The notes under the pieces are model-generated. The model ran no database searches. It was not told where the DNA came from and was given only the letters and a program-made list of their open reading frames with translations. A stretch of DNA of 64,000 bases, taken from the NCBI RefSeq assembly GCF_031127875.1, contig NZ_JARXIA010000002.1, positions 186,001 through 250,000 on the forward strand. Direction: 5' to 3'. Made by a program: the position numbers and the translations under genes. The DNA comes from Pelagicoccus sp. SDUM812005. GTDB lineage: Bacteria; Verrucomicrobiota; Verrucomicrobiia; Opitutales; Opitutaceae. This document shows, piece after piece, positions 1 to 64,000 of the stretch; the first letter of the stretch is position 1, and each line of letters begins with the position of its first letter.

Positions 1-1
1 C

Positions 2-3000
2 TCGGTCGCGGACCCACAACCTTCGAGCAAAGCGAGAACCCGCCCTAGCTCGCAGAGCGAAGGATGGCTCCACATCACCGCTGCATCCAAACACAACATC
101 CAAGACCTCAGCCTCTCCATCCCCCTCCAACGCTTCGTCTGCCTCTCCGGCGTCTCCGGCTCCGGCAAGTCCACTCTGCTCAACGCCGTCCTCTACCAAA
201 ACCTCATCGCCCAGCGCGGCCTGCTCGCCGAGGACCCGGCAGCCCTTTCCAGCCTCACCTCCGACCTGGACTTCGACGAAATCACCCTCGTCGACCAATC
301 CCCCGTCAGTCGCACCCCGCGCTCCAACCCCATCGTCTTCGTCGAGGCCTGGGACGAAATCCGTAAGCTCTACGGCAAGCTCCCAGCGTCCATAGAAAAC
401 GGATACACCGCATCCAGCTTCTCCTTCAACGCCGGCGACGGACGCTGCGAACCCTGCAAAGGCCTCGGCTACGAAAAGATCGAGATGCAGTTCCTCTCCG
501 ACGTCTACGTCCCCTGCCCCCACTGCAACGGCAAGCGCTTCAAAGACGAGCTCCTCGAAATCAAGCACGATGGCCACTCCATCTCCGACCTCCTCGAGCT
601 CACCATAGCCGAAGTCATGGAGGTCTTCAAAGAGTACCCAAAAATCCACGACAAACTCGCCGCCCTCGATCAAGTCGGCCTCGGCTACCTAAAATCCGGC
701 CAACCCCTCAACACCCTCTCCGGCGGCGAATCCCAACGCCTCAAACTCGTCAAGTATCTCCAAGGTAGGGCGGGACGGCCCGGCACGCCGCAACAACCCG
801 ATCAAGCAGGATCCCTCATCCTCCTCGACGAACCCACCACCGGCCTGCACAAGCACGACGTTCGCCGACTGCTCGAAGTGCTCCAGCGGATCGTCGACTC
901 CGGGCATAGCCTCATCGTCATCGAGCACAACATCGACGTCCTCAAGTCCGCCGACTGGATCATCGAGATGGGCCCCGAAGCCGGGGCCAAAGGCGGCCAA
1001 GTCGTCTTCCAAGGCACCCCCGAAGCCTGCTCAAAAACCACCACCGAAACCGCCCGCTACCTCGCTCCCGAGTTCGATGGTAGGGCTGCCGCTCGCGGCA
1101 CGCCGCAACAACCCGATCAACTCCTCGCCGCCGAAGCCCCCACCCCCTACAACACTCCCACCCTTAGTGACGCTTCGTGCCCTTCGTGGGCCAAAAACAA
1201 CACAACCCGATCCACCACCGCACTCACCGTCACCGGCGCCCGCGAACACAACCTGCGCAACATCTCCGTATCCATTCCCCACTACGAATTCACCGTAGTC
1301 ACCGGAGCCTCCGGATCCGGCAAGTCCACCCTCGCCTTCGACATCGTCTTCGGCGAAGGCCAACGCCGCTTCATGGAATCCATGTCGCCCTACGCCCGCC
1401 AATTCGTCGAGCAGCTCCCCCGCCCCGACCTCGACCAACTCACCGGCATCCAGCCCACCGTCGCCATCGAGCAACGCGTCACCCGCGGTTCCCGCAAGTC
1501 CACCGTCGCCACCATCACCGAAGTCGCGCAATACCTACGCCTACTCTACTCGCGCCTCGGCATCCCTCACAACCCCGACTCCGGCAACCCACTCATCGCC
1601 CAGACCGAAAGCGAACTCCAAAAGCGTCTCCAAAAAATAATTACGACGCCCGAGGCCACCAAAGCCAAGCACCTCTACCTGCTCGCCCCCCTCATCCGCA
1701 ATCGCAAAGGCCACCACCAACCCATCGCCAATTGGATCGCCGACCACGGCTACGAGATGATGCGCGTCGACGGGAAGCTCATCTTCACCGACGACTTCAA
1801 GAAGCTCGACCGCTATAAGGAGCACAACATCGAAGTCGTCATCGCCGACCTCGCGCCGATCGCCCACCTCAAATCCCAGCTCAACCATCACCTCAAAGAA
1901 GCCCTCAAACGCGGCAAAGGCACCGCCCTGGTTATCGCTCAAGGAGGAGCGGTCTCGCCGAGATCGTCGCAAAAAGCCGATATCCACTACCTCTCCACCA
2001 CCCGCATGGACCCCGAGACCGGCGAAGCCCTCCCCGAGCTCGATCCCAAGGACTTCTCCTTCAATTCCCACAAAGGCTGGTGCCCCGCCTGCCGCGGACA
2101 CGGCCGCATCTACCCTTGGATGCGCGAACGCCTGGAGGACGACGAAGAGCTCGCCAAAGCCATCGGCGCCGACGACTCCAGCGAAGACGACAGCCAAGCC
2201 ATCATCTGCCCCGAGTGCGACGGCGAACGCCTCAACCGCACCAGCCGTCACGTCTACCTGTATCTAAAATCCGGCGACACCATTTCCCTGCCCAAGCTTC
2301 TCGCCCAAGACCCCAAGCAACTCCTCGCCACCCTCAAAAAGCTCAAGCTCGACAAACGCGGCCAAATCATCGCCCGCGACATCGTCGCCCAAATCCACGA
2401 GCGTCTCCAGTTCCTGGATAAAGTAGGCCTCGAGTACCTAAGCCTCGACCGCCCCACCCAAACCCTTTCCGGAGGCGAAGCCCAACGCATCCGCCTTGCC
2501 GCCCAACTCGGCTCCAACCTCGCCGGCGTCCTCTACGTGCTCGACGAGCCCAGCATCGGCCTGCATGCCCGCGACGGCGACCGCCTCATCGAGACGCTCA
2601 AAAACCTGAAGAGCAAAGGAAACACCCTGCTCGTCGTCGAGCACGACGACACCACCATGGAGCACGCCGACCACATCATCGATCTCGGACCCGGCGCCGG
2701 CATCCACGGCGGCGAAGTCATAGCCCAAGGCACCATTGCCCAACTCAAGAAAAACAAAAGCTCCCTCACCGGCCGCTACCTAAAATCCGGCATCCCACAC
2801 CCCCTCCAAGGTCAATACCGCCCACTCCCCACAGGTCGCGCCGCCTCGCCGAGGCCGCCGCAACAACCCAATCAAAAGAAAAGCAAAACTGGGAACGCCA
2901 AGCCCCAGCTTGGCAACACCCCATTCCTCACCCTCACCGGCGTCACCTTCCGCAACCTAAAGAAACAAACCGTCCGCATCCCACGCAACCGCCTCACCAT

Positions 3001-3985
3001 GCTCTGCGGGGCCTCCGGCGCCGGCAAGTCCTCCCTCATCCGCGACCTGCTCGCCCCCGCCACCGCCTACGCCATCAAGGCGAAAAAGGACGCCATCACC
3101 GGCGCCGACTTCGCCAAGAACGGGCCCAGCATCGAAGGCAACGAAGGCCAAGTTCTCTTCGAATCCCTCGCCGGAGCCAGCGGCTTCCGCAGCGTCATCG
3201 AAGTCGACCAAAGCCCCATCGGAAAAACGCCCCGCTCCACGCCCGCCACCTACCTCGGCGTATTCGATATCATAAGACAATTCTTCGCCAGCTTGCCCGA
3301 GTCCAAGATGCGTGGATACAAGCCGGGCCGCTTCTCCTTCAACACCGCCCACGGCCGCTGCGAAACTTGTTCCGGCGCCGGACGCGTAAAGCTCGAGATG
3401 AGCTTCATGCCCGACACCTACGTAACCTGCGAAGACTGCGACGGCTCCCGCTACGGCCCCGAACTGCTCGACCTCCATTGGAAAGGCAAAAACATCGCCG
3501 ACGTGCTAGCCATGGGCTTCGAGGAAGCCGCGGAATTCTTCAGCTTCCACAGCCAGCTCGGCGAGATCATGCAACTCATGGTCGAGACCGGCCTCGGCTA
3601 CCTCACTCTCGGCCAAAGCAGCCCCACTCTCAGCGGCGGCGAAGCCCAACGCCTCAAACTCGTCACCGAGCTCGCCAAAGGCCTGCAAAGCTACACCGAA
3701 CGCAGCCGCGGCATCCAAAGAACCAATCTATACGTTCTCGAAGAACCCACCATCGGCCTCCACCTCAGCGACTGCGAAAAGCTCATCCGCCTCCTGCACA
3801 AGCTCGTGGACCAAGGCCACACCGTGGTCGTCATCGAGCACCACCTCGACCTCATCGCAGAGGCCGACTACGTCGTGGAAGTCGGCCCCGGCGGCGGCCC
3901 CAAAGGCGGCAAGATCCTCTACCAAGGCAACCTCGCCGGCCTCAAAAAGTCCAAACGCAGCATCACCTCCCCCTACCTCAAATAA
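2..3985 (+). CDS. uvrA: UvrA-type excinuclease ABC subunit A, giant multi-module form (5' end outside window)
   Basis: DNA damage-recognition ATPase of nucleotide excision repair, partner of UvrB. The frame is open from base 2, so the start lies upstream. Three ABC modules are visible. Module 1 has Walker A GVSGSGKST near 149, zinc-finger CxxC pairs near 450 and 515, signature LSGGESQR at 716 and Walker B LILLDEP near 810. Module 2 has GASGSGKST near 1307, CPAC/CPEC, LSGGEAQR near 2468 and LDEPSIGLH. Module 3 has GASGAGKSS near 3008, the DQSPIGKTPRS box, CETC/CEDC and LSGGEAQR near 3632. A normal UvrA (about 940 aa) has two modules. Modules 2 and 3 make one full UvrA, and module 1 looks like the C-terminal half of another, so a fourth module upstream is expected (a double UvrA, as known in Chlamydiae). 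Short repeats are inserted in frame in loops and linkers (listed separately). Identity is certain; whether it serves general repair or is a paralogue cannot be told. Confidence 0.93.
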   Translation, partial: SVADPQPSSKARTRPSSQSEGWLHITAASKHNIQDLSLSIPLQRFVCLSGVSGSGKSTLLNAVLYQNLIAQRGLLAEDPAALSSLTSDLDFDEITLVDQSPVSRTPRSNPIVFVEAWDEIRKLYGKLPASIENGYTASSFSFNAGDGRCEPCKGLGYEKIEMQFLSDVYVPCPHCNGKRFKDELLEIKHDGHSISDLLELTIAEVMEVFKEYPKIHDKLAALDQVGLGYLKSGQPLNTLSGGESQRLKLVKYLQGRAGRPGTPQQPDQAGSLILLDEPTTGLHKHDVRRLLEVLQRIVDSGHSLIVIEHNIDVLKSADWIIEMGPEAGAKGGQVVFQGTPEACSKTTTETARYLAPEFDGRAAARGTPQQPDQLLAAEAPTPYNTPTLSDASCPSWAKNNTTRSTTALTVTGAREHNLRNISVSIPHYEFTVVTGASGSGKSTLAFDIVFGEGQRRFMESMSPYARQFVEQLPRPDLDQLTGIQPTVAIEQRVTRGSRKSTVATITEVAQYLRLLYSRLGIPHNPDSGNPLIAQTESELQKRLQKIITTPEATKAKHLYLLAPLIRNRKGHHQPIANWIADHGYEMMRVDGKLIFTDDFKKLDRYKEHNIEVVIADLAPIAHLKSQLNHHLKEALKRGKGTALVIAQGGAVSPRSSQKADIHYLSTTRMDPETGEALPELDPKDFSFNSHKGWCPACRGHGRIYPWMRERLEDDEELAKAIGADDSSEDDSQAIICPECDGERLNRTSRHVYLYLKSGDTISLPKLLAQDPKQLLATLKKLKLDKRGQIIARDIVAQIHERLQFLDKVGLEYLSLDRPTQTLSGGEAQRIRLAAQLGSNLAGVLYVLDEPSIGLHARDGDRLIETLKNLKSKGNTLLVVEHDDTTMEHADHIIDLGPGAGIHGGEVIAQGTIAQLKKNKSSLTGRYLKSGIPHPLQGQYRPLPTGRAASPRPPQQPNQKKSKTGNAKPQLGNTPFLTLTGVTFRNLKKQTVRIPRNRLTMLCGASGAGKSSLIRDLLAPATAYAIKAKKDAITGADFAKNGPSIEGNEGQVLFESLAGASGFRSVIEVDQSPIGKTPRSTPATYLGVFDIIRQFFASLPESKMRGYKPGRFSFNTAHGRCETCSGAGRVKLEMSFMPDTYVTCEDCDGSRYGPELLDLHWKGKNIADVLAMGFEEAAEFFSFHSQLGEIMQLMVETGLGYLTLGQSSPTLSGGEAQRLKLVTELAKGLQSYTERSRGIQRTNLYVLEEPTIGLHLSDCEKLIRLLHKLVDQGHTVVVIEHHLDLIAEADYVVEVGPGGGPKGGKILYQGNLAGLKKSKRSITSPYLK
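21..62. repeat. Short palindromic element (family 2) inside uvrA
   Basis: Outer arms cttcg and cgaag, with the inner halves agcgag and ctcgca also roughly complementary, give an imperfect palindrome. A 14-base stretch, agcaaagcgagaac (26-39), recurs exactly at 4130-4143 in the spacer after uvrA. It is translated within uvrA as a Ser/Arg-rich linker just before a Walker A domain. That it is a repeat family is inferred from two copies only. Confidence 0.45.
764..805 (+). repeat. 42-bp in-frame element, copy A
   Basis: Starts ggtagggcg and ends gccgcaacaacccgatcaa. It encodes GRAGRPGTPQQPDQ between the ABC signature and Walker B of the first UvrA module, a spot where UvrA proteins usually carry a shorter loop. 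The ends match copies B and C and the first half matches intergenic copies at 62204 and 62304. Confidence 0.8.
1079..1120 (+). repeat. 42-bp in-frame element, copy B
   Basis: Same ends as copy A (ggtagggc and cgccgcaacaacccgatcaa, the last 20 bases identical to A) and the same reading frame (GRAAARGTPQQPDQ). The centre is a perfect hairpin, tgccgc-tc-gcggca, whose sequence differs from copy A. It lies in the linker between UvrA modules 1 and 2. Confidence 0.8.
1943..1984 (+). repeat. 42-bp in-frame element, degenerate copy D
   Basis: Roughly two thirds identical to copy C over 42 bases, with central hairpin tctcg-c-cgaga. Read in the same frame as the other copies (GGAVSPRSSQKAD). It lies in the insertion region of UvrA module 2. 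More diverged than A-C, so the assignment is less certain. Confidence 0.5.
2834..2875 (+). repeat. 42-bp in-frame element, copy C
   Basis: Ends gccgcaacaacccaatcaa as in A and B; central hairpin gcctc-gcc-gaggc. Same frame (GRAASPRPPQQPNQ), in the linker between UvrA modules 2 and 3. Confidence 0.75.
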
Positions 3986-3992
3986 GCAAAAG

Positions 3993-4120
3993 CGAAACTC
4001 TAACGGAACGAAACTCTAACGGAACGAAACTCTAGCGGGACGAAACTCTAGCGGGACGAAACTCTAGCGGGGCGAAAATCTAGAGCTGCGAAAATGTAGA
4101 GCTGCGAAACTCTAGCATGG
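3993..4120. repeat. 16-bp minisatellite, eight units
   Basis: Eight head-to-tail units of cgaaactctaacggaa and variants (cgaaactctagcggga, cgaaaatctagagctg) start 8 bp after the uvrA stop. Two more 16-bp units of a related form (cgaaaaccgagcggaa, cgaaaaccaagcggaa) follow at 4150-4181. The repeats are contiguous with no spacers, so this is not a CRISPR array. Confidence 0.9.
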
Positions 4121-4273
4121 CCCCCTCCTAGCAAAGCGAGAACCGAGAGCGAAAACCGAGCGGAACGAAAACCAAGCGGAACGCCCCCCCCTAGGACGGC
4201 CGAACTCAAGCACATCCATACCCACCCCCAAAACGAAAGCGCCCTCCCCCCATCCCACATCGTCCTCCCTCGC

Positions 4274-4307
4274 GCGCTTTTCATATCAACGTTGATATAA
4301 AAAGCGC
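4274..4307. promoter_or_regulatory. Palindrome 1 with atcaacgttgat core (LacI-operator-like)
   Basis: A 34-bp nearly perfect palindrome centred at 4290/4291; 16 of 17 arm positions pair. The even-length core with a central CG is typical of LacI-family operators, but the outer arms (gcgctttt/aaaagcgc) also suit a hairpin. It lies between two convergent genes, an odd place for an operator. Confidence 0.5.
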
Positions 4308-4330
4308 ACATCCCCGAAACTCCCCGATCC

Positions 4331-4368
4331 GTGCGCTTTCATCATCAACGTTGATATGGAAAGCGCAC
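4331..4368. promoter_or_regulatory. Palindrome 2, same core and arms
   Basis: Second copy in the same orientation, centres 59 bp apart, sharing the atcaacgttgat core and the gcgcttt/aaagcgc outer arms; 16 of 19 arm positions pair. Confidence 0.5.
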
Positions 4369-4427
4369 ACCTTCGCACATCTCCGCACGACTTTGCGCGA
4401 AGCTCGGGCATGCACGCGCTTTCGTTG

Positions 4428-5129
4428 TTACTCCTTTGGGAAAACCTTTCGGCGCTTCGACGGATTGTACCTTGCCTCTCCTTTCCGGCGCTCGCTTCGG
4501 GGCACGAAATCCGGACGGCGATTCTCCTGCTCGCACTTCACCTGAAAGGCTTGCATCTCCAGGAATAGGTCAAGCATCTGCGTCCGATCCTTGTATTCAC
4601 CCAAGCCACTACGATCCAGGGCAAGCAAGAGCTCGTGAGCCGCCTCCAAGGTCGAGAGGCAGCCAGCTTCCGGTTGGCGCTTGATCACGTAGCGACTTGG
4701 AGCCGCGTTCGAAAACATAACCTTCGGCAAGCGCTGCAAGCTCTCGCTGAAACGCAACATGGGCCTTACCAGCCGCCACGTGCCATCCAATAAAAATACC
4801 ACCAAACGTTTCCCCGCAAAATCTTCTGCCTGCAACTCCCCTTTCGACAAGTCGCGGGCCTCCTGCCCTGGATACAAGAGCGCAGGATAGTTGGCAGGAT
4901 CCTCGATCAGAGCCTGCACACCTTCGTGATCGTCAAAGGTCTCCCCCACATACAGCTCGCTGTCCGCCAAGCAAAGGTGGGTAAGCCGACCTGTATTCAA
5001 CTTTATGCGACGATACTCGTAAGGGTGCATCAAGATCACGAACTTCGTCCGCGTCCCCATCGACTTCACCCGCTCGCACCAGCAGAGCTGCTGCGGCCTA
5101 TTACACTTGTAGCACATCGCTCGACCCAT
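4428..5129 (-). CDS. DTW-domain tRNA-uridine aminocarboxypropyltransferase
   Basis: Predicted to transfer the 3-amino-3-carboxypropyl group of S-adenosylmethionine to a tRNA uridine (acp3U), as shown for the E. coli family member TapT/YfiP. The 233-aa protein has an N-terminal zinc-type cluster (C6, C9, C16, C18), the diagnostic DGTW motif at residues 115-118, and the family's S-x-Y-x-I-x-R-x-x-P-E...LST-x-EA stretch. The last ~35 residues are rich in Arg/Lys, consistent with tRNA binding. It ends facing uvrA across a long repeat spacer and is divergent from the exported protein at 5244. Family assignment is firm; the modified tRNA position is inferred. Confidence 0.88.
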   Translation of the reverse strand: MGRAMCYKCNRPQQLCWCERVKSMGTRTKFVILMHPYEYRRIKLNTGRLTHLCLADSELYVGETFDDHEGVQALIEDPANYPALLYPGQEARDLSKGELQAEDFAGKRLVVFLLDGTWRLVRPMLRFSESLQRLPKVMFSNAAPSRYVIKRQPEAGCLSTLEAAHELLLALDRSGLGEYKDRTQMLDLFLEMQAFQVKCEQENRRPDFVPRSERRKGEARYNPSKRRKVFPKE

Positions 5130-5243
5130 AGCGGGAGAACCATCGACCTAGCCCCGGCCCAAGACCAGCGAAAAGATTTACCGTTGAAATGCACCGTAAA
5201 GGCGCTGACATTCGAAACGCGCCATTCGCAATCCACTCTTCCC

Positions 5244-7775
5244 ATGTACCATCGCCCCGCTTTCGGATTCACGCTTCTTGCCATCGCCACTCTCGCAGCC
5301 TTCTCTTGCTCGGCCCACACCCTGCTCAAGCCGAGCCCTGAGCTGGTAGCCAGCCCGCGCATCCCCCCACACTCCGAGCGGATACTTCCGCATTCCATCC
5401 TTCAGGTCACTCCTGCTTCGAACGTCTTGCCGCGAGGATATCGCTACTACGAAATCGACACCGGCAAACTTCATTTCGAGCAGCAATCCTCTCCCGACGC
5501 CGGTCCTATCATCGGCTACCACCCGGAGAGCGGACGCTACCTTACCCTCGACCGCGACCTGAACCTGCAAGCGCGCGTAGACGGAGCGGATCCGATAGAC
5601 ATCGACTTGGACCTCAGCAGAGGGGAAGCGGCGCTTCTCGACGACGGCGAACACATCTTCTTTTCCTCAGCCAGAAGCTATCCGCCCGGCAGCGCTAATA
5701 AATCCCAGCTCTTTTCCATTTCGCAAAACGCCTCCCTTTGGCAGCAAGCAGGAAACTACACCCTGTCTGCGGACCAAAGCCGAGCGATCGAACTGCAGCC
5801 GCTTGGAAACTTCACCACAAGCTTCGGCTCCGGCATCTCGCTTGTGAAAGCCATCGACCTCTCGAATGGAAGCCTCCTCTCGGAAATAGACTTAGCGACC
5901 CCCTATCCCAACAACACCTATAGACTGGCCGCCGCATCGCCCGAGCAAAACTACCTCCTGCTCATCGGCACGACAGTCCAATCTTCCGGCACTCCCCAAG
6001 ACTCCAATCCAAGTCTCCTAATCGTGGATACAGTCAACGGTACCGCCAAGCCGATCGAGAACGCCACCGGCTTGTCCCCCTACCTTGCAAACCCGTTCAG
6101 CCCCGACGGCAGCAGCTTCCTGCTCTGGGACAACTTGAACCGAACCCTAAAAGCCATCCGCAGCTCCGACGGCAGCCTCCTGTTCGCCAAGGCCGCGGCC
6201 TCCCCCTTCGCCGCCTTCTCGCCCCAGGCTCCTATTCTCTACCTCTCCACCAACCAAGCCGGCGCCATCAGCGCCATCGACATCCCAAGCGGACAAAGCT
6301 CCGCAAGCTATCAAATACCTGCTGATAGCACCATCGCCGCCCTCGCCGTCTCCCCAGATGGGAAGCACCTGGCTGCGACTGCCGGCGACACCGCATACCA
6401 GCTCGACTTGCAAACCGGCGACACCGCCCAGTTCCCTATCCTCAATACGCCCTACCTAGGGATCAAGTTCTCCCCCGACTCCCGGCACTGGATCCTCTCC
6501 TCCCTCGTAGGCTCGACCATTGCCGTGCCCACTGACGATCCGAGCGATTGGAAGCGGCTCATCTACCCATCGGCCGAGAGCCTTCTCGGCCCAGCGAGCG
6601 AAGGGGCGCTGACCTACCTTACCGAATCGAACAGCCTAGCCGAGCGGCAACTCGAAAGCGGCGAGCTGGCTCTCAGCCGTATAGACAACCAAGGAGCCAA
6701 CTCTACCGAGATCCTAGCCAGTTCTCCCACAAGCTGGCTAGTCCGCCGTACCACCTTGGAGCAAATCGACGGACTCTTCAGCCAGACGCAAAGTATCCAC
6801 CTTATCGATACCGAAAGCGGTAGCAGCCAATGGGAGACGCCCCTTAACAGCTTTGGAGTCACCCACACCGCGATGGATCAAGCCGGCGAAATCGTCGCCG
6901 CAATCGAAAAGGTCTCTCCCTACCAAGTTCTCGAAAATGACAATCGCCTGATCGCTTACCGAAAACAGGAGAACACGCCCTTCCTGAACCTCGAAAATAC
7001 CGACGGCAATTTCCTCGCTCTATCCATCTCGCCCGATGGAAGCCACCTCGCCACCTTGCAGCAAAACTCGAACGGCACGTCCCGCCCTCGCCTCTTACGG
7101 TGCTCCGACTCTGCAGAAATCCAGCTTCAAAGCGAGGCCTCCGGACGCTGGAACCAAATCCGCTTCGGCCATCACAACCGTCGCCTCTACCTCTTCCCTT
7201 CCTCGACTCAACTCGGTCGCGTCCACTACCAGATCGCAGTCCTCGACCTAGACGCTCCCACAGACCTCACAACCCTGAACCTGTACGGCGAAGCGCCCAG
7301 CGGGCTCCTCGACACCAGCCCGGACGGCCGCTACCTCGTCGCCCTTTCACGCCGTTCCCACCTCATCCTCGTCGACCTCGAAAAAGGCGAAATCGCCGAC
7401 GAAGCCGCCACCGCTTGGTTTCCTAACAATGTTTATATGTCGAACTTCGGCCCCGTGCGCGAGCAAGCCCACTTCGCGGCCGATTCGGCCAGCTTCCTCT
7501 ACCGCGATACTCAAGGCTCCGTTCGCAACTGGCAGCTGCAAACCTACTCTCTCGTAGCAGCCAGACTGCAGGCTTCTCACGAGACACCCACCATCGCATA
7601 CCCGTACCAAACCGATTCCAGCTACCTGCTCGAGCATTCTACCGACTTGCTGAACTGGGAAGTTCTACAGAAATACAAATCAGGAGAAGCCCCAGCGACC
7701 CTTCCCTTTCCCCCGAGCGACGGCCCCGCTCCCCAGTTCTACCGGATCTGGAAATCAGACTCCGCAAACCAGTAG
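5244..7775 (+). CDS. Exported WD40/beta-propeller-like protein
   Basis: An 843-aa protein with a hydrophobic signal segment (residues ~7-24, ending in FSCSA). The frame is open further upstream, but this ATG directly precedes the signal peptide and upstream residues would overlap the divergent gene. The body contains many blades of the type 'FSPDGSSFLLWD', 'VSPDGKHLAATA', 'ISPDGSHLATL' and 'TSPDGRYLVAL', as in WD40/TolB-like propellers. The last ~50 residues carry the module SYLLEHSTDLLNWEVL...FYRIW found at the C-terminus of many verrucomicrobial exported proteins. The role is unknown; probably a surface or periplasmic protein. No catalytic motif was seen. Confidence 0.8.
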   Translation: MYHRPAFGFTLLAIATLAAFSCSAHTLLKPSPELVASPRIPPHSERILPHSILQVTPASNVLPRGYRYYEIDTGKLHFEQQSSPDAGPIIGYHPESGRYLTLDRDLNLQARVDGADPIDIDLDLSRGEAALLDDGEHIFFSSARSYPPGSANKSQLFSISQNASLWQQAGNYTLSADQSRAIELQPLGNFTTSFGSGISLVKAIDLSNGSLLSEIDLATPYPNNTYRLAAASPEQNYLLLIGTTVQSSGTPQDSNPSLLIVDTVNGTAKPIENATGLSPYLANPFSPDGSSFLLWDNLNRTLKAIRSSDGSLLFAKAAASPFAAFSPQAPILYLSTNQAGAISAIDIPSGQSSASYQIPADSTIAALAVSPDGKHLAATAGDTAYQLDLQTGDTAQFPILNTPYLGIKFSPDSRHWILSSLVGSTIAVPTDDPSDWKRLIYPSAESLLGPASEGALTYLTESNSLAERQLESGELALSRIDNQGANSTEILASSPTSWLVRRTTLEQIDGLFSQTQSIHLIDTESGSSQWETPLNSFGVTHTAMDQAGEIVAAIEKVSPYQVLENDNRLIAYRKQENTPFLNLENTDGNFLALSISPDGSHLATLQQNSNGTSRPRLLRCSDSAEIQLQSEASGRWNQIRFGHHNRRLYLFPSSTQLGRVHYQIAVLDLDAPTDLTTLNLYGEAPSGLLDTSPDGRYLVALSRRSHLILVDLEKGEIADEAATAWFPNNVYMSNFGPVREQAHFAADSASFLYRDTQGSVRNWQLQTYSLVAARLQASHETPTIAYPYQTDSSYLLEHSTDLLNWEVLQKYKSGEAPATLPFPPSDGPAPQFYRIWKSDSANQ

Positions 7776-7837
7776 CCAACTCCGCCCCCACTCCCAATAC
7801 CAAGCTGTCCGCTCGCAGCCTACCCTCGCTTCCAGCT

Positions 7838-8770
7838 TCAGCTCGGCGGCAACGGGTCGCGCACGACGAGGTATTGGTTATCCAAGCGCAGGCTCAAATC
7901 GATGGGATCCCCCACCCCCACCGTGTCACGAGGAACCTGATACGCCCAGACGTCAAAATAGGTCAAAGCCGCACCGCCGAAAATCGTGGAAAACGCGCCG
8001 TCCACCGCATCTTGCCCACAAGAGAGCTTCACTCGACCAATTCGCGGCACATTGAAACGGGCGTCAATAGTGTGCCAATGCCCCCCCAAGTAAACCTCCG
8101 CATAGGCATGGAAGTCCATATGCCCGTCGGGCTCAGGAAATCCGATATCCGGCAAATGGCCGGTCACGTACCGCGTCGGAACGTTGAACGCTCGATTCAA
8201 GGCTACCACCAAGTGAGCGAAGTCGCGACACACCCCGAAGCCCCGCTGCAACACGTCCCAAGCGGAAAGGTCCGCTTGCCCCGACATGTACCGGTACTCG
8301 ATATTTTCGTGCACCCACTTGCTAATGGCCTGAGCGCGCGGCCAGCCGTGATCGACTTGGCCAAAGTTTTGCCAGGCGAAGTCGATCAGCTTGTCGGAAT
8401 CGCAGTAGCGGCTCGGCAAAGTGTAGCGGAGCAGCTCCGAGGGAATCTCCGCCGGCTGCAAGGGCGTCTTGTCCGGCAAGTCGTAATTGTCCGGACGAGA
8501 ACTGACCCGCACAATCGCGTCGTGCCGAAACAGGTTGCTGCCGGGCTGCAGGCGAACCCGATGCACCAAGTTTCCGTGGCTGTCCACGAAGGCGTTGTCT
8601 ATCAAGTCGTTCCCTAGCGACAGAGCTTGGAAAACCACCTCGTTGCGAGCGCTTTCCGCCGGTTGCAGGTTGAGCAGCAAGCTGGCCGACCCCGCCACTT
8701 CGTAGGCGAGGCTGCAACCGACTCGTACGGTGATATCGAAAGGCAAAGGATTAGGCTCAAAGTACGTCAT
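7838..8770 (-). CDS. Transglutaminase-like cysteine protease-fold protein
   Basis: About 310 aa, with an N-terminal beta-rich domain (bacterial transglutaminase-like N-terminal region, starting YFEPNPLPFDITVRVG) followed by the transglutaminase core. The catalytic triad is visible: Cys in GFGVCRDFAHL, His in DFHAYAEVYL and Asp in IDARFN. It lacks a signal peptide, so a cytoplasmic amidase or peptidase-like role is likely; the substrate is unknown. ATG at 8770 is preferred because the family N-terminus begins there. An ATG at 8827 would add 19 residues and cannot be excluded. It converges with the beta-propeller gene, 62 bp apart. Confidence 0.85.
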   Translation of the reverse strand: MTYFEPNPLPFDITVRVGCSLAYEVAGSASLLLNLQPAESARNEVVFQALSLGNDLIDNAFVDSHGNLVHRVRLQPGSNLFRHDAIVRVSSRPDNYDLPDKTPLQPAEIPSELLRYTLPSRYCDSDKLIDFAWQNFGQVDHGWPRAQAISKWVHENIEYRYMSGQADLSAWDVLQRGFGVCRDFAHLVVALNRAFNVPTRYVTGHLPDIGFPEPDGHMDFHAYAEVYLGGHWHTIDARFNVPRIGRVKLSCGQDAVDGAFSTIFGGAALTYFDVWAYQVPRDTVGVGDPIDLSLRLDNQYLVVRDPLPPS

Positions 8771-8976
8771 GATTAGGAAAATGGATTCCGTCAGCGAGCC
8801 AGCTTCCGTGAACCAACCCCTAACCATCCCTATTCCCCAGCCTTTCCATTAGCAACGCATTTCGCGGTCCGGCCAGCTCGGGTACGCGCTCGCCGCCGGC
8901 TCGAACGACGCTATTCACGCACCCGCTCTGCCGTCGTAGTCCTTGCCTGAATACGCAACCAGACGCAGCGACCTGC

Positions 8977-9210
8977 TCATTTAGTCTGCTCCGACGCTGG
9001 CACGTACTGGAACACCTCCCCTAGCTCCTTGCCGAAAACCTCCGCAATCTTGAAGGCGAGCTCCAAGGTCGGCGAATAACGGGCCGCCTCGATCGCCAAA
9101 ATGGTCTGGCGGGTCACTCCCACCTTTTCCGCCAAGGCTTGCTGCGTCATTTCGTCCGCGTCGAAACGCAGGCGGCGAATCGAATTCGTGATCGGTAACT
9201 TCTTCGCCAT
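8977..9210 (-). CDS. Small XRE-family HTH regulator
   Basis: A 77-aa protein made almost only of a helix-turn-helix: TQQALAEKVGVTRQTILAIE, then SPTLELAFKIAEVFGKELGEVF, the layout of YozG-like Cro/CI regulators. The start lies 1 bp after the stop of the membrane protein upstream (9212-9676), so the two are co-transcribed. Such regulator/membrane-protein pairs are common; the regulator probably represses its own operon through the inverted repeat at 9706-9725. Family sure, regulatory target inferred. Confidence 0.88.
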   Translation of the reverse strand: MAKKLPITNSIRRLRFDADEMTQQALAEKVGVTRQTILAIEAARYSPTLELAFKIAEVFGKELGEVFQYVPASEQTK

Positions 9211-9211
9211 G

Positions 9212-9676
9212 CTAGAGCAAGCCCCTCCGATAGTAGAAAACCTGCGTGGCGCTCTGCACCAAACCGCTCAAAGCCGCCACCATGAAGATCGAATGGATCA
9301 ACAAGTTCGTAGTGGCAATCTGAGGGGCCCCTTCCACTTCGAGCATGCGCTCGTTGGCCAGCCCTGCGAAGATTACCACCATCAAAGCTCCTGACATGAC
9401 CCAGTAAGCGTTGCGGAAGCCGCGCATATCGATCGCCTTGTCCATCTCGTCCTTCGCGTCGTTCGCATCCTTGCTCAACACGCGATTAAGAATCGCCAGC
9501 ACGATCCCTAACACGATGGAGACGACGATGACCTTCACCAAAAACGGAAGGAAATAGCTCAAATCCGCACCCAAACCGCCCTCCACCGACAATAAAGTCA
9601 CTCCATAGTAGCCGATGGCCCACAAGGCCACGAGCAGCTCTATCCAATTGTTTCTCTCCTGATAAGACATAGCCAT
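9212..9676 (-). CDS. Four-TM membrane protein paired with the XRE regulator (DUF2178-like)
   Basis: A 154-aa protein with about four hydrophobic helices (residues ~13-32, 43-65, 93-110, 126-145) and a charged loop SKDANDAKDEMDKAID between helices 2 and 3. It matches the general form of the DUF2178-type proteins that precede small HTH genes. Function unknown. First gene of a two-gene operon; an ATG two codons downstream is an alternative start. Confidence 0.75.
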   Translation of the reverse strand: MAMSYQERNNWIELLVALWAIGYYGVTLLSVEGGLGADLSYFLPFLVKVIVVSIVLGIVLAILNRVLSKDANDAKDEMDKAIDMRGFRNAYWVMSGALMVVIFAGLANERMLEVEGAPQIATTNLLIHSIFMVAALSGLVQSATQVFYYRRGLL

Positions 9677-9705
9677 CTGTAATTGAGTTAAGGTTTACAT
9701 TCTCC

Positions 9706-9725
9706 GTGTTAACTATCTTTAACAC
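9706..9725. promoter_or_regulatory. Inverted repeat upstream of the XRE operon, candidate operator
   Basis: Perfect 7-bp arms gtgttaa and ttaacac separated by 6 bp, located 30 bp upstream of the first start codon of the membrane protein/XRE operon. Its position and symmetry fit an autoregulatory site for a dimeric XRE repressor. No binding evidence. Confidence 0.5.
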
Positions 9726-9861
9726 AAGGAACGCAAAAGCTCTCCATGTCAAATATTCTTTACTCGATGTCTAACGCGCTAAACTCCGCCTACTTTCTGG
9801 GAGCGGTTGCATTCCGCCCTGCCCGAACTAGGGTTAGGGGAACGCAAACCTGATACCATCC

Positions 9862-10134
9862 ATGCCTGACGACTTAAACGAAGACCAAATGCAGCGCCTA
9901 GCCGAAGCGCTCGAACTCAACCGCAAGCTCGACGCCATCAAGATCTACCGCGAAGCCACCGGCCTTGGCCTGAAGGACGCCAAGGACGCCGTCGAGAAAC
10001 TGCACGCCGACTTGCACCAAAAGTACCCGGACCGCTACCCGGAGCCTTCCAAGTCGGCCGGTTGCTCTGCCAGCGCCGCCCTCCTCGCTCTTGCGATGGG
10101 CGCGATCTACCTGATCGCCCAGCTTCCCGCCTAG
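9862..10134 (+). CDS. Small protein with L7/L12 C-terminal-like domain and a membrane anchor
   Basis: A 90-aa protein. Residues ~10-50 resemble the C-terminal domain of ribosomal protein L7/L12 (KLDAIKIYREATGLGLKDAK, then DAVEKL); the C-terminal ~17 residues (AALLALAMGAIYLIAQL) form one membrane helix. It is not the ribosomal protein itself. Such tail-anchored L7/L12-like proteins occur in several bacteria without known function. Its stop TAG interlocks with the stop of the rhomboid gene on the other strand. Confidence 0.75.
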   Translation: MPDDLNEDQMQRLAEALELNRKLDAIKIYREATGLGLKDAKDAVEKLHADLHQKYPDRYPEPSKSAGCSASAALLALAMGAIYLIAQLPA

Positions 10135-10679
10135 CGCCGTCCCGGCTGGTAGCGCACCGCGAGCACGACTCCGGCCAAGAAACCGAACAGGTGCCCCTCC
10201 CAGGAGACGCGGGCATCCGTCGGCAGGATTCCCCAGATCATCCCGCCGAAAAGCAGCATCACGCCGGTCGAAATCACGATCGAGCTGATCCGTCCGTCGT
10301 AAATGCCACGCGTCATGATGTATCCAAAATATCCGAACACCAGCCCGCTGGCGCCGATATGGGATGCGTCCCGCGCCAGCAGCCACACGCCCAGCCCCGC
10401 GTACAGCGTTATCAGGAAGCTCAAGCCGAGAAACTGCCGGCTGGAGCTGCGCAGCGATATGATCGCCCCAAATACGATCAAGGTCACCGAGTTGTTCATC
10501 AGATGGGTACGGTCCGCATGGATGAAGGGCCAGGTCAGCACGCCGTACAGCTTCTCCCAATTGCGGGGCTGCACGCCGAAGCCGCTCAGGTCCATTCCCG
10601 CGACCAGGCCAACCAGGTAGACCGCCCAGATCGCCAGCACCAAGGCCAACAAGCCGCTAAGCTTGCCCCGTGCGATCAA
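10131..10679 (-). CDS. Rhomboid-family intramembrane serine protease
   Basis: A 182-aa integral membrane protein with about six helices. Family signatures: HLMNNS (59-64) at the start of TM2, the catalytic Ser in GASGLVFG (S111), and the catalytic His in EGHLFGFLAG (H163). It would cleave membrane-anchored substrates inside the bilayer; substrates are unknown. Convergent with the L7/L12-like gene, sharing the tetranucleotide ctag at 10131-10134 in which both stop codons lie. Confidence 0.88.
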   Translation of the reverse strand: MIARGKLSGLLALVLAIWAVYLVGLVAGMDLSGFGVQPRNWEKLYGVLTWPFIHADRTHLMNNSVTLIVFGAIISLRSSSRQFLGLSFLITLYAGLGVWLLARDASHIGASGLVFGYFGYIMTRGIYDGRISSIVISTGVMLLFGGMIWGILPTDARVSWEGHLFGFLAGVVLAVRYQPGRR

Positions 10680-10889
10680 GTCCCCTCCCAGTCTTTGAAA
10701 TCTCGATACCGTTCATGAAAAAGGCGGACACTAGGCCTCCGCTTCCCTCCGTCAATCTTGCCCGAATAATTGTGAAAAACAGCGCATCGACGCTCGCCAT
10801 CCCGCCCGATTCCGACCATCGAATTTGCAAAGTTCCCTCTGCAAGCTGACCCTTGCTCGCTAGTACGACACTTCCCACCTTCCGTTCCC

Positions 10890-11807
10890 ATGCCTGAAAA
10901 CGAAAAACCGCCGCTACCGAACGATCCCAAGCAAAGCGACCCTCCCACCCGTAGGGCCAAAGCCAAGATGCAGGAAGACGAGCAGTACGTGCCCGTCATC
11001 ATCAAGCGGACCGACGAATCGCGCCGCCATCCGGACGATACCTTGGAGCAGACCATCGAGGAAGGTCTCGAACAACTCAATCGCCCCTCCCTTTCCCTCT
11101 TCATCTCAGCTATCGCCGCCGGCCTCATCCTCGGCTTCTCCGCCATGGCGGTCGGCGTCGTGCAAACCTACTTCGCCGGCGCGGAACCCAGCCTCCTAGA
11201 GCGCTTCGTCACCGCCCTCGTCTACCCTCTCGGCTTCGTGGTCTGCATCATGAGCGGATCGGAACTCTTCACCGAACACACCGCCACCGCCGTCTATCCC
11301 GTACTGGACCGACGCTCCACGCTTCGGCGCCTCTTCCGGCTCTGGTTCCTCGTGCTGAGCGGAAACTTGCTCGGCGCCTTCATCAGCGCCCTGCTCTTGC
11401 ACAGCGCCGAGCCCGTTATCGGAGCCGCCGTCGGCTACGTGGAAGTCGGCCACCACCTCACCCACTTCGACAGTCTGCCCCTTTTCGTCAGCAGCGTGCT
11501 CGCCGGCTGGCTCATGGCCCAAGGCGCCTGGCTGGTCATGTCCACCCCAGCCAACCTCTCCCAGGTCGTCTGCATCTTCCTCGTCACCTTCCTCATCGGC
11601 CTCGGCGGCCTGCACCACGCCATCGCCGGCAGCGTGGAAATGTTCATCGCCCGGCTCACCAGCCCGGAGTTCTCCACCAGCTCCATCCTGCACTTCATAT
11701 TCTTCGCCATCGCCGGCAATACCGTGGGCGGCACCGGCTTCGTCGCCTTGCTCAACTACGCCCACGTGCGCCGCACGCGGACCCTCGAAGACGAACAGGA
11801 GCAGTAA
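10890..11807 (+). CDS. Formate/nitrite transporter (FNT) family protein
   Basis: A 305-aa protein with ~65 charged, cytoplasmic N-terminal residues followed by six hydrophobic helices. Helix and loop motifs follow FNT channels: GLILGFSAMAVGV in TM1, MSGSELFTEHTATAVYPVLD, GNLLGAFISALLL, and LGGLHHAIAGSVEMF where the family's central histidine sits. The long charged N-terminus resembles the YfdC-type branch. Substrate (formate, nitrite or another small anion) cannot be told. It is divergent from the rhomboid gene across 210 bp that holds no further gene. Confidence 0.85.
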   Translation: MPENEKPPLPNDPKQSDPPTRRAKAKMQEDEQYVPVIIKRTDESRRHPDDTLEQTIEEGLEQLNRPSLSLFISAIAAGLILGFSAMAVGVVQTYFAGAEPSLLERFVTALVYPLGFVVCIMSGSELFTEHTATAVYPVLDRRSTLRRLFRLWFLVLSGNLLGAFISALLLHSAEPVIGAAVGYVEVGHHLTHFDSLPLFVSSVLAGWLMAQGAWLVMSTPANLSQVVCIFLVTFLIGLGGLHHAIAGSVEMFIARLTSPEFSTSSILHFIFFAIAGNTVGGTGFVALLNYAHVRRTRTLEDEQEQ

Positions 11808-11926
11808 GCCGAGAAGCACGGAGAGAAGGCTCTGGCTAATCTCCGGAGCAACCGAGCCGTAGCGTCTTCGCGCTGCCTCAGCCTTGGCCCGTGGCCGCAA
11901 CTGCGTCTCCCGCAGTTAGCAAATCG

Positions 11927-12949
11927 TCAATCGCCTCGGCTCTCGGGCCAGCTCTCCCCTAAATAGTCGCAAATCTTTCGCAGGTAGGGTTCCCATTGCG
12001 AACGAAGTTCCGCGTACTGTTTTTCGTCAAACGCGAGAACGCCTGGCGTTTCGATCGCGAACGTCGACCTCTCGCTTCCCGCTTGAAAGGTACTGGACGG
12101 ATCCGAACCAGCTTGATCCGGTCGGAACCCCGCAATCATCGAGGCGAACTCTCGCACCGATTCCCTCAAGGTAATCCAGCAGGCGCGATCTTCGCTACAC
12201 GGATCTTCCCTACGGGCAGATAAGCAGAGAGATACCGATTCGAGCGCCAGGTAGAAGCGTCTAGTCGTCGAATACTTTTCTTCCGTTCGATGAAAGTAGT
12301 GGATGATCGGATACTGGTGATGGGCAGTGTGCAGCTGGATCAGATCATCGTTAAGCTCCCTAAAAACCGCCGCGGCGTTCCCGGAAACGATAGCGCGAAA
12401 CAAAGGGAAGGCTTCTCCTGTACCTCCGCTCAGCGAATGGAGCTTCAGGGATACCGACTCTTGGTGCCGAACAGCCTGATAAACCGACAGGACGTAGGAT
12501 ATGGAAAGCGTCAGCAGCGTGAATCCCAGCCATGATTGAGCAAGGGTCAGGACTCGCACGAAGTCGTTCGACGGGTAGATATCCCCCAGGCCTAAAGTCG
12601 TTAGGGAATAACCGCTGTAGTAGAACGCATGGCTGAAAGAATCGACAGCGTGGGAAGTAGACTGCAAGCCGGTCCCCAGCTGGGGCCAATACAACAGGGC
12701 AAAGCCCACCACCAGGAACGCCGACCAGGCCATGAGCAACAGCACCACCAGCAAGGAGCCACACAAGCTGGCAGCCCTATCCCGCGAGTTAACCGCCTTT
12801 CCGCCGGCCAACATAGATCTCCAAATCCAATCGCTCAGATTCGATTCGATAGGACCTCTTCCCATTCCATTGGCGAGTACCGTACGATACACGTCAAACA
12901 GAGCCATAGCGATCAAGCACAGTCCGATAAAGTAGCTAAGAGCGATCAT
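11927..12949 (-). CDS. Two-TM potassium-channel-like protein with variant filter
   Basis: A 340-aa protein. The N-terminal ~160 residues contain membrane helices and a pore loop with TTLGLGD in the selectivity-filter position; canonical K+ channels have T-V-G-Y-G-D. The rest is a soluble cytoplasmic domain of unknown fold. Family placement (ion_trans_2-like) rests on the pore loop followed by a second TM (LTLAQSWLGFTLLTLSISYVL). Whether the variant filter keeps K+ selectivity is unknown. The 324 bp upstream (12950-13273) holds no recognisable gene. Confidence 0.75.
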   Translation of the reverse strand: MIALSYFIGLCLIAMALFDVYRTVLANGMGRGPIESNLSDWIWRSMLAGGKAVNSRDRAASLCGSLLVVLLLMAWSAFLVVGFALLYWPQLGTGLQSTSHAVDSFSHAFYYSGYSLTTLGLGDIYPSNDFVRVLTLAQSWLGFTLLTLSISYVLSVYQAVRHQESVSLKLHSLSGGTGEAFPLFRAIVSGNAAAVFRELNDDLIQLHTAHHQYPIIHYFHRTEEKYSTTRRFYLALESVSLCLSARREDPCSEDRACWITLRESVREFASMIAGFRPDQAGSDPSSTFQAGSERSTFAIETPGVLAFDEKQYAELRSQWEPYLRKICDYLGESWPESRGD

Positions 12950-13273
12950 ACTTGGAGGTTCCTCACGATCAGGATTGTAAGCGTCGGCCGGGGCGACGCG
13001 ACCCAGTCCGCGCCTCCACTAGCGAAGTCGAGACCGCCGCTCCAGGCATGGAGCGACCGAGCCTCCGGAGGCCAGGCTTCGATACTTTCGTTGAATGCAG
13101 CGGGCGTAGACATGCGATCCTCGCAGAACCTTCACCTGCCTCCTTTGTCTAGAAGGGAAGCGAAGGTTGCGGGCCGCTTTTCCTGCAGAAAACATTCCAA
13201 GCGCGACTCGAAGGGCGAAGAAGCGGGAGCCGACAGGAGCGAGTCTCCCGGCGCCTCGCCAAGGCTAGGACGC
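12950..13273. other. Intergenic region without a recognised gene
   Basis: Lies between the start of the channel gene and the stop of the Rrf2 gene. Short hairpin-forming GC stretches are present near 13225-13260 (gggag ... ctccc), but no ORF with convincing protein features was found. Confidence 0.5.
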
Positions 13274-13726
13274 CTACTTGGCCTCTTCCGCGCAGTAGCC
13301 CCTGTCCGGTTTGATCGGGTGCTTGGTGAAAACTTCCAGGTTCGTATTGGACAGCCAGGACATCATCTCGTCGCGCTTGTCCTCCAGCTCGTAGTGGAAG
13401 GGACACGGGTCCCCGTTGCCGCACCAGCCAGGACCGAAGGGACACATCAAGGACTCCTCGACCTTCTCGAAAAGGCGCACGATCTCCAACAAGGTGATCT
13501 CGCTGGGAGGACGGGAGAGAAAGAAGCCTCCGCCCGGTCCGGGCGTACCGTTCACCAAGCCAGCGGTCGACATCTGCGACATCAGCTTGCCCACCAAAGG
13601 ACGCGAGAGATTGCGAGCCGTCGCGATCGTTTGGGAGTTCGCCTTGAACCCCTCCTTTTCGTAGTTCGCCGCCAGATAGCTGAGGCTGGCGATCGCGTAA
13701 TTGGCCATTTTTCCGTAACCGAACAT
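13274..13726 (-). CDS. Rrf2-family transcriptional regulator with cysteine cluster
   Basis: A 150-aa protein with an N-terminal winged helix (residues ~1-65, ending in the family's GPGGGFFLSRPPSEITLLEIV stretch, here 62-82) and three cysteines C95, C102 and C108 in the loop where IscR, NsrR and RsrR bind an iron-sulfur cluster. A fourth Cys lies near the C-terminus (C145). It is predicted to sense NO, redox state or Fe-S supply. It lies next to the cbb3 oxidase operon in the same orientation, but about 590 bp separate them and it has its own AT-rich upstream region. Control of the oxidase genes is therefore plausible but unproven. Confidence 0.85.
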   Translation of the reverse strand: MFGYGKMANYAIASLSYLAANYEKEGFKANSQTIATARNLSRPLVGKLMSQMSTAGLVNGTPGPGGGFFLSRPPSEITLLEIVRLFEKVEESLMCPFGPGWCGNGDPCPFHYELEDKRDEMMSWLSNTNLEVFTKHPIKPDRGYCAEEAK

Positions 13727-14312
13727 AAGTGGATCTAATTTCCTAAAAATTGATTCTTAAGGCCATACCAATAAAGACTTTTATGTAACTTTATCCGCCA
13801 TTCCGTCAATATTACGAAGCAATTTTCAGGAATTACTGATCCTCAGATACAAAAAGACCTGCAGGCGAAAGCTAAGGGCCCCACCTGCAGGTGCGATTGA
13901 ACAACGCTTTTTACACCAAGAAACTGTCCCAGGAATTTGTCCTTTGAATCTCTGTCAGCTAAGGAAGCCCCCATTAAAAGGGCTTCCCTGCTTGTGCCTA
14001 ATCCAACTTGGCTCGTATTGCCTGACAGAGATTCAAAGGCGAAAATCGCCTTCTAGTTCCACTCGCTCCCGCTAGAAATCCAGCCCGTTTTGGAGTAACT
14101 CTCTAATGTGCCTTTGCTCCGTTGAGCATGAGTTTTGTTGGGCTTGATCGTCTAGCGGAGCGCTTGAAACTGAAGACAAACCTAGGACCCAAATCCGAGT
14201 ATGCAAGCTTATTTGATGATAAACTTGTATTTTATTGTCTTATTCTTGGTTCAAGCAATTTCCTCCCCTCGGAAGGCGGACACGACGCGAGGGCTTAGGC
14301 CTTGCCTTCCTG
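13727..14312. other. AT-rich spacer between ccoI and the Rrf2 gene
   Basis: Notably richer in A+T than its surroundings. It contains the nested inverted repeat at 13941-14039 and one weak 56-codon ORF (14128-14298, plus strand, MSFVGLDRLAERLKLK...) with no recognisable domain, which may be a gene remnant or chance. The right part also serves as the region after ccoI, and the left end as the Rrf2 promoter region. Confidence 0.5.
13941..14039. repeat. Nested inverted repeat (MITE- or RNA-like)
   Basis: Perfect 18-bp outer arms, cctttgaatctctgtcag at 13941-13958 and its reverse complement at 14022-14039, enclose a second hairpin (ggaagccc / gggcttcc, about 13963-13987). No protein-coding sequence lies inside. 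It is compatible with a small non-autonomous mobile element or a structured transcript; only one copy is seen in this window. Confidence 0.65.
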
Positions 14313-16682
14313 CTACTTAGACGCATTCCCGCCGAGCATTGCCCAGACGATCGCCAGGCTCGCGATGGAGCTGGCCGGCATCAGCACCGCTGCCGCGAGC
14401 GGCGTCACCCAGCCTGCCAGCGACAGCCCCACGGCAAACAGGTTGTAGGCCAAGGCGAAGCCGACCAGCCCCCGCACCGCCCGGCGACGCAGGCGCCCGA
14501 CCTCCAGCAAGCTGCGGATGCCGCCGATGCCGTTCCCGAGGTAGTGAAAGTCCGCCTTCTCCGCTACGATTCCCTGCTCGTTGGCGGGAGCCCCCGCGCA
14601 CAAGGCCTTCCGGAATGCCAAGGTATCGTTGGCCCCGTCCCCCACCATCAGGGTCGCCTCCGGTTCCCGCGCCGCGATCCAAGCCGCCTTCTCTTCCGGC
14701 AAAAGGTTTCCGTGCACGGAATCTGCCGCCAATCCCAATGCTTGCCCGATGCGCTGGGCCTTCTCGTCGCGGTCGCCGCTTAGGATCGCGATGTCGAACC
14801 CCTGATCCGCCAAGGCCCGAATTTCGCGGCTGGAATCCGGCAGCGGCAGGTCCTCGAAGCTCAAGTCCGCCAAAAGCCGCCCGTCCCGCGACAGAACCGT
14901 GCCCTTCCCAGCGACCCCCGCCCACTGCGGCTTGCCCAATCGCCAACGCGATGCCCCGCTCCTCAGCTCGAGGCCCAAGCCGACGAATTCCTCCGCTCGG
15001 GTCGCCCCCCAAGGAGAGTACTTCCCCTTCGCCATGAGGTACTCGCGGATCGTATTGGAAATCGGGTGACGCGTTTTCGAGCAAAGCGTACTGAGGGCAG
15101 CCAAGTCCTCGCTTACCAGGGCCTCGATGCGCTCCGGATTCACCAAAGCCAAGGACGAGCGGGTCAAGGTACCGGTCTTGTCGAAGACGATGCGACGCAG
15201 GCGAGACAGTCGATTCCACAAGGTATGCGTCGTCACGAAAACGCCCTGCTGCTTGAGCTTCGCCAAGGCAATCTCGTCCCCGAACGGCCAAGCGATCCCC
15301 AGAGCGCAAGGGCATGATACAACCAGTACAGAAATAAACACCTTCAAGCCCGCCGCCAAGCTGCCCAGCGCCCACCAAACGCCCCCTCCTAACACGGCGA
15401 CCGCGAAGGCCACCAGCAGGTAGCGAAAGATCCACCGCTGCGCCACCAGGTCCCGCTCCAGCGAACGGGCCCCACGGGAGCTCAGCTTGAACAACAAGGA
15501 CGCTTCCCATTCCTCCTGGGCCTCGAGACGCGTCGCAAACTGATTCTCCAGCTCCGCTCCGGAAGGGGCCTCCCCACCCTGCTCCACGATACGCGACTCC
15601 GACTCCCCGCTGATCCAATCCATCCCCAAGCTCGCCCGCTCGCCGAGCAATACCGACCGCACCGGAACCCGCTGCCCCGAAGGAAGCCAATACACCTCAC
15701 CGCCCTTGATCTGGTCCGCCCGAGCTTTGATGCGACTCCCATTGCTGCTCTCGATCTCCACTTCCGGAGCGCTCAGCTGGATATCCGCCAGACGATTGCG
15801 ATTCCGCTCAATCGCCATCACCTGCAGCCAACGGCCCACCAACATCAAGAAGACGAAAGTGGAAACGAAATCGAAATACACCAAATGCTGGTCCGCCTTC
15901 CACAAGCCGTACCAGCTAACCAAATACGCAAAGACAATTCCGATCGAGATCGGCAAATCCAAGTGGGCGATTCCCTGAGTCGCCGCCTTGGCCGCCTTTC
16001 CTATAAAGTAGCTTCCGCAAAAGAGCAGACTGAGACTGGCAAAAATCGCCGATAGCCAATTGAAGTGGCTCGCCACCAGAAAGTCGGCCTCCATCCCCAA
16101 GTATCCAGGAAGCGTATACAACATTCCATTGAGCGCGAACGCTCCGGCCAAGCCTAGCTTCCAAACGACCTTCTTCGACTCAGACTCCGCCGCCTCGCGT
16201 GCCGGACAAACGCGGTAGCCAAACTGCTTGATGCGAGAGACGAAGCCCAACAAATCAAAGCTACCGCTCTCCCACTCCAGATCGATCGTGCCATATTGAA
16301 CGTTCACGCGACAGGAAACGCCGCCTTCCGCTTCGGAAAAGACGCGATCGATCAACCAAACGCAGCCCACGCACGAAATTCCCTCCAGAGCTAGGCTCAA
16401 GCTCGCTACCCCAGACTTCGCCTCCGCAACCTCCACCAGAGCCGTCAACCAAGGATAATCCTGGTTCTCGAAAACGCTCGACCCCACCGGCCGCGAGACT
16501 TCGCCACGCAGTTCGTAAAACCGCTCCAAGGACTCGTCATGGATAATTCGATACACGTACTCGCAGCCCGAACAGCAAAAGCGCTCCTCGGCTTGAACCG
16601 GACTGAAGCGGGTACCGCAGTGCTCGCAGGCATGGTCGCTCGAAACCTCCCCTCGCCTCCCTACCTTCCTCCCTACTTGCAT
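14313..16682 (-). CDS. ccoI: CcoI/FixI-type copper-translocating P-type ATPase
   Basis: Copper exporter of the class that supplies Cu for cbb3 oxidase assembly. The 789-aa protein has an N-terminal metal-binding domain (C19, C22, C36, C37, C40) typical of CcoI, then a heavy-metal-associated domain with GISCVGCVW, eight TM helices with the transport motif SCPCALG, phosphorylation motif DKTGT and hinge GDGAND. Last gene of the cbb3 operon; its start overlaps the end of the TauE/SafE-like gene by 10 bp, indicating translational coupling. Confidence 0.92.
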   Translation of the reverse strand: MQVGRKVGRRGEVSSDHACEHCGTRFSPVQAEERFCCSGCEYVYRIIHDESLERFYELRGEVSRPVGSSVFENQDYPWLTALVEVAEAKSGVASLSLALEGISCVGCVWLIDRVFSEAEGGVSCRVNVQYGTIDLEWESGSFDLLGFVSRIKQFGYRVCPAREAAESESKKVVWKLGLAGAFALNGMLYTLPGYLGMEADFLVASHFNWLSAIFASLSLLFCGSYFIGKAAKAATQGIAHLDLPISIGIVFAYLVSWYGLWKADQHLVYFDFVSTFVFLMLVGRWLQVMAIERNRNRLADIQLSAPEVEIESSNGSRIKARADQIKGGEVYWLPSGQRVPVRSVLLGERASLGMDWISGESESRIVEQGGEAPSGAELENQFATRLEAQEEWEASLLFKLSSRGARSLERDLVAQRWIFRYLLVAFAVAVLGGGVWWALGSLAAGLKVFISVLVVSCPCALGIAWPFGDEIALAKLKQQGVFVTTHTLWNRLSRLRRIVFDKTGTLTRSSLALVNPERIEALVSEDLAALSTLCSKTRHPISNTIREYLMAKGKYSPWGATRAEEFVGLGLELRSGASRWRLGKPQWAGVAGKGTVLSRDGRLLADLSFEDLPLPDSSREIRALADQGFDIAILSGDRDEKAQRIGQALGLAADSVHGNLLPEEKAAWIAAREPEATLMVGDGANDTLAFRKALCAGAPANEQGIVAEKADFHYLGNGIGGIRSLLEVGRLRRRAVRGLVGFALAYNLFAVGLSLAGWVTPLAAAVLMPASSIASLAIVWAMLGGNASK

Positions 16683-17377
16683 ATTCCCTCACCCGCGACG
16701 ACTGCAGTCGCATCCGTGCCCATGAAAGCCCTAAAGCACAGCAAGCCCACCGCTACCAGAGCTACGACCCGACGCAGGTAGCCGAGCTTCCGCGCGTCCA
16801 TGCGGAGCGAGAGCCATGCCCAGCCTGTCTGAGCAAGCAGCATCAAGGGCATTGTTCCGATCGCGAAACAGAGCATAACCAAAGCGCCTTGCCCTGCCGA
16901 ACCACTCATCGTCGTTGCCCACAACATCAAGTACAAGGGCCCGCAGGGAATCAGGGGCGTGGCGATCCCCAGAGAAAATCCGCGGGCGTGCCCAGAAAGC
17001 CGATACGCCCTCTGCACGATGCCGCGACCGATACCCGACTTCGCCTGCCAACGAGTGACAATGCCATCCAAATTGCAGGCCAAGGCCACGAAGAAGGCCG
17101 CAAGGGCCCAAGGCGCGAAACGCGCTGGATTTTCCCCGACCCAAGAAACGACCCGACTGCCGAGCGCCCCGACCAAGGCGCCCAAGGAAGTGTAGGCAAT
17201 CAAGCGTCCGAGGTGATACACGCCGTGGGATGGCAAAGCCGAGACTCCCTTCTTTTGCCCAATCAAGGCGCAACTCAAGGGACCGCACATTCCCACGCAA
17301 TGCAGGCTCACCAAAGCTCCCGCTATAAAAGCGGCCGCCGGACTGAGCAGCGCGTAAAGGTTGCCGTCGTCGATCAT
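16673..17377 (-). CDS. TauE/SafE-like (UreH/DsbD_2-type) membrane protein of the cbb3 operon
   Basis: A 234-aa protein with six hydrophobic helices and the motif LHCVGMCGPL near residue 26, plus TPLIPCGPLYLML in the second half. These Cys-containing motifs mark the 'sulfite exporter TauE/SafE family' members that sit between ccoG/H and ccoI in many genomes and are thought to handle copper or thiol redox during oxidase maturation. It overlaps the preceding small gene by an ATGA junction and the following ccoI by 10 bp. Confidence 0.85.
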   Translation of the reverse strand: MIDDGNLYALLSPAAAFIAGALVSLHCVGMCGPLSCALIGQKKGVSALPSHGVYHLGRLIAYTSLGALVGALGSRVVSWVGENPARFAPWALAAFFVALACNLDGIVTRWQAKSGIGRGIVQRAYRLSGHARGFSLGIATPLIPCGPLYLMLWATTMSGSAGQGALVMLCFAIGTMPLMLLAQTGWAWLSLRMDARKLGYLRRVVALVAVGLLCFRAFMGTDATAVVAGEGICK

Positions 17378-17532
17378 TGGGACTGCTCCAGCGGGATCGG
17401 TTCCATCGCGTTCTCCGAAGCCACCTTAATCAGAAAATACCAAGCTACGATGACCACCACGAATGCGAGCGTCACCCAAACGCCGAGTGTGCGCCAACCT
17501 CCCCTTACCGATCTCTTTCCTTCTCCCGACAT
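17374..17532 (-). CDS. Small membrane protein at the ccoH position
   Basis: A 52-aa protein (MSGEGKRSVRGGWRTLGVWV...), with one membrane helix (LAFVVVIVAWYFLI) and a short acidic tail. It begins 1 bp after the ccoG stop, and its own stop overlaps the start of the TauE/SafE-like gene (ATGA). In most cbb3 clusters this place holds ccoH/fixH (about 150 aa); here only an anchor-sized protein remains. Homology to CcoH cannot be shown from so short a sequence; the operon position is the main argument. Confidence 0.7.
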   Translation of the reverse strand: MSGEGKRSVRGGWRTLGVWVTLAFVVVIVAWYFLIKVASENAMEPIPLEQSQ

Positions 17533-17533
17533 C

Positions 17534-18943
17534 CTATTTCAGCAGGTTTAAGCTCGGCCCGATGAATTCAAGCGGCCGCTCCATCAAACTCTCTCCTTCT
17601 TCGTCCAAAACGCGAACCGTCATCGAAAACGGCCCCTGGAAGCCGGACTTGTCCACCAGCACGACCACCGGCCGCACCAGGTCGCCATTTCCCGCAATCT
17701 CGAAGGACTGGTCCACGCCCCGCACCGTCACGTCCGATTGCTCCGATTCCAGCGCCAAACGGTAGGTCCCCGCTTCGTTTCGCGTATTGGTCACGCGTAC
17801 CATAAACTGGTTGCGCACCACATCCTGGTCGACGAAGTAGGATGACCCGGGCGCTCTCCACGCCGTGATCGTAGCGTCCCCCAGTCCTTGCAGCGAAAAC
17901 AGCAGCACCGCTGCTCCCACCATCAGCAAGACCGTATACAATACCATGCGCGGACGCACATATTGGGTCTTGCGCCCTTCCAGCCCCTCCATCGAATCGT
18001 AGCGAATCAGGCCGCGCGGACGCTTGAGCCGATCCATAACCGTATCGCACGCGTCGATACAAGCCGAGCAACCGATGCACTCCATCTGCAGACCTTGCCG
18101 AATATCGATGCCCGTCGGACAAACCTGCACGCAACGGTTGCAGTCGATGCAATCCCCCGCGCCTACCGTCTTGGCCTTGCCCCGCGGCTCCCCGCGCTTC
18201 TCGTCGTAGCCGATCACCATCGAATGCTCGTCGATCAAGGCGGACTGCAGGCGTCCATAGGGACAGATCACGATGCAAAGCTGCTCGCGAAACCAAGCGA
18301 AGTTGAAGTACAGCACCGCGGCATATGCAAAAACGAATACAAAGACCTTCCAGTTTTCGGCAGGCGCTTCCCGCATCATGCTCCATAACCCGGGAATCGA
18401 TACGAAGTACGCCATGAACATGTGAGCCAAGGCCAAGGACAGGAAAGCGAAAACAGCGTGCTTGAGCCCTCTCTTCCAAATTCGCTCGAATCCCCAGCCC
18501 GCCGCATCCAGCCGGCGACGCTTCACCGCGTCGCCTTCGATCCAGCGCTCGACGCGACGGTAGACGTGCTCTAGAAAGACGGTCTGCGGACAGGCCCAGC
18601 CGCACCAAATGCGCCCCAGCAAGGCCGTTACGTAAAAGAGCCCGAAGCCCAAGCCCGAAATAAGGAAGAAGGCCAGCCAAAGGTCTTGGGACGCGAAGGT
18701 CATTCCCAGGAAATGGAACCGCATGGCGTCCGTATCCAAAAACAGGGCAGGATATCCGCCCACCTCGATCCAAGGAAGCACCGCGTAAAGGAGGATCAGC
18801 ACATACGCCGTCAAGCGACGCCAGAACGTGAACCGCCCCTTCGCATCCGCGGGATGGATTATGTAGCGTGAACCGTCATCGTTGACCGCGGTGAGCTCAT
18901 CGCGATTCGGAACGTGCTTTTGGGGGCTGCTTGATGTGCTCAT
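17534..18943 (-). CDS. ccoG: CcoG cytochrome c oxidase accessory protein
   Basis: A 469-aa membrane-bound iron-sulfur protein implicated in copper reduction for cbb3 oxidase assembly (RdxA/FixG family). It has several N-terminal TM helices with the CGWACPQTVF motif, two 4Fe-4S clusters (CIDCNRCVQVCPTGID and CIGCSACIDACD), one more TM and a C-terminal Ig-like FixG domain (~360-469). Full length for the family. Located 55 bp after ccoP and tightly followed by the small ccoH-position gene. Confidence 0.95.
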   Translation of the reverse strand: MSTSSSPQKHVPNRDELTAVNDDGSRYIIHPADAKGRFTFWRRLTAYVLILLYAVLPWIEVGGYPALFLDTDAMRFHFLGMTFASQDLWLAFFLISGLGFGLFYVTALLGRIWCGWACPQTVFLEHVYRRVERWIEGDAVKRRRLDAAGWGFERIWKRGLKHAVFAFLSLALAHMFMAYFVSIPGLWSMMREAPAENWKVFVFVFAYAAVLYFNFAWFREQLCIVICPYGRLQSALIDEHSMVIGYDEKRGEPRGKAKTVGAGDCIDCNRCVQVCPTGIDIRQGLQMECIGCSACIDACDTVMDRLKRPRGLIRYDSMEGLEGRKTQYVRPRMVLYTVLLMVGAAVLLFSLQGLGDATITAWRAPGSSYFVDQDVVRNQFMVRVTNTRNEAGTYRLALESEQSDVTVRGVDQSFEIAGNGDLVRPVVVLVDKSGFQGPFSMTVRVLDEEGESLMERPLEFIGPSLNLLK

Positions 18944-18998
18944 TAGATGGCTGAATTCGAGAGGACGAGTGGCTTTCCGTCCTCTCCTTCCCTTTGAT

Positions 18999-19526
18999 CT
19001 ACTTGGCTTGCTTGCTCACGAGGAAGGCCACCACTTGGTTGACCTTCTCCTCGCCTAACACCGGCCCCCAAGGAGGCATGCCGGCCGTGGCCACCCCTTC
19101 GACGACGATCTTCTGGATATCGAGCGGCTGGCCGCCGTGCTTCCAATCGGCGTCGTTAAGCGGCAAGCCGATCCCGCCTTCGAGGTTCTGCCCATGGCAA
19201 GCCGAACAGTTTTGCGTATAGATCAGCTGACCGGCGGAAACGATGTCCGGATCCTTGGCCATTACGGCGAAGGTATCGTTGTCGATGACGCCCGCTTCGG
19301 CCTTGGCCTTGGCGACGACCTCGTCGATCTCGGCCAAAGCCGCCTCCAATTCCTGCTCCTGGTCGAGGCCCATGCTCGCCTTTTGGTAGTAGACCCAGTA
19401 GGCGATCGAAAAGGCAATGGTCGCGTAGAGGGTAAAAAGCCACCAGTTCGGCAAGCTCTTGTCGAACTCCTCGATTCCGTCGAAGGTATGCTCGCGGATT
19501 TTTTCTTCCTTCGGTGTCTGACTCAT
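18999..19526 (-). CDS. ccoP: cbb3 oxidase subunit III (CcoP), short one-heme form
   Basis: A 175-aa membrane-anchored c-type cytochrome. The N-terminal FixP-type domain contains the helix WWLFTLYATIAFSIAYWVYY; the C-terminal cytochrome domain has a single heme site NCSACHG and a likely axial Met in TAGMPPWG. Classical CcoP is about 300 aa with two hemes, so this one carries half the usual heme content. A strong ribosome-binding site (AGGAG) precedes the ATG. Confidence 0.9.
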   Translation of the reverse strand: MSQTPKEEKIREHTFDGIEEFDKSLPNWWLFTLYATIAFSIAYWVYYQKASMGLDQEQELEAALAEIDEVVAKAKAEAGVIDNDTFAVMAKDPDIVSAGQLIYTQNCSACHGQNLEGGIGLPLNDADWKHGGQPLDIQKIVVEGVATAGMPPWGPVLGEEKVNQVVAFLVSKQAK

Positions 19527-19563
19527 ATTAAAAATCTCCTGTAGGTTATTTCTCGATACAGCT

Positions 19564-19719
19564 CTAGTCGTCGAGCGGCATGCGGCTGGCCTTGCTGCTT
19601 TCCGCCTTGCCCATCTTCAGCGCCTTCCAAAGGAAGATTCCAAAAGCGAGGAAGAAGAGGACGAAACCGATCTTCGGAAAAAGCGTTTGCCACTCAGTGT
19701 ATTCAACTCGTTGAAACAT
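19564..19719 (-). CDS. ccoQ: CcoQ-like small subunit of cbb3 oxidase
   Basis: A 51-aa single-TM protein (MFQRVEYTEWQTLFPKIG..., helix FVLFFLAFGIFLWKAL) lying between ccoNO and ccoP, the usual ccoQ position. CcoQ stabilises the oxidase complex. A clear AGGAAGGAG ribosome-binding site stands before the ATG. Sequence conservation in CcoQ is low; size, helix and position support the call. Confidence 0.85.
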   Translation of the reverse strand: MFQRVEYTEWQTLFPKIGFVLFFLAFGIFLWKALKMGKAESSKASRMPLDD

Positions 19720-19734
19720 GATGCCTTCTCCTTC

Positions 19735-22035
19735 CTACTTGTTGGCGACTTGCTCCTGCACGTCCATCGACTTGCCGAGCTGTTGCAGATAGGCGATCAA
19801 GGCTACGATCTGCGTATCCGCATCGACCTCCTTGCCGCGAAATTCGAGGTTTTCCTTGATCGCTTTGGCCTGGGCCTTGGCAGCCGCATCGATCTCGGCA
19901 GGCGACCAATCCGGGAACGGCACCCCGAGCATCTTCTGGGCGTTGATCTTGGCCGGAAGGGAACCGTAGTCGGTAAACTTTTCAGCGAGCCAAGGGTAGT
20001 TCGGCATGTTCGAACCGGGCGAGGTGCTGCGCGGATTGATCATGTGGTCGAAGTGCCAGTCGTCCTGGTACTTGCTGCCGAGTCGAGCGAGGTCCGGCCC
20101 CGTGCGCTTGGAGCCCCACTGGTAGGGATGGTCGTAGATCGACTCCCCGAGACGGCTGTAGTCGCCGTAGCGCTTCACCTCCGCCACGAAGGGACGGATC
20201 TGCTGCGAGTGGCAATTGTAGCAGCCCTCGCTGATATAGATATCGCGCCCGGCAAGCTCGAGCGGCGTGTACACCTTCTGCAGCCTGTCCTCCGCAACGC
20301 TGGCCTTGTCGATATTCACCAGCGGCACGATCTGCACCACGCCGCCAACCGCAGCGGACAGCAGGGCCAACACCGTGAACGGCATAGCGTTCTCCAGCAG
20401 CTTGTCATACCACTGGGCAAAGCTGTCGCCGCTGCGCGTGAAATGAACCACGCAACTCATGATCACGACAATGGTCGCGCCCATACCGAACAATTCCAGC
20501 AGTCCATCCGAAAAAAGCCAGACGCAGGAAAAGACGACCAGTCCCGCCGAGTAAAGGAAGGCAGGATGCATCACCGCTCCGATAAGCCCCAGCTTCTTCG
20601 CGTCGTCCTTCGCCGCGGAAACTTCGCACACGCCGTTAACCGCTTCGCCAGACTGCACTGTCTTCCAAATGTTGTAGGCCATCAGGATGAAGCCCACCAA
20701 GTAGATGCCGCCCCCCACCACGCGAGTCAGCATCAAGGGACGGATCGACTGCAGCGTTTCCAGGAAATTTGGATACGCGAGGATTCCCTTGGCATCCGCG
20801 TTGTTAAGCATGAGTCCCTGCGTGATGCCAGACACCCACATGGACGCCACGTAAAGCAAGATTCCCACGAGCCCGAGCCAGAAGTGCATGTTGGCCATAG
20901 GCACGGAGTAGAGCTTCGTCTTCCAAAGGCGAGGCGCCAGGAAGTAGAACATACCCGCCGCCATGAAGCCGTTCCAACCCAGCGTGCCCGCGTGGACGTG
21001 GCCAATGATCCAGTCCGTATAGTGAGCCAGAGCGTTGACGGAACGGATCGAAAGCAAGGGCCCCTCGAAAGTAGCCATGCCGTAGAAAGTCACCCCGGCA
21101 GCAAAGAACTTAAGCACCGGATCCGTGCGCAGCTTGTCCCAAGCCCCGCGCAGCGTGAGCAAACCGTTCAGCATCCCACCCCAAGACGGTGCCCAAAGCA
21201 TCAAGCTGAAAATCATGCCGAGCTGCTGCAGCCAACCGGGCAACGCCGTGTAGAGCAAGTGGTGAGGCCCCGCCCAGATGTAAATGAACACCAGCGACCA
21301 AAAGTGGACCACCGAGAGGCGATAGGAATAGACCGGACGGTCCGCCGCCTTCGGCATGTAGTAGTACATGATCCCAAGGATCGGCGTGGTCAGAAAGAAG
21401 GCCACCGCGTTGTGCCCGTACCACCACTGCACCAGCGCGTCCTGAACGCCTCCAAAGATTGGATACGAATGCAAAAGTCCGGTCGGAATCGAAAGGTGGT
21501 TAACGATGTAGAGCATCGCCACCGTCATGATCGTGGCGATGTAGAACCAGATCGCCACGTAGAGCGAACGTTCGTTGCGCTTGGCAAGGGTCAGGAAGAA
21601 GTTGATCGCGAAGACGACCCAGATCAGGGCCACCGCGATGTTGATCGGCCAAATCAGCTCCGCGTACTCCTTGCCGCGGGTGAATCCCAGCGGCAGCGTA
21701 ATCGCCGCCGAAAGGATAATGAGCTGCCACCCCCAAAAGTGAACCTTGGAGAGCAGGTCCGAGCCGAGACGGGCCTTCACCAGTCGCTGCGTCGAGTGGT
21801 AGATGCCGGCGAACATCATGTTGCCCACGAAGGCGAAGATGACCGCATTGGTGTGCAAGGGACGCAAACGCCCAAAGGTCAGCCACTCCGTATTGAAATT
21901 GAGGAAATGGAAGTTTAGCTGGGCGGCAACGACGAGGCCTACCAACATGCCCACGATGCCCCAAAAGATGGAAGCTATCATGAACAGGCGCACGGTCTGG
22001 TCGTCGTACTCGATTACTCGTTTCTGATCGGACAT
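19735..22035 (-). CDS. ccoNO: Fused cbb3 cytochrome c oxidase subunits I and II (CcoNO)
   Basis: Catalytic core of the high-affinity cbb3 terminal oxidase. A 766-aa fusion: residues ~1-480 are the CcoN heme-copper subunit with 12 or more TM helices and conserved segments such as IWPINIAVALIWVVFAINFF and IIGHVHAGTLGWNGFMAAGM; after a further hydrophobic stretch, residues ~560-766 are CcoO with one heme c site (GCYNCHSQQIRPF). The split form is the norm in proteobacteria. The ATG at 22035 (MSDQKRVIEYDD) is preferred over an earlier start at 22092, which would add a non-conserved proline-rich tail overlapping ccoS. Confidence 0.95.
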   Translation of the reverse strand: MSDQKRVIEYDDQTVRLFMIASIFWGIVGMLVGLVVAAQLNFHFLNFNTEWLTFGRLRPLHTNAVIFAFVGNMMFAGIYHSTQRLVKARLGSDLLSKVHFWGWQLIILSAAITLPLGFTRGKEYAELIWPINIAVALIWVVFAINFFLTLAKRNERSLYVAIWFYIATIMTVAMLYIVNHLSIPTGLLHSYPIFGGVQDALVQWWYGHNAVAFFLTTPILGIMYYYMPKAADRPVYSYRLSVVHFWSLVFIYIWAGPHHLLYTALPGWLQQLGMIFSLMLWAPSWGGMLNGLLTLRGAWDKLRTDPVLKFFAAGVTFYGMATFEGPLLSIRSVNALAHYTDWIIGHVHAGTLGWNGFMAAGMFYFLAPRLWKTKLYSVPMANMHFWLGLVGILLYVASMWVSGITQGLMLNNADAKGILAYPNFLETLQSIRPLMLTRVVGGGIYLVGFILMAYNIWKTVQSGEAVNGVCEVSAAKDDAKKLGLIGAVMHPAFLYSAGLVVFSCVWLFSDGLLELFGMGATIVVIMSCVVHFTRSGDSFAQWYDKLLENAMPFTVLALLSAAVGGVVQIVPLVNIDKASVAEDRLQKVYTPLELAGRDIYISEGCYNCHSQQIRPFVAEVKRYGDYSRLGESIYDHPYQWGSKRTGPDLARLGSKYQDDWHFDHMINPRSTSPGSNMPNYPWLAEKFTDYGSLPAKINAQKMLGVPFPDWSPAEIDAAAKAQAKAIKENLEFRGKEVDADTQIVALIAYLQQLGKSMDVQEQVANK

Positions 22036-22094
22036 AAAGGTCAGTGGGTTAGGAGGAGGTGTTCGCTTATCGAAAAATTGAGGTCGGACCAAAA

Positions 22095-22259
22095 CTAGCG
22101 ACGATTCCGGTGGCTCACCGTGCGCTCCTCCGCCAAAGGCATCAGGCTGTCGCGCTCCGGACTGCTCCAGTTGGCCGAGCGACGCGTGAACGCGAAGAAC
22201 GCCAGGGCGAGGCCGACAAGGATCAGACCGATGAAGACGGTGAGGAAGAGGACGTTCAT
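22095..22259 (-). CDS. ccoS: CcoS-like cbb3 maturation protein
   Basis: A 54-aa protein starting MNVLFLTVFIGLILVGLALA, one N-terminal TM helix followed by a short soluble tail (FTRRSANWSSPERDS). This is the typical size and layout of CcoS, required for cofactor insertion into CcoN. It is the first gene of the operon, 59 bp before ccoNO. In other bacteria ccoS usually stands near ccoI at the end of the cluster, so the order is unusual. No FNR/ANR box could be recognised in the 290 bp upstream. Confidence 0.8.
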   Translation of the reverse strand: MNVLFLTVFIGLILVGLALAFFAFTRRSANWSSPERDSLMPLAEERTVSHRNRR

Positions 22260-22547
22260 TTCGCTGGCAGTAGCTTGGCTAATTCTATCGGTTAGTTATT
22301 TTACTATTAAATACCTTTATTTCTTTTATTGCTGGAAAAGTTCGCGGATCAAGCCTTAAGCGCGGATAATTGAAGATAAACAGGTCGTTAATTAACCCTT
22401 CTTATGGGCGGCATGCACCCAAGTGTTGGAAACGAACGGCGGCCGGCCGCTCTCCGCTGCCCTTCCAGCGGGCGTAAAAGCAGCGACCGCGGAGCAGAGC
22501 TTCCCTTCGGAGCGAGGGGGGGAAAGCGAGGCAGCGCGGCTCCCGCC
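22260..22547. promoter_or_regulatory. Upstream region of the cbb3 operon
   Basis: AT-rich from 22280 to 22400 (for example ttattttactattaaatacctttatttcttttatt), consistent with a promoter for the minus-strand oxidase operon. No clear TTGAT-N4-ATCAA site is present. The part from 22410 to 22547 is GC-rich, with several self-complementary blocks after the stop of the neighbouring hypothetical gene. Confidence 0.4.
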
Positions 22548-23303
22548 TCAGCGATCCATCACGAGGGAGAGCAAATAGCCATTGTCTCCCATCTTCTGCA
22601 GCAGGCAATCTACGATGCCGCTGTCCTGGAAAAAGCAAAACACCATGCTCTCGTTGCGATAGCTCAAGGTGTTCATCGTTTCGCGAAGCCGTATGGCTCC
22701 CTGCAGGTAGTCCCAGTGGGACTGCGGAAAATAGTCGTCGACCCGCTTCGAGGCAGGGAAATGCATGTCGCAAAAATCGCGAGCCAGGCTGGAAGCGGAC
22801 TCCAGTCGCCCTTCCCCATCTAGAAAGAACGACACCACCCCCATTCGGCCGCGGACCGACATGAGCTCCACCACCTTGTCCCGGACCGTATTGCAGAACA
22901 CGGTCTTGGCGCACATCAGCAGCTCCGAAAACTGGCTGCGCGGCTGCCAGTCGCGATCCTCTTCCCCGCCGCCAATCGGGCGAAACAAGTGCACGTCGAG
23001 ACTCACCCGCAGGCCTACCGTGAGCGAAAGCAGCACCTCGTTGGCCGCGATCTCCCGCACCTCGATCCGATCCAGGCAATCGATCGTCTCCGCCCCCACA
23101 TAGTCCGGCCGCAGCTGGATGACCACGTCCTCCAAGTCGTAGGCCCGCATCAAGTAGGTCTTCAAGTCCCCCCAGTCGCTGAAGGTCGCGCACTCGTTGG
23201 GGCAAACGCTTTTCCCGCCCGCGCCGCTTCGCATCGAGCGCTTTTCGGTTGCGGCTCCCTGCAACGGGCCCGCCATTTTCGAGTATCGAGTCTGAAATTC
23301 CAT
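22548..23303 (-). CDS. Hypothetical cytoplasmic protein
   Basis: A 251-aa protein from the ATG at 23303 (a TTG at 23348 would add 15 residues). No signal peptide or TM helix. The C-terminal half (GVVSFFLDGEGRLESASSLAR, then DYFPQSHW and ESMVFCFFQD) has the alternating pattern of a PAS-like sensor domain, but no DNA-binding domain follows. Upstream of the cbb3 operon on the same strand, separated by 290 bp. Function unknown; I do not recognise the family. Confidence 0.6.
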   Translation of the reverse strand: MEFQTRYSKMAGPLQGAATEKRSMRSGAGGKSVCPNECATFSDWGDLKTYLMRAYDLEDVVIQLRPDYVGAETIDCLDRIEVREIAANEVLLSLTVGLRVSLDVHLFRPIGGGEEDRDWQPRSQFSELLMCAKTVFCNTVRDKVVELMSVRGRMGVVSFFLDGEGRLESASSLARDFCDMHFPASKRVDDYFPQSHWDYLQGAIRLRETMNTLSYRNESMVFCFFQDSGIVDCLLQKMGDNGYLLSLVMDR

Positions 23304-23500
23304 ATCAGGGTGCCCCGAAGGACGCTTGCCAGTCCCGAACAACCGCAAGGAATTTCCGCAGCCCTCGGGAACTTGGACGTAAAAGTTGGATCCCCTATCA
23401 TTCGGCGATTCCCGTAGTCGTGTCGAGAACCTTCTCTCTATTTACCTAGGTAAGTTTATTAATAGGTATCGAGAAGTGCATGAACCAAACTGCGAAACGA

Positions 23501-24361
23501 CTACTTGACCGCCTTTACGAAGCGAGGGCGACCGCTCCAGTCCTCCACCCCCTCCGCGCTGGCATAGCCCTGCGTCTTGCAGAGCTCCAGCAGCGGCTCG
23601 CGGTGCAGGATCCCCGTTTCCAGCCAAAGGACTCCGCCCGGCTTCAGACGGGAATAGCTGCCGCTCACGATCTGCTCCAAGTCGCTCAAACCTTCCTTTT
23701 CGGCAAACAAGGCCGAACGGGGCTCGAAATCCTTCACCTCCGGCTCAGCCGTCTCCATCTCCTCGTCCGTCAGGTATGGCGGATTGGATACGATCAAGTC
23801 GAATTCCCCTTCCGGATCGAAATCGGTAAACCAATCGGAAAGCACGAAGGACACCCGGTTCTGCAAGCCACAGCCCAGGGCATTTTCCTGGGCGAGCTCC
23901 AAGGCGTCGCGGCTCGCGTCCACCGCAAACACCTCCGCTCGCGGCAAAGCGAACGCCAGGGCGAGCGCGATCGCGCCGCTGCCCGTACCCAAATCCACGA
24001 TACGGTACTCCCCGTCGTTTTCGCCCAAGCTCCCCAGCGAGAGCTCCACCAGCTGCTCCGTCTCCGGACGCGGGATCAAGGCTCGCTGGTCCACCTTCAG
24101 CTCCAGCTCGTGAAAAGGGGTCGTACCTAGAATATATTGCAACGGCTCTCGCTTCGCCCGCCGCGCCACCTTGGAACGCATGTCGGCCAGCTCCGCTTCC
24201 TTGAGCGGACGGTCGAACTGCATGTACAGCTTCATGCGATCCATGCCCAGCGAGGAGGCGATCAGCCACTCCGCGTTGAGCCGGGCGCTCTCCACCCCCT
24301 TGCCTTCGAGGAAGGCAGAGCTACGCTGGATCACGTCCAGCACTGTCAACATTTCAGGCAT
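23501..24361 (-). CDS. prmC: Release factor glutamine methyltransferase PrmC (HemK)
   Basis: N5-methylates the glutamine of the GGQ motif in class I release factors. The 286-aa protein has the N-terminal helical RF-binding domain (1-80), the SAM-binding DLGTGSG (123-129) and the catalytic NPPY motif (193-196). It follows prfA by 27 bp on the same strand, the classic prfA-prmC operon that pairs enzyme and substrate. Confidence 0.95.
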   Translation of the reverse strand: MPEMLTVLDVIQRSSAFLEGKGVESARLNAEWLIASSLGMDRMKLYMQFDRPLKEAELADMRSKVARRAKREPLQYILGTTPFHELELKVDQRALIPRPETEQLVELSLGSLGENDGEYRIVDLGTGSGAIALALAFALPRAEVFAVDASRDALELAQENALGCGLQNRVSFVLSDWFTDFDPEGEFDLIVSNPPYLTDEEMETAEPEVKDFEPRSALFAEKEGLSDLEQIVSGSYSRLKPGGVLWLETGILHREPLLELCKTQGYASAEGVEDWSGRPRFVKAVK

Positions 24362-24388
24362 CTTGGTCGGGAGGCTAGCGTATCCAGA

Positions 24389-25486
24389 TCACTTGGACCT
24401 GGTCGAACTCATCAAAGCGTCGATCTTCAGGCGCATGTCCTCCGCCTCCAGCGTTTCGAGGATCTCGTCCATCTCGCCTTCCATAACTGCCGGCAAGCTA
24501 TGCAAGGTGAGGCCGATACGGTGGTCGGTCAGGCGGCTCTGGGGAAAATTGTAGGTACGGATACGCTCGCTGCGGTCTCCGGTGCCGACCTGCTTCTTGC
24601 GGTTCTCCGCGTACTTGGCCCGCTCCTCCTCCTGCTTCACTTGCAAGATGCGCGAGTAGAGAACCTTCATGGCCTTGGCCCGGTTCTTGATCTGGGAACG
24701 CTCGTCCGCGCAATAAACCGTGATCCCGGTCGGCTTGTGCACGATGTTGATCGCCGAGTCGGTCGTATTGACGTGCTGGCCGCCGGCGCCGCTGGCGCGG
24801 GTCGCCGTGATCTCCAGGTCCTGCGGATTGATCTCCACGTCGACCTCCTCCGCTTCGGGCAAAACCGCAACCGTCACCGTCGAGGTGTGGATACGTCCCT
24901 GCGACTCGGTTTCCGGTACCCGCTGCACGCGGTGCACGCCGCTCTCGAGCTTCAGCTTCTTGTAAACCTCTTCCCCGCTGATGGAGAAAATCACTTCCTT
25001 GTAGCCGTCGATGCCGCTCTCGCTGGCGCTCATCTGCTCCACGCGCCAGCCCTTGCGTTCCGCCAGCCGCGAATACATGCGGTACAGGTCCGCCGCGAAG
25101 AGCGACGCTTCGTCGCCGCCTGCTCCAGCCCGGATTTCCACGATCGTATTGCGGGAGTCGGTTTCGTCCGGCGGGATCATGGCAGCGAGGATCTTCTCCT
25201 CCAGCTTCTCGATCTTCTCCTCCAGCTCCGGAATTTCCATTTCCGCCAGCTCCTTCAGCTCCGCGTCCGCCGCAGCGTCGTCCATCATCTCCTTGTTGTC
25301 GGCGAGATCCGTCTTCGCCTTCTCCAAAGCCGCATAGTCCTCGATCAACTGACGCAACTTCATGTGTTCGCGGGAAAGCGCAGCGGAACGTCGAGCGTCG
25401 CTGTAGAAGTCAGGCGCGTTCATCAAGCCGTCGATCTCTTCGACGCGCGCTTTAAAAGGGGAAATATCTGGAAGCTTGATAGCCAT
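24389..25486 (-). CDS. prfA: Peptide chain release factor 1
   Basis: Terminates translation at UAA and UAG. 365 aa, full length. It has the RF-1 core [20 protein letters not shown], the RF1-type decoding region around [20 protein letters not shown] and the catalytic GGQ in [18 protein letters not shown] at 25486 ([10 protein letters not shown]) is the natural start; an upstream in-frame start at 25576 would give an unusual 30-residue extension. Co-transcribed with prmC. Confidence 0.96.
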
Positions 25487-25602
25487 AGGAAGTGAGCAAG
25501 GCGCCTCGCGGCAGCCCAATTGTTGAAAAGGACGCAAATCCGTTACCGAAAGCGAGCCACATGGCAAGCGCAGCATTTGCAGATTGCGTCTGCATCCATC
25601 AA

Positions 25603-25640
25603 ATTCACCATTCGCGATTCACCCTTCACTCTTTCTCCAC
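25603..25640 (+). promoter_or_regulatory. A/C/T-rich leader before the HAD gene
   Basis: A purine-poor stretch built of attcacc-like words (attcaccattcgcgattc, then acccttcactctttctccac) runs directly into the GTG start at 25641. A very similar stretch precedes the ATG at 27751. No Shine-Dalgarno sequence is present. This similarity is my reason for choosing the GTG start. Confidence 0.45.
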
Positions 25641-26657
25641 GTGTCCCACTCCTACTCTACTCAGAACAAAATCGCCATCGTCTGGGATTTCGACAAGACC
25701 CTTATCCCCGGCTACATGCAGCAGCCGATCTTCGAAAAGTTCGAGATCGACGAAGCCCTCTTCTGGACCGAGGTCAACACCATGGCCGAGCGCTACAAGC
25801 AGCGCGGCTACACCGTCTCCGGCGAAAGCGTCTACCTCAACCACATCCTCACCTACGCCCGAGCCGGCAAGATGCCCGGCCTCAACAACAAGATGCTCCG
25901 CCAGCTGGGCAAGGAAATCGAATTCTACGAAGGCCTGCCCCAATTCTTCGAAGAGCTCCGCGCCCTCACCCGCTCCCGCCCCGAGTACCTTCGCCACGAC
26001 ATCCAGCTCGAGCACTACATCGTCACCACCGGCCTCGCCGAGATGGTGCGCGGCTCCGCCATCGCCCCCTACGTCGACGGCATCTGGGGCAGCGAATTCA
26101 TCGAAAACCCGCTCCAGCCCGGCTACCTCGACCAGGACGACCTCGAAATCGAAACCGAGGACATCGTCAGCCAAATCGGCACCATGATCGACAACACCAC
26201 CAAGACTCGGGCTCTCTTCGAGATCAACAAAGGCGCCAACAAGAACGACACCATCGACGTCAACGCCAAGATGGCCGCCGAAGACCGCCGCATCCCCTTC
26301 CAAAACATGATCTACATCGCAGACGGCCCCAGCGACGTGCCCAGCTTCTCCGTCGTGCGCAAGTTCGGCGGCAAAGCCTACGCCGTCTACAAGCCCGGCA
26401 ACGACGCCGAGTTCGAGCAAAACGACCTCCTCCTGCAAACCGACCGCATCCACGCCTACGGCCCCGCCCGCTACTCCTCCGAATCCAACACCTCCATGTG
26501 GCTGCGCATGCACGTGCACAAGATTTGTCAACGCATCGTCACCGACCGCGAAGCCTACCTCACCCAACGCGTCGCCAAGCCCCCCCGCCACCTCAAGGAC
26601 GAGCAAGCCCCGCCCCCCGAAGACCAGCTCGAGCAAGACACCCTCGACCTCGAATAA
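25641..26657 (+). CDS. HAD-superfamily hydrolase
   Basis: About 338 aa. Motif I IVWDFDKTLIPG is near the N-terminus, motif II lies around YIVTTGLAEM, and the acidic motif IADGPSDVPSF is in the C-terminal half, all marks of a HAD phosphatase with the phosphoserine-phosphatase-like layout. Substrate unknown. The C-terminus is a proline/glutamate-rich tail. GTG at 25641 is preferred to ATG 25584 because the bases between are a low-complexity leader also found before another gene. Codon use is extremely C-ending, like the ABC genes that follow. Confidence 0.82.
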   Translation: MSHSYSTQNKIAIVWDFDKTLIPGYMQQPIFEKFEIDEALFWTEVNTMAERYKQRGYTVSGESVYLNHILTYARAGKMPGLNNKMLRQLGKEIEFYEGLPQFFEELRALTRSRPEYLRHDIQLEHYIVTTGLAEMVRGSAIAPYVDGIWGSEFIENPLQPGYLDQDDLEIETEDIVSQIGTMIDNTTKTRALFEINKGANKNDTIDVNAKMAAEDRRIPFQNMIYIADGPSDVPSFSVVRKFGGKAYAVYKPGNDAEFEQNDLLLQTDRIHAYGPARYSSESNTSMWLRMHVHKICQRIVTDREAYLTQRVAKPPRHLKDEQAPPPEDQLEQDTLDLE

Positions 26658-26662
26658 AACCC

Positions 26663-26705
26663 GTAGGGCGCGGACTACACGCCAATCCCGCGCCGCCCGA
26701 TCCAA
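26663..26705. repeat. Intergenic palindrome resembling the uvrA 42-bp element
   Basis: Begins gtagggcgcgg and ends cgcgccgcccgatccaa, with perfect arms ggcgcgg (26667-26673) and ccgcgcc (26688-26694). Ends resemble the in-frame uvrA copies (gtagggc ... cgccgc ... cccgatcaa), but the centre differs. It lies 6 bp after the HAD stop. Confidence 0.5.
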
Positions 26706-26797
26706 GAAACCTGCGCTTAAAAACTCTCCCGCCCCTCAAAAAATCCCGAAACTGAAACTTGATTTTAAAACGCCTGTTTCATACAGGAGTTCCCCGC

Positions 26798-26831
26798 TAA
26801 AAAGCTCCCCGCACACCACGAGGAGCTTTTG
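26798..26831 (+). terminator. Probable rho-independent terminator before the ABC cluster
   Basis: Perfect 9-bp stem aaaagctcc (26800-26808) and ggagctttt (26822-26830), ending in four T. It separates the HAD gene from the ABC operon. Confidence 0.6.
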
Positions 26832-26842
26832 CGTATCCCTCT

Positions 26843-26927
26843 CCCTGAAACCCAGAACCCGGAACCGAGCGAAGCCACGCCAAAGCAGCTCCGCCACGGC
26901 CCAACACCCATTACCTGGAACCCAATT
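26843..26927 (+). promoter_or_regulatory. A/C-rich leader before the ABC ATPase gene
   Basis: Contains repeated words of the type acccagaacccggaacc and acacccattacctggaacccaatt up to the ATG. Related words occur before 28510, before 30405 and before 59852. No Shine-Dalgarno motif. Confidence 0.45.
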
Positions 26928-27656
<729 letters not shown>

Positions 27657-27668
27657 ACTCAACTAGGG

Positions 27669-27681
27669 AGCCTGCGGCTCA
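27669..27681. repeat. Short intergenic palindrome
   Basis: Perfect arms gagcc and ggctc around tgc, just after the ATPase stop and before the next A/C-rich leader. It recalls the palindromes at 26663 and 30333, suggesting a common layout in this operon. Confidence 0.35.
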
Positions 27682-27705
27682 CGCGACAAGCCACCCGAGC
27701 CCTAC

Positions 27706-27750
27706 GCCTCCCATTCACCCTTCACTTTTCAGCATTCACTCTTTCAACCC
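27706..27750 (+). promoter_or_regulatory. A/C/T-rich leader before the permease gene
   Basis: Words cattcacccttcacttttc and agcattcactctttcaaccc run directly into the ATG at 27751. Closely similar to the leader of the HAD gene at 25603. No Shine-Dalgarno motif. Confidence 0.45.
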
Positions 27751-28458
27751 ATGCCTATCTTCAAAAAAGAATTCCTCGGCTACTTCCGCTCCCCCGTCGG
27801 CTACGTTATCCTCGCCGTCTTCCACATCATGGTCATCGGCCTGGCCCTCTACTCCGGCTACTACAGCCGCAACGAAGCCAGCCTCAACAGCCTCTTCCGC
27901 CCTCTACCCTGGATCCTCATCGTCTTCATCCCCGCGGTCGGCATGCGTCTCTGGGCCGAAGAAAAGCGCTCCGGTTCCATCGAGCTGCTCTTCACCTTGC
28001 CCATCTCGCCCCGCTCCGCGGTAGTCGCCAAGTTCCTCGCAGCCCTCGCCTTCATCGGCATCGGCCTCTGCCTTACCTTCTCCCTCGCCCTCACTACCGG
28101 ATACCTCGGCGATCCCGATTGGGGCGTCATCTTTTCTGGATACATCGGAGCCATCCTCACCGCCTCCGCCTTCCTCTCCATCACCGCAGTCTGCTCGGCC
28201 CTCACCAAGAACCAAGTCATCGCTTTCGTCATCAGCGTCATGATTTGCCTCTTCGCCACCCTCATGGGCTCCGACTGGCTCGCCCAATTCCTCGGCAGCT
28301 CCGTGCCCACCGCCCTGCTCGACTTCCTCCGGCTCATGAGCTTCGAGCAACACTTCTCCACCATGTCCAAAGGCCTCATAGACATCAGCGCCCTCTCCTT
28401 CTACCTCGTGCTGACCCTCGCCTGCCTCGGCATCAACATGATCGTCATAGAACGCTAA
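27751..28458 (+). CDS. ABC transporter permease (GldF-like)
   Basis: A 235-aa integral membrane protein with six predicted helices (for example YVILAVFHIMVIGLALYSGY, ALAFIGIGLCLTFSLALTTG and VIAFVISVMICLFATLMG) and the coupling segment RLWAEEKRSGSIELLFTLPI, typical of ABC-2 permeases of the GldF group. Second gene of the ATPase-permease-GldG-DUF4340 cluster; partner of the ATPase just upstream. Confidence 0.9.
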   Translation: MPIFKKEFLGYFRSPVGYVILAVFHIMVIGLALYSGYYSRNEASLNSLFRPLPWILIVFIPAVGMRLWAEEKRSGSIELLFTLPISPRSAVVAKFLAALAFIGIGLCLTFSLALTTGYLGDPDWGVIFSGYIGAILTASAFLSITAVCSALTKNQVIAFVISVMICLFATLMGSDWLAQFLGSSVPTALLDFLRLMSFEQHFSTMSKGLIDISALSFYLVLTLACLGINMIVIER

Positions 28459-28464
28459 GCGCAA

Positions 28465-28509
28465 CCGATCCCCGGAACCCAGTACCCAACACCTGGAACC
28501 CATTCAAAA
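28465..28509 (+). promoter_or_regulatory. A/C-rich leader before the GldG-like gene
   Basis: Contains ccccggaacccagtaccc and aacacctggaacccattcaaaa before the ATG at 28510. Shares the words aacccagtaccc/acctggaaccca with the leader at 26843. Confidence 0.45.
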
Positions 28510-30312
28510 ATGACACTCTCCAAGAAAATCACCGCAGCCGTCCTCATCGTCCTCAACTTCTTGCTGCTCCACTACGTCGTATCCTCCCTGCCGATACGCT
28601 TCGACTTCACCGAAGAGGGCATCTACACCCTTTCCGACAGCACTAAGAACATGCTGGAAAAGCTGGAGGAACCGGTATCCATCGACTTCTACTCCTCCAA
28701 GTCCATCGCCGACCTCCCCGCCTGGTTCAAGAACTTCTCCGACCGCGTCGAGCAAATGCTCGAGCAATACGAGAAAGCCTCCGGCGGGCTCATCAAGCTC
28801 AAGGTCATCGACCCCAAGCCCGACTCCCCCGAAGAAGAGCGCGCCATCGCAGCGGGACTCAACGGCACCGAGATCCCCAACGGCGACCGCGTCTTCCTCG
28901 GCATGGCCGTCGCCCAAGGCGAAACCGAAACCATCCAGCCCTTCTTCAACTGGAACCGCGAAACCTTCCTCGAGTACGACATCTCCAAGACCATCTACGA
29001 GACCCAGCTCATCACCAAGCCGCGCCTCGGCCTCATCACTTCCCTGCCGCTCAAGGCTCCCCCCGCCATGCCCATGCCGGGCCAGCAGCCGCAAACCGAC
29101 CAAATCATCCTCACCCAACTCGAAACCCAATTCGAAATCGTCGAAATCGACGCCAGCGAGTCTGAACTTCCGACCGACCTCGACCTCCTCGCCCTCATCC
29201 ATCCCAAGAACCTAGGCGAAGATCTACAGTATTCGATCGACCAATACGCCCTCTCCGGCAAGCCCATCTTCCTCGCACTCGACCCCTCCTCCGTCACCGA
29301 GCGCGAACAAGGTCGCCAGCAAATGATGATGGGCCAAATGAGCCAGCCAACCCCCAGCGACCTGCCCGAATTGCTCGCCGCCTGGGGCATCGAGTACGAC
29401 CCCAGCCAAGTCCTCACCGACCAGAGCAACTCACTCTCCCAAGGCCGCTACACCCAGCCGGCTTGGCTCATCTTCCGCAACGAATTCGTCAACCGCGACC
29501 TGCTTCCCTCCTCCGAACTGGAAGGCGTACTCCTGCTCGAAGCCGGCCAACTCAAGCGGTCCGCCGACGCCACCACCTCCTGGGAGCCCATCCTCACCAC
29601 CTCCAGCGACGCCGGCCAAGTGCAGAGCATGATGCTCCAGTTCTCCGACCCCAGCCAGATCGGACGCCAAGCCGAGCCGCTCAGCGAGCCCGCTACCGTA
29701 GCCGGCCTGCTCACCGGAGAAGCCAAAACCGCCTTCCCCGACCGCGAAGGCGAAAACCACAAGGCCACCGGCGACATTACTGTATTCATTATCTCTGACA
29801 GCGACTTCCTGCTCGACCAGTTCTCCGTCCAGCGAGTCAACTTCCTCGGCATGCAGCAGGTCCAAAAGATCAACGACAACCAAGACCTCGCCAACAACTT
29901 CATCGAGTACCTCGGAGGCAGCCGCGACCTCATCGGCATCCGCGGCAAAGCCGGAGCCACCCGCCCCTTCGACGTCGTGCAACGCATGGAAGCCGAGGCC
30001 CAAAAGCTCTACCAGGCCAAGCTGGAAGCCGTCGAAGCCGAGCTGCAAGAGACCAACCAAAAGCTCAGCCAAATCCTCAGCGAGCAAGCCGGCTCCGGCA
30101 TCATCTACGCCACCCCCGAAATGGAAGAGCTCATTGCCGAGAACCAGAAGAAGCAAGCCGAGCTCAAGTCGCAGATCCGCGAAATCCGCAGCGGCCTCCG
30201 CCAAGGCATCGACACCCTCGGCAATACCATCGGAGCCATCAACCTTCTCTGGGCGCCCATCGGCCTCCTCGCCTTCGCCCTCACCTTCAACCGCATGCGC
30301 AAAAGCAACTAG
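28510..30312 (+). CDS. GldG-family ABC transporter auxiliary protein
   Basis: A 600-aa protein with an N-terminal TM helix (AAVLIVLNFLLLHYVVSSL), a large extracytoplasmic domain with the start DFTEEGIYTLSDST typical of the family, a coiled-coil stretch (about 490-570, rich in Glu/Gln/Lys) and a C-terminal TM helix (LLWAPIGLLAFALTF) followed by RMRKSN. In gliding bacteria GldG works with GldA and GldF; here it probably forms the extracytoplasmic part of the exporter. Substrate unknown. Confidence 0.88.
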   Translation: MTLSKKITAAVLIVLNFLLLHYVVSSLPIRFDFTEEGIYTLSDSTKNMLEKLEEPVSIDFYSSKSIADLPAWFKNFSDRVEQMLEQYEKASGGLIKLKVIDPKPDSPEEERAIAAGLNGTEIPNGDRVFLGMAVAQGETETIQPFFNWNRETFLEYDISKTIYETQLITKPRLGLITSLPLKAPPAMPMPGQQPQTDQIILTQLETQFEIVEIDASESELPTDLDLLALIHPKNLGEDLQYSIDQYALSGKPIFLALDPSSVTEREQGRQQMMMGQMSQPTPSDLPELLAAWGIEYDPSQVLTDQSNSLSQGRYTQPAWLIFRNEFVNRDLLPSSELEGVLLLEAGQLKRSADATTSWEPILTTSSDAGQVQSMMLQFSDPSQIGRQAEPLSEPATVAGLLTGEAKTAFPDREGENHKATGDITVFIISDSDFLLDQFSVQRVNFLGMQQVQKINDNQDLANNFIEYLGGSRDLIGIRGKAGATRPFDVVQRMEAEAQKLYQAKLEAVEAELQETNQKLSQILSEQAGSGIIYATPEMEELIAENQKKQAELKSQIREIRSGLRQGIDTLGNTIGAINLLWAPIGLLAFALTFNRMRKSN

Positions 30313-30332
30313 GACCAACCAAGATCAAAGCA

Positions 30333-30347
30333 GCGGGAGCCTCCCGC
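30333..30347. repeat. Perfect 15-bp intergenic palindrome
   Basis: Arms gcgggag and ctcccgc around a single c, between the GldG-like and DUF4340 genes, followed by an A/C-rich leader containing cccacaacctagcaccgaaa and accaacacccagcgtaagc up to the ATG at 30405. Confidence 0.5.
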
Positions 30348-30404
30348 TCCCCACCACCAGATCCCACAACCTAGCACCGAAAACCAACACCCAGCGTAAG
30401 CACT

Positions 30405-31535
30405 ATGAATCTCAACAAACTCTACATCTCCACCGCTGTGCTCGCCGTCGCCGCCGGCATCACCTACTTCGTAAAAAGCGCCGATAGCGCCAAACCGGAA
30501 GATCCACGCCTCGGCACCGCCATCGTCTCCAACGACGACCTCAACAAGGTCACCACCCTCGAGCTCATCAGCGGCTCCGAGTCCATGACCTTCCGCTACG
30601 ACGCCGACGCATCCAACTGGCAACTACAGGAACGTCACAACCTCCCCGCCGACACTAAGAAGATCACCGACCTCACCAACCAGCTCAAGGAAACCAAGCT
30701 CCAGCGCATCGCCTCCCGCAAGCCCGAACGCATCGCCGACTTCGGCTTCGGCATCGACTACATCAACCTCCACGACGCAGACGGAAACAGCGTGCTCTCC
30801 CTCGACCTAGGCCGCGAGACCGACGCCGGCAAGCAGCTCGTCCGCTTCGGCCAGGAAGAGCTCGCCTTCATCGCCAGCGATTCCTTCTCCGTCAACGGCG
30901 ACCCCGTCTCTTGGCTCGACAAAACCCTTCTGAAGACCGAACGCGACGAAATCCGCTCCGCCACTTTCCAGCTCGAAAACGGCGACACCCTCAGCGTCGC
31001 CCGCGAGTCCGAAAACGACGACTGGACCACCGAAGACAGCCTTCCCGACGGCAAGCAGCTCGACCAAGGCGCCATCACCCGCGCCCTCAACCGCCTCGTA
31101 TCCATAAACTTCATACGCCTCGCCGAACACGGTGACCCCGAAGTCGTCGGAGCCCAAGAGCACAGCTACACCATCAGCTACACGCTCGCCGACGATACCA
31201 CCTACACCATCACCGCCGGACGCCGTCCCGAAGTGAAAGTCGAAAAGGAAGTCGAGACCACTAACGACGAAGGCGAAACCATCACCGAAACGCAGGAAGA
31301 AGTCGAAACGCCCGTCGGTGCCGTCTTCGTCAAAATCTCCAGTAGCGACGAAACGGCGCCCATCAACGACTACATGACCCGCACCGCATTCGCCACCACC
31401 AGCACCCTCTACACCGCCGCCCCCGAGAGCCTCGACGCCCTCCTCGCCGACATCCCAGAACCGGAGCCGGAGCCAGAACCGGAAAGCGACTCCGAGCCAA
31501 CAGAGGAAGCAGTCGAAGAGACAGCTGCCGAATAG
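30405..31535 (+). CDS. DUF4340-domain protein
   Basis: A 376-aa protein with an N-terminal TM anchor (STAVLAVAAGITYFVK), then repeats of the DUF4340 beta-rich unit (VTTLELISGSESMTFRYD, and IRSATFQLENGDTLSV). The C-terminus is a repetitive acidic tail (PEPEPEPEPESDSEPTEEAV). DUF4340 genes regularly follow GldG-like genes, and the product is thought to be an extracytoplasmic partner of the ABC complex. A near-perfect 10-bp hairpin follows the stop. Confidence 0.88.
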   Translation: MNLNKLYISTAVLAVAAGITYFVKSADSAKPEDPRLGTAIVSNDDLNKVTTLELISGSESMTFRYDADASNWQLQERHNLPADTKKITDLTNQLKETKLQRIASRKPERIADFGFGIDYINLHDADGNSVLSLDLGRETDAGKQLVRFGQEELAFIASDSFSVNGDPVSWLDKTLLKTERDEIRSATFQLENGDTLSVARESENDDWTTEDSLPDGKQLDQGAITRALNRLVSINFIRLAEHGDPEVVGAQEHSYTISYTLADDTTYTITAGRRPEVKVEKEVETTNDEGETITETQEEVETPVGAVFVKISSSDETAPINDYMTRTAFATTSTLYTAAPESLDALLADIPEPEPEPEPESDSEPTEEAVEETAAE

Positions 31536-31552
31536 GCTCCTGTAATATCACC

Positions 31553-31584
31553 GCCCTTCGAGAGAACGCCCCACCTCGAAGGGC
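31553..31584 (+). terminator. Hairpin after the ABC cluster
   Basis: Perfect 10-bp stem gcccttcgag / ctcgaagggc with a 12-base loop, 17 bp after the DUF4340 stop. No T-run follows, so its action as an intrinsic terminator is uncertain. Confidence 0.45.
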
Positions 31585-31664
31585 ACTTCCTCCGTCAGAA
31601 AAAAAATCCCGTAACCTCACTCGCCCCGCCGCGTATACTGAGGCCAGAAACACCAAACTGGCCC

Positions 31665-32639
31665 ATGAATACGAAACGACTTTCCCTTCCCCTTCTCGCC
31701 CTCACCACCCTGGCCCTCGCCGCCAGCGCCTCCGCCGCAGACGAAGTCCAAATCCACGACCTCGCCGGCATTAAGACGGTCGACTTCCACATCTCCAAAG
31801 CGAACGTCACCCTCATCGGCTCCGACCGCAGCGACCTCGAACTCAGCCTCGAAGAACCGCTCACCGGATTCGACCCGGAAAAGGTCACCCAATCCGTCAC
31901 CCGCGACGGCGACCGCCTCGTCATAAAAATCGAGCACGCCAAAGAGAAGAGCTCCTGGTTCTCTTGGGGCGACGAAAAAGGCTACAAGGCAGCCACCCTC
32001 CACCTCCCCGCATCCGTCGCGACAAACGTGAAAACCTCCGGCGGAAACCTCAGCGCCGAGGCCATGAGCGCCCCGCTCTCCCTTAAAACCTCGGGTGGAA
32101 ACGTCTCCGCCAGCGACATTTCCGCCCCTCTCGAAATCAAAACCTCAGGCGGTAACATCCGCCTCGAGCAAATCTCAGGCGACACCCAAGCCCACACCTC
32201 CGGCGGCAATATCAAGGTAGAAGGCCTCGTCGGCGCCGTAGAGCTTCACACCTCCGGCGGGAACATAAGCATCGAGGGCGACATCTCCGCCCTCAGGGCC
32301 CACACCTCCGGCGGGCACATCAACGCCCAGCTCAGCGGCGTCCTGCTCGAACCCCTCTCGCTCGGCACCTCCGGAGGAAACGTCCAAGCCACCCTCGCCT
32401 CCGGCCTGCAAGCGCCCGCCGAACTGAAAACCTCGGGCGGCAGCGTCAGCATTTCCCTCCCCCGCGAGCAAGCCTTCCAAGTCTACGCCAAGTCAAACGG
32501 AGGCGGCGTCTCCTTCAACCACCCCGGCAGCTTCCAAGGATCCCTCGACAAGAAAAAGATCGAAGGCGAAGTCAACGGCGGCGGCCCCCTCGTCAAACTC
32601 ACCACCAACGGCGGCCGCGTCACCATCAAGGAAATCTAA
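31665..32639 (+). CDS. DUF4097-family exported beta-helix-like protein
   Basis: A 324-aa protein with a signal peptide (residues ~1-24, cut after ASASA). From residue ~120 on it consists of about eight repeats of ~17-20 residues, each with a T-S-G-G-N/H/S core (KTSGGNLSAEAMSAPLSL, KTSGGNVSASDISAPLEI and so on), the pattern of DUF4097 'beta-strand repeat' proteins, which form a right-handed beta-solenoid. Probably periplasmic or at the surface. Function unknown. Confidence 0.85.
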   Translation: MNTKRLSLPLLALTTLALAASASAADEVQIHDLAGIKTVDFHISKANVTLIGSDRSDLELSLEEPLTGFDPEKVTQSVTRDGDRLVIKIEHAKEKSSWFSWGDEKGYKAATLHLPASVATNVKTSGGNLSAEAMSAPLSLKTSGGNVSASDISAPLEIKTSGGNIRLEQISGDTQAHTSGGNIKVEGLVGAVELHTSGGNISIEGDISALRAHTSGGHINAQLSGVLLEPLSLGTSGGNVQATLASGLQAPAELKTSGGSVSISLPREQAFQVYAKSNGGGVSFNHPGSFQGSLDKKKIEGEVNGGGPLVKLTTNGGRVTIKEI

Positions 32640-32721
32640 GGCATCAGCCGCCCCGAAACCAATTGTCTAGTACGGTCAAAAAATAGACTCCGTCGAGCCC
32701 CGTTCGGCGTATGGTAGCAGG

Positions 32722-32750
32722 AAGCCCGCATCGAGAGATGCGGGCTTTTG
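32722..32750 (+). terminator. Intrinsic terminator after the DUF4097 gene
   Basis: Perfect 11-bp stem aagcccgcatc (32722-32732) / gatgcgggctt (32737-32747), GAGA tetraloop, then ttttg. Confidence 0.7.
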
Positions 32751-32853
32751 CGTTTCTCCAAGCCAAAACCCCAATTTCCTTCGTGCAACTTCCTCAGCTT
32801 CGTGGACAAAATAACACGAAACTCGCACCACCATCCGCAAACACGCTCCCGCT

Positions 32854-33591
32854 ATTAACTCCGCTCCACTCACACCTCCCGCCTCCGAGCCGCCCCTCGA
32901 GGTCCTGTATCGAGACGACCGCTATATCGCCATCCACAAGCCCTCCGGACTGCTCGTGCACCGGAGCCCCATCGACAAGCGAGAAACCCGCTTCGCCATC
33001 CAGCTCCTGCGCGACCAAATCGGCCAGCACGTCTACCCCGCCCACCGCATCGACCGCCCCACCTCCGGCATCCTCCTCTTCGGCCTCGACGAAGCAGCCG
33101 GCACCGCCCTCTCCATCCTCTTCCAAGAACGCAAAGTCCAAAAGACCTACCGGGCCGTGGTACGCGGACACCTTCCCGAAAGCGGCGTCATCGACTCCCC
33201 CCTGCACAAGTACGAAGACCAAGACGGACACAAGAAAAGCGCCGAAACCCAAGAAGCCGAAACCGCCTACAAGCGCCTCGCCATCACCGAACTCCCGTAT
33301 CCAACGGAGCGCTACGACACCACCCGCTACTCGCTGGTCGAGCTCTATCCGCACACCGGGCGACGCCACCAGATCCGCCGTCACCTCGCCCATATCCGTC
33401 ACCCCATCATCGGCGACGTCCGCCACGGCTGCAACAAAGCCAACAAGCTCGCCCGCGCCAACTTCGCCATCCACCGCCTCCTCCTCGCCGCCACCGACAT
33501 CGCCTTCCCCCACCCCTTCGAAGACAAGCAAGTGCAAATCCACTGCCCCCTCGAAGCCAGCTTCCAAGCCGCCCTCGCTCGCATATTCTAA
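32854..33591 (+). CDS. truC: TruC/RluA-type tRNA pseudouridine synthase with non-standard start
   Basis: Converts uridine to pseudouridine, by family probably U65 of tRNA. The catalytic motif is AHRIDRPTSGILLFGLD; PHTGRRHQIRRHL and HPIIGDVRHGCNK are typical of TruC. The conserved N-terminus (PLEVLYRDDRYIAIHKPSGL) is encoded from 32893, but after the in-frame stop at 32812 there is no ATG, GTG or TTG before a GTG at 32956, which would cut away that conserved strand. The best candidate start is ATT at 32854 (an infC-like start), giving about 245 aa. A sequencing error upstream is the alternative. Confidence 0.8.
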   Translation: MNSAPLTPPASEPPLEVLYRDDRYIAIHKPSGLLVHRSPIDKRETRFAIQLLRDQIGQHVYPAHRIDRPTSGILLFGLDEAAGTALSILFQERKVQKTYRAVVRGHLPESGVIDSPLHKYEDQDGHKKSAETQEAETAYKRLAITELPYPTERYDTTRYSLVELYPHTGRRHQIRRHLAHIRHPIIGDVRHGCNKANKLARANFAIHRLLLAATDIAFPHPFEDKQVQIHCPLEASFQAALARIF

Positions 33592-33675
33592 CAGGCACGA
33601 GCCCGCCCCTGAGGCTGCCTCTCAGAACCTATACCTCATTCGTCCAAAGACCTTGGGCCGCGCTGACTTGACATG

Positions 33676-33706
33676 CAAAAAGGGCGCAGCTGCTAAGCCG
33701 CGCCCT
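33676..33706 (-). terminator. Intrinsic terminator of the minus-strand exported protein gene
   Basis: Stem agggcgcggc / gctgcgccct (one mismatch) read on the minus strand, followed by five T. It lies between two convergent genes and may serve both. Confidence 0.75.
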
Positions 33707-33730
33707 CTGAACTTCAGAAGGAAGGGATTG

Positions 33731-35887
33731 TTAATCCAAGAGCTCGACCACGCAACTCGAGAGGTCGCCGTCCCGCTGCGAACCGATCGCTAAGCCAACC
33801 ATAGCGTCAGTTGCCAAAGGAAATTCAAAATCATTCACCAAGCGCCAGAGGCCACCGTTATCCGCGACATACAGCTTGATCCGTGCTCCTACACGATCCA
33901 AGCGTAGCTGCGGGGTCGAGCCCGCAACTCCCCTTCCCGACACCTGGACTTTCGATCCGAGCGCAGTCCGTACCAGCGTTTCAAAAATCCCGTTGCCATT
34001 CAAAACGATCGACGCATGGGGCGAATCGGGCTCGAGACCTTCACGAACCATCAGGCCGACTCGACTCCAGCCATCGTCCGCCACGTAATCATGGAGCGCC
34101 ACTTTCAAGCTGAAGTCACCGATCGCCGGCACCCACGAGTAGCGCAAAGCATCGTCAATACTTTCGTAGCCAGCCCCCGAGGCGCTGAAGAAGTAAAGAC
34201 CTGTCGCTTCGTCGAACAGAGTGATCCCTTGCTCGGAAATTTCGCCCACGATAGACGAACGAGCAACGTGACCGAGCAACGATAGCTCCGTCTGTTCCGG
34301 CGCTTCGGGCCCAGGGGAAACGTCGATTTCCTCCTCGTTCAAGACCTCGAAACGACTACGGGACAAACGACCGTCATACTGCGAACCCACTACCAAGCCA
34401 GCGTCGAACGTTTCGCCCAACTCGACTTCAGACTCGACCAACAAGGTCCAAGCGTTCCCATCCGCCGAGACATAACCTCGCACCCAATCTCCGACCTTGG
34501 ATATCCTGAGGAAGGCGACCGAGGGCGCCGCCCGTCCCTTAGACACTACGACCTTCGTCCCGTCGCTCCTGCGAACCAAGGATTCGAAATTGCCATAGCC
34601 ATTCACCACGACGGAAAGGTGCGCCGCCCGCTGCTCCAGGCTCGAACGCAGCATGATACCTGCACGTCCCCAACCGGCATCCAACTCCAGCTCGCTGAGC
34701 TTCACGGAGAAGTCGACATCACCGTCAACAGTCACTTTCGAAAAACGCAACTCGTCGTCCAGCTGCTCAAATCCCAAGCCAGACGCTTCGAGAACATGGT
34801 TCCCGCTCTCCGCATCGTAAGCATACGATCCAACGTCATCCATCTCCCCAATAACGCTTTCCTCAATCGGTAGCCCTAGCAAATAGGGCCAGTCCGTCGA
34901 GCACTGGCTGAAAGCGACCAAATCCGACTCCAGCACTTCAACGAGGGCCGCGGAAAGCCGACCATCTCGTTCCGAGCCGATTGCGATTCCCACGTGAACG
35001 TTGCCATCCATTTGGCTAGGAGAACCGCTTACTTCCTTCCAGACCTCCCCGTCCAAAGAGTAGCTCAAAAAGACCACGCCAGCTCGTCGCTCGATGCCCA
35101 GAAACACGGTATCGCCCGCGACGGCCTGCACGGTGGAGGCAACCTTAAGTCCTGTCCCTTTCCGGGAAAGCCTCTCCACATAACCTTTACCATTCAACAC
35201 GATAGACTCATGCATCGCATCCTGCCCGAGAGTTTCTCTCACCATCAGGCCCACTCGCGCCCAGCTCCCGTCCGCTTCGAAGGCGTGAACCTGCACTCTC
35301 AACTTAAAATCCCCTTCCACTGCGGTCTGCGTAAAGCGCAACTCATCCAAAACCTGTTCGTAGCCAGCGCCCGACGCAGAAACTGCAAACGCTCGCGCCC
35401 CCACATCGAAAACGCTCTCTCCCAAGACCGACATCTCTCCGATAACACTCGATTCCGGACCGTCCTGAATCTCCAATTCCGTTTCCTCGCTTCTGATCTC
35501 CGAGCTTACAACGTCGCTGTATTCGGATGCTCCATACGCGTTGAAAGCGCGAACCCTGTAGTGATAGCGATTTCCAGCGAGTACTGATTCATCAATAAAC
35601 AACGTTCCATTGGCGACGGATTCGCCAACCTCGACAAAGTCGATGCCATCGACCGAACGTTCGATCCAAAACCCGTCCTCGTTGTCCGAACGGTCCGTCC
35701 ACGACAGCTTCAACGTTTCGCTATAAGAGCTCGAAACTCCTGCGAGGAGAACCACACAACCCCCTGAAAGTGCCGCAGCCCAGCAACTTCTCAGCCTCGA
35801 CAGGCGCCGCTTGCTAGAGAGAGCCAAGTGAGCTTGCCCCCTAAAAATCACTAGTAACCAATTTTCAAATACAGTCTTCACGAACAT
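33731..35887 (-). CDS. Large exported protein: fibronectin type III domain plus three DUF1349-like repeats
   Basis: A 718-aa protein with an N-terminal hydrophobic segment (residues ~37-55), a fibronectin type III domain (~58-130: LSWTDRSDNEDGFWIERS ... YHYRVRAFNAYGASEYS) and three tandem copies of a ~190-residue beta-sandwich module. Each copy starts with SxIGEM/IS, holds GDFxLKVxxH...W.R.GLMVRE and ...ASIVLNGNG, and ends with G.A.GSQRDGxLS. The module resembles DUF1349/LamG-like lectin domains, so carbohydrate binding is plausible. No catalytic motif. The start is uncertain because of the long N-terminus before the signal. Confidence 0.8.
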   Translation of the reverse strand: MFVKTVFENWLLVIFRGQAHLALSSKRRLSRLRSCWAAALSGGCVVLLAGVSSSYSETLKLSWTDRSDNEDGFWIERSVDGIDFVEVGESVANGTLFIDESVLAGNRYHYRVRAFNAYGASEYSDVVSSEIRSEETELEIQDGPESSVIGEMSVLGESVFDVGARAFAVSASGAGYEQVLDELRFTQTAVEGDFKLRVQVHAFEADGSWARVGLMVRETLGQDAMHESIVLNGKGYVERLSRKGTGLKVASTVQAVAGDTVFLGIERRAGVVFLSYSLDGEVWKEVSGSPSQMDGNVHVGIAIGSERDGRLSAALVEVLESDLVAFSQCSTDWPYLLGLPIEESVIGEMDDVGSYAYDAESGNHVLEASGLGFEQLDDELRFSKVTVDGDVDFSVKLSELELDAGWGRAGIMLRSSLEQRAAHLSVVVNGYGNFESLVRRSDGTKVVVSKGRAAPSVAFLRISKVGDWVRGYVSADGNAWTLLVESEVELGETFDAGLVVGSQYDGRLSRSRFEVLNEEEIDVSPGPEAPEQTELSLLGHVARSSIVGEISEQGITLFDEATGLYFFSASGAGYESIDDALRYSWVPAIGDFSLKVALHDYVADDGWSRVGLMVREGLEPDSPHASIVLNGNGIFETLVRTALGSKVQVSGRGVAGSTPQLRLDRVGARIKLYVADNGGLWRLVNDFEFPLATDAMVGLAIGSQRDGDLSSCVVELLD

Positions 35888-36564
35888 CTTCCAGAGTTAA
35901 ATTAAAAGAGCTATGTGAAACGCCTGATGGCCGAGGCCCTTGACCCGATTTTCTGTTAACCCAGGTTTTACAAACGGAATTTCCCAACATCCTCAGGGAC
36001 TCTTCCGCTCCGCGCCTTCCGAGCGTCCTGAAAAACCAGCGAACTCTTTTCCCTAGGTCCGCCCAGGCATGTCCCCCACCCCGCCCCATCCTCCCTCCCA
36101 GAATGTTTCGGGTCGCAACAGGGGCGCCTCATTCTATGCTCGCAATCGAATGCCGACTCCTCCAACCGACACGTCCCAGCATGCTTTTCGCAACGCTGCT
36201 CCCACCGGAAACTCCCTAACGAAAAACTTGAAAGTACCCCTCTATCCTCCTCGAAAACCCATTCCAACGGCACCCGCATTCCACCCAGAAAGCTTTTCCC
36301 GCAACGCCCAGAATCCCTTGGGCTAAATAAAGCATCGACTAGGAAACGGCGAACCTCCCCCCTCAGCGTCCCCCAAACGGTCCGCCTGCTACTCCCTCGC
36401 CTTCCGTGAAATCGACATCGCCCACGGAACGGATCCGCCCGCCTTTTCGACCTATACTCAGAGAGTCCGTTATACTTCCCTCCTTCCTACCAGATCGACT
36501 AGACAGGTAGATTCACCTAAAGAAATCTTGTCTCCTCCTTGTACATAAAGCTAGGTATCGGGGC
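35888..36564. other. 677-bp divergent spacer between exported-protein genes
   Basis: Upstream of both the minus-strand 718-aa protein gene and the plus-strand 893-aa protein gene, so it should contain both promoters. One short frame (36069-36326) shows no domain and a composition unlike proteins here. No palindrome, repeat or RNA gene was recognised. Confidence 0.5.
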
Positions 36565-39246
36565 TTGAAATTGAATCAGATCAGCAAACGGAGGAACAGA
36601 CCCAACCTACCTCTGAGTTCTCTAGCCCCGTGGCACCTAAAGGCGCTCTTCCACCTCGTTCTCGCCCACCTATCCGTTGCAATGGCGTTTGCCCAGCAGC
36701 AAGCTACGCCTCCACCTGCGATCTACCCAGAATCCAACAAATTCTACGACAGCCAAGTCATCCGCATCGAGGCCGAGACACCTGGCAGCACCATCGAGTA
36801 CACGCTGGAAACCAATGGTAACACATCCGCCCGCATCAGCTATTCAAGCCCCTTCACCATCCACGGGCAAACCATAGTTCGTGCCGTAGCAAAGGCTCCC
36901 AACCAAGCGGAAAGCCAAGTCAGCACAAGAAGCTTCCTAAAGATCCAGGAGCTGGACGCGTGGCGCTTCGGAGAAGATATCCCCCTGCCAAACCTTCAGA
37001 ACCAAATCGACTCAGTATCGGCGAACGAAAGCGGGCTTGTCGTCCTCTACACCGACGGAACCCTCGCCCCCCTCGACGTCCCCTTCGGCCAAACGCAGCC
37101 TCCTTCCGAGGGACTTGACGACATCATTCAAATCGCCACCGGCCACGATTTCGCGCTCGCCCTCTCGAAGGGCGGAAAGGTCTACGCGTGGGGGGAGAAC
37201 GACTACGGACAAACGGAGGTCCCTCAAGACCTTTCCAATGTGGTAGCCATCCACGCTAGCGGCGATTCGGCTCTCGCCCTACGCAAAGACGGAACTCTAG
37301 TCGCTTGGGGCGGCTCTCCCGATCTCGATCCACCCGCCGAGCTAACTAACGTCATAGCCACTTCCATCGACGGCAACCTCGCCTACGCCATCCTCGAGGA
37401 CGGCAGCGTGCGCGTTTGGGGCTACGATTCCTGGAAAGACCAGTTCCTTCCGAGCGGATTCGACAACGCGATCGCATTCGCCTTCGGCAACGACTTCCAA
37501 CTCGCCCTGCACCATGACGGCTCCGTAACCGGAAAAAGGAGATATGGAGACAACAGCCCCTTCACCGCAGCCCTCGCGTCCTGGTCCGACATCACGGCGA
37601 TCGCGACCTCCTACAACACCGTCTTCGGTCTCCAATCCGACGGGACGCTCAAACACTGGCCCGATACGAGTTCGGATAAGCCCGATCCTCGACTCAATAA
37701 AGTGATAGCAGTCAATGCCTCCTACAGCACGGTCACTGCCCAACGCCACGCCCAAACCGAACCCCACCAACTTTCAATCGCCTACAATGCAACGCTCGGC
37801 TCCGTAAGAAAAAGCAAACAGAAGCTCAGCTTTCAAAACTCCGAATCCCTAAGGCTCACCGCCATCCCCAAAGCAGGCTACGGATTTAGCCGCTGGCAAG
37901 GCGACCTAGACTCCGAACAAAACCCAATCAACCTAGAGTTTAGTTCCGACCTCAACCTCGAAGCAATTTTCCAGCCCATCCTGCTACCGCCAGAAAGTGA
38001 ATTCGACGACAGCAATTCCTTCGCGGAAAGCGGTACTATCGAAATTAGAAACCCCAACGCCCACGGAGCCGTCCACTACACCTTAGACGGATCGAAACCT
38101 ACCCGCTTCTCCCCCGTCTACGAAGCCCCCATTCCCTACGAAACGACTCTCAAGCTCAGAGCCCGCTGTATCGGGGAAGGCTACGCTAGCAGCTTGGAAC
38201 TGATCAAAAACGTAGTTGTGGTGAAACTACTCGGCCACGGGACCGTCGGCAACGAACTCCTGAATTTCCCCGCCGAGGCCAACGAAGCCGTCGCCGTCGC
38301 TCCGGCCAGAACCTTCATCCTCGCGCTCAAAGCAGACGGAACTGCCTTCTCGTGGTCAGACGAACCTTGGCACCGCAGCCTCTCCGTGAACGACGTCGTG
38401 AGCGTCGAAGCAGGCAGCGGCCTTTGCTACGCCCTCCACTCCGATGGAACCGTATCCATCTGGAACACCAACGGAACGCTCTTGAACGTACCCGAAGCGT
38501 TGACCGAAATCATATCGATCAAGGCAGTGGCAGACAGTTTACTGGCGCTAAAGGTCGACGGAACCGTACTCGCGTGGGAAGACTTTACCCGAACGCCCGA
38601 AACCGTTCCCGATCTGCCCGCTCCAGCCATAGCCATCGCAAACGGCGAACAACGCAAACTCGCCCTCCTCGCAAACGGCCAAGTCCTCGAATGGACCGAC
38701 GACGGAATACAAGAAACGCCCGCCGACCTTGGCTCCGTAATCGCCATCGAAGCCGGTCGCGACTTCTCCGCCGCGCTTCAAGCGGATGGGACCGTAAAGC
38801 TCTGGGGTGACTACCGATACTCCGGACCAAGCCCGAACGACATCGTTGCTATCAGGATCCTCGAAACGGGTGGCAACGCTCTGCGCGCGAACGGGGATAT
38901 CATCCCTCTCGACAATTTCTACAATCCAACTCCCCTCCAGCTAAACGACGGCAAGCCCCTTGCCTGGATGGAGCTCGGGTACAGCTATACCATCGCCAAA
39001 GCAGCCAGTCCGCTCGGATCCAGAGTTATCATCGAGGAAAACCTAAGCTCCCGTGACGAAGAGCCTCACTACTCCTTCTACATTCCCGAAGGACGCCACT
39101 ATCTTCTCCAACGCAGTCATGATCTCGTAAACTGGTCGACCCCTCCGGGGTACACCTTCCTGACCCTAAGCGATGGAATCCCCTTTACGATCAGCCCTTA
39201 CGACGAGAACGGAAACGAAATATTCCTACGCGTACTAGTCCCCTGA
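36565..39246 (+). CDS. Exported RCC1-like propeller protein with chitobiase-type and InlB-type domains
   Basis: An 893-aa protein started from TTG at 36565, needed to include the signal peptide (LKALFHLVLAHLSVAMAFA). Domain order: chitobiase/hexosaminidase C-terminal-like (~50-115: YPESNKFYDSQVIRIEAE), RCC1-type propeller repeats (~145-395, such as VVAIHASGDSALALRKDGTL), an InlB B-repeat-like unit (KAGYGFSRWQGDLDS), a second chitobiase-like domain (GAVHYTLDGSKPTRFSPVYE), a second RCC1-type propeller (~560-790) and the C-terminal module HYLLQRSHDLVNWSTPP. Thus the domain pair is duplicated. Probably a surface adhesin or scaffold; no enzyme motif. Confidence 0.82.
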   Translation: MKLNQISKRRNRPNLPLSSLAPWHLKALFHLVLAHLSVAMAFAQQQATPPPAIYPESNKFYDSQVIRIEAETPGSTIEYTLETNGNTSARISYSSPFTIHGQTIVRAVAKAPNQAESQVSTRSFLKIQELDAWRFGEDIPLPNLQNQIDSVSANESGLVVLYTDGTLAPLDVPFGQTQPPSEGLDDIIQIATGHDFALALSKGGKVYAWGENDYGQTEVPQDLSNVVAIHASGDSALALRKDGTLVAWGGSPDLDPPAELTNVIATSIDGNLAYAILEDGSVRVWGYDSWKDQFLPSGFDNAIAFAFGNDFQLALHHDGSVTGKRRYGDNSPFTAALASWSDITAIATSYNTVFGLQSDGTLKHWPDTSSDKPDPRLNKVIAVNASYSTVTAQRHAQTEPHQLSIAYNATLGSVRKSKQKLSFQNSESLRLTAIPKAGYGFSRWQGDLDSEQNPINLEFSSDLNLEAIFQPILLPPESEFDDSNSFAESGTIEIRNPNAHGAVHYTLDGSKPTRFSPVYEAPIPYETTLKLRARCIGEGYASSLELIKNVVVVKLLGHGTVGNELLNFPAEANEAVAVAPARTFILALKADGTAFSWSDEPWHRSLSVNDVVSVEAGSGLCYALHSDGTVSIWNTNGTLLNVPEALTEIISIKAVADSLLALKVDGTVLAWEDFTRTPETVPDLPAPAIAIANGEQRKLALLANGQVLEWTDDGIQETPADLGSVIAIEAGRDFSAALQADGTVKLWGDYRYSGPSPNDIVAIRILETGGNALRANGDIIPLDNFYNPTPLQLNDGKPLAWMELGYSYTIAKAASPLGSRVIIEENLSSRDEEPHYSFYIPEGRHYLLQRSHDLVNWSTPPGYTFLTLSDGIPFTISPYDENGNEIFLRVLVP

Positions 39247-39271
39247 AACCTCTTTCATAACAGTCCTAACC

Positions 39272-42200
39272 ATGCGTCCTCAATTTTTTAAAACGGTCTC
39301 CTACCTTCTAACCTTGGTCACAACCCTATTGCCCCTTTCGTACTCTTCCTCCAACTACAAATTAAGTGAAGAATTCGACCTCGACCAAAGAACCACCGTC
39401 GCTCCAAACAAAATTATAGAGCTGAGCAACGGCAGCTACCTCGCGAACGGCGATTTCGATTTGATCGACGACCAAGCTGCCGGAGGGCTCGCCCTGTATA
39501 CGCTGCAAGGCCAGTTCAAGCCCTTTTCCAAAAGCCTTCCACTGCTCAACACTCAAGTCAACCAAGCCGTCCTCAATAGCGACGGCTCCTACAGCATTAC
39601 TTTCACCCAAGGCTCCCCGGAGCTGGGGATCGACGCCAGATCGCTCGTTCAATTTTCCTCCAAAGGGGAAATACTGAAAATAACGGATCTCGGAGAACTA
39701 TCCGGACACATTCTACTCGAAAACAATCGTATCCTCGCATTTCGAAACGAATACGATTCACGAGTTCCCGACAGCCAATACACCCAGGCGCAACGCTACG
39801 TACTGAACAGCAACGGGACCTTCGACCTCGACAACAGCTTCAACGCCCCACGAGTAAAAGGCGACACCCGAACAATTCATCCCCTGCCAAACGGGCAATA
39901 CCTCCTCGTTGGCCAATACAGGAACAGTGAAACGCTAAAAGTCGGTTCCTTCATGAAACTCGACTCTAACGGTCAAGCGACCAGCGGATTCGATCCCCAG
40001 GGCTTCTACAGCGAACATCTCGACTACAACCCATACGCGCTCCACGCTCTCAGTAACGGAGACATTCTCATCTTATCAGATACCATCGATGGACCGTCAC
40101 CCTTTCGTCTCACCGCACAAGGAAAGATCGACACAACCTTTTCCACCCCCAATGGCCTCTACATACACAGCAGCAGCGAGATATTCCTAGCGCCTGACAA
40201 TTCCTATATTGTATCCGGCTATAGTGGGCAATTCGGGCAAACGTTACCGCCCATCATCAAGCTCCAGCGCGATGGAAACGTTGATAGCAGCTTCGAACTC
40301 GATAAAAACGGCCTATTCGCGTCAACCGAACGAGGATCCATCACAGCGATTGCGGCAACCCAACAAGGGCTGCTCGTGTTCGGAAAAATGAATACAGAAA
40401 CCGAGAGTGCCGGATATGCAATAATCTCCACAGACGGAACCGCGACAGCTACCGAAGCGGGTAGACTAGAATCCCTCGCTGCAACTTCAGCCCACTGGAC
40501 ACCCTCTGGAGAACTCATGACCGGCACCGCCATCTTCAGAGCAGACGGCAGCCGCAGAACGACTTTCGAAAGGGACTACAACCGCAAGCTCACTCCATTG
40601 AGCAACGGAACGTTCGTCACCTCCGACTTTCAATTCTACGACGAAACCATAAGCCTGCTCGATCGGCCTAACGTCCCACCTAACTACTGGTTTGCAGGCG
40701 AGTTCCCCGACGGCGGATTCATGGCCCGCGAAACGAACGGAAAATGGGGGCACGATTTAGCCTACGTACGTCTGCAAAAGGACGGCAGCGTCGACACCCG
40801 CTTTCCGAGGCTATCCGCCAACCTTAGCATACTCACGATATCCGACGAACATATCTATTACACGGAAGGCTCCTCCGGGGCAGAAGCGCAACATGTCAAC
40901 CGCATGGACCTCCACGGAGTCGTAGACCCAACATTCGAAATTAAGAACCTGTACGGCGACCTCACGCGGATGCGTGTAACCGCAAACGGAATCTATATCC
41001 CCAGCGTACGCATCGGTGAAGAGAAACGCGAAAAGTTGCTTGGAGCTCGCTTCGAACTCGACGGAACGCTCGACGAGACCTACGCCCCAGAAACGTCGAT
41101 CGAACTTTCCCAAGACCGCAAGAACCTACTCGTGCCGCCTAATACAAACGTTTACGCCCGAGACGGTTCCTCCGCCCGACTTGGATCCAAGCCGGGCGAA
41201 TTTTCCCGAGAAACGCTATTCTCCATTTCTCCTTCCGGGGAAGTCACCGAGGTAGATTCCACCCTGCAGTGGGAAGGCGCTCAGGTCGATATTTCCGCAA
41301 CAGGCGACCTATACATATCAGGCACCGCTCTCATTGGCTCAGGCTCCATAGATGCGAATGCCCGTTACAACAAAAATGCCATTGGATTCTCCACCCCTTT
41401 CCTCCAAAAAGTATCTTTTTCGGCTGCCCCTCTTTCCATCGACATAACCATTCTGGATGCCGAGGATATCCAATTGAGCTGGCGTAAAGATGGAATAGTA
41501 TTGGCAGGAGAAAACAGTAGCTCCCTGAGTTTCCCAAGTCTAACCGCCTCAGATGCCGGAAACTACGTCCTTCATGCCGAAGCGGAGGGAAAAATCCACA
41601 CCTTCGGCCCCATCACTCTCCTCCCGCCACAGAGCCCCACATTCACAACCCATCCTAGCGATCGGGAAATCGTGGCTGGCGAAGATCCCGTTTTCGAGGC
41701 AGGAGCCTCAGCTCTTCCCGCTCCCAAATACCAATGGTATCGTGATGGCATCCCCATCCCAGGCGAAAGTTTCCCCCGACTAAGCATTGACGATGCAGGT
41801 CTCCAAAGCCTCGGAACCTACCGACTAAAAGCCACCAACGAGCTTGGTAGCAGCTGGTCCCAACCAGCCCTACTCACGTCCCCCACAGAATACTCGCAGC
41901 GCGCCGTATCCCTCGAAATCACAGCCAAGCAACAAAGCCATATCTTCGACATCCTCCCCAGCGAGCAGGGCGGTTATCTCACCAAAACCACCAAAAGCTC
42001 CGACGGTTTCGAAACCGTATTTAAATACCACTACATTGACGCGAGCGCTTCGGACCCGATCCTATTGCCCACGCCGGCTCTCCCAAACGGCTACGATAAA
42101 CTCTATATATGCAATCGCACCGGAACTAAATTCGCATACACGGATTTCTATCCAGAAGGCTCATTGAAGGTAACCCGCTTTGTCCGACTCAATACCGATT

Positions 42201-44368
42201 ATACAATCGATGACACGTTCGGAGCTCACACCATCGAAGGACGATTCCTGCCGCTTCCCACCTTCCAACAATGGCCCGATGGTACGACATGGGTCGACAC
42301 TGGGTTCCAAGCCGTCGAAATCTCGCCATCAGGCGAAACGAAAGAACTTAAACGAAACGAACAGTTCACCGGTTTGTACGGAGCCAACCAATTCTACGGT
42401 CCCCTTTCGCTCCAACTAGACGACGGAACCTACACGCTAATGAACCTGAGAGACAACTATGTCTCGCGTATCGATGCGGATGGAGCAGCGGCCGCAGAAA
42501 ACAACCGATACTATTTCGGATACAGTTCAAGCGACGAGCATCTGACCGCCATATGGGCCGACGGAACCGTACTATACAACCTTCCCGACGAAAATAAGCT
42601 CATCGCCCGCACCCTAGGCGGCGATGAAAAATGGACCATCGACCTCACTGACTGGACGGTACCCTACGCGGAGTTTTTCGCGGCTGTCGGCAACGACGAC
42701 ACAAAACGCTACTTAGTCGCCTATAAAGGGGATAGCTTCAAGGAAACCAAAACATTTTGGATACAAGCGGACGGTAGTCATAATTTCAATACACCTTCTT
42801 CCTTCACTGGTTTACTCGCCTATAGTTCAATTCATGCACTACCGAGCGAGCAAGTTGTTCTACTCGGGAAAACCCGAGACGGCTCGAACCAATCGGGCGC
42901 CGTACTCGTCAACCCGGACGGGACGCTCGTAGCGACCACAACTCTCACTGATTTTGTTCCTGCCCAGCCAAGTTTCGTTCGCTCGAACAGAGACGGAAAC
43001 GCGCTCTTCATTGCCCACCCAGGTACTCACGTAAACGGATACGAGACCGGCCCCATCGCAAAGATGAACGCGGACGGCACCCTCGACACAGCCTTCAAGA
43101 CCGATCTGGAAGACCTAAACGGACACTCTCTGATAGACATAATCGCTTTGGACGGAGACTACCTTGCCGCACTAACTAAGTTTAATTACGTGTACACCGT
43201 TCACCTCCTGGACTCATCAGGATCCTTCGTCGTCCGTTGGGAGATTGATAACTTGACAGGAAGAGTCCCCCTAGTGTTCAGGCACGAAGGCGAGAAACCA
43301 GGCCTTCTCACCATAGCCAGTCGCCCTAGCACAACCCGTGTCTCGCGATATCTTCTGGACGGATCAATTGACCCGACCTTCAAGTCTGGAACGCTTCCGC
43401 ATATCGCGTGGTTCACCTCCGCCGCCGTCGGGCCAGAGGGGAATATCTACATCCTTCAGGAACAGCCAAACCGCTTATTCAAACTTAACGCAGATGGATC
43501 TGCCGACGACTCCTTTGCTTTCGATCCAAACGCGGAACCGCTCCGCAATATCACCACCGACCGCACTGGCAAAATCCTGGCCCAAACAGCCGATTCCTTA
43601 ACGATTCAAAGATTCAATCCAGACGGCAGCCGCGACACAACCTTTCGTAGCGATTCCCACCCCCGATTCCACACGCGCTTCATAAGGACGCTCCCCAACG
43701 GTCGAATACTTGCAGAAAGACTCATCTTCACCGAGACCGGAGAGATCGATACTTCGACAGGCATTCGTTTCGACGATTCATTGGGAGCGAGCTTCGGCAA
43801 CCGCTTTGCAAACACCTCCTTCGACTTCGATTCGAAAAAGTCCTCCGTTAGGATTTACTCCTTCGAAGGCCCTCCTGCCGTCACAAGGCAACCCAGAAAC
43901 CTAGTCGCGGAAATAGGTTCGACAACGACCCTAGCCATCGACGTCGACAATCCGAAAATGCGTTACCTATGGAAGCGCAACGGTGAGCAGATCCCTGACG
44001 AAAACGGGAACCGCCTCGTCCTCTCTCCACTCTCCCAACTGCACGCCGGAACCTACTCAGTTACCATGATCTGGGACGAAGGAGAATTGGAGCTTCCCTC
44101 CTTCACTGTATCGACCAAAAATCCCAGTACTCAGATCCTCGAAGCCCCAAAACTAGAAGCGCAAGCGACCCCTTCGACATTGGAATGCTCGTGGACGCCA
44201 AACGAACGAACAAGCTTCGAACTATTCTATTCAGAAGACCTAATCTACTGGGAAGTAGCCCCCATAACCACTCGCAACTCCACCGAAAAGAAAACGACCA
44301 GCATCCCACTCACACCTCAATCCTCCAAAGTCTTCGTCCGTCTACATCCCGCAGGAAATTTCCAGTAA
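39272..44368 (+). CDS. Giant exported delta-60 repeat protein with Ig-like domains
   Basis: A 1698-aa protein with a signal peptide (YLLTLVTTLLPLSYSSS). It consists mostly of delta-60 type repeats, recognised by cores such as NSNGTFDLDNSF, TAQGKIDTTF, QRDGNVDSSF, LDGSIDPTF, NADGSADDSF and NPDGSRDTTF, interrupted by Ig-like domains (~830-870, and near 1590 with YLWKRNGEQIPDENGNRL). The C-terminus carries FELFYSEDLIYWEV, the same end module as other exported proteins here. The start is 25 bp after the stop of the RCC1-like gene, so both form an operon. Likely a secreted, surface-exposed protein of unknown function. Confidence 0.85.
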   Translation: MRPQFFKTVSYLLTLVTTLLPLSYSSSNYKLSEEFDLDQRTTVAPNKIIELSNGSYLANGDFDLIDDQAAGGLALYTLQGQFKPFSKSLPLLNTQVNQAVLNSDGSYSITFTQGSPELGIDARSLVQFSSKGEILKITDLGELSGHILLENNRILAFRNEYDSRVPDSQYTQAQRYVLNSNGTFDLDNSFNAPRVKGDTRTIHPLPNGQYLLVGQYRNSETLKVGSFMKLDSNGQATSGFDPQGFYSEHLDYNPYALHALSNGDILILSDTIDGPSPFRLTAQGKIDTTFSTPNGLYIHSSSEIFLAPDNSYIVSGYSGQFGQTLPPIIKLQRDGNVDSSFELDKNGLFASTERGSITAIAATQQGLLVFGKMNTETESAGYAIISTDGTATATEAGRLESLAATSAHWTPSGELMTGTAIFRADGSRRTTFERDYNRKLTPLSNGTFVTSDFQFYDETISLLDRPNVPPNYWFAGEFPDGGFMARETNGKWGHDLAYVRLQKDGSVDTRFPRLSANLSILTISDEHIYYTEGSSGAEAQHVNRMDLHGVVDPTFEIKNLYGDLTRMRVTANGIYIPSVRIGEEKREKLLGARFELDGTLDETYAPETSIELSQDRKNLLVPPNTNVYARDGSSARLGSKPGEFSRETLFSISPSGEVTEVDSTLQWEGAQVDISATGDLYISGTALIGSGSIDANARYNKNAIGFSTPFLQKVSFSAAPLSIDITILDAEDIQLSWRKDGIVLAGENSSSLSFPSLTASDAGNYVLHAEAEGKIHTFGPITLLPPQSPTFTTHPSDREIVAGEDPVFEAGASALPAPKYQWYRDGIPIPGESFPRLSIDDAGLQSLGTYRLKATNELGSSWSQPALLTSPTEYSQRAVSLEITAKQQSHIFDILPSEQGGYLTKTTKSSDGFETVFKYHYIDASASDPILLPTPALPNGYDKLYICNRTGTKFAYTDFYPEGSLKVTRFVRLNTDYTIDDTFGAHTIEGRFLPLPTFQQWPDGTTWVDTGFQAVEISPSGETKELKRNEQFTGLYGANQFYGPLSLQLDDGTYTLMNLRDNYVSRIDADGAAAAENNRYYFGYSSSDEHLTAIWADGTVLYNLPDENKLIARTLGGDEKWTIDLTDWTVPYAEFFAAVGNDDTKRYLVAYKGDSFKETKTFWIQADGSHNFNTPSSFTGLLAYSSIHALPSEQVVLLGKTRDGSNQSGAVLVNPDGTLVATTTLTDFVPAQPSFVRSNRDGNALFIAHPGTHVNGYETGPIAKMNADGTLDTAFKTDLEDLNGHSLIDIIALDGDYLAALTKFNYVYTVHLLDSSGSFVVRWEIDNLTGRVPLVFRHEGEKPGLLTIASRPSTTRVSRYLLDGSIDPTFKSGTLPHIAWFTSAAVGPEGNIYILQEQPNRLFKLNADGSADDSFAFDPNAEPLRNITTDRTGKILAQTADSLTIQRFNPDGSRDTTFRSDSHPRFHTRFIRTLPNGRILAERLIFTETGEIDTSTGIRFDDSLGASFGNRFANTSFDFDSKKSSVRIYSFEGPPAVTRQPRNLVAEIGSTTTLAIDVDNPKMRYLWKRNGEQIPDENGNRLVLSPLSQLHAGTYSVTMIWDEGELELPSFTVSTKNPSTQILEAPKLEAQATPSTLECSWTPNERTSFELFYSEDLIYWEVAPITTRNSTEKKTTSIPLTPQSSKVFVRLHPAGNFQ

Positions 44369-44483
44369 AGCGCTTCAGGAACTTTCGCACCCACCGTAAC
44401 CAAAACCGTATCCTAAAACCAGATACATTCCGTCTCATTTTGATAATGAAAAACGGTCCGCAAGCTACCGCGAACAGCGAACA

Positions 44484-45185
44484 ATGACAGCCACCTTTCA
44501 CACCATCGCATTCGATGCCGACGATACGCTTTGGCACAACGAAAACCTCTTCGAGGAGCACCATCGCAAGTACTGCCAGCTCCTCGCCGAGTACCACGAC
44601 GCCGAGACTGTCGAGAGCACCCTCTTCCGCACCGAAATGCGCAACCTCGAGCTCTACGGCTACGGCGTCAAGAGCTTCACTCTCTCCAGCATCGAGACCG
44701 CCATCAAGCTCACCGACGGAGCCATCCCAGCGGAAGAGCTCCGCCGTATCATCGACTTCGGCAAAGACATGCTCGCCCACCCCGTCGAGCTCATAGACGG
44801 AGCTGCAGAAACAGTCGCCGACCTCGGCCAAACCCACGACCTCATCCTCATTACCAAGGGCGACCTCCGCGACCAGGAACGCAAGATCGCCAGGTCCGGC
44901 CTCGCCTCGCACTTCAAGCACATCGAAGTCGTATCCAACAAAAACAGCGAAGACTACGCCCGCATCTTTCGGCGACACGGCATCGAGCCCAGCCAAGTCC
45001 TCATGGTCGGAAATTCCCTCAAATCCGACATCCTTCCCGTCCTCGAACTCGGCGGCTACGGCGTGCACATCCCCTACCACCTCACCTGGGAGCACGAACG
45101 CGTCGAAACCGTCCCCAACGAGCACAGCAAGTTTCACGAGATCGCATCCATCAAACAACTACCCGAGCTCCTCGCATCCCTTTGA
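44484..45185 (+). CDS. HAD-family hydrolase (haloacid dehalogenase-like)
   Basis: A 233-aa soluble protein with HAD motif I FDADDTLW (residues ~9-16), motif II LITKGD, a motif III lysine in VSNKNSEDYARIF, and motif IV MVGNSLKSDILPVLELGGYG. The cap domain lies between motif I and II (about 20-100), as in subfamily I phosphatases. Substrate unknown. Followed after 30 bp by the GH20 gene in the same direction, possibly one operon. Confidence 0.88.
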   Translation: MTATFHTIAFDADDTLWHNENLFEEHHRKYCQLLAEYHDAETVESTLFRTEMRNLELYGYGVKSFTLSSIETAIKLTDGAIPAEELRRIIDFGKDMLAHPVELIDGAAETVADLGQTHDLILITKGDLRDQERKIARSGLASHFKHIEVVSNKNSEDYARIFRRHGIEPSQVLMVGNSLKSDILPVLELGGYGVHIPYHLTWEHERVETVPNEHSKFHEIASIKQLPELLASL

Positions 45186-45215
45186 ATAGCCATTTCCCAA
45201 TCATCCCATACGCCT

Positions 45216-46850
45216 GTGACTTCTGCGGATAAAAGGATAAACCTTCTCCCCTTTCCCAAGCGCCTCGCGTTCCACTCTGGCGAACTTGCCGTACCGGCTG
45301 CCCCTGTCTCCACCCAAAGCCAGACAGCTCCAGGAAACGGATACACCCTATCCATTTCGCCCGACGGCATCCAAATCGACGCCGCAACGCCCCAGGCTGC
45401 CTACCACGCCCAGGCCACCCTCCAACAAATCCTAAACCAGTACCCTCGAAACATCCCCTGCCTCGAAATCTCGGACTGGCCCGACCTTCCCGTTCGCGGC
45501 TACATGCTCGACATCTCCCGCTGCAAGGTCCCCACCCAAAAATCGCTCTTCCAACTGGTCGACCTCCTCGCCTCCCTCAAGTACAACCAACTGCAGCTCT
45601 ACACCGAGCACACCTTCGCCTACCGCGAACACCCACGCGTCTGGCAGGACGCATCTCCCCTTTCGCCTCAAGACATCCAAGAGCTCGACGCCTACTGCCG
45701 CGAGCGCTTCATCGAACTCGTCCCCAACCAGAACAGCTTCGGACACATGGAGCGCTGGCTTCGCCACCCCGAGTACCATCATCTCGCCGAATCTCCTCGC
45801 GGCTTCGAGCACCCCATCGCCGGCTGGAAGCAATACGGCAGCACCCTGAAGCCCACCGCCGCAACCGCCGACTTCGTCGACTCCCTCTTCGCGGAGCTCC
45901 TCCCCAACTTCACCAGCCGCCAGCTAAACGTGGGGGGCGACGAGCCTTGGGAGCTCGGCCAAGGCTACTCCGCAGCCGAAGTCGCCGCACGCGGCAAAAC
46001 CCGCGTCTATCTCGACCACCTGCTGCGTATCCAAAAAAAAGTACGAGACCGCGGCTACTCCATGCAGTTCTGGGGCGACATCATCATCAACCAACCGGAA
46101 CTCGCCACCGAACTAGGACCAGACATTACCGCTCTTCTCTGGGGCTACGAAGTTGACCACCCCTTCGCCGACCATTGCCAAGCAATGCGCCGCGCCCAGG
46201 CCACCTTCATGGTCGTGCCCGGCACCTCCACCTGGAACAGCATCGGCGGCCGCCTCTATACCGCCCTCCCAAATATCGACCAAGCCGCCACCAACGCCCA
46301 ACGCTTTTCCGCCCAAGGGCTCCTGCTCACTGATTGGGGCGACAACGGGCACCAGCAGTCCCACCTCCTCAGCATCGTCCCCATCCTCGCTGCCGCCGAA
46401 CGCGCCTGGAACGCCGACTGCGCTCGCCCCCTCGAGCTCGAAGCCGCCGCTACCCAGCTCATTCCCCATCCCGTATCGAAATCTGAATACGCGACCATTC
46501 TACGCCTCAGCGAAATAGCCAGCGGCTTCTCGAGCTACCTGCACAACCAAAGCTGGCTCAACAAGATCCTCTTCGCGAAGCCCGCCGATTACGCCGCCCT
46601 AAAGGAGCAACTCCGCCACGAAGAGCTCGCTCGAGCCCTCGCTTCGCTCCAAGCCCTCCAAGCAAACGGTGAACTGGCGCTCGCTCGCGACCTCCTCGCC
46701 TACGCCGCCCAAAAGGGGATCGCCCTCCTCTCCTATCAAAGCCCGCCGCCCCTTCCTCAGGATCACATCGAACGCTACCGCCATTATTGGCTTGCCCGTA
46801 ATCGCCCCGGAGGCCTCGAAGAGAGCGTCTCCCACTTCCCTTCAAACTAA
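45216..46850 (+). CDS. Glycoside hydrolase family 20 beta-N-acetylhexosaminidase-like protein
   Basis: A 544-aa protein with a short GH20b-type N-terminal domain (~1-90), then the (beta/alpha)8 catalytic domain: GYMLDISRCKVPTQKSLFQL, NQLQLYTEHTFAY, and the catalytic Asp-Glu pair in NVGGDEPWELG (D242-E243). It should release terminal GlcNAc/GalNAc from glycans. No signal peptide is seen, so it may act on imported oligosaccharides. GTG start at 45216. Its stop codon interlocks with that of the convergent peroxiredoxin gene. Confidence 0.85.
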   Translation: MTSADKRINLLPFPKRLAFHSGELAVPAAPVSTQSQTAPGNGYTLSISPDGIQIDAATPQAAYHAQATLQQILNQYPRNIPCLEISDWPDLPVRGYMLDISRCKVPTQKSLFQLVDLLASLKYNQLQLYTEHTFAYREHPRVWQDASPLSPQDIQELDAYCRERFIELVPNQNSFGHMERWLRHPEYHHLAESPRGFEHPIAGWKQYGSTLKPTAATADFVDSLFAELLPNFTSRQLNVGGDEPWELGQGYSAAEVAARGKTRVYLDHLLRIQKKVRDRGYSMQFWGDIIINQPELATELGPDITALLWGYEVDHPFADHCQAMRRAQATFMVVPGTSTWNSIGGRLYTALPNIDQAATNAQRFSAQGLLLTDWGDNGHQQSHLLSIVPILAAAERAWNADCARPLELEAAATQLIPHPVSKSEYATILRLSEIASGFSSYLHNQSWLNKILFAKPADYAALKEQLRHEELARALASLQALQANGELALARDLLAYAAQKGIALLSYQSPPPLPQDHIERYRHYWLARNRPGGLEESVSHFPSN

Positions 46851-47299
46851 GACCGCTGCGTGAGAGCCGCCAGCACCGCAGCCACGTGGGACTCGTCCCC
46901 CAGCAGTTCGTCGTGCACCGCCGCGATCGCTTGCTCCGCGTCTACCAGATACGTCACTCGTTTGTTAACGCCTACGAGCGGAATCCGCGCCTTGTACGCC
47001 TTGGCAACCGAGCCATCCACATCCGCCAGCAGCTCGAAGGGCAGCTGATGCTCTTGCTTGAATCGAGCATGCGTGTCCAAATTGTCGCGACTCACTCCAA
47101 ACACCGGTACCTCCAGTTCCCGCAAATGCTCGAACTGGTCCCGAAAGGAACAGGCCTGCTTCGTGCAGACCGAGGTGAAGTCCTTCGGATAAAAGTAGAG
47201 GACAAAGGGCTTCCCCTTCAAATCCTCCAAGGAAACGAATCCCCCACCTGTACTTTCCAACCGGAATCCCGGCGCCTTGTCCCCTATCTTCAAGCTCAT
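46847..47299 (-). CDS. bcp: Bacterioferritin comigratory protein-type peroxiredoxin
   Basis: Thiol peroxidase reducing hydrogen and organic peroxides. 150 aa, with KIGDKAPGFRLEST at the N-terminus, the active site FYPKDFTSVCTKQAC (peroxidatic C45, resolving C50 five residues later, the atypical 2-Cys Bcp type) and a conserved Arg in the C-terminal half. ATG at 47299 matches the family start and has an AGG just upstream; longer frames add only a non-conserved tail. Confidence 0.93.
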   Translation of the reverse strand: MSLKIGDKAPGFRLESTGGGFVSLEDLKGKPFVLYFYPKDFTSVCTKQACSFRDQFEHLRELEVPVFGVSRDNLDTHARFKQEHQLPFELLADVDGSVAKAYKARIPLVGVNKRVTYLVDAEQAIAAVHDELLGDESHVAAVLAALTQRS

Positions 47300-47349
47300 A
47301 CCTAGGGAAGAACGAACGCCGCCCGCGCCTGCCTTCACACGTTCAACAA

Positions 47350-47387
47350 TAAAGAAAAAGCGGAGACAGGCCAAAACCTGTCTCCGC
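47350..47387 (-). terminator. Strong intrinsic terminator of the lipoprotein genes
   Basis: Perfect 11-bp stem gcggagacagg / cctgtctccgc with a 6-base loop, followed on the minus strand by tttttcttt. It ends transcription of the glycine-zipper gene at 47444 before the bcp start. Confidence 0.85.
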
Positions 47388-47443
47388 TTGTCTAGAGCTA
47401 GAGTTTAGCAGTTCCCACCGCACTCCATAACTCTCGATACCTT

Positions 47444-47953
47444 TCAGTAGATTCCGTCCGTCTCGTAGTGGGCATGCGACACATTGGCTTCCCCGGAAGG
47501 GGTGTGCGTTACGCTTACGCGATCTCCTTCCACGAATCCGACGTCCTTGGTTTCCTGCACGACCACCACCGTGTGGCCATCGTCCAAGTCCACCGTCAAC
47601 TCTTGAGCTACCTTCTTGCTAAGCTCCTTCTCGACCATTCCACCCACGATCCCTCCCACGACGGCCCCACCCGCCGCCGCTAAGGTTCGTCCAGTCCCTT
47701 TGCCAGCAGTCTGGCCAACAGCCGATCCCACGATCGCTCCGCTGGTGCGGCCAAGGTATCCGGCCTCCCCATCGATCACGACCGTCCGTGTTGCCACGAC
47801 GGTACCGCTGTTTACCTGCTGGATTTTTCCGGACGTCGTGCGGGGAACAGTCTGGTAAGCCTTGGAAACGCACCCCTGCAGAGACAGAAGCAATGCCAGG
47901 CCTACCGATACTCGCGCCATCAAGCGCGTCGCTTTTGCGATGTTCTTGTCCAT
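47444..47953 (-). CDS. Glycine-zipper outer membrane lipoprotein (SlyB/PcP-like) 1
   Basis: A 169-aa lipoprotein: signal peptide with lipobox LSLQGC, then a Gly-rich 2TM-glycine-zipper segment (GAIVGSAVGQTAGKGTGRTL, AAAGGAVVGGIVGGMVEKEL) and a C-terminal domain ending in TVDLDDGHTVVVVQE. It resembles SlyB/PcP-type proteins that stabilise the outer membrane. A very similar gene lies immediately upstream (48009-48584), so the two are tandem paralogues. Confidence 0.85.
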   Translation of the reverse strand: MDKNIAKATRLMARVSVGLALLLSLQGCVSKAYQTVPRTTSGKIQQVNSGTVVATRTVVIDGEAGYLGRTSGAIVGSAVGQTAGKGTGRTLAAAGGAVVGGIVGGMVEKELSKKVAQELTVDLDDGHTVVVVQETKDVGFVEGDRVSVTHTPSGEANVSHAHYETDGIY

Positions 47954-48008
47954 CGAAAAGATATTACGTAGCAAGCCTAGGCTTGGATTCAGGCAAGTAA
48001 CGAAACGC

Positions 48009-48584
48009 TCACCAGGTGACGGGCTCGAACTCCGCCTCCTCCAGCTCGTCGTTCACGATATAGGCCTTGGTATCCGGATCCATGTACGGATCCTCGTCCT
48101 CGTGAAACACCCGCGAGTTTCCCATCCGGGTCGTGTAGACGTAAACCGTTTCCGCTTCCTCGAAGCTCCGTTCGCCGAGCTCCTGCACCACCACCAGCCG
48201 CTCTCCCCCTTCCATCTCGATCGAAAGCTCCTGCCCGCGCCGCTCCGTCAGCCGTTTCTCTATTACTTGCCCCACGATCGCTCCCACCGCCCCGCCGACC
48301 GCCGCCGTGCCGATGGTTTGGCGCAGGTCCCGCTGGTCCTCGATCGGCCCTACCGCCGCCACCCCGACCGCCGTGCCGACTGCCCCGCCCAGCGTCGCGC
48401 CCGTCAAGCTCGACTGCCCGTCGATCACCACATCCCGCACCCCCACGATCCTTCCCTTCTCGAGCTTATGGGCCATCCCCGAATGTCCGGCCGGGAAATG
48501 GACCGTCGGACGCTTGCTCGAAGCGCACCCGACCAGGACTAAAAAGCTGCACACAAGCAAGGAGAGGAAAGCCAAATGTTTCAT
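48009..48584 (-). CDS. Glycine-zipper outer membrane lipoprotein (SlyB/PcP-like) 2
   Basis: A 191-aa lipoprotein with lipobox LVLVGC, the shared block VVIDGQSSLTGATLGGAVGT, the zipper IGTAAVGGAVGAIVGQVIEK and EGGERLVVVQELGE. It differs from its neighbour by an acidic C-terminal extension (EDEDPYMDPDTKAY). Tandem duplication with divergence is the simplest explanation. Confidence 0.85.
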   Translation of the reverse strand: MKHLAFLSLLVCSFLVLVGCASSKRPTVHFPAGHSGMAHKLEKGRIVGVRDVVIDGQSSLTGATLGGAVGTAVGVAAVGPIEDQRDLRQTIGTAAVGGAVGAIVGQVIEKRLTERRGQELSIEMEGGERLVVVQELGERSFEEAETVYVYTTRMGNSRVFHEDEDPYMDPDTKAYIVNDELEEAEFEPVTW

Positions 48585-48797
48585 AGCGGTAACGGAAATG
48601 GGGTAACAGAGTTTATCACTAGAGAAAAACCGCAGGTTTTAGTCAAGGCTCGCGCAACCAAGTCCCGTTTCAGGCGTCTTAACAAGAGATTAGTCAAAAT
48701 CTGATCAAACCCGTCGAATTAACGGAAAATGCCTCCCCAACTCTTTACAGAACAAGGACCTACCCTTAGATTTCAGTCCTAACTCAAGAAACCTCAA

Positions 48798-48992
48798 ATG
48801 AACGAACTCAAAACCAGAACTACCCTCTTCAATCCTCCGCTTCGCATCTTCAGCTTCGCCGACTCGAACGGCAACGCCGCCGCCAAATCGGTTAGCTTCA
48901 AGCGCCCGCAGCTGCAGCGCCTGGTACGCCACGACCGGATCGCCCGCTACTTCACGCGCCGCGGACTCTCCTTCGGCTCCCCACTTGACTGA
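48798..48992 (+). CDS. Small basic hypothetical protein
   Basis: 64 aa (MNELKTRTTLFNPPLRIFSF...), rich in Arg/Lys with the C-terminal segment LQRLVRHDRIARYFTRRGLS. It stands alone with its own strong intrinsic terminator 28 bp after the stop, which supports expression. No known domain; an RNA- or DNA-binding role is conceivable from charge only. Confidence 0.55.
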   Translation: MNELKTRTTLFNPPLRIFSFADSNGNAAAKSVSFKRPQLQRLVRHDRIARYFTRRGLSFGSPLD

Positions 48993-49019
48993 GCTCTACC
49001 GATAAAACTAGCTTTTTCG

Positions 49020-49050
49020 AACCGGAGCCCACCGCTCCGGTTTTCTTTTT
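49020..49050 (+). terminator. Strong intrinsic terminator after the small basic protein gene
   Basis: Perfect 9-bp stem aaccggagc / gctccggtt, followed by ttttcttttt. Confidence 0.9.
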
Positions 49051-49107
49051 GCCTCACCCAAGGAACCACTCGCTCTAACAAGGATCTCCATAGCCGGCCC
49101 AGAACCC

Positions 49108-49521
49108 ATGAATTACGAAATCAAGACCCAGCTTAGCATCTCCATCGAAAACACCCCCGGCGCCATCGCCGCCCTCAGCGATACCCTAGCCCTTCACGAC
49201 GTCAGCCTAAACGCTCTCACCGTATCCGAAGGCAGCGACCAAGGACGCTTCCGCTTCACCGCCTGCGATCCCGTCGCAGCCAAGCGATCCCTCGAAAAAG
49301 CCGGCCATTCCGTAGAAATCGACGAAGTCCTCTCCATCCGAACCCAGGACAGCAAGGGCAAGCTCGCCTTCCTTACCCGCGCCCTCTCCGAAGCCGGCAT
49401 CAACATCGACTACATGTACGCCAGCGTAGACGAAGAAGGATCCAGCTCCCGCCTCATCCTGAAGGTTTCGAACATCCATCTCGCCACCCACGTCCTCGAC
49501 GAGATCCAGGTCGCCGCTTAA
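49108..49521 (+). CDS. Tandem ACT-domain protein
   Basis: 137 aa forming two ACT units: ISIENTPGAIAALSDTLALH (residues ~10-30) and TQDSKGKLAFLTRALSEAGI (~75-95), each followed by the expected beta strand. ACT domains bind amino acids; stand-alone pairs act as sensors. No enzyme domain is attached. The ligand is unknown. Its stop codon interlocks with that of xseA on the other strand. Confidence 0.85.
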   Translation: MNYEIKTQLSISIENTPGAIAALSDTLALHDVSLNALTVSEGSDQGRFRFTACDPVAAKRSLEKAGHSVEIDEVLSIRTQDSKGKLAFLTRALSEAGINIDYMYASVDEEGSSSRLILKVSNIHLATHVLDEIQVAA

Positions 49522-50888
49522 ACGTCCTTCGCCTCCACCGCGTCCACCGACACGGTCAGGCGCCCGTCGCTTAGCGACGCCCGCAAGCTCGCCCCCTTCT
49601 TGACCGAAGACACCGACGCCAACGGCTTGCCGGACTCGTCCTCCAAGATCGCGTATCCACGCTTCAAGGTCGCCTCCGGACTGATCGCCCGCAAGGTCGC
49701 CCCCGCCACGTCGAGCCGCGAGCGCAAGGCCACCACCCGCTCCACCAAGCTTCGGTCCAGGCGACGCTCCAAGCGATCGAGCCGCTCGCGCAAACGGGAA
49801 ATCCGATTCCCCACGTCCTGAGCCCGCAGACGCTCGTCCAAAGCCCGCAACTCGTTCCGGCGATCGTAAACCGCCGCGCGAAAAGCCGCCCCGAAGCGGG
49901 AGCTCAATTCGTCCACCCGCAGAAACGCCCGCTCCAAAGCGGATACAGGCGAAACCGCCTTCAAGGCCCGGCCTAAGCGATCGACCTCCCGACGGTACTC
50001 CCGCAGCCCTTCGTCCACCGCATCGCGCAAGCCCACCCGAGCCGCCTCCAGCCGGTCCACCGTTTCGATATAGGAGCTGCTAATCATCTCCGCCGCGGCG
50101 GACGGCGTCTCCGCCCGAGCGTCAGCAGCGAAGTCTCCCAAGGTAAAGTCGATCTCGTGCCCCACTCCCGAAATCACCGGTATCGACGATTCGGATACAG
50201 CGCGAGCCACGCGTTCCTCGTTAAACGACCACAGGTCCTCGATGCTTCCACCGCCACGGGCGATCACCAGCAAGTCGTAGCCACCCAGTTCGTTCACGTA
50301 GCGAATCGCTTCCTCGATCTCCTGGGCGGATCCCGCCCCCTGCACCTTTGCCGGAAACACGTGCAAGCGCCCGCCCCACGAGCGACGCTTCAAGATCCGG
50401 ATAAAGTCCTGCAGCGCCGCTCCCGTAGGCGAGGTCACGATCGCAACCCGCAACGGCAAAGCCGGCAAGGGCTTCTTGCGGGCCGCATCGAACAAGCCCT
50501 CGTCCGCCAACTTTCGCTTCAGCCGCTCGAATTCCTTGAAGAGCCGACCTTCGCCGCTCTCCTGCATCTCCCGCACGATCAACTGGTAGCGGCCATGCGG
50601 CTCGTACACGCTGATCTCGCCCAGGGCCAAAACCTGCATCCCTTCCTTCGGAACGAAGCCAAGCCGCGAGGCCTGCCCGCGAAACATCACCGCCGGCACC
50701 TGAGCCCCCGGGTCCTTCAGCGAAAAGTACAGATGCCCCGAACTCTGGCTGCGCAAGTTCGAGATCTCGCCGATCACCCAGGCCGGCGGAATCCGCCCCT
50801 CCAAAATCTTCTTGATAGCCGCCGTGTACTTCGAGACCGAGACCCGGGGCACGTCGTCAAAGAGCTCTTCAAGCTTCTGCTTCGCCAT
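49518..50888 (-). CDS. xseA: Exodeoxyribonuclease VII large subunit
   Basis: Catalytic subunit of the nuclease that degrades single-stranded DNA in both directions, working with XseB (no xseB is seen here). 456 aa: OB-fold N-terminal domain (WVIGEISNLRSQSSGHLYFS), catalytic domain with VARGGGSIEDLWSFNEE-like text (here VIARGGGSIEDLWSFN) and GVGHEIDFTL, then a long Arg/Glu-rich coiled coil (~290-400) and C-terminal RGYAIL. The start overlaps the end of the TVP38-family gene by 20 bp. Confidence 0.95.
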   Translation of the reverse strand: MAKQKLEELFDDVPRVSVSKYTAAIKKILEGRIPPAWVIGEISNLRSQSSGHLYFSLKDPGAQVPAVMFRGQASRLGFVPKEGMQVLALGEISVYEPHGRYQLIVREMQESGEGRLFKEFERLKRKLADEGLFDAARKKPLPALPLRVAIVTSPTGAALQDFIRILKRRSWGGRLHVFPAKVQGAGSAQEIEEAIRYVNELGGYDLLVIARGGGSIEDLWSFNEERVARAVSESSIPVISGVGHEIDFTLGDFAADARAETPSAAAEMISSSYIETVDRLEAARVGLRDAVDEGLREYRREVDRLGRALKAVSPVSALERAFLRVDELSSRFGAAFRAAVYDRRNELRALDERLRAQDVGNRISRLRERLDRLERRLDRSLVERVVALRSRLDVAGATLRAISPEATLKRGYAILEDESGKPLASVSSVKKGASLRASLSDGRLTVSVDAVEAKDV

Positions 50889-51540
50889 TTCCTATACCGT
50901 TCTTCGCTTCCAGCTTACCCCTCCAATAACGGAAGCCCAAGGCCACAGCTACCGCTACAAAAATGCCAATGATCGCCAAACGCGCATTGCCGCTCATGAT
51001 CGACTCGCCCAGCAAGATAAGACTCGAGGAAATGATCCAGATGATCGGCAGCGACACCGCCAAATACTGGCCCAAGGGCATCCCAGCCAAGCCCAGCAAA
51101 TAGTTCTGCAGCGGAAACGGAACCCCGGGCGTGATCCGCAGCAACAAGGCGAACCCCAGCATGCGCCGACCGGAGATGTCCGGCACCGAATAACCGAAGC
51201 GGTTCACCAACCGCTCGAAAAGCGGACGAAACCACTTTCCGGATACAAACCAAGAAATGAGCACGTTGAAGGTCAAGGCGCAGGTGGAGCCCACGATCGC
51301 CGTCTCGATCCCAAAGGCCGGCGCCAAAATCAAAAACGGAGACAAGGGCATCCAAAACAAAGGCAGCACCGCCATCAGACTGAAGAACACCCAAGGCCCC
51401 ATCGCCGCAAACGACTCCACCACCGCCATCAATTGCTCGCGATTCAGGTACTCGCGGTAACGCCAAAGCGCCCACGCTCCGAGCACGCCAAATACGAAGA
51501 GCGCCGAGGCGATCGCTATCTTGAACTGAAGTCGCGTCAT
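50869..51540 (-). CDS. TVP38/TMEM64 (SNARE-associated/DedA-like) membrane protein
   Basis: A 223-aa membrane protein with about six helices. Family motifs: FAAMGPWVFFSLMAVLPLFWMP, and ITPGVPFPLQNYLLGLAG with the conserved proline-rich re-entrant loop. Proteins of this superfamily move phospholipids or polyprenyl carriers across membranes. ATG at 51540 is preferred, preceded by GGTGGGGA; an in-frame start at 51639 would add 33 non-hydrophobic residues. Overlaps xseA, so both are co-transcribed. Confidence 0.87.
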   Translation of the reverse strand: MTRLQFKIAIASALFVFGVLGAWALWRYREYLNREQLMAVVESFAAMGPWVFFSLMAVLPLFWMPLSPFLILAPAFGIETAIVGSTCALTFNVLISWFVSGKWFRPLFERLVNRFGYSVPDISGRRMLGFALLLRITPGVPFPLQNYLLGLAGMPLGQYLAVSLPIIWIISSSLILLGESIMSGNARLAIIGIFVAVAVALGFRYWRGKLEAKNGIGNGEAEA

Positions 51541-51750
51541 TTCCCCACCGACCATCCACAGCGGGTTGCGGAAAGCAACAAAACTATCCCGTCCAGTCCC
51601 GCCGATCCGAGCGACGCTAAAGCGCTCCGTATTCACCATGTGGTGACGTAAGGGTTTTCACAATTTTCGCCTCTAAGCGTTTGCGCTAAATTCAAACAAT
51701 CTCGCCGTAAGGGCTTTACTTAACGAGATTTTAACCGAACAAAAACACCT

Positions 51751-52131
51751 ATGCAAGCAGCAGCAAAGGGAGCTATTTTGATAATCGACGACGAGGAAGG
51801 TATCCGCGCCGTACTGCAAGCGATCCTGAACAGCATCGACATCGAAACCCTCGAAGCTTCGGACGCCAAAACAGCCCTCGCCGTGCTCGAAAGCAACAAA
51901 GACTCCATCGCCGCCTGCATGCTCGACATGAACCTGGAAGACAGCTACGGCGAAGACCTCTACGACAAGCTGCGCCTCGTCTCCCCCGACCTCAAGGTCT
52001 TCGCCATGAGCGGCATCTTCGGCGAAGAGATCAAGGAACGACTGGGCGACCGACAAATAGCCGGCTTGATCTCCAAACCGTTTTCGACGAGCCAGCTGAT
52101 CGAGACCGTACAATCCGGGCTCGAAGCTTAG
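51751..52131 (+). CDS. Single-domain response regulator
   Basis: 126 aa comprising only a receiver domain: acidic pocket D13-D14, phospho-acceptor D59 in CMLDMNL, S87 (the Thr/Ser switch) and K109 in LISKPFS. No output domain. The context gives no histidine kinase; it probably works in a phosphorelay or by protein contact. Confidence 0.92.
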   Translation: MQAAAKGAILIIDDEEGIRAVLQAILNSIDIETLEASDAKTALAVLESNKDSIAACMLDMNLEDSYGEDLYDKLRLVSPDLKVFAMSGIFGEEIKERLGDRQIAGLISKPFSTSQLIETVQSGLEA

Positions 52132-52149
52132 CCGCTCGTTTTCGCGATC

Positions 52150-52359
52150 CTAGGCGATCGTATTCAGCGTACGCCCAACCGACCCGCCACGTAGCGGTTC
52201 GTTCTCGTGCAGCGAAGGCTCGCGCGGGCTAAAGTAAGGAGACTTCCCAGCCGATGACTGGTGAGCTTCCTCCTCTTCCTCGCGCTCTTCCCTCTCGCGC
52301 TGCTCGCGCAAGATCGGATAGTGCCGTTCTAAAATGTTTCTTGGATAGAGCTGTTCCAT
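52150..52359 (-). CDS. Small highly charged hypothetical protein
   Basis: 69 aa (MEQLYPRNILERHYPILREQ...), with a run of Glu/Arg (REREEREEEEEAH), likely one charged helix. It faces the response regulator gene 18 bp away. The composition differs from the shadow frames of this region, but no homologue is known to me; it could be chance. Confidence 0.4.
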   Translation of the reverse strand: MEQLYPRNILERHYPILREQREREEREEEEEAHQSSAGKSPYFSPREPSLHENEPLRGGSVGRTLNTIA

Positions 52360-52640
52360 GCTCGTGTGATGTTTGTCAGAATCCGTTCTGTTTCGGTGGA
52401 TTCAATAATCCCCATTACGTTAAACGGCGTCTACGACCTTCACTTAAATCGAGACCGCCCCTTTCGCGCTTTTTTAGCAAGCTCTCATCCAAACGCCGAT
52501 ACCCGCGGCAGGGAAAACGCTCCGCGCCCTCCCCCATCCCCACTCCGCAACTACACCCAGCCTCGCAGCGCCGCTAAAATTCTCGCAAATCCGCGCCCAA
52601 ACCGATTGCCAATCCCCCGCCGATCGCCACACTAAAAGAT

Positions 52641-53510
52641 GTGCCACCTATCGACCTTACAACAGAAAGGCGTGACGCTTTCAGAAGCCTGCTCGACGAC
52701 CCAAGTCCCGTAGTGCAAAAGGCACTCGTCGCAGAACTCACCAAAATCGGCACCCCCGCCTGCGATTTCCTCGACGAACTCGCGAACGGCAGCAACCGCA
52801 TGCTGGCCCTGCACGCCCGGCGCATCCTGCGCGAAGTGGAAAACGCCAACCCGAGCGAAGAGTTCCGCAAGTTCATCCGCTCCCAAAACTACGAACTGGA
52901 AACCGGCATCATCATGCTCTGCCGCGTCGCCTACCCGGAAGTCACCGCCGCGGACATCTGCACCCAAGTCGACGCCATCGCCAACCGCTGCCGAGAACTC
53001 ATCGCCAACCCGATCTCCCCGCGCGAACGCTGCGTGATGATCAACCGCGTCCTCTTCCACGAGTTCGGCTTCCGCGGAAACGCGGAAGACTACGAAAATC
53101 CGGACAACAGCTTCCTCAACCGAGTCCTCGAAACGAAAAAAGGACTCCCCATCACCCTTTCCATCCTCTACCTCCTCGTCGGCCAACGCGTCGGGGCCGA
53201 CCTCGACCCCATCGCCTACCCCGGACACTTCCTGGTCGGCTCCTTCGAGGAAGACCTCCCCTTCTATATAGATGCCTTCAAGCGCGGCCACTTCATCGCG
53301 CCGGGCCAGCTGCTCGACTACTCCAGCGGCTACCTCTCCGCCGCCCAACTCGGAAACATCGCCCCCAGCCCCATCCGCGAAGTCCTCACGCGCTGCTGCC
53401 AAAATCTCGCCAACCACTACGCTGCGGCCGGACAGCAAGGCCAATCCCAGCTCTTCGCCAGCTTCGTGCAAGACTTCCAGACCGCTCACAGCGCCTCCCC
53501 CAGCAAGTAA
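52641..53510 (+). CDS. SirB1-family (transglutaminase-like/TPR) protein
   Basis: A 289-aa protein from GTG at 52641. A central block (VMINRVLFHEFGFRGNAEDY, LPITLSILYLLVGQRVGADL, PIAYPGHFLVG) is the signature of the SirB1/transglutaminase-like_2 family. An N-terminal HEAT-like helical stretch (~1-75) precedes it. The family is widespread, often next to housekeeping genes; its biochemical role is not established. 52 bp before aroE, same strand. Confidence 0.87.
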   Translation: MPPIDLTTERRDAFRSLLDDPSPVVQKALVAELTKIGTPACDFLDELANGSNRMLALHARRILREVENANPSEEFRKFIRSQNYELETGIIMLCRVAYPEVTAADICTQVDAIANRCRELIANPISPRERCVMINRVLFHEFGFRGNAEDYENPDNSFLNRVLETKKGLPITLSILYLLVGQRVGADLDPIAYPGHFLVGSFEEDLPFYIDAFKRGHFIAPGQLLDYSSGYLSAAQLGNIAPSPIREVLTRCCQNLANHYAAAGQQGQSQLFASFVQDFQTAHSASPSK

Positions 53511-53562
53511 TCCGGGCAATATTTTTCTCGCCTGAGAAAGCGGGCACGCAACGATAGCTCCG

Positions 53563-54486
53563 ATGCTCAGCTACTCAGCCGACGAAACCTACACGCTCGA
53601 AGACCTGCGCCGCTGGAACTTTCCCGGCACCAGCCTAGCTGTATTGGGACAACCAGTACGCCACTCCATCAGCCCGCAGATGCACAACGCCGCCATCGCG
53701 CAGCTCGCCACATCGCAGCCGGAGCTCGCGCAGTGGCGCTACTTCCGCTTCGAGATCCAGCCCGAGCAGCTCCTCGAAGCCCTCCCCATCTTCCACAGCA
53801 AAGGCTTCGCCGGACTCAACCTCACCGTTCCCCACAAGGAAATCGCCTTCCCCGCAGTCGCAAGCATCGACCCAGCCGCCCAGCCCATCGGCGCCGTCAA
53901 TACCCTCAAGCGCCAAGAAACTGGATACGCCGGCTACAACACCGACGGCTACGGCCTCGCCCAAGGCATCAAGATCCAGCTCGACCGCGAAATCGCTGGC
54001 TCCGACTTTATCCTTCTCGGCGCCGGCGGAGCCGCCCGCGCCGCCGCCATCCAAGCCCTCCAGTCCGGCTGCGCCAGCCTGACTATCGTCAACCGAAACC
54101 AAGATCGGCTCCAGCAGCTCATTTCCGAACTCGCTCCCATCGCAAGCGCGGCAAACATCCCCCTGCAGGCCCTCGCCCCCAACGCTATCGATTCCCTCCC
54201 GCAAAACGCTCTCCTAGTCAACGCCACCTCGCTCGGACTCAAGCCAGAGGACCCCACGCCGATACCCGAAAGCAAGATACCGCAAAACGCGACCTGCTTC
54301 GACATGATCTACAACCCGCCCACCACCGCCCTCATGAAGGCGGTCGTCGCTTCCGGCGGCCAAGCCGGCAACGGCCTCGCCATGCTCGTCCATCAAGGAG
54401 CCAAGTCGCTCTCCATCTGGACCGGCGCCGAGGCGCCCGCCGATATCATGCAAGCGGCCGCCAACCAAGCTCTGCAAAGCCACTAG
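53563..54486 (+). CDS. aroE: Shikimate 5-dehydrogenase
   Basis: NADPH-dependent reduction of 3-dehydroshikimate to shikimate. 307 aa, slightly long because of an N-terminal extension (~25 residues). Substrate site SISPQMHN, catalytic Lys in NLTVPHK, NTDGYG with the conserved Asp, dinucleotide motif GAGGAARAA and NATSLGLKPED. Lies between the SirB1-like gene and the prepilin peptidase gene, same strand with short spacers, so likely an operon. The DAHP synthase gene for the first pathway step lies 3 kb away. Confidence 0.95.
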   Translation: MLSYSADETYTLEDLRRWNFPGTSLAVLGQPVRHSISPQMHNAAIAQLATSQPELAQWRYFRFEIQPEQLLEALPIFHSKGFAGLNLTVPHKEIAFPAVASIDPAAQPIGAVNTLKRQETGYAGYNTDGYGLAQGIKIQLDREIAGSDFILLGAGGAARAAAIQALQSGCASLTIVNRNQDRLQQLISELAPIASAANIPLQALAPNAIDSLPQNALLVNATSLGLKPEDPTPIPESKIPQNATCFDMIYNPPTTALMKAVVASGGQAGNGLAMLVHQGAKSLSIWTGAEAPADIMQAAANQALQSH

Positions 54487-54496
54487 CCCGCAAAAG

Positions 54497-55429
54497 ATGG
54501 ATACGCTGCAGTTTATCGAAGGAGAGTTTCCCTGGCTCATGCCCAGTTTCGCATTCGTCATGGGAGCGATCGTCGGCAGCTTCCTAAACGTATGCATTTA
54601 TCGAATACCTGCAGGTAAATCCATCGTAAGCCCAGGGTCCACCTGCGCCTGCGGACAAGCCATCGCATGGTATGACAACATCCCCATCCTCAGCTGGTTC
54701 ATTCTGCGGGGAAAAGCGCGCTGCTGCGGCGGAGCCTACAGCTTTCGCTACCCCTTCGTCGAAGCCCTGACCGGCTTCTTCTTCCTCGCCGCCTGGCTCT
54801 CCCACTCCCCACTGAAGGCGCTCTGCCTCATGCTGTTCTCAGCCATGCTCGTCTGCGCCAGCTTCATCGACTTCGACCACATGGAAATCCCAGACCGATT
54901 TTCCATCGGCCTCGCCGCCATCGGCTTCGGACTTTCCGTATTGGTTCCAGAACTACACGACGTCGCCAGAAGCGAATTCGCATTCGCCAGCGTCAAGGCT
55001 GCCCTGGACTCCGCCATCGGCATCCTCATCGGATCCGCCACCATCCTCTGGATCGCCCTCCTAGCCGAAGCCATACTGCGCAAGGAGGCCATGGGCTTCG
55101 GCGACGTCAAGCTGCTCGGCGGCATCGGCGCCTTCCTCGGCTGGCAAGGAGCCATCTTCTCCATCTTCGGCGGTGCCTTGCTGGGATGCATCGGCCTGCT
55201 GTTTTGGAGCATCGTCAAAAAGTTCCGACCCCAAACGGAAACACCATCCGTCCCGGCCACCCCCAAAACGGAAAGCGAAGACGACGACCAAAGCTTAGAA
55301 CGCCATATACCCTTCGGCCCCATGCTTTCCGGCGGAGCCCTGCTCTACGCCTTCCTGCTTGAAACGGAAGTCCTCCAATACTTCTCCCAGTTCGAAACGC
55401 TCTACCGCGAGATCTCGCAACGCCTCTAA
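54497..55429 (+). CDS. Prepilin peptidase (A24 family, PilD-type)
   Basis: Cleaves and N-methylates type IV prepilins or pseudopilins. A 310-aa membrane protein with the N-terminal methylation domain (GSFLNVCIYRIP, cysteine pairs CAC and CC, YDNIPILSW, FRYPFVE) and the peptidase domain with the aspartates in SFIDFDHMEIPD and GFGDVKLLGG. The loop near residues 245-270 is long and acidic. Starts 10 bp after aroE. No pilin genes occur in the window. Confidence 0.93.
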   Translation: MDTLQFIEGEFPWLMPSFAFVMGAIVGSFLNVCIYRIPAGKSIVSPGSTCACGQAIAWYDNIPILSWFILRGKARCCGGAYSFRYPFVEALTGFFFLAAWLSHSPLKALCLMLFSAMLVCASFIDFDHMEIPDRFSIGLAAIGFGLSVLVPELHDVARSEFAFASVKAALDSAIGILIGSATILWIALLAEAILRKEAMGFGDVKLLGGIGAFLGWQGAIFSIFGGALLGCIGLLFWSIVKKFRPQTETPSVPATPKTESEDDDQSLERHIPFGPMLSGGALLYAFLLETEVLQYFSQFETLYREISQRL

Positions 55430-55497
55430 AAGCCGGCCCTCCGGCAATCTCAGCGACGTCCCCCCCGCTTTCGCATTTGTATCCAAGCTGCGGGCAC

Positions 55498-55527
55498 GAA
55501 AAAACCCGTGGCGATTAAACCACGGGT
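55498..55527 (-). terminator. Intrinsic terminator of the HU gene
   Basis: Stem acccgtgg / ccacgggt with an 8-base loop, followed on the minus strand by six or more T. Confidence 0.85.
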
Positions 55528-55552
55528 CTCATTAAATTCTAAGCGTCGAAGA

Positions 55553-55867
55553 CTAGAGTTGCTCCTTCAAGCCAGCGCCAGCCTTGAACTTAACGTTCTT
55601 GCTAGCCTTGATCTTGAGAGGCTCCTTGGTGAGCGGGTTGATACCGGTGCGAGCGGAACGCTTGCCCACGGAGAACGTGCCGAAACCAACGAGCTGGATT
55701 GCAACAGCGTCCTTGGAATCCTTGTCGCGGAGCTTAACTTCCTTGGCCGCCTTTTTAACAGCAGTCTTGATAGAGGACAACACGGCGCTCAAAGCCTTTT
55801 CAGCTTCAGCCTTGGAGGAGTCTCCTAGATTCTTTTGGATTTCGGCAATAAGTTCAGATTTATTCAT
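55553..55867 (-). CDS. HU-family nucleoid protein
   Basis: A 104-aa HU/IHF-like protein: MNKSELIAEIQKN start, the DNA-binding arm with GFGTFSVGKRSARTGINPLT and the C-terminal KNVKFKAGAGLKE. It is about 14 residues longer than a standard HU because of an inserted loop (LRDKDSKDAVAIQ) before the arm. Has its own terminator and is monocistronic. Base use is less C-biased than its neighbours, as often in highly expressed genes. Confidence 0.95.
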   Translation of the reverse strand: MNKSELIAEIQKNLGDSSKAEAEKALSAVLSSIKTAVKKAAKEVKLRDKDSKDAVAIQLVGFGTFSVGKRSARTGINPLTKEPLKIKASKNVKFKAGAGLKEQL

Positions 55868-55997
55868 ATGCGGAGTATTATTATAGCTATGTTAGGGTAG
55901 AACCAGAGATAGATTCGAGGGATAACTGAATACGGCAAAATTGATCGGTCAAAACAAAACGCGCCGTTTTCGCGATAAATATGGGCCTCCAGCCCCC

Positions 55998-56201
55998 TTA
56001 GTTACTGGGTTCGTGCGTTTCGCCCTCCCTGCCAGCCTTCACCAAACGCAAAAGCTCAGCCAATGCCGCAACCTTCTCGATCCCTCGCTCTTCCGCGATC
56101 TGGCCCGCCCGCTTGATCAATTGAGCCGCCATAACCTGAGCCTGAGCCTCCTCGGCGCCGAGCTGACGCAGCGCCGCCGCCACTTGTTCGACCTCAGTCA
56201 T
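55998..56201 (-). CDS. Small helical hypothetical protein coupled to ygfZ
   Basis: 67 aa (MTEVEQVAAALRQLGAEEAQ...), likely two or three amphipathic helices, no membrane segment. Its ATG lies 8 bp inside the end of ygfZ, so translation is coupled. No known domain. Confidence 0.65.
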   Translation of the reverse strand: MTEVEQVAAALRQLGAEEAQAQVMAAQLIKRAGQIAEERGIEKVAALAELLRLVKAGREGETHEPSN

Positions 56202-57147
56202 CGCTCGCGTCTCCTTCCCTCCGCAAGCTCACTTCCACCTCTCCAGCCCGCAAGCAAGCCCCGTCGAAACCGCTGCTGACGACCGCCAACCCCACGCCTC
56301 CAAACTTCGAATACGCCACCGAGCGCAGCTGCCCCTGCCGCTTGCCGGCATCGTCCAGCAGGTCCACTGGCAACTCCGCCTGGGAAAAAGTAGTGGGATC
56401 CTCGATACCCACAATTCGCAATCCTTTGCGCACCCTGCCCATCGCATGCAAGCGAGCCATCACTTCCTGCCCCAGATAGCAGCCCTTCCGAAACGAAACC
56501 GCGTCGACTTCCAGTCCGAGCTCCTGCGGCAAATCCAGCTCCCCAAACCCACGCCCGATCTGCGGCGTCTTTCCTTCAATCGCCAGCGCCGCGAGCTCAT
56601 CTTCCGACAATGCCTCGGCCCCGAGTTCAGCCAAACACGCATCCACATCTTCAATACGAGCCTCCGCCCCTCCCTTCCCTTCTAGAAAGAGTATTTCCAA
56701 GACGGGCTCCGCGCCACGGCGTCCCCAAAACGCAACCACAGGGCCCTGCCCTTCGCAAAAGGCGCCTTCGCTCGGAAGCTCGATCCCCAGCGCCGCGCAG
56801 GCCCGGGCCTGTGCCGCTTCGCCCCATACGCTGATTCCGCGCGGACCTTCGCTCGCCGCCTCCAGCTCCGCGTCCTCCATGATGAGGTAGGCATCGAGCC
56901 GCTCGTGGATCGCAGCGGTTCCGCAAAAATAGCTCAGCAGGACGAACTGGTCCTCCCCGCGGCGCAGGACGAAGCTGTCCGCTACGATCTTCCCCTTGCG
57001 GTTGAGCCAAAGCCCGTAAACCACCTGGTCCACCGTCATGGCGGACAGATCGTTGGAAAACTGCCCCTGCAAAAACTCCTGGGCATCCGGTCCGCAAACG
57101 CTCAACTGCGCCCCGGCTTGGTACTTGAAATAACGTGATCTAGGCAT
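56194..57147 (-). CDS. ygfZ: YgfZ/GcvT-like folate-binding Fe-S maintenance protein
   Basis: A folate-dependent protein that supports assembly or repair of some Fe-S enzymes. 317 aa from the ATG at 57147 (MPRSRYFKYQAG). It contains LSVCGPDAQEFLQGQFSNDL at the N-terminus and the diagnostic motif KGCYLGQEVMARLH. The upstream frame to 57237 adds a non-conserved stretch. First of a two-gene operon with the small helical protein. Confidence 0.92.
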   Translation of the reverse strand: MPRSRYFKYQAGAQLSVCGPDAQEFLQGQFSNDLSAMTVDQVVYGLWLNRKGKIVADSFVLRRGEDQFVLLSYFCGTAAIHERLDAYLIMEDAELEAASEGPRGISVWGEAAQARACAALGIELPSEGAFCEGQGPVVAFWGRRGAEPVLEILFLEGKGGAEARIEDVDACLAELGAEALSEDELAALAIEGKTPQIGRGFGELDLPQELGLEVDAVSFRKGCYLGQEVMARLHAMGRVRKGLRIVGIEDPTTFSQAELPVDLLDDAGKRQGQLRSVAYSKFGGVGLAVVSSGFDGACLRAGEVEVSLRREGDASDD

Positions 57148-57284
57148 GGGAAAAACAGGCTGCGCGATTCCGCAAACGCCTGCGAATTTATATTTGACAG
57201 AGGTAAAAAATGCTCCATCAAGTCGCCGCAACAACAAACACTTTCTCGCCTAGCGAGAATTTTGGGGTAACTAAGAAAACGAGT

Positions 57285-57319
57285 GGCGGATCGCTTAGGG
57301 GTAGGCGATCCGCCTTTTT
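57285..57319 (+). terminator. Intrinsic terminator in the leader of the DAHP synthase gene
   Basis: Perfect 10-bp stem ggcggatcgc / gcgatccgcc, loop of 10, then five T. It lies upstream of the DAHP synthase start on the same strand, with a TTGACA-like box near 57195. Possible attenuator or the end of a short RNA; see findings. Confidence 0.75.
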
Positions 57320-57403
57320 CTTGCCCAAATTCCACCCCCTTTCCTGCAGAATTAGGGGAATTCCATTTGAAATTTGCTGCCAGCTTCACCAATAACGCCT
57401 CCA

Positions 57404-58465
57404 GTGAAGAACACCTCCGACATAAACGTCACTCGCACCGACGCTCTCCCAACCCCTCGTCAGCTCATCTCAGAGTACGACAAGACGGAAGCGCAAGCGG
57501 AGTTCATTTCAAAGTCGCGCGACGAGATCCACGAGATCATCTTCGGCGGCGACAAGCGCCTTCTCGTCGTGATCGGACCCTGCTCCATCCACGACACCGA
57601 AGCCGGCCTCGAATACGCCAAACGCCTCGCCGCCCTGAGCGAAAAGGTCAAGGACCGCATCTGCCTCGTCATGCGCGTCTACTTCGAGAAGCCCCGCACC
57701 TCCCTCGGCTGGAAGGGCCTCATCATGGACCCCGACCTCGACGGAAGCGAAAACATCAAGAAAGGCCTGCGCGTCGCCCGCGAGTTCCTACGCAAAGTCA
57801 TCGACCTCGGCCTCCCCACCTCCACCGAGCTCCTGGACCCCATCACCCCGCAGTACATCGCGGACCTCGTGTCCTGGGCCGCCATCGGAGCCCGCACCAC
57901 CGAGTCCCAGACGCACCGCCAGATGGCCTCCGGCCTCTCCATGCCCCTCGGATTCAAGAACGGCATGGACGGCACCGTTGGCGTCGCCGTCAACGCCATC
58001 AAGGCCGCCAGCGGCTCCCAAACCTTCCTCGGCATCAACACCGACGGCCAAGCATCCGCCGTCACCACCAAGGGCAACCCCAACTGCCACGTCGTCCTGC
58101 GCGGCGGCAGCGGCGGCCCCAACTACGACTCCCAAAGCGTCGCCCAGTGCGAAGCCGACCTCAAGAAAGCCGGCCTGCTTCCCGCCATCATGGTCGACTG
58201 CAGCCACGGCAACAGCAACAAGGACCACAACCGCCAGCCCATCGTGCTCGACGACATCATGGAGCAGATCACCGCTGGCAACGACTCCATCATCGGCGTC
58301 ATGGTCGAAAGCAACCTGCACGCCGGAAACCAAAAGTTCCCCGCGCCCAAGGAAGAGCTCGCCTACGGCGTGTCCATTACCGACGCCTGCATCGACTGGG
58401 AAACCACCGAAGCCGCCATCCTCTCCGCCTACGAGAAGATGGGAGCCCGCTTCGCATCCGCCTAA
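57404..58465 (+). CDS. Class I 3-deoxy-7-phosphoheptulonate (DAHP) synthase
   Basis: First step of the shikimate pathway: condenses phosphoenolpyruvate and erythrose 4-phosphate. About 353 aa with the class I (AroF/G/H) motifs VVIGPCSIHD, KPRTSLGWKG, NTDGQAS, GGSGGPNYD and DCSHGNSNKDH. GTG at 57404 gives the typical N-terminus VKNTSDINVTRTD; a TTG at 57374 would add ten residues. Which aromatic amino acid feeds back is not visible. The upstream terminator suggests control by premature termination. Confidence 0.95.
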   Translation: MKNTSDINVTRTDALPTPRQLISEYDKTEAQAEFISKSRDEIHEIIFGGDKRLLVVIGPCSIHDTEAGLEYAKRLAALSEKVKDRICLVMRVYFEKPRTSLGWKGLIMDPDLDGSENIKKGLRVAREFLRKVIDLGLPTSTELLDPITPQYIADLVSWAAIGARTTESQTHRQMASGLSMPLGFKNGMDGTVGVAVNAIKAASGSQTFLGINTDGQASAVTTKGNPNCHVVLRGGSGGPNYDSQSVAQCEADLKKAGLLPAIMVDCSHGNSNKDHNRQPIVLDDIMEQITAGNDSIIGVMVESNLHAGNQKFPAPKEELAYGVSITDACIDWETTEAAILSAYEKMGARFASA

Positions 58466-58546
58466 GGTCAGGTCCGAGCGCCCGGCGCGCCGTCTTGGTA
58501 CGCCATGCTTAAGGTCGCTTGAAGCCCAGCTAATCTCCCCCAACAG

Positions 58547-58578
58547 GCCGCGCTATTTATTAGCGCGGCTTGTTCTTT
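58547..58578 (+). terminator. Intrinsic terminator after DAHP synthase
   Basis: Perfect 9-bp stem gccgcgcta / tagcgcggc, pentaloop tttat, then a T-rich stretch. Confidence 0.75.
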
Positions 58579-58620
58579 TGATTCGCCTTCATTACGAGCC
58601 CGCCTAGCTTCGAGCTCGCT

Positions 58621-59601
58621 ATGAAAAACCCAGTACACGTGGCAGTCACCGGCGCCGCCGGCCAAATAGGATACTCCCTCCTCGTACGCATCGCGTCAGG
58701 ACAACTGCTCGGGCCGGATCAGCCGGTCGTGCTACGGCTCATCGAAATCGAGCCTGCCATGAAAGCCCTCGAAGGCGTCGTCATGGAACTGCAAGACTGC
58801 GCCTTCCCCCTCCTCAAAGGCATCGTCCCCACCTGCGACCTCAACGAAGGCTTCGACAGCGCCAGCTGGGCTCTCCTCGTCGGCTCCGTCCCCCGCAAGG
58901 CCGGCATGGAACGCAAGGACCTGCTCGGCATCAACGGCAAGATCTTCACCTCCCAAGGCAAGGCCATCCAGGAAAACGCCGCCTCCGACATCCGCACCCT
59001 CGTCGTCGGCAACCCCTGCAATACCAACTGCCTCATCGCCATGAACAACGCGCCGGACGTCCCCAAGGATCGCTGGTTCGCCATGACCAAGCTCGACGAA
59101 AACCGAGCCAAGACCCAGCTCGCCCTCAAGGCCGGCGTCGACATCGCCGAAGTCAAGAACCTCGCCATCTGGGGCAACCACTCCTCCACCATGTATCCAA
59201 ACTACTTTGACGCCACCATCGGCGGCAAGGCAGCCACCGACGTCATCACCGACGAAGCCTGGTACAAGGACGACTTCATCCCCACCGTGCAGCAGCGCGG
59301 GGCCGCCATCATCAAGGCCCGCGGACTCTCCTCCGCCGCTTCCGCCGCCAACGCCGCCATCGACACCGTCGCCAACATCATCAAGCCCACCGCTTCGGAC
59401 GACGTGTTCAGCGTCGGCATCTGCTCCGACGGCCAATACGGCATCGAGCCCGGCCTCATCTACTCCTACCCGATCAAGAGCGACGGCTCCAAGCTCTCCG
59501 TGGTCGAAGGCCTCGAGATCAACGAGTTCAGCCAACAGAAGATCAAGGAAACCGAAGCCGAACTGCTCGAAGAAAAGAAGATGGTCTCCGACCTCCTCTA
59601 A
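58621..59601 (+). CDS. mdh: Malate dehydrogenase (326 aa, type 2/cytosolic-like)
   Basis: NAD-dependent interconversion of malate and oxaloacetate. N-terminal [37 protein letters not shown], and the catalytic segment [15 protein letters not shown] with the His in [12 protein letters not shown]. Belongs to the ~327-aa group of MDH found in many bacteria and plant/animal cytosol. Followed by a strong terminator. Confidence 0.96.
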
Positions 59602-59630
59602 GCTCCGGCCCAACCACATTCTCCCCCAAA

Positions 59631-59661
59631 CGCCAGCCGCCTCCGCGACTGGCGTTTTTTT
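59631..59661 (+). terminator. Intrinsic terminator after mdh
   Basis: Stem cgccag / ctggcg (extended by one A-T pair) with a 12-base loop, followed by seven T. Confidence 0.85.
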
Positions 59662-59666
59662 CGTCC

Positions 59667-59725
59667 CACCCCCAACCCCAGCTCCCAAACACCCAGCACC
59701 CAAAACCTAGAACCCAGAAACTCCA
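59667..59725 (+). promoter_or_regulatory. A/C-rich repeat tract upstream of the GH127 gene
   Basis: Words of the type acccagcacccaaaacc and tagaacccagaaactcc, like the leaders of the ABC cluster genes at 26843 and 28465, but about 130 bp before the next start rather than directly adjacent. Confidence 0.4.
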
Positions 59726-59851
59726 CTTAACGTTTAAGCCCCCCAGCCAAGCCTCCGACTGGCAAAGCCCCGCCACCTGCCCTAGCGTCCGCTTCCAAAA
59801 GAGCCCCGCCAAGCAGCGCTCGCAGCCAAGCAAACCGCCAACGCCAGTCCT

Positions 59852-62206
59852 ATGCGAAACCTTGCCATCGCCATTACGTTCCTCGCCGTTCACGCCTCGC
59901 TCCCCTCCGCCGAGCTCTTCCATCCCAGCGCCGTCACCATCGAGGCCGGCCCCTTCCGCCAATCCATCGAGACCAACGTCGACTACGTGCTCGCCCACGA
60001 TCCCGACCGCCTGCTCGCACCCTTCCACATCGCCGCCGGCCTCGAACCCAAAGCTCCCCAATATGGAAACTGGGAATCCTCCGGTCTCGACGGCCACTCC
60101 GCCGGACACTTTCTCTCCACCTACGCCACCCTCTCCCTGCAAAGCGACAACCCACTCCTGCTCGAACGCCTCCACTACATGCTCGGCGAACTCGAGCGCT
60201 GCCAAGACGCCCACGGCACCGGCTACCTCGGCGGCGTGCCCAACTCCCAAAGCTTCATCGCCCAGCTCGAGGCCGGCCAGATCAAAGCCGACCGCTTCTC
60301 TCTCAACGGAGCCTGGGTCCCCTGGTACAACCTCCACAAAACCTACGCCGGACTCAAGGACGCCTGGCTCGTCACCGGCAGCGAACAAGCACGCGACCTC
60401 CTCGTAAAGCTCGCCGACTGGACTTACGCGGTCACCTCCAAGCTCACCGAAGCGCAGCTCCAGCAAATGCTCTTCGCCGAGCACGGCGGCATGAATGAGA
60501 TCTTCGCAGAGATGTATCAAAAACTTGGCGACAAACGCTACCTCGAGCTCGCCTACCGCTTCACCCACCGCGAACTGCTCGATCCCCTCCTCGCCGGCGA
60601 AGACAAGCTCACCGGCTTCCACGCCAACACCCAAATCCCCAAGGTCATCGGCTTCCAGCGCACCGCCCTCGCAGCCCACGACGAGGAACTGCACCAAGCC
60701 GCCAGCTTCTTCTGGGACACCGTCGTCAACCACCGCTCCGTTTCCATCGGCGGTAACTCCGTGCGGGAACACTTCCATCCCGCCGACGACTTTCGCATCA
60801 TGCTCGAATCCCGCGAAGGCCCCGAAACCTGCAACACCCACAACATGCTCCGCCTCACGACCCTGCTCTACCAGGCTGAGCCCTCCGCCTCCCTCGTAGA
60901 CTACTACGAACGCGCCCTCTACAACCACATCCTCTCCGCCCAGCACCCACAAACCGGCGGCCTCGTCTACTTCACCCCCATGCGTCCCCGTCACTACCGC
61001 GTCTACTCCGTTCCGGAAAACGCCTTCTGGTGCTGCGTGGGTTCCGGCATCGAAAACCCAGGTCGGTATTCGGAGTTCGTATACGCCAAGCAGGACGACA
61101 CCCTCTACCTCAACCTCTTCCTCGCCAGCTCGCTCGACTGGCAAGAGCAAGGCCTCCAGCTCAGCCAAACCACCACCTTTCCCCAATCCCCTTCCACCTT
61201 AATAACCATCCACGCCGCCCCCGCCCAAAAGAAGCTCGCCCTAAAAATCCGCCGCCCGGCTTGGACCACCGACGCCTTCCAAATCACCCTCAACGGAAAA
61301 GCGATCCCCGTTTCCGCAGACGATTCCGGATACGCCAGCATCGCCCGACAATGGGAAGCGGGCGACACCCTCCGTATCAACCTCCCCATGCAAATCCGCG
61401 CCGAGCAACTCCCCGACGGATCCCCCTTCTTCTCCTTTCTCTACGGCCCCATAGTGCTCGCCCAAAGAGTGTCCGAAGGCGAAACGCCCGGCCTCTTCGC
61501 CGGCGACGGCCGCATGGAACACATCGCCCCCGGCGCCTACCTCCCGCTCGACCAAGCCCCCATGCTCATCGGCGACTCCCACGAACTCGCCTCCCGAGCC
61601 AAATTCGTAACCGGTCAGCCACTACACTTCCAGCTAAGCGGCGACATCCGCCCCGCCCCCGACCGCCCCATCCTCCTGGAGCCCTTCCACCAAATCCACG
61701 AAACCCGCTACACCACCTACTGGCAAAGCGTCGACGCCTCGAGCTACGCCCGCATCCAGGACGAACTCGCCCGAAAGGAATCAATCCAGCTCGCCCTCGC
61801 TGCCCGCACCCTCGACAGCATCGCCCCCGGCGAACAACAATCCGAAGTCGAGCACGACTACCGCGGAGAAGACGCCCGCAGCGGCGCTCAACTTGGTCAA
61901 CGCTACCGCGAAACGTCCCAATGGTTTGAATACACGATGAGAGAGCCCGGCGACGCTCCCCTCGAGATCGCCCTTAAGTATCTCGGCAGCGAATGGGGCA
62001 AAGCCTGCAGCATCCAAGTAAACGGCACCAAAATCGGCGCTCTCGAGCTCTCCGCCCAGCACCCCGACAGCTTCGACGAGATCGCCTTCCCCATCCCCGC
62101 CGAACTGATAGCTCCCGGCAAGCCACTCACCGTACGCATCCAAACCATAGACCAACGCCCGAGCCCTATGGTATTCGGCATTTCCCTACGCCGTCAAAAA
62201 AGGTAG
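59852..62206 (+). CDS. GH127 (DUF1680) beta-L-arabinofuranosidase-like enzyme, exported
   Basis: A 784-aa protein with signal peptide (IAITFLAVHASLPSA). GH127 features: FHIAAGLEPKAPQYGNWESS, VPWYNLHKTYAGLKDAW, and the Glu/Cys zinc-cluster and nucleophile regions REGPETCNTHNMLRLT and FWCCVGSGIENPGRYSE. GH127 enzymes hydrolyse beta-L-arabinofuranosides with cysteine as the nucleophile. Length fits (family ~600-800 aa). Likely part of plant or algal polysaccharide use. The C-terminus has an extra beta-sandwich (~640-784). Confidence 0.92.
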   Translation: MRNLAIAITFLAVHASLPSAELFHPSAVTIEAGPFRQSIETNVDYVLAHDPDRLLAPFHIAAGLEPKAPQYGNWESSGLDGHSAGHFLSTYATLSLQSDNPLLLERLHYMLGELERCQDAHGTGYLGGVPNSQSFIAQLEAGQIKADRFSLNGAWVPWYNLHKTYAGLKDAWLVTGSEQARDLLVKLADWTYAVTSKLTEAQLQQMLFAEHGGMNEIFAEMYQKLGDKRYLELAYRFTHRELLDPLLAGEDKLTGFHANTQIPKVIGFQRTALAAHDEELHQAASFFWDTVVNHRSVSIGGNSVREHFHPADDFRIMLESREGPETCNTHNMLRLTTLLYQAEPSASLVDYYERALYNHILSAQHPQTGGLVYFTPMRPRHYRVYSVPENAFWCCVGSGIENPGRYSEFVYAKQDDTLYLNLFLASSLDWQEQGLQLSQTTTFPQSPSTLITIHAAPAQKKLALKIRRPAWTTDAFQITLNGKAIPVSADDSGYASIARQWEAGDTLRINLPMQIRAEQLPDGSPFFSFLYGPIVLAQRVSEGETPGLFAGDGRMEHIAPGAYLPLDQAPMLIGDSHELASRAKFVTGQPLHFQLSGDIRPAPDRPILLEPFHQIHETRYTTYWQSVDASSYARIQDELARKESIQLALAARTLDSIAPGEQQSEVEHDYRGEDARSGAQLGQRYRETSQWFEYTMREPGDAPLEIALKYLGSEWGKACSIQVNGTKIGALELSAQHPDSFDEIAFPIPAELIAPGKPLTVRIQTIDQRPSPMVFGISLRRQKR

Positions 62207-62246
62207 GACGTGACCGCCGGGCAAGCCGCATTGCAAGATCATCCCC
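62204..62246. repeat. Intergenic copy 1 related to the uvrA element
   Basis: ggtaggacgtgaccgccggg then caagccgcattgcaagatcatc; the first half matches uvrA copy A and the end differs. It begins at the stop codon of the GH127 gene and is part of a unit repeated 100 bp further on, which also includes cgttccacc about 15 bp downstream. Confidence 0.75.
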
Positions 62247-62303
62247 GCCAGCGTTCCACCTCCCCAAAAACACGATCCACAACCTCCCCCTACGCCTCCC
62301 CAA

Positions 62304-62346
62304 AAGGTAGGGCGTGACCGCCGGGCACGCCGCATTGCAAGATCAT
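62304..62346. repeat. Intergenic copy 2 related to the uvrA element
   Basis: ggtagggcgtgaccgccggg then cacgccgcattgcaagatcatc; 41 of 43 bases identical to copy 1 and about 70% to uvrA copy A. The arms gcgtg and cacgc around accgccggg form a hairpin. Confidence 0.75.
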
Positions 62347-62452
62347 CTCCGCGAGCGTTCCACCGCCCCAAACCCAACAATCCCAAACCCTCCGCGAAAT
62401 CCCCTTCGCGCCCTCCCCAAAGGAAGGCGCACCCTGCGAGCAAACGTCCCCG

Positions 62453-63964
62453 CTAGCTCTCCTGAGGCTTCGCTTCAGCCGTTTCCTCGGGCTTCGCGTC
62501 AGGCTGCTTCATCACCACCTCGATCGGCTTGCCGCCGCGCAGGTTGATGTCGCGCTGCGGGAATGGGATCTCGATATCGTTCTCCTTAAAAAGCTCCCAC
62601 AACCGCATGTAAATTTCACTGCGAATACTGCCCAACCCATTCGCAGGGTCTCGTATCCAAACTCTCAATTCGAAGTTCACCGAGCTATCGCCAAAATTCA
62701 ACAGCCAGCAGCTAGGCGGCTTGTCCCGAACCACGCGCTTGCATTCGGCCGCCGCCCGGTTGGCCAACTCCATGACCTTCTTCCCGTCCGCATGGTAGGA
62801 CACGCCAAACGGCACCCGCACCCGCACCAGGTCGTCGCTAAACGACCAGTTCGTCACCTTCTCCGTGATCAAAGTCTCGTTCGGGATCAAATGCTCCATC
62901 CCGTCCCGCGTGATCACGCTCACGTAGCGAGCGCTCAGCTTGTTGATCCAGCCGTAGGTGTTGTCCACCTCGATCACGTCGCCCGGCTTGATCGAGCGAT
63001 CGCTCAGCAGGATAACCCCGCTGATAAGGTTCGAAACCACCTTCTGGAAGCCGAAGCCCAAGCCCAGGCCGACCGCCCCCCCCATGAAGGCTAGCGCCGA
63101 AAGATCGATCCCCATGGAGCTGATCCCAAACAGGATCGCCCCCACCACGACCATCGCCTTCAACACCTTGATTACCAGCATCTGCAAAGCCGGCGTCAAA
63201 GCGGGCGACTTCTTCACGCGCCCCTCTCCCAAACGCATCACCCAGCCCGTCAGCGGTATCAGGATTAGAATTACAAAAATACCCTTACCGATCGTCAAGG
63301 CCGTCACCCGAGTCGACTCGCCCTCCGCCACCGGCAGCACCTGCAGGCTATCCAGCCCATCGCGGATCACCTCCCAAACCCCCAGCAAATTCAACACCAG
63401 CAGCACCGCCGTCACGAAATAGAGCGTCTTGAAGTAGGCGCGCGTACGGATCGGACGCGGCAGCGCCCCCGACAGCAGGATCAAGGTCGCCAAGCTGGCC
63501 GCCGCCCGCAAAAGGATGTAGTTCTTGGCCTCGACCGCCTTCTCGGCCGCCACCTGCCCCTCGGCCATCACGGCCGCCGCCGGCTGACCCGACTCCAGAG
63601 CCGCCACCACCGCCAGCTGCTCGTTGCGCCCGTCGAAGTAGATCGACACCGACCAAAGCAAGGACGCCAAGGCAATGCGGAAAAAGTTGTCGCTGACCCA
63701 GTCGATGGCCGACTCCACCCAGTCGTCCCGTTCCTCGATCGCCTCCGTGACCTTCCGAAACAAAGGCTTCAAGGCAAAGTGCAGCACGTAGGCCAGGGCC
63801 GCCACGCCCGCGATGGCCCCGAGCTGGATATAAAGGTCCTCTCCTACCAGCAAGCCGCGAAACGACTCCCAGGCCGAAACGATCCACTGCTCAGCCATCT
63901 CGGACCAAGTCGCGCTCTTCGAAGACTCCGCTTGAAGCAACAATGGGGTAAACAGGTCAAACAT
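62453..63964 (-). CDS. MscS-family mechanosensitive ion channel
   Basis: A 503-aa protein (an in-frame start 18 bp upstream is possible) with an N-terminal extra helix region (~45-190), then the MscS core: pore helix GGAVGLGLGFGFQKVVSNLI, the beta domain SDRSIKPGDVIEVDNTYGWI and NETLITEKVTNWSF, and the C-terminal alpha/beta domain ending FKENDIEIPFPQRDINLRGG. Longer than E. coli MscS (286 aa) because of the extra N-terminal helices, as in medium-size MscS homologues. It protects cells in osmotic downshock. Convergent with the GH127 gene across the repeat spacer. Confidence 0.92.
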   Translation of the reverse strand: MFDLFTPLLLQAESSKSATWSEMAEQWIVSAWESFRGLLVGEDLYIQLGAIAGVAALAYVLHFALKPLFRKVTEAIEERDDWVESAIDWVSDNFFRIALASLLWSVSIYFDGRNEQLAVVAALESGQPAAAVMAEGQVAAEKAVEAKNYILLRAAASLATLILLSGALPRPIRTRAYFKTLYFVTAVLLVLNLLGVWEVIRDGLDSLQVLPVAEGESTRVTALTIGKGIFVILILIPLTGWVMRLGEGRVKKSPALTPALQMLVIKVLKAMVVVGAILFGISSMGIDLSALAFMGGAVGLGLGFGFQKVVSNLISGVILLSDRSIKPGDVIEVDNTYGWINKLSARYVSVITRDGMEHLIPNETLITEKVTNWSFSDDLVRVRVPFGVSYHADGKKVMELANRAAAECKRVVRDKPPSCWLLNFGDSSVNFELRVWIRDPANGLGSIRSEIYMRLWELFKENDIEIPFPQRDINLRGGKPIEVVMKQPDAKPEETAEAKPQES

Positions 63965-64000
63965 AGAGCAAACCCTACCCAACCCCGCCCCGCCCGCAAC

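Follow-up and report, generated by a model that had tools for sequence, protein, structure and literature searches.

The uvrA gene at the start of this stretch of DNA raises the question of why several copies of one palindromic repeat are translated within a single protein, and whether these copies are mobile elements or ordinary protein linkers. The window, which is the whole stretch of 64,000 nucleotides that was analysed, is contig 42, 186001-250000, of a 6.65 Mb genome in 118 contigs (G000) and opens inside uvrA. The 3' two thirds of the gene are located at 2..3985 on the forward strand, as identified by the open reading frame and the NCBIfam UvrA models. The whole gene covers contig 42:184154-189985 (1943 codons from the chosen ATG) and encodes a fused tandem protein in which the NCBIfam UvrA models have four matched stretches. 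The nearest named UvrA relatives are Pelagicoccus sp. SDUM812002 (86%) and P. mobilis (85%) by best segment, for a query of 1942 of the 1943 residues in which the last residue was absent. Since the closest named relatives are Pelagicoccus, the genomes compared as one genus are treated as Pelagicoccus.

The repeats are GTAG-tagged REP elements in a REP/RAYT system of Pelagicoccus. Very probably, such elements are mobilised by RAYT and survive within genes in flexible linkers, which are refilled by the REP families of each species.

Palindromic repeats in uvrA and in the genome

The gene has five copies of one palindrome (contig 42: 185489, 186764, 187079, 187943 and 188834), referred to as sites A-E. 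Site A (185489) is a fifth copy upstream of the window; the first-pass annotation had described the other four and had them all sharing their ends. This holds for the copies at 764, 1079 and 2834, which align without gaps over 42 nt and are all in the uvrA frame, but the copy at 1943 is diverged and is without the shared ends. Copies B, C and E are all covariance model matches. Copy B (764..805, forward strand; peptide GRAGRPGTPQQPDQ) sits in an ABC module, past the helix that follows the LSGGE signature and ahead of the LLDEP strand. Copies C (1079..1120, forward strand; peptide GRAAARGTPQQPDQ) and E (2834..2875, forward strand; peptide GRAASPRPPQQPNQ) are in an inter-module linker and in the linker after the third ABC module, respectively. 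Copy D is a diverged core (1943..1972, forward strand; peptide QGGAVSPRSSQKAD) that reads GGAGGAGC...GTCGCAAAAAGCCGAT, and its model match (E 0.0016) is not independent because it is one of the 22 sequences in the training set of the model.

The aligned copies consist of GGTAG, an imperfect 8-bp stem with a loop of about 5 nt, and then the tail GCCGCAA. GTAG is present by eye in 20 of the 22 rows of alignment A2, where 75.0% of the cells are paired versus 63.1% after shuffling; in the wider alignment A4, which was fitted to the model, 85.9% are paired. That the stems change while pairing is kept is borne out by 19 cells changed on both sides, whereas shuffled alignments average 6.9 and none of 500 reaches this value. 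The corresponding values in the wider set are 58 and 19.5, and since that set was fitted to the structure it leans towards structure. Of the distinct rows, 13 of 17 in A2 and 22 of 32 in A4 have a mismatch at stem columns 12/20, which recalls the stem bulge described as required by the E. coli RAYT (PMC8266576). A GTAG REP is defined by an unpaired GTAG adjoining a short palindrome whose stem has 5-13 bp and whose loop has 2-20 nt, and the repeats have this form.

The covariance model, built on 22 copies, matches at least 121 places in the genome at E<=10 and at least 83 at E<=0.01. These counts include the 22 training copies and are lower bounds, as only the best 150 of 10807 candidates were scored in this genome and 150 in each of the others. 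The strict pattern GGTAGGGC-N(8,24)-GCCGCAA has two sites in the window versus 0.00 expected from shuffles, and 16 sites in the genome, where the reversed pattern has 0. By itself, the 14-mer CGCCGCAACAACCC at up to three mismatches occurs no more often than chance predicts (13 sites, 18.16 expected). Of 89 examined copies, 24 have in common a longer repeat upstream, tgatcattcgcataa or a close variant, and A predominates at both positions directly before GGTAG (67% and 69% in 58 distinct copies).

The proposed intergenic copies at 62204 and 62304 are both model matches, with their starts corrected to 62202 and 62306; a further candidate at 26663 is not found among the at least 121 matches at E<=10. 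The core at 62202..62231 (forward strand; C42:248202) provides with its GTAG the stop codon of the upstream ORF 59852-62206, and the core at 62306..62335 (forward strand; C42:248306) lies within the second unit of a 104-nt direct repeat. Five perfect hairpins with a stem of at least 8 occur in coding parts of the window and none of them is in uvrA, because the stems of the uvrA REPs are imperfect.

Coding context, judged by codon use on both sides, was scored for 89 of the 121 model matches. Consistent with the dispersed, mostly intergenic distribution of REPs, 80 of the 89 lie outside ORFs with coding scores on both sides. The nine in-gene copies are in uvrA (5), hsdM (2), hrpA (1) and a U32 gene (1), so the blocks do occur in other proteins. 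A single reading frame had been claimed for the repeat. This is true within uvrA, where the first frame (GRA..., or GGA... in the diverged copy) is used as it is in hsdM, but the hrpA and U32 copies are read in a second frame (VGL...). In the third frame GTAG gives a stop codon, as at window 62202. Four of the six frames are stop-free in at least 80 of the 89 copies.

Ordinary protein linkers that are alike by composition or by shared ancestry would also be variable and of low complexity, as these linkers and peptides are. This reading is almost certainly wrong. It is already refuted by the genome-wide copies, for which the reversed control gives 0, and it does not account for two frames in different proteins or for one identical 30-nt core at C42:185489 (uvrA), C26:145031 (hrpA) and C51:15737, a place without a coding score on both sides. 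None of nine non-Pelagicoccus UvrA proteins was seen to carry the same peptides at these places. The view of the first-pass annotation that the repeats are dispersed elements therefore stands, given many genomic copies, unrelated host proteins, two frames, and sites that are empty or different in several sister species.

A REPIN is formed by two REPs in inverted orientation that act as a mobile unit. The five uvrA copies are single sense units and do not form such pairs; inverted pairs exist beside RAYTs and elsewhere, for example at C40:77001/77046.

The same uvrA region contains other sequences of interest. A second dispersed repeat, TTAGTGACGCTTCGTGCCCTTCGTGG, is located 3' of copy C (1164..1189, forward strand) and is translated in frame as LSDASCPSW; it has 13 places in the genome at up to three mismatches, and the reversed control has 0. 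A perfect hairpin, GCCAAGCCCCAGCTTGGC (window 2897-2914), is translated in the same linker as copy E and may be another dispersed palindrome. The linker sequence TTCGAGCAAAGCGAGAACCCGCCCTAGCTCGCAGAGCGAAGG (window 22-66) resembles by eye sequences in the same linker of G006 uvrA and in other linkers of G002 (site B) and G004 (site D). These sequences may represent a third repeat class that uses uvrA linkers. A search of window 1-4200 against Rfam gave one sub-threshold snoRNA match (22.4 bits against a gathering cut-off of 49), which lies elsewhere in uvrA on the other strand and was taken as chance.

The RAYT enzyme and related repeat systems

The Y1 transposase family has five matches in the genome. 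The match on C25 is a RAYT by NCBIfam REP_Tyr_transpos (85.0 bits, cut-off 80), and a second candidate on C85 (69.8 bits) is below the cut-off. The C25 RAYT is flanked by REPs on both sides, as a cognate RAYT is by its own REPs, and its stop codon is the TAG of a REP. Close homologues with 63-77% identity are present in G003, G004, G005 and G007. Inverted pairs of the same type of REP adjoin the RAYTs of these four genomes, in G003 on one side only as the contig ends on the other.

REP abundance follows the distribution of this enzyme. At E<=0.01 there are at least 119 REPs in G003, at least 115 in G004, at least 40 in G005 and at least 61 in G007, whereas G001, G002 and G006, which have no close intact RAYT, have 0, 3 and 2. 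The nearest RAYT in G001 is a 43% relative with stop codons, in G002 it has at most 30% identity, and in G006 there is none. Among the eight genus genomes a close RAYT is present exactly where the REP is abundant (P 0.018 on the assumption of independent genomes, which does not hold for relatives). A second REP family, AGCGACCTNGNGTCGCGAT, occurs 50 times in G007 and not at all in the present genome or in the reversed control, and two of its copies flank another RAYT of G007 (C3:32583-33026).

Contig 41 of the present genome contains a REP array (70897-71489; L024 4898-5490) directly behind a remnant of a RAYT 3' end (32 residues, 72% identity, one internal stop). Array and remnant together are a decayed REP-RAYT unit.

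The organisation is like that of the REP/RAYT (TnpA-REP) systems of E. coli, Stenotrophomonas and Marinomonas, for which a 5' GTAG, a hairpin and an HUH/Y1 enzyme encoded beside the REPs are described (PMC8266576). Published work on those enzymes is the reason for proposing that the Pelagicoccus RAYT would mobilise its REPs. The enzyme, of the HUH-type Y1 class, would recognise the GTAG-hairpin in single-stranded form, cut beside the hairpin and paste a copy elsewhere. The cut sites given in PMC8266576 are CT or CA; the two bases before GGTAG in Pelagicoccus are mostly A.

The first-pass annotation had considered such repeats undescribed in Verrucomicrobia, and this is not the case, since uvrA copies in Opitutus terrae were published in 2013. 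Di Nocera, De Gregorio and Rocco described GTAG REPs with RAYTs in which the TAG of the REP serves as the stop of a flanking ORF (PMC3733652). They also reported in-frame GTAG REPs within genes, most of them in O. terrae and including both uvrA genes and RNA helicases, and suggested linkers as REP-tolerant sites (PMC3733652). Genes of one functional category were reported to carry REPs at different sites, except recB of two Xanthomonas (PMC3733652). The authors doubted that insertion in repair genes is fortuitous, and a function was presented only as speculation (PMC3733652).

In-gene GTAG REPs are thus already known as a kind, and Pelagicoccus is a further member. Its REPs share with those described for O. 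terrae and other bacteria the tag and hairpin, the RAYT-flanked copies, a TAG that ends a flanking ORF, the in-frame copies in uvrA and a helicase gene, and a verrucomicrobial host. They differ from the case described in PMC3733652 by the genus, by five single sense copies in uvrA, and by other REPs at the same sites in sister species. What is new is that a second genus is involved, that one gene has five copies, that the REP is abundant in those sister genomes that have a close RAYT, that sister species have different REPs at shared linkers, and that hairpins are enriched in UvrA linkers. Literature searches directed at repetitive extragenic palindromes in Opitutus-group bacteria, at palindromes in Pelagicoccus and at REPIN/RAYT within genes returned no paper; those on uvrA or Verrucomicrobia with such repeats returned only PMC3733652.

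A resemblance to the Rickettsia palindromic elements (RPE) was also noted earlier. It is valid for behaviour, since both are palindromes that enter coding genes, repair genes among them, without shifting the frame (PMC3733652), but not for family. The intragenic repeats of R. conorii are equated in PMC3733652 with RPE-4 and RPE-6 and treated as CGTC repeats, and no transposase is reported in its account of the CGTC repeats. Unlike that superfamily, which has CGTC at the foot of the palindrome and no transposase association, the Pelagicoccus repeats have a GTAG tag and are associated with RAYT. It is therefore very improbable that they are members of the RPE, with the two sets compared by description.

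REP sites in sister species

The uvrA sites were read in the present genome, in seven relatives of the genus and in others, and were searched with the model at E<=0.05. The comparison shows that a given site may lack a REP, share the REP or hold another one. The present uvrA has five matches, G003 has four (A, B, C and E) and G007 has two (B and C); at this threshold there is none in G002, G005, G001, G004 or G015.

At site A, G007 has by eye another GTAG palindrome, and G002 has a degraded relative of it. Two copies of the AGCGACCTNGNGTCGCGAT family are located in uvrA linkers of G007, one of them at site A, where the present genome has the first REP family. Copy B is also found in G007 and G003. 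Copy C is present in G007, and G003 has at the same site another stem between the same arms. Site D has a diverged copy in G007, seen by eye and below the model threshold, and by eye none in G003, G002, G005, G001 or G015. Site E has a model match in G003 and REP-like sequence by eye, below the threshold, in G007 and G002; none was seen by eye in G005, G001, G004 or G015. The uvrA of G010 has a REP-like dimer at site E (by eye).

The other host genes show a similar pattern. The hrpA linker has this REP type in the present genome, G003 and G004 by the model, has other palindromes by eye in G007 and G005, and has little in G001 and G015. In hsdM, site 1 is the same in the present genome and G005 and is unfilled in G007, while site 2 is common to the present genome and G007, has another palindrome in G005, and has a third REP, GRARPPGEPRQQEL, in G015, which belongs to another genus. 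The U32 gene has the REP in the present genome and G005 and other sequence in G006 and G002. No REP was seen in this gene in G007, G003, G001 or G015, and G004 gave no match for the gene.

Identity between the present genome and G003 is 40/41 at site A and 42/42 at site B, compared with 0.840 for uvrA overall. This suggests late gain or homogenisation, and the values do not separate these from simple insertion. One alternative is that the uvrA copies were spread or homogenised within the gene by conversion among REPs, in which the arms and tail stay and the stems are swapped. The tail GCCGCAACAACCCGATCA is concentrated in uvrA, with three exact sites and one single-mismatch site there and three single-mismatch sites elsewhere in the genome, one of them in hsdM. 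Site C also fits conversion, as it keeps both arms with another stem in G003 (31/41 identity to the present copy, versus 39/41 for G007). The copies in hrpA, the U32 gene and hsdM site 1, however, do not have this tail and have others, and conversion within a gene cannot produce a foreign REP family or a different stem at the same sites in sister species. Conversion as the general origin of the uvrA copies is therefore possible and rather unlikely; as the means by which stems are exchanged it is a partial rival. The shared tail was also considered as a mark of in-gene copies and is not exclusive to them, since it also occurs, with one change, at C42:119687, where there is no coding score.

Linkers and the survival of REPs in genes

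The position of the copies in the protein was examined with an AlphaFold model of residues 1-1000, based on a 33-sequence alignment (mean pLDDT 83.0), which contains three of the five sites. Site B is wholly coil, with pLDDT below 50 at residues 872-880, and sites A and C are mostly coil with helix ends. Site C, located at the end of the construct, is also below 50, as are all modelled residues from 978 onward. The idea that REP sites are always in length-variable segments does not hold throughout; it is true for B and C, moderately so for A and E, and not for D (58.7th percentile).

The wider survey included 77 tandem UvrA genes, which are the present one and 76 of 80 loci fetched out of 185; L196, L202, L216 and L231 were left out because their ORFs do not reach 1500 codons. 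Linkers contain 32 perfect hairpins with a stem of at least 8 versus 3.8 expected from synonymous-codon shuffles, and 80 versus 59.2 in the core. The enrichment is uneven, as the 51 linker hairpins with a stem of at least 7 come from 18 of the 77 loci. GTAG is found beside 12 of these 51 linker hairpins and 4 of 262 core hairpins (Fisher P 1e-7). The recurrence of linker words in the flanks of the same locus (69 of 77 loci) is absent at k=12 (57/7147 versus 2402/341805, 1.1-fold) and, in small numbers, is 4.1-fold at k=14 (20/6725 versus 245/338964) and 11.4-fold at k=16 (6/6303 versus 28/336156). This recurrence is weak as supporting evidence.

These observations are consistent with a process in which most pasted copies would survive between genes. 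Survival within a gene is possible because four of the six frames are stop-free in most copies. A 42-nt unit of suitable net length may then persist where a flexible linker gains a short peptide, hydrophilic in the uvrA copies. The linkers of UvrA, HrpA, HsdM, the U32 protein and an ABC-F protein would be recurrent landing sites, each species would fill them with the REP families current in its own genome, and the stems would later be exchanged or replaced.

The nine in-gene copies are all in sense, with P 0.0007 if the copies are independent and 0.04 if the four genes are the units. In uvrA copies A and B the first-frame sense peptides are clearly hydrophilic, unlike those of the open antisense frames, and this difference may account for the bias. 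One antisense frame is also hydrophilic in RAYT-flanking and intergenic examples. Coding context in sister species was examined for 40 of 119 matches in G003, a set from which the four uvrA copies were left out on purpose and which does not include the hrpA copies, and for 20 of 115 matches in G004. A rule that antisense copies never occur in genes was rejected, since one of the 20 examined G004 copies, a member of an inverted pair, lies antisense in what may be a coding region.

Selection for the insertions could also account for the sense bias, either through altered repair proteins (the mutator idea in PMC3733652) or through an mRNA hairpin or REP-binding protein that regulates uvrA. The gene has five of the nine in-gene copies (P 1e-13 under uniform insertion, with 5.7 Mb of coding DNA assumed), and both uvrA genes of O. 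terrae are reported to carry REPs as well (PMC3733652). Uniform insertion is, however, an unfair null if only linkers survive. In addition, the hosts include hsdM, hrpA, the U32 gene and an ABC-F gene in G003, sites A-C are mostly coil in the AlphaFold model, and some sister species have no REP there or have another. Selection is therefore considered improbable. The linker position and the absence in sister species suggest that the peptides are tolerated, and most likely the REP peptide has no function beyond this.

It is an even question whether survival in linkers extends to a more general rule, in which a small number of linkers in conserved multidomain proteins (tandem UvrA, HrpA, HsdM, U32 and ABC-F) are standing landing pads where the REP family of the lineage is installed in frame and in sense and is exchanged as REP populations turn over. 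If this is true, REP/RAYT systems would keep supplying Verrucomicrobia with new protein linkers, and the contents of the linkers would preserve a record of past REP families. The data favour tolerant linkers that are repeatedly refilled. The eight genomes contain at least two REP families and RAYTs of more than one type, and their linkers are filled, empty or differently filled; this makes the question of function testable, and UvrA, HrpA and HsdM offer natural sites for in-frame insertion.

Several minor observations concern these genes. The G003 locus C137:20132 (L281) has a REP of the same kind, with peptide GRAASPRPPQQ, in an ABC-F/Uup-like protein behind the second ABC domain. The hrpA of G003 (L234:767, 1577 and 2246, minus strand) has three REPs, all in sense and in the second frame. 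The hrpA of the present genome (L147) contains an in-frame TALRSSSSEGG tandem from residue 1016 onward, which is found only there among the aligned orthologues, where G006 has no sequence at this place. Directly 3' of uvrA, at window 3993-4116, is a 16-nt tandem repeat of about seven units, CGAAACTCTAGCGGGA and variants.
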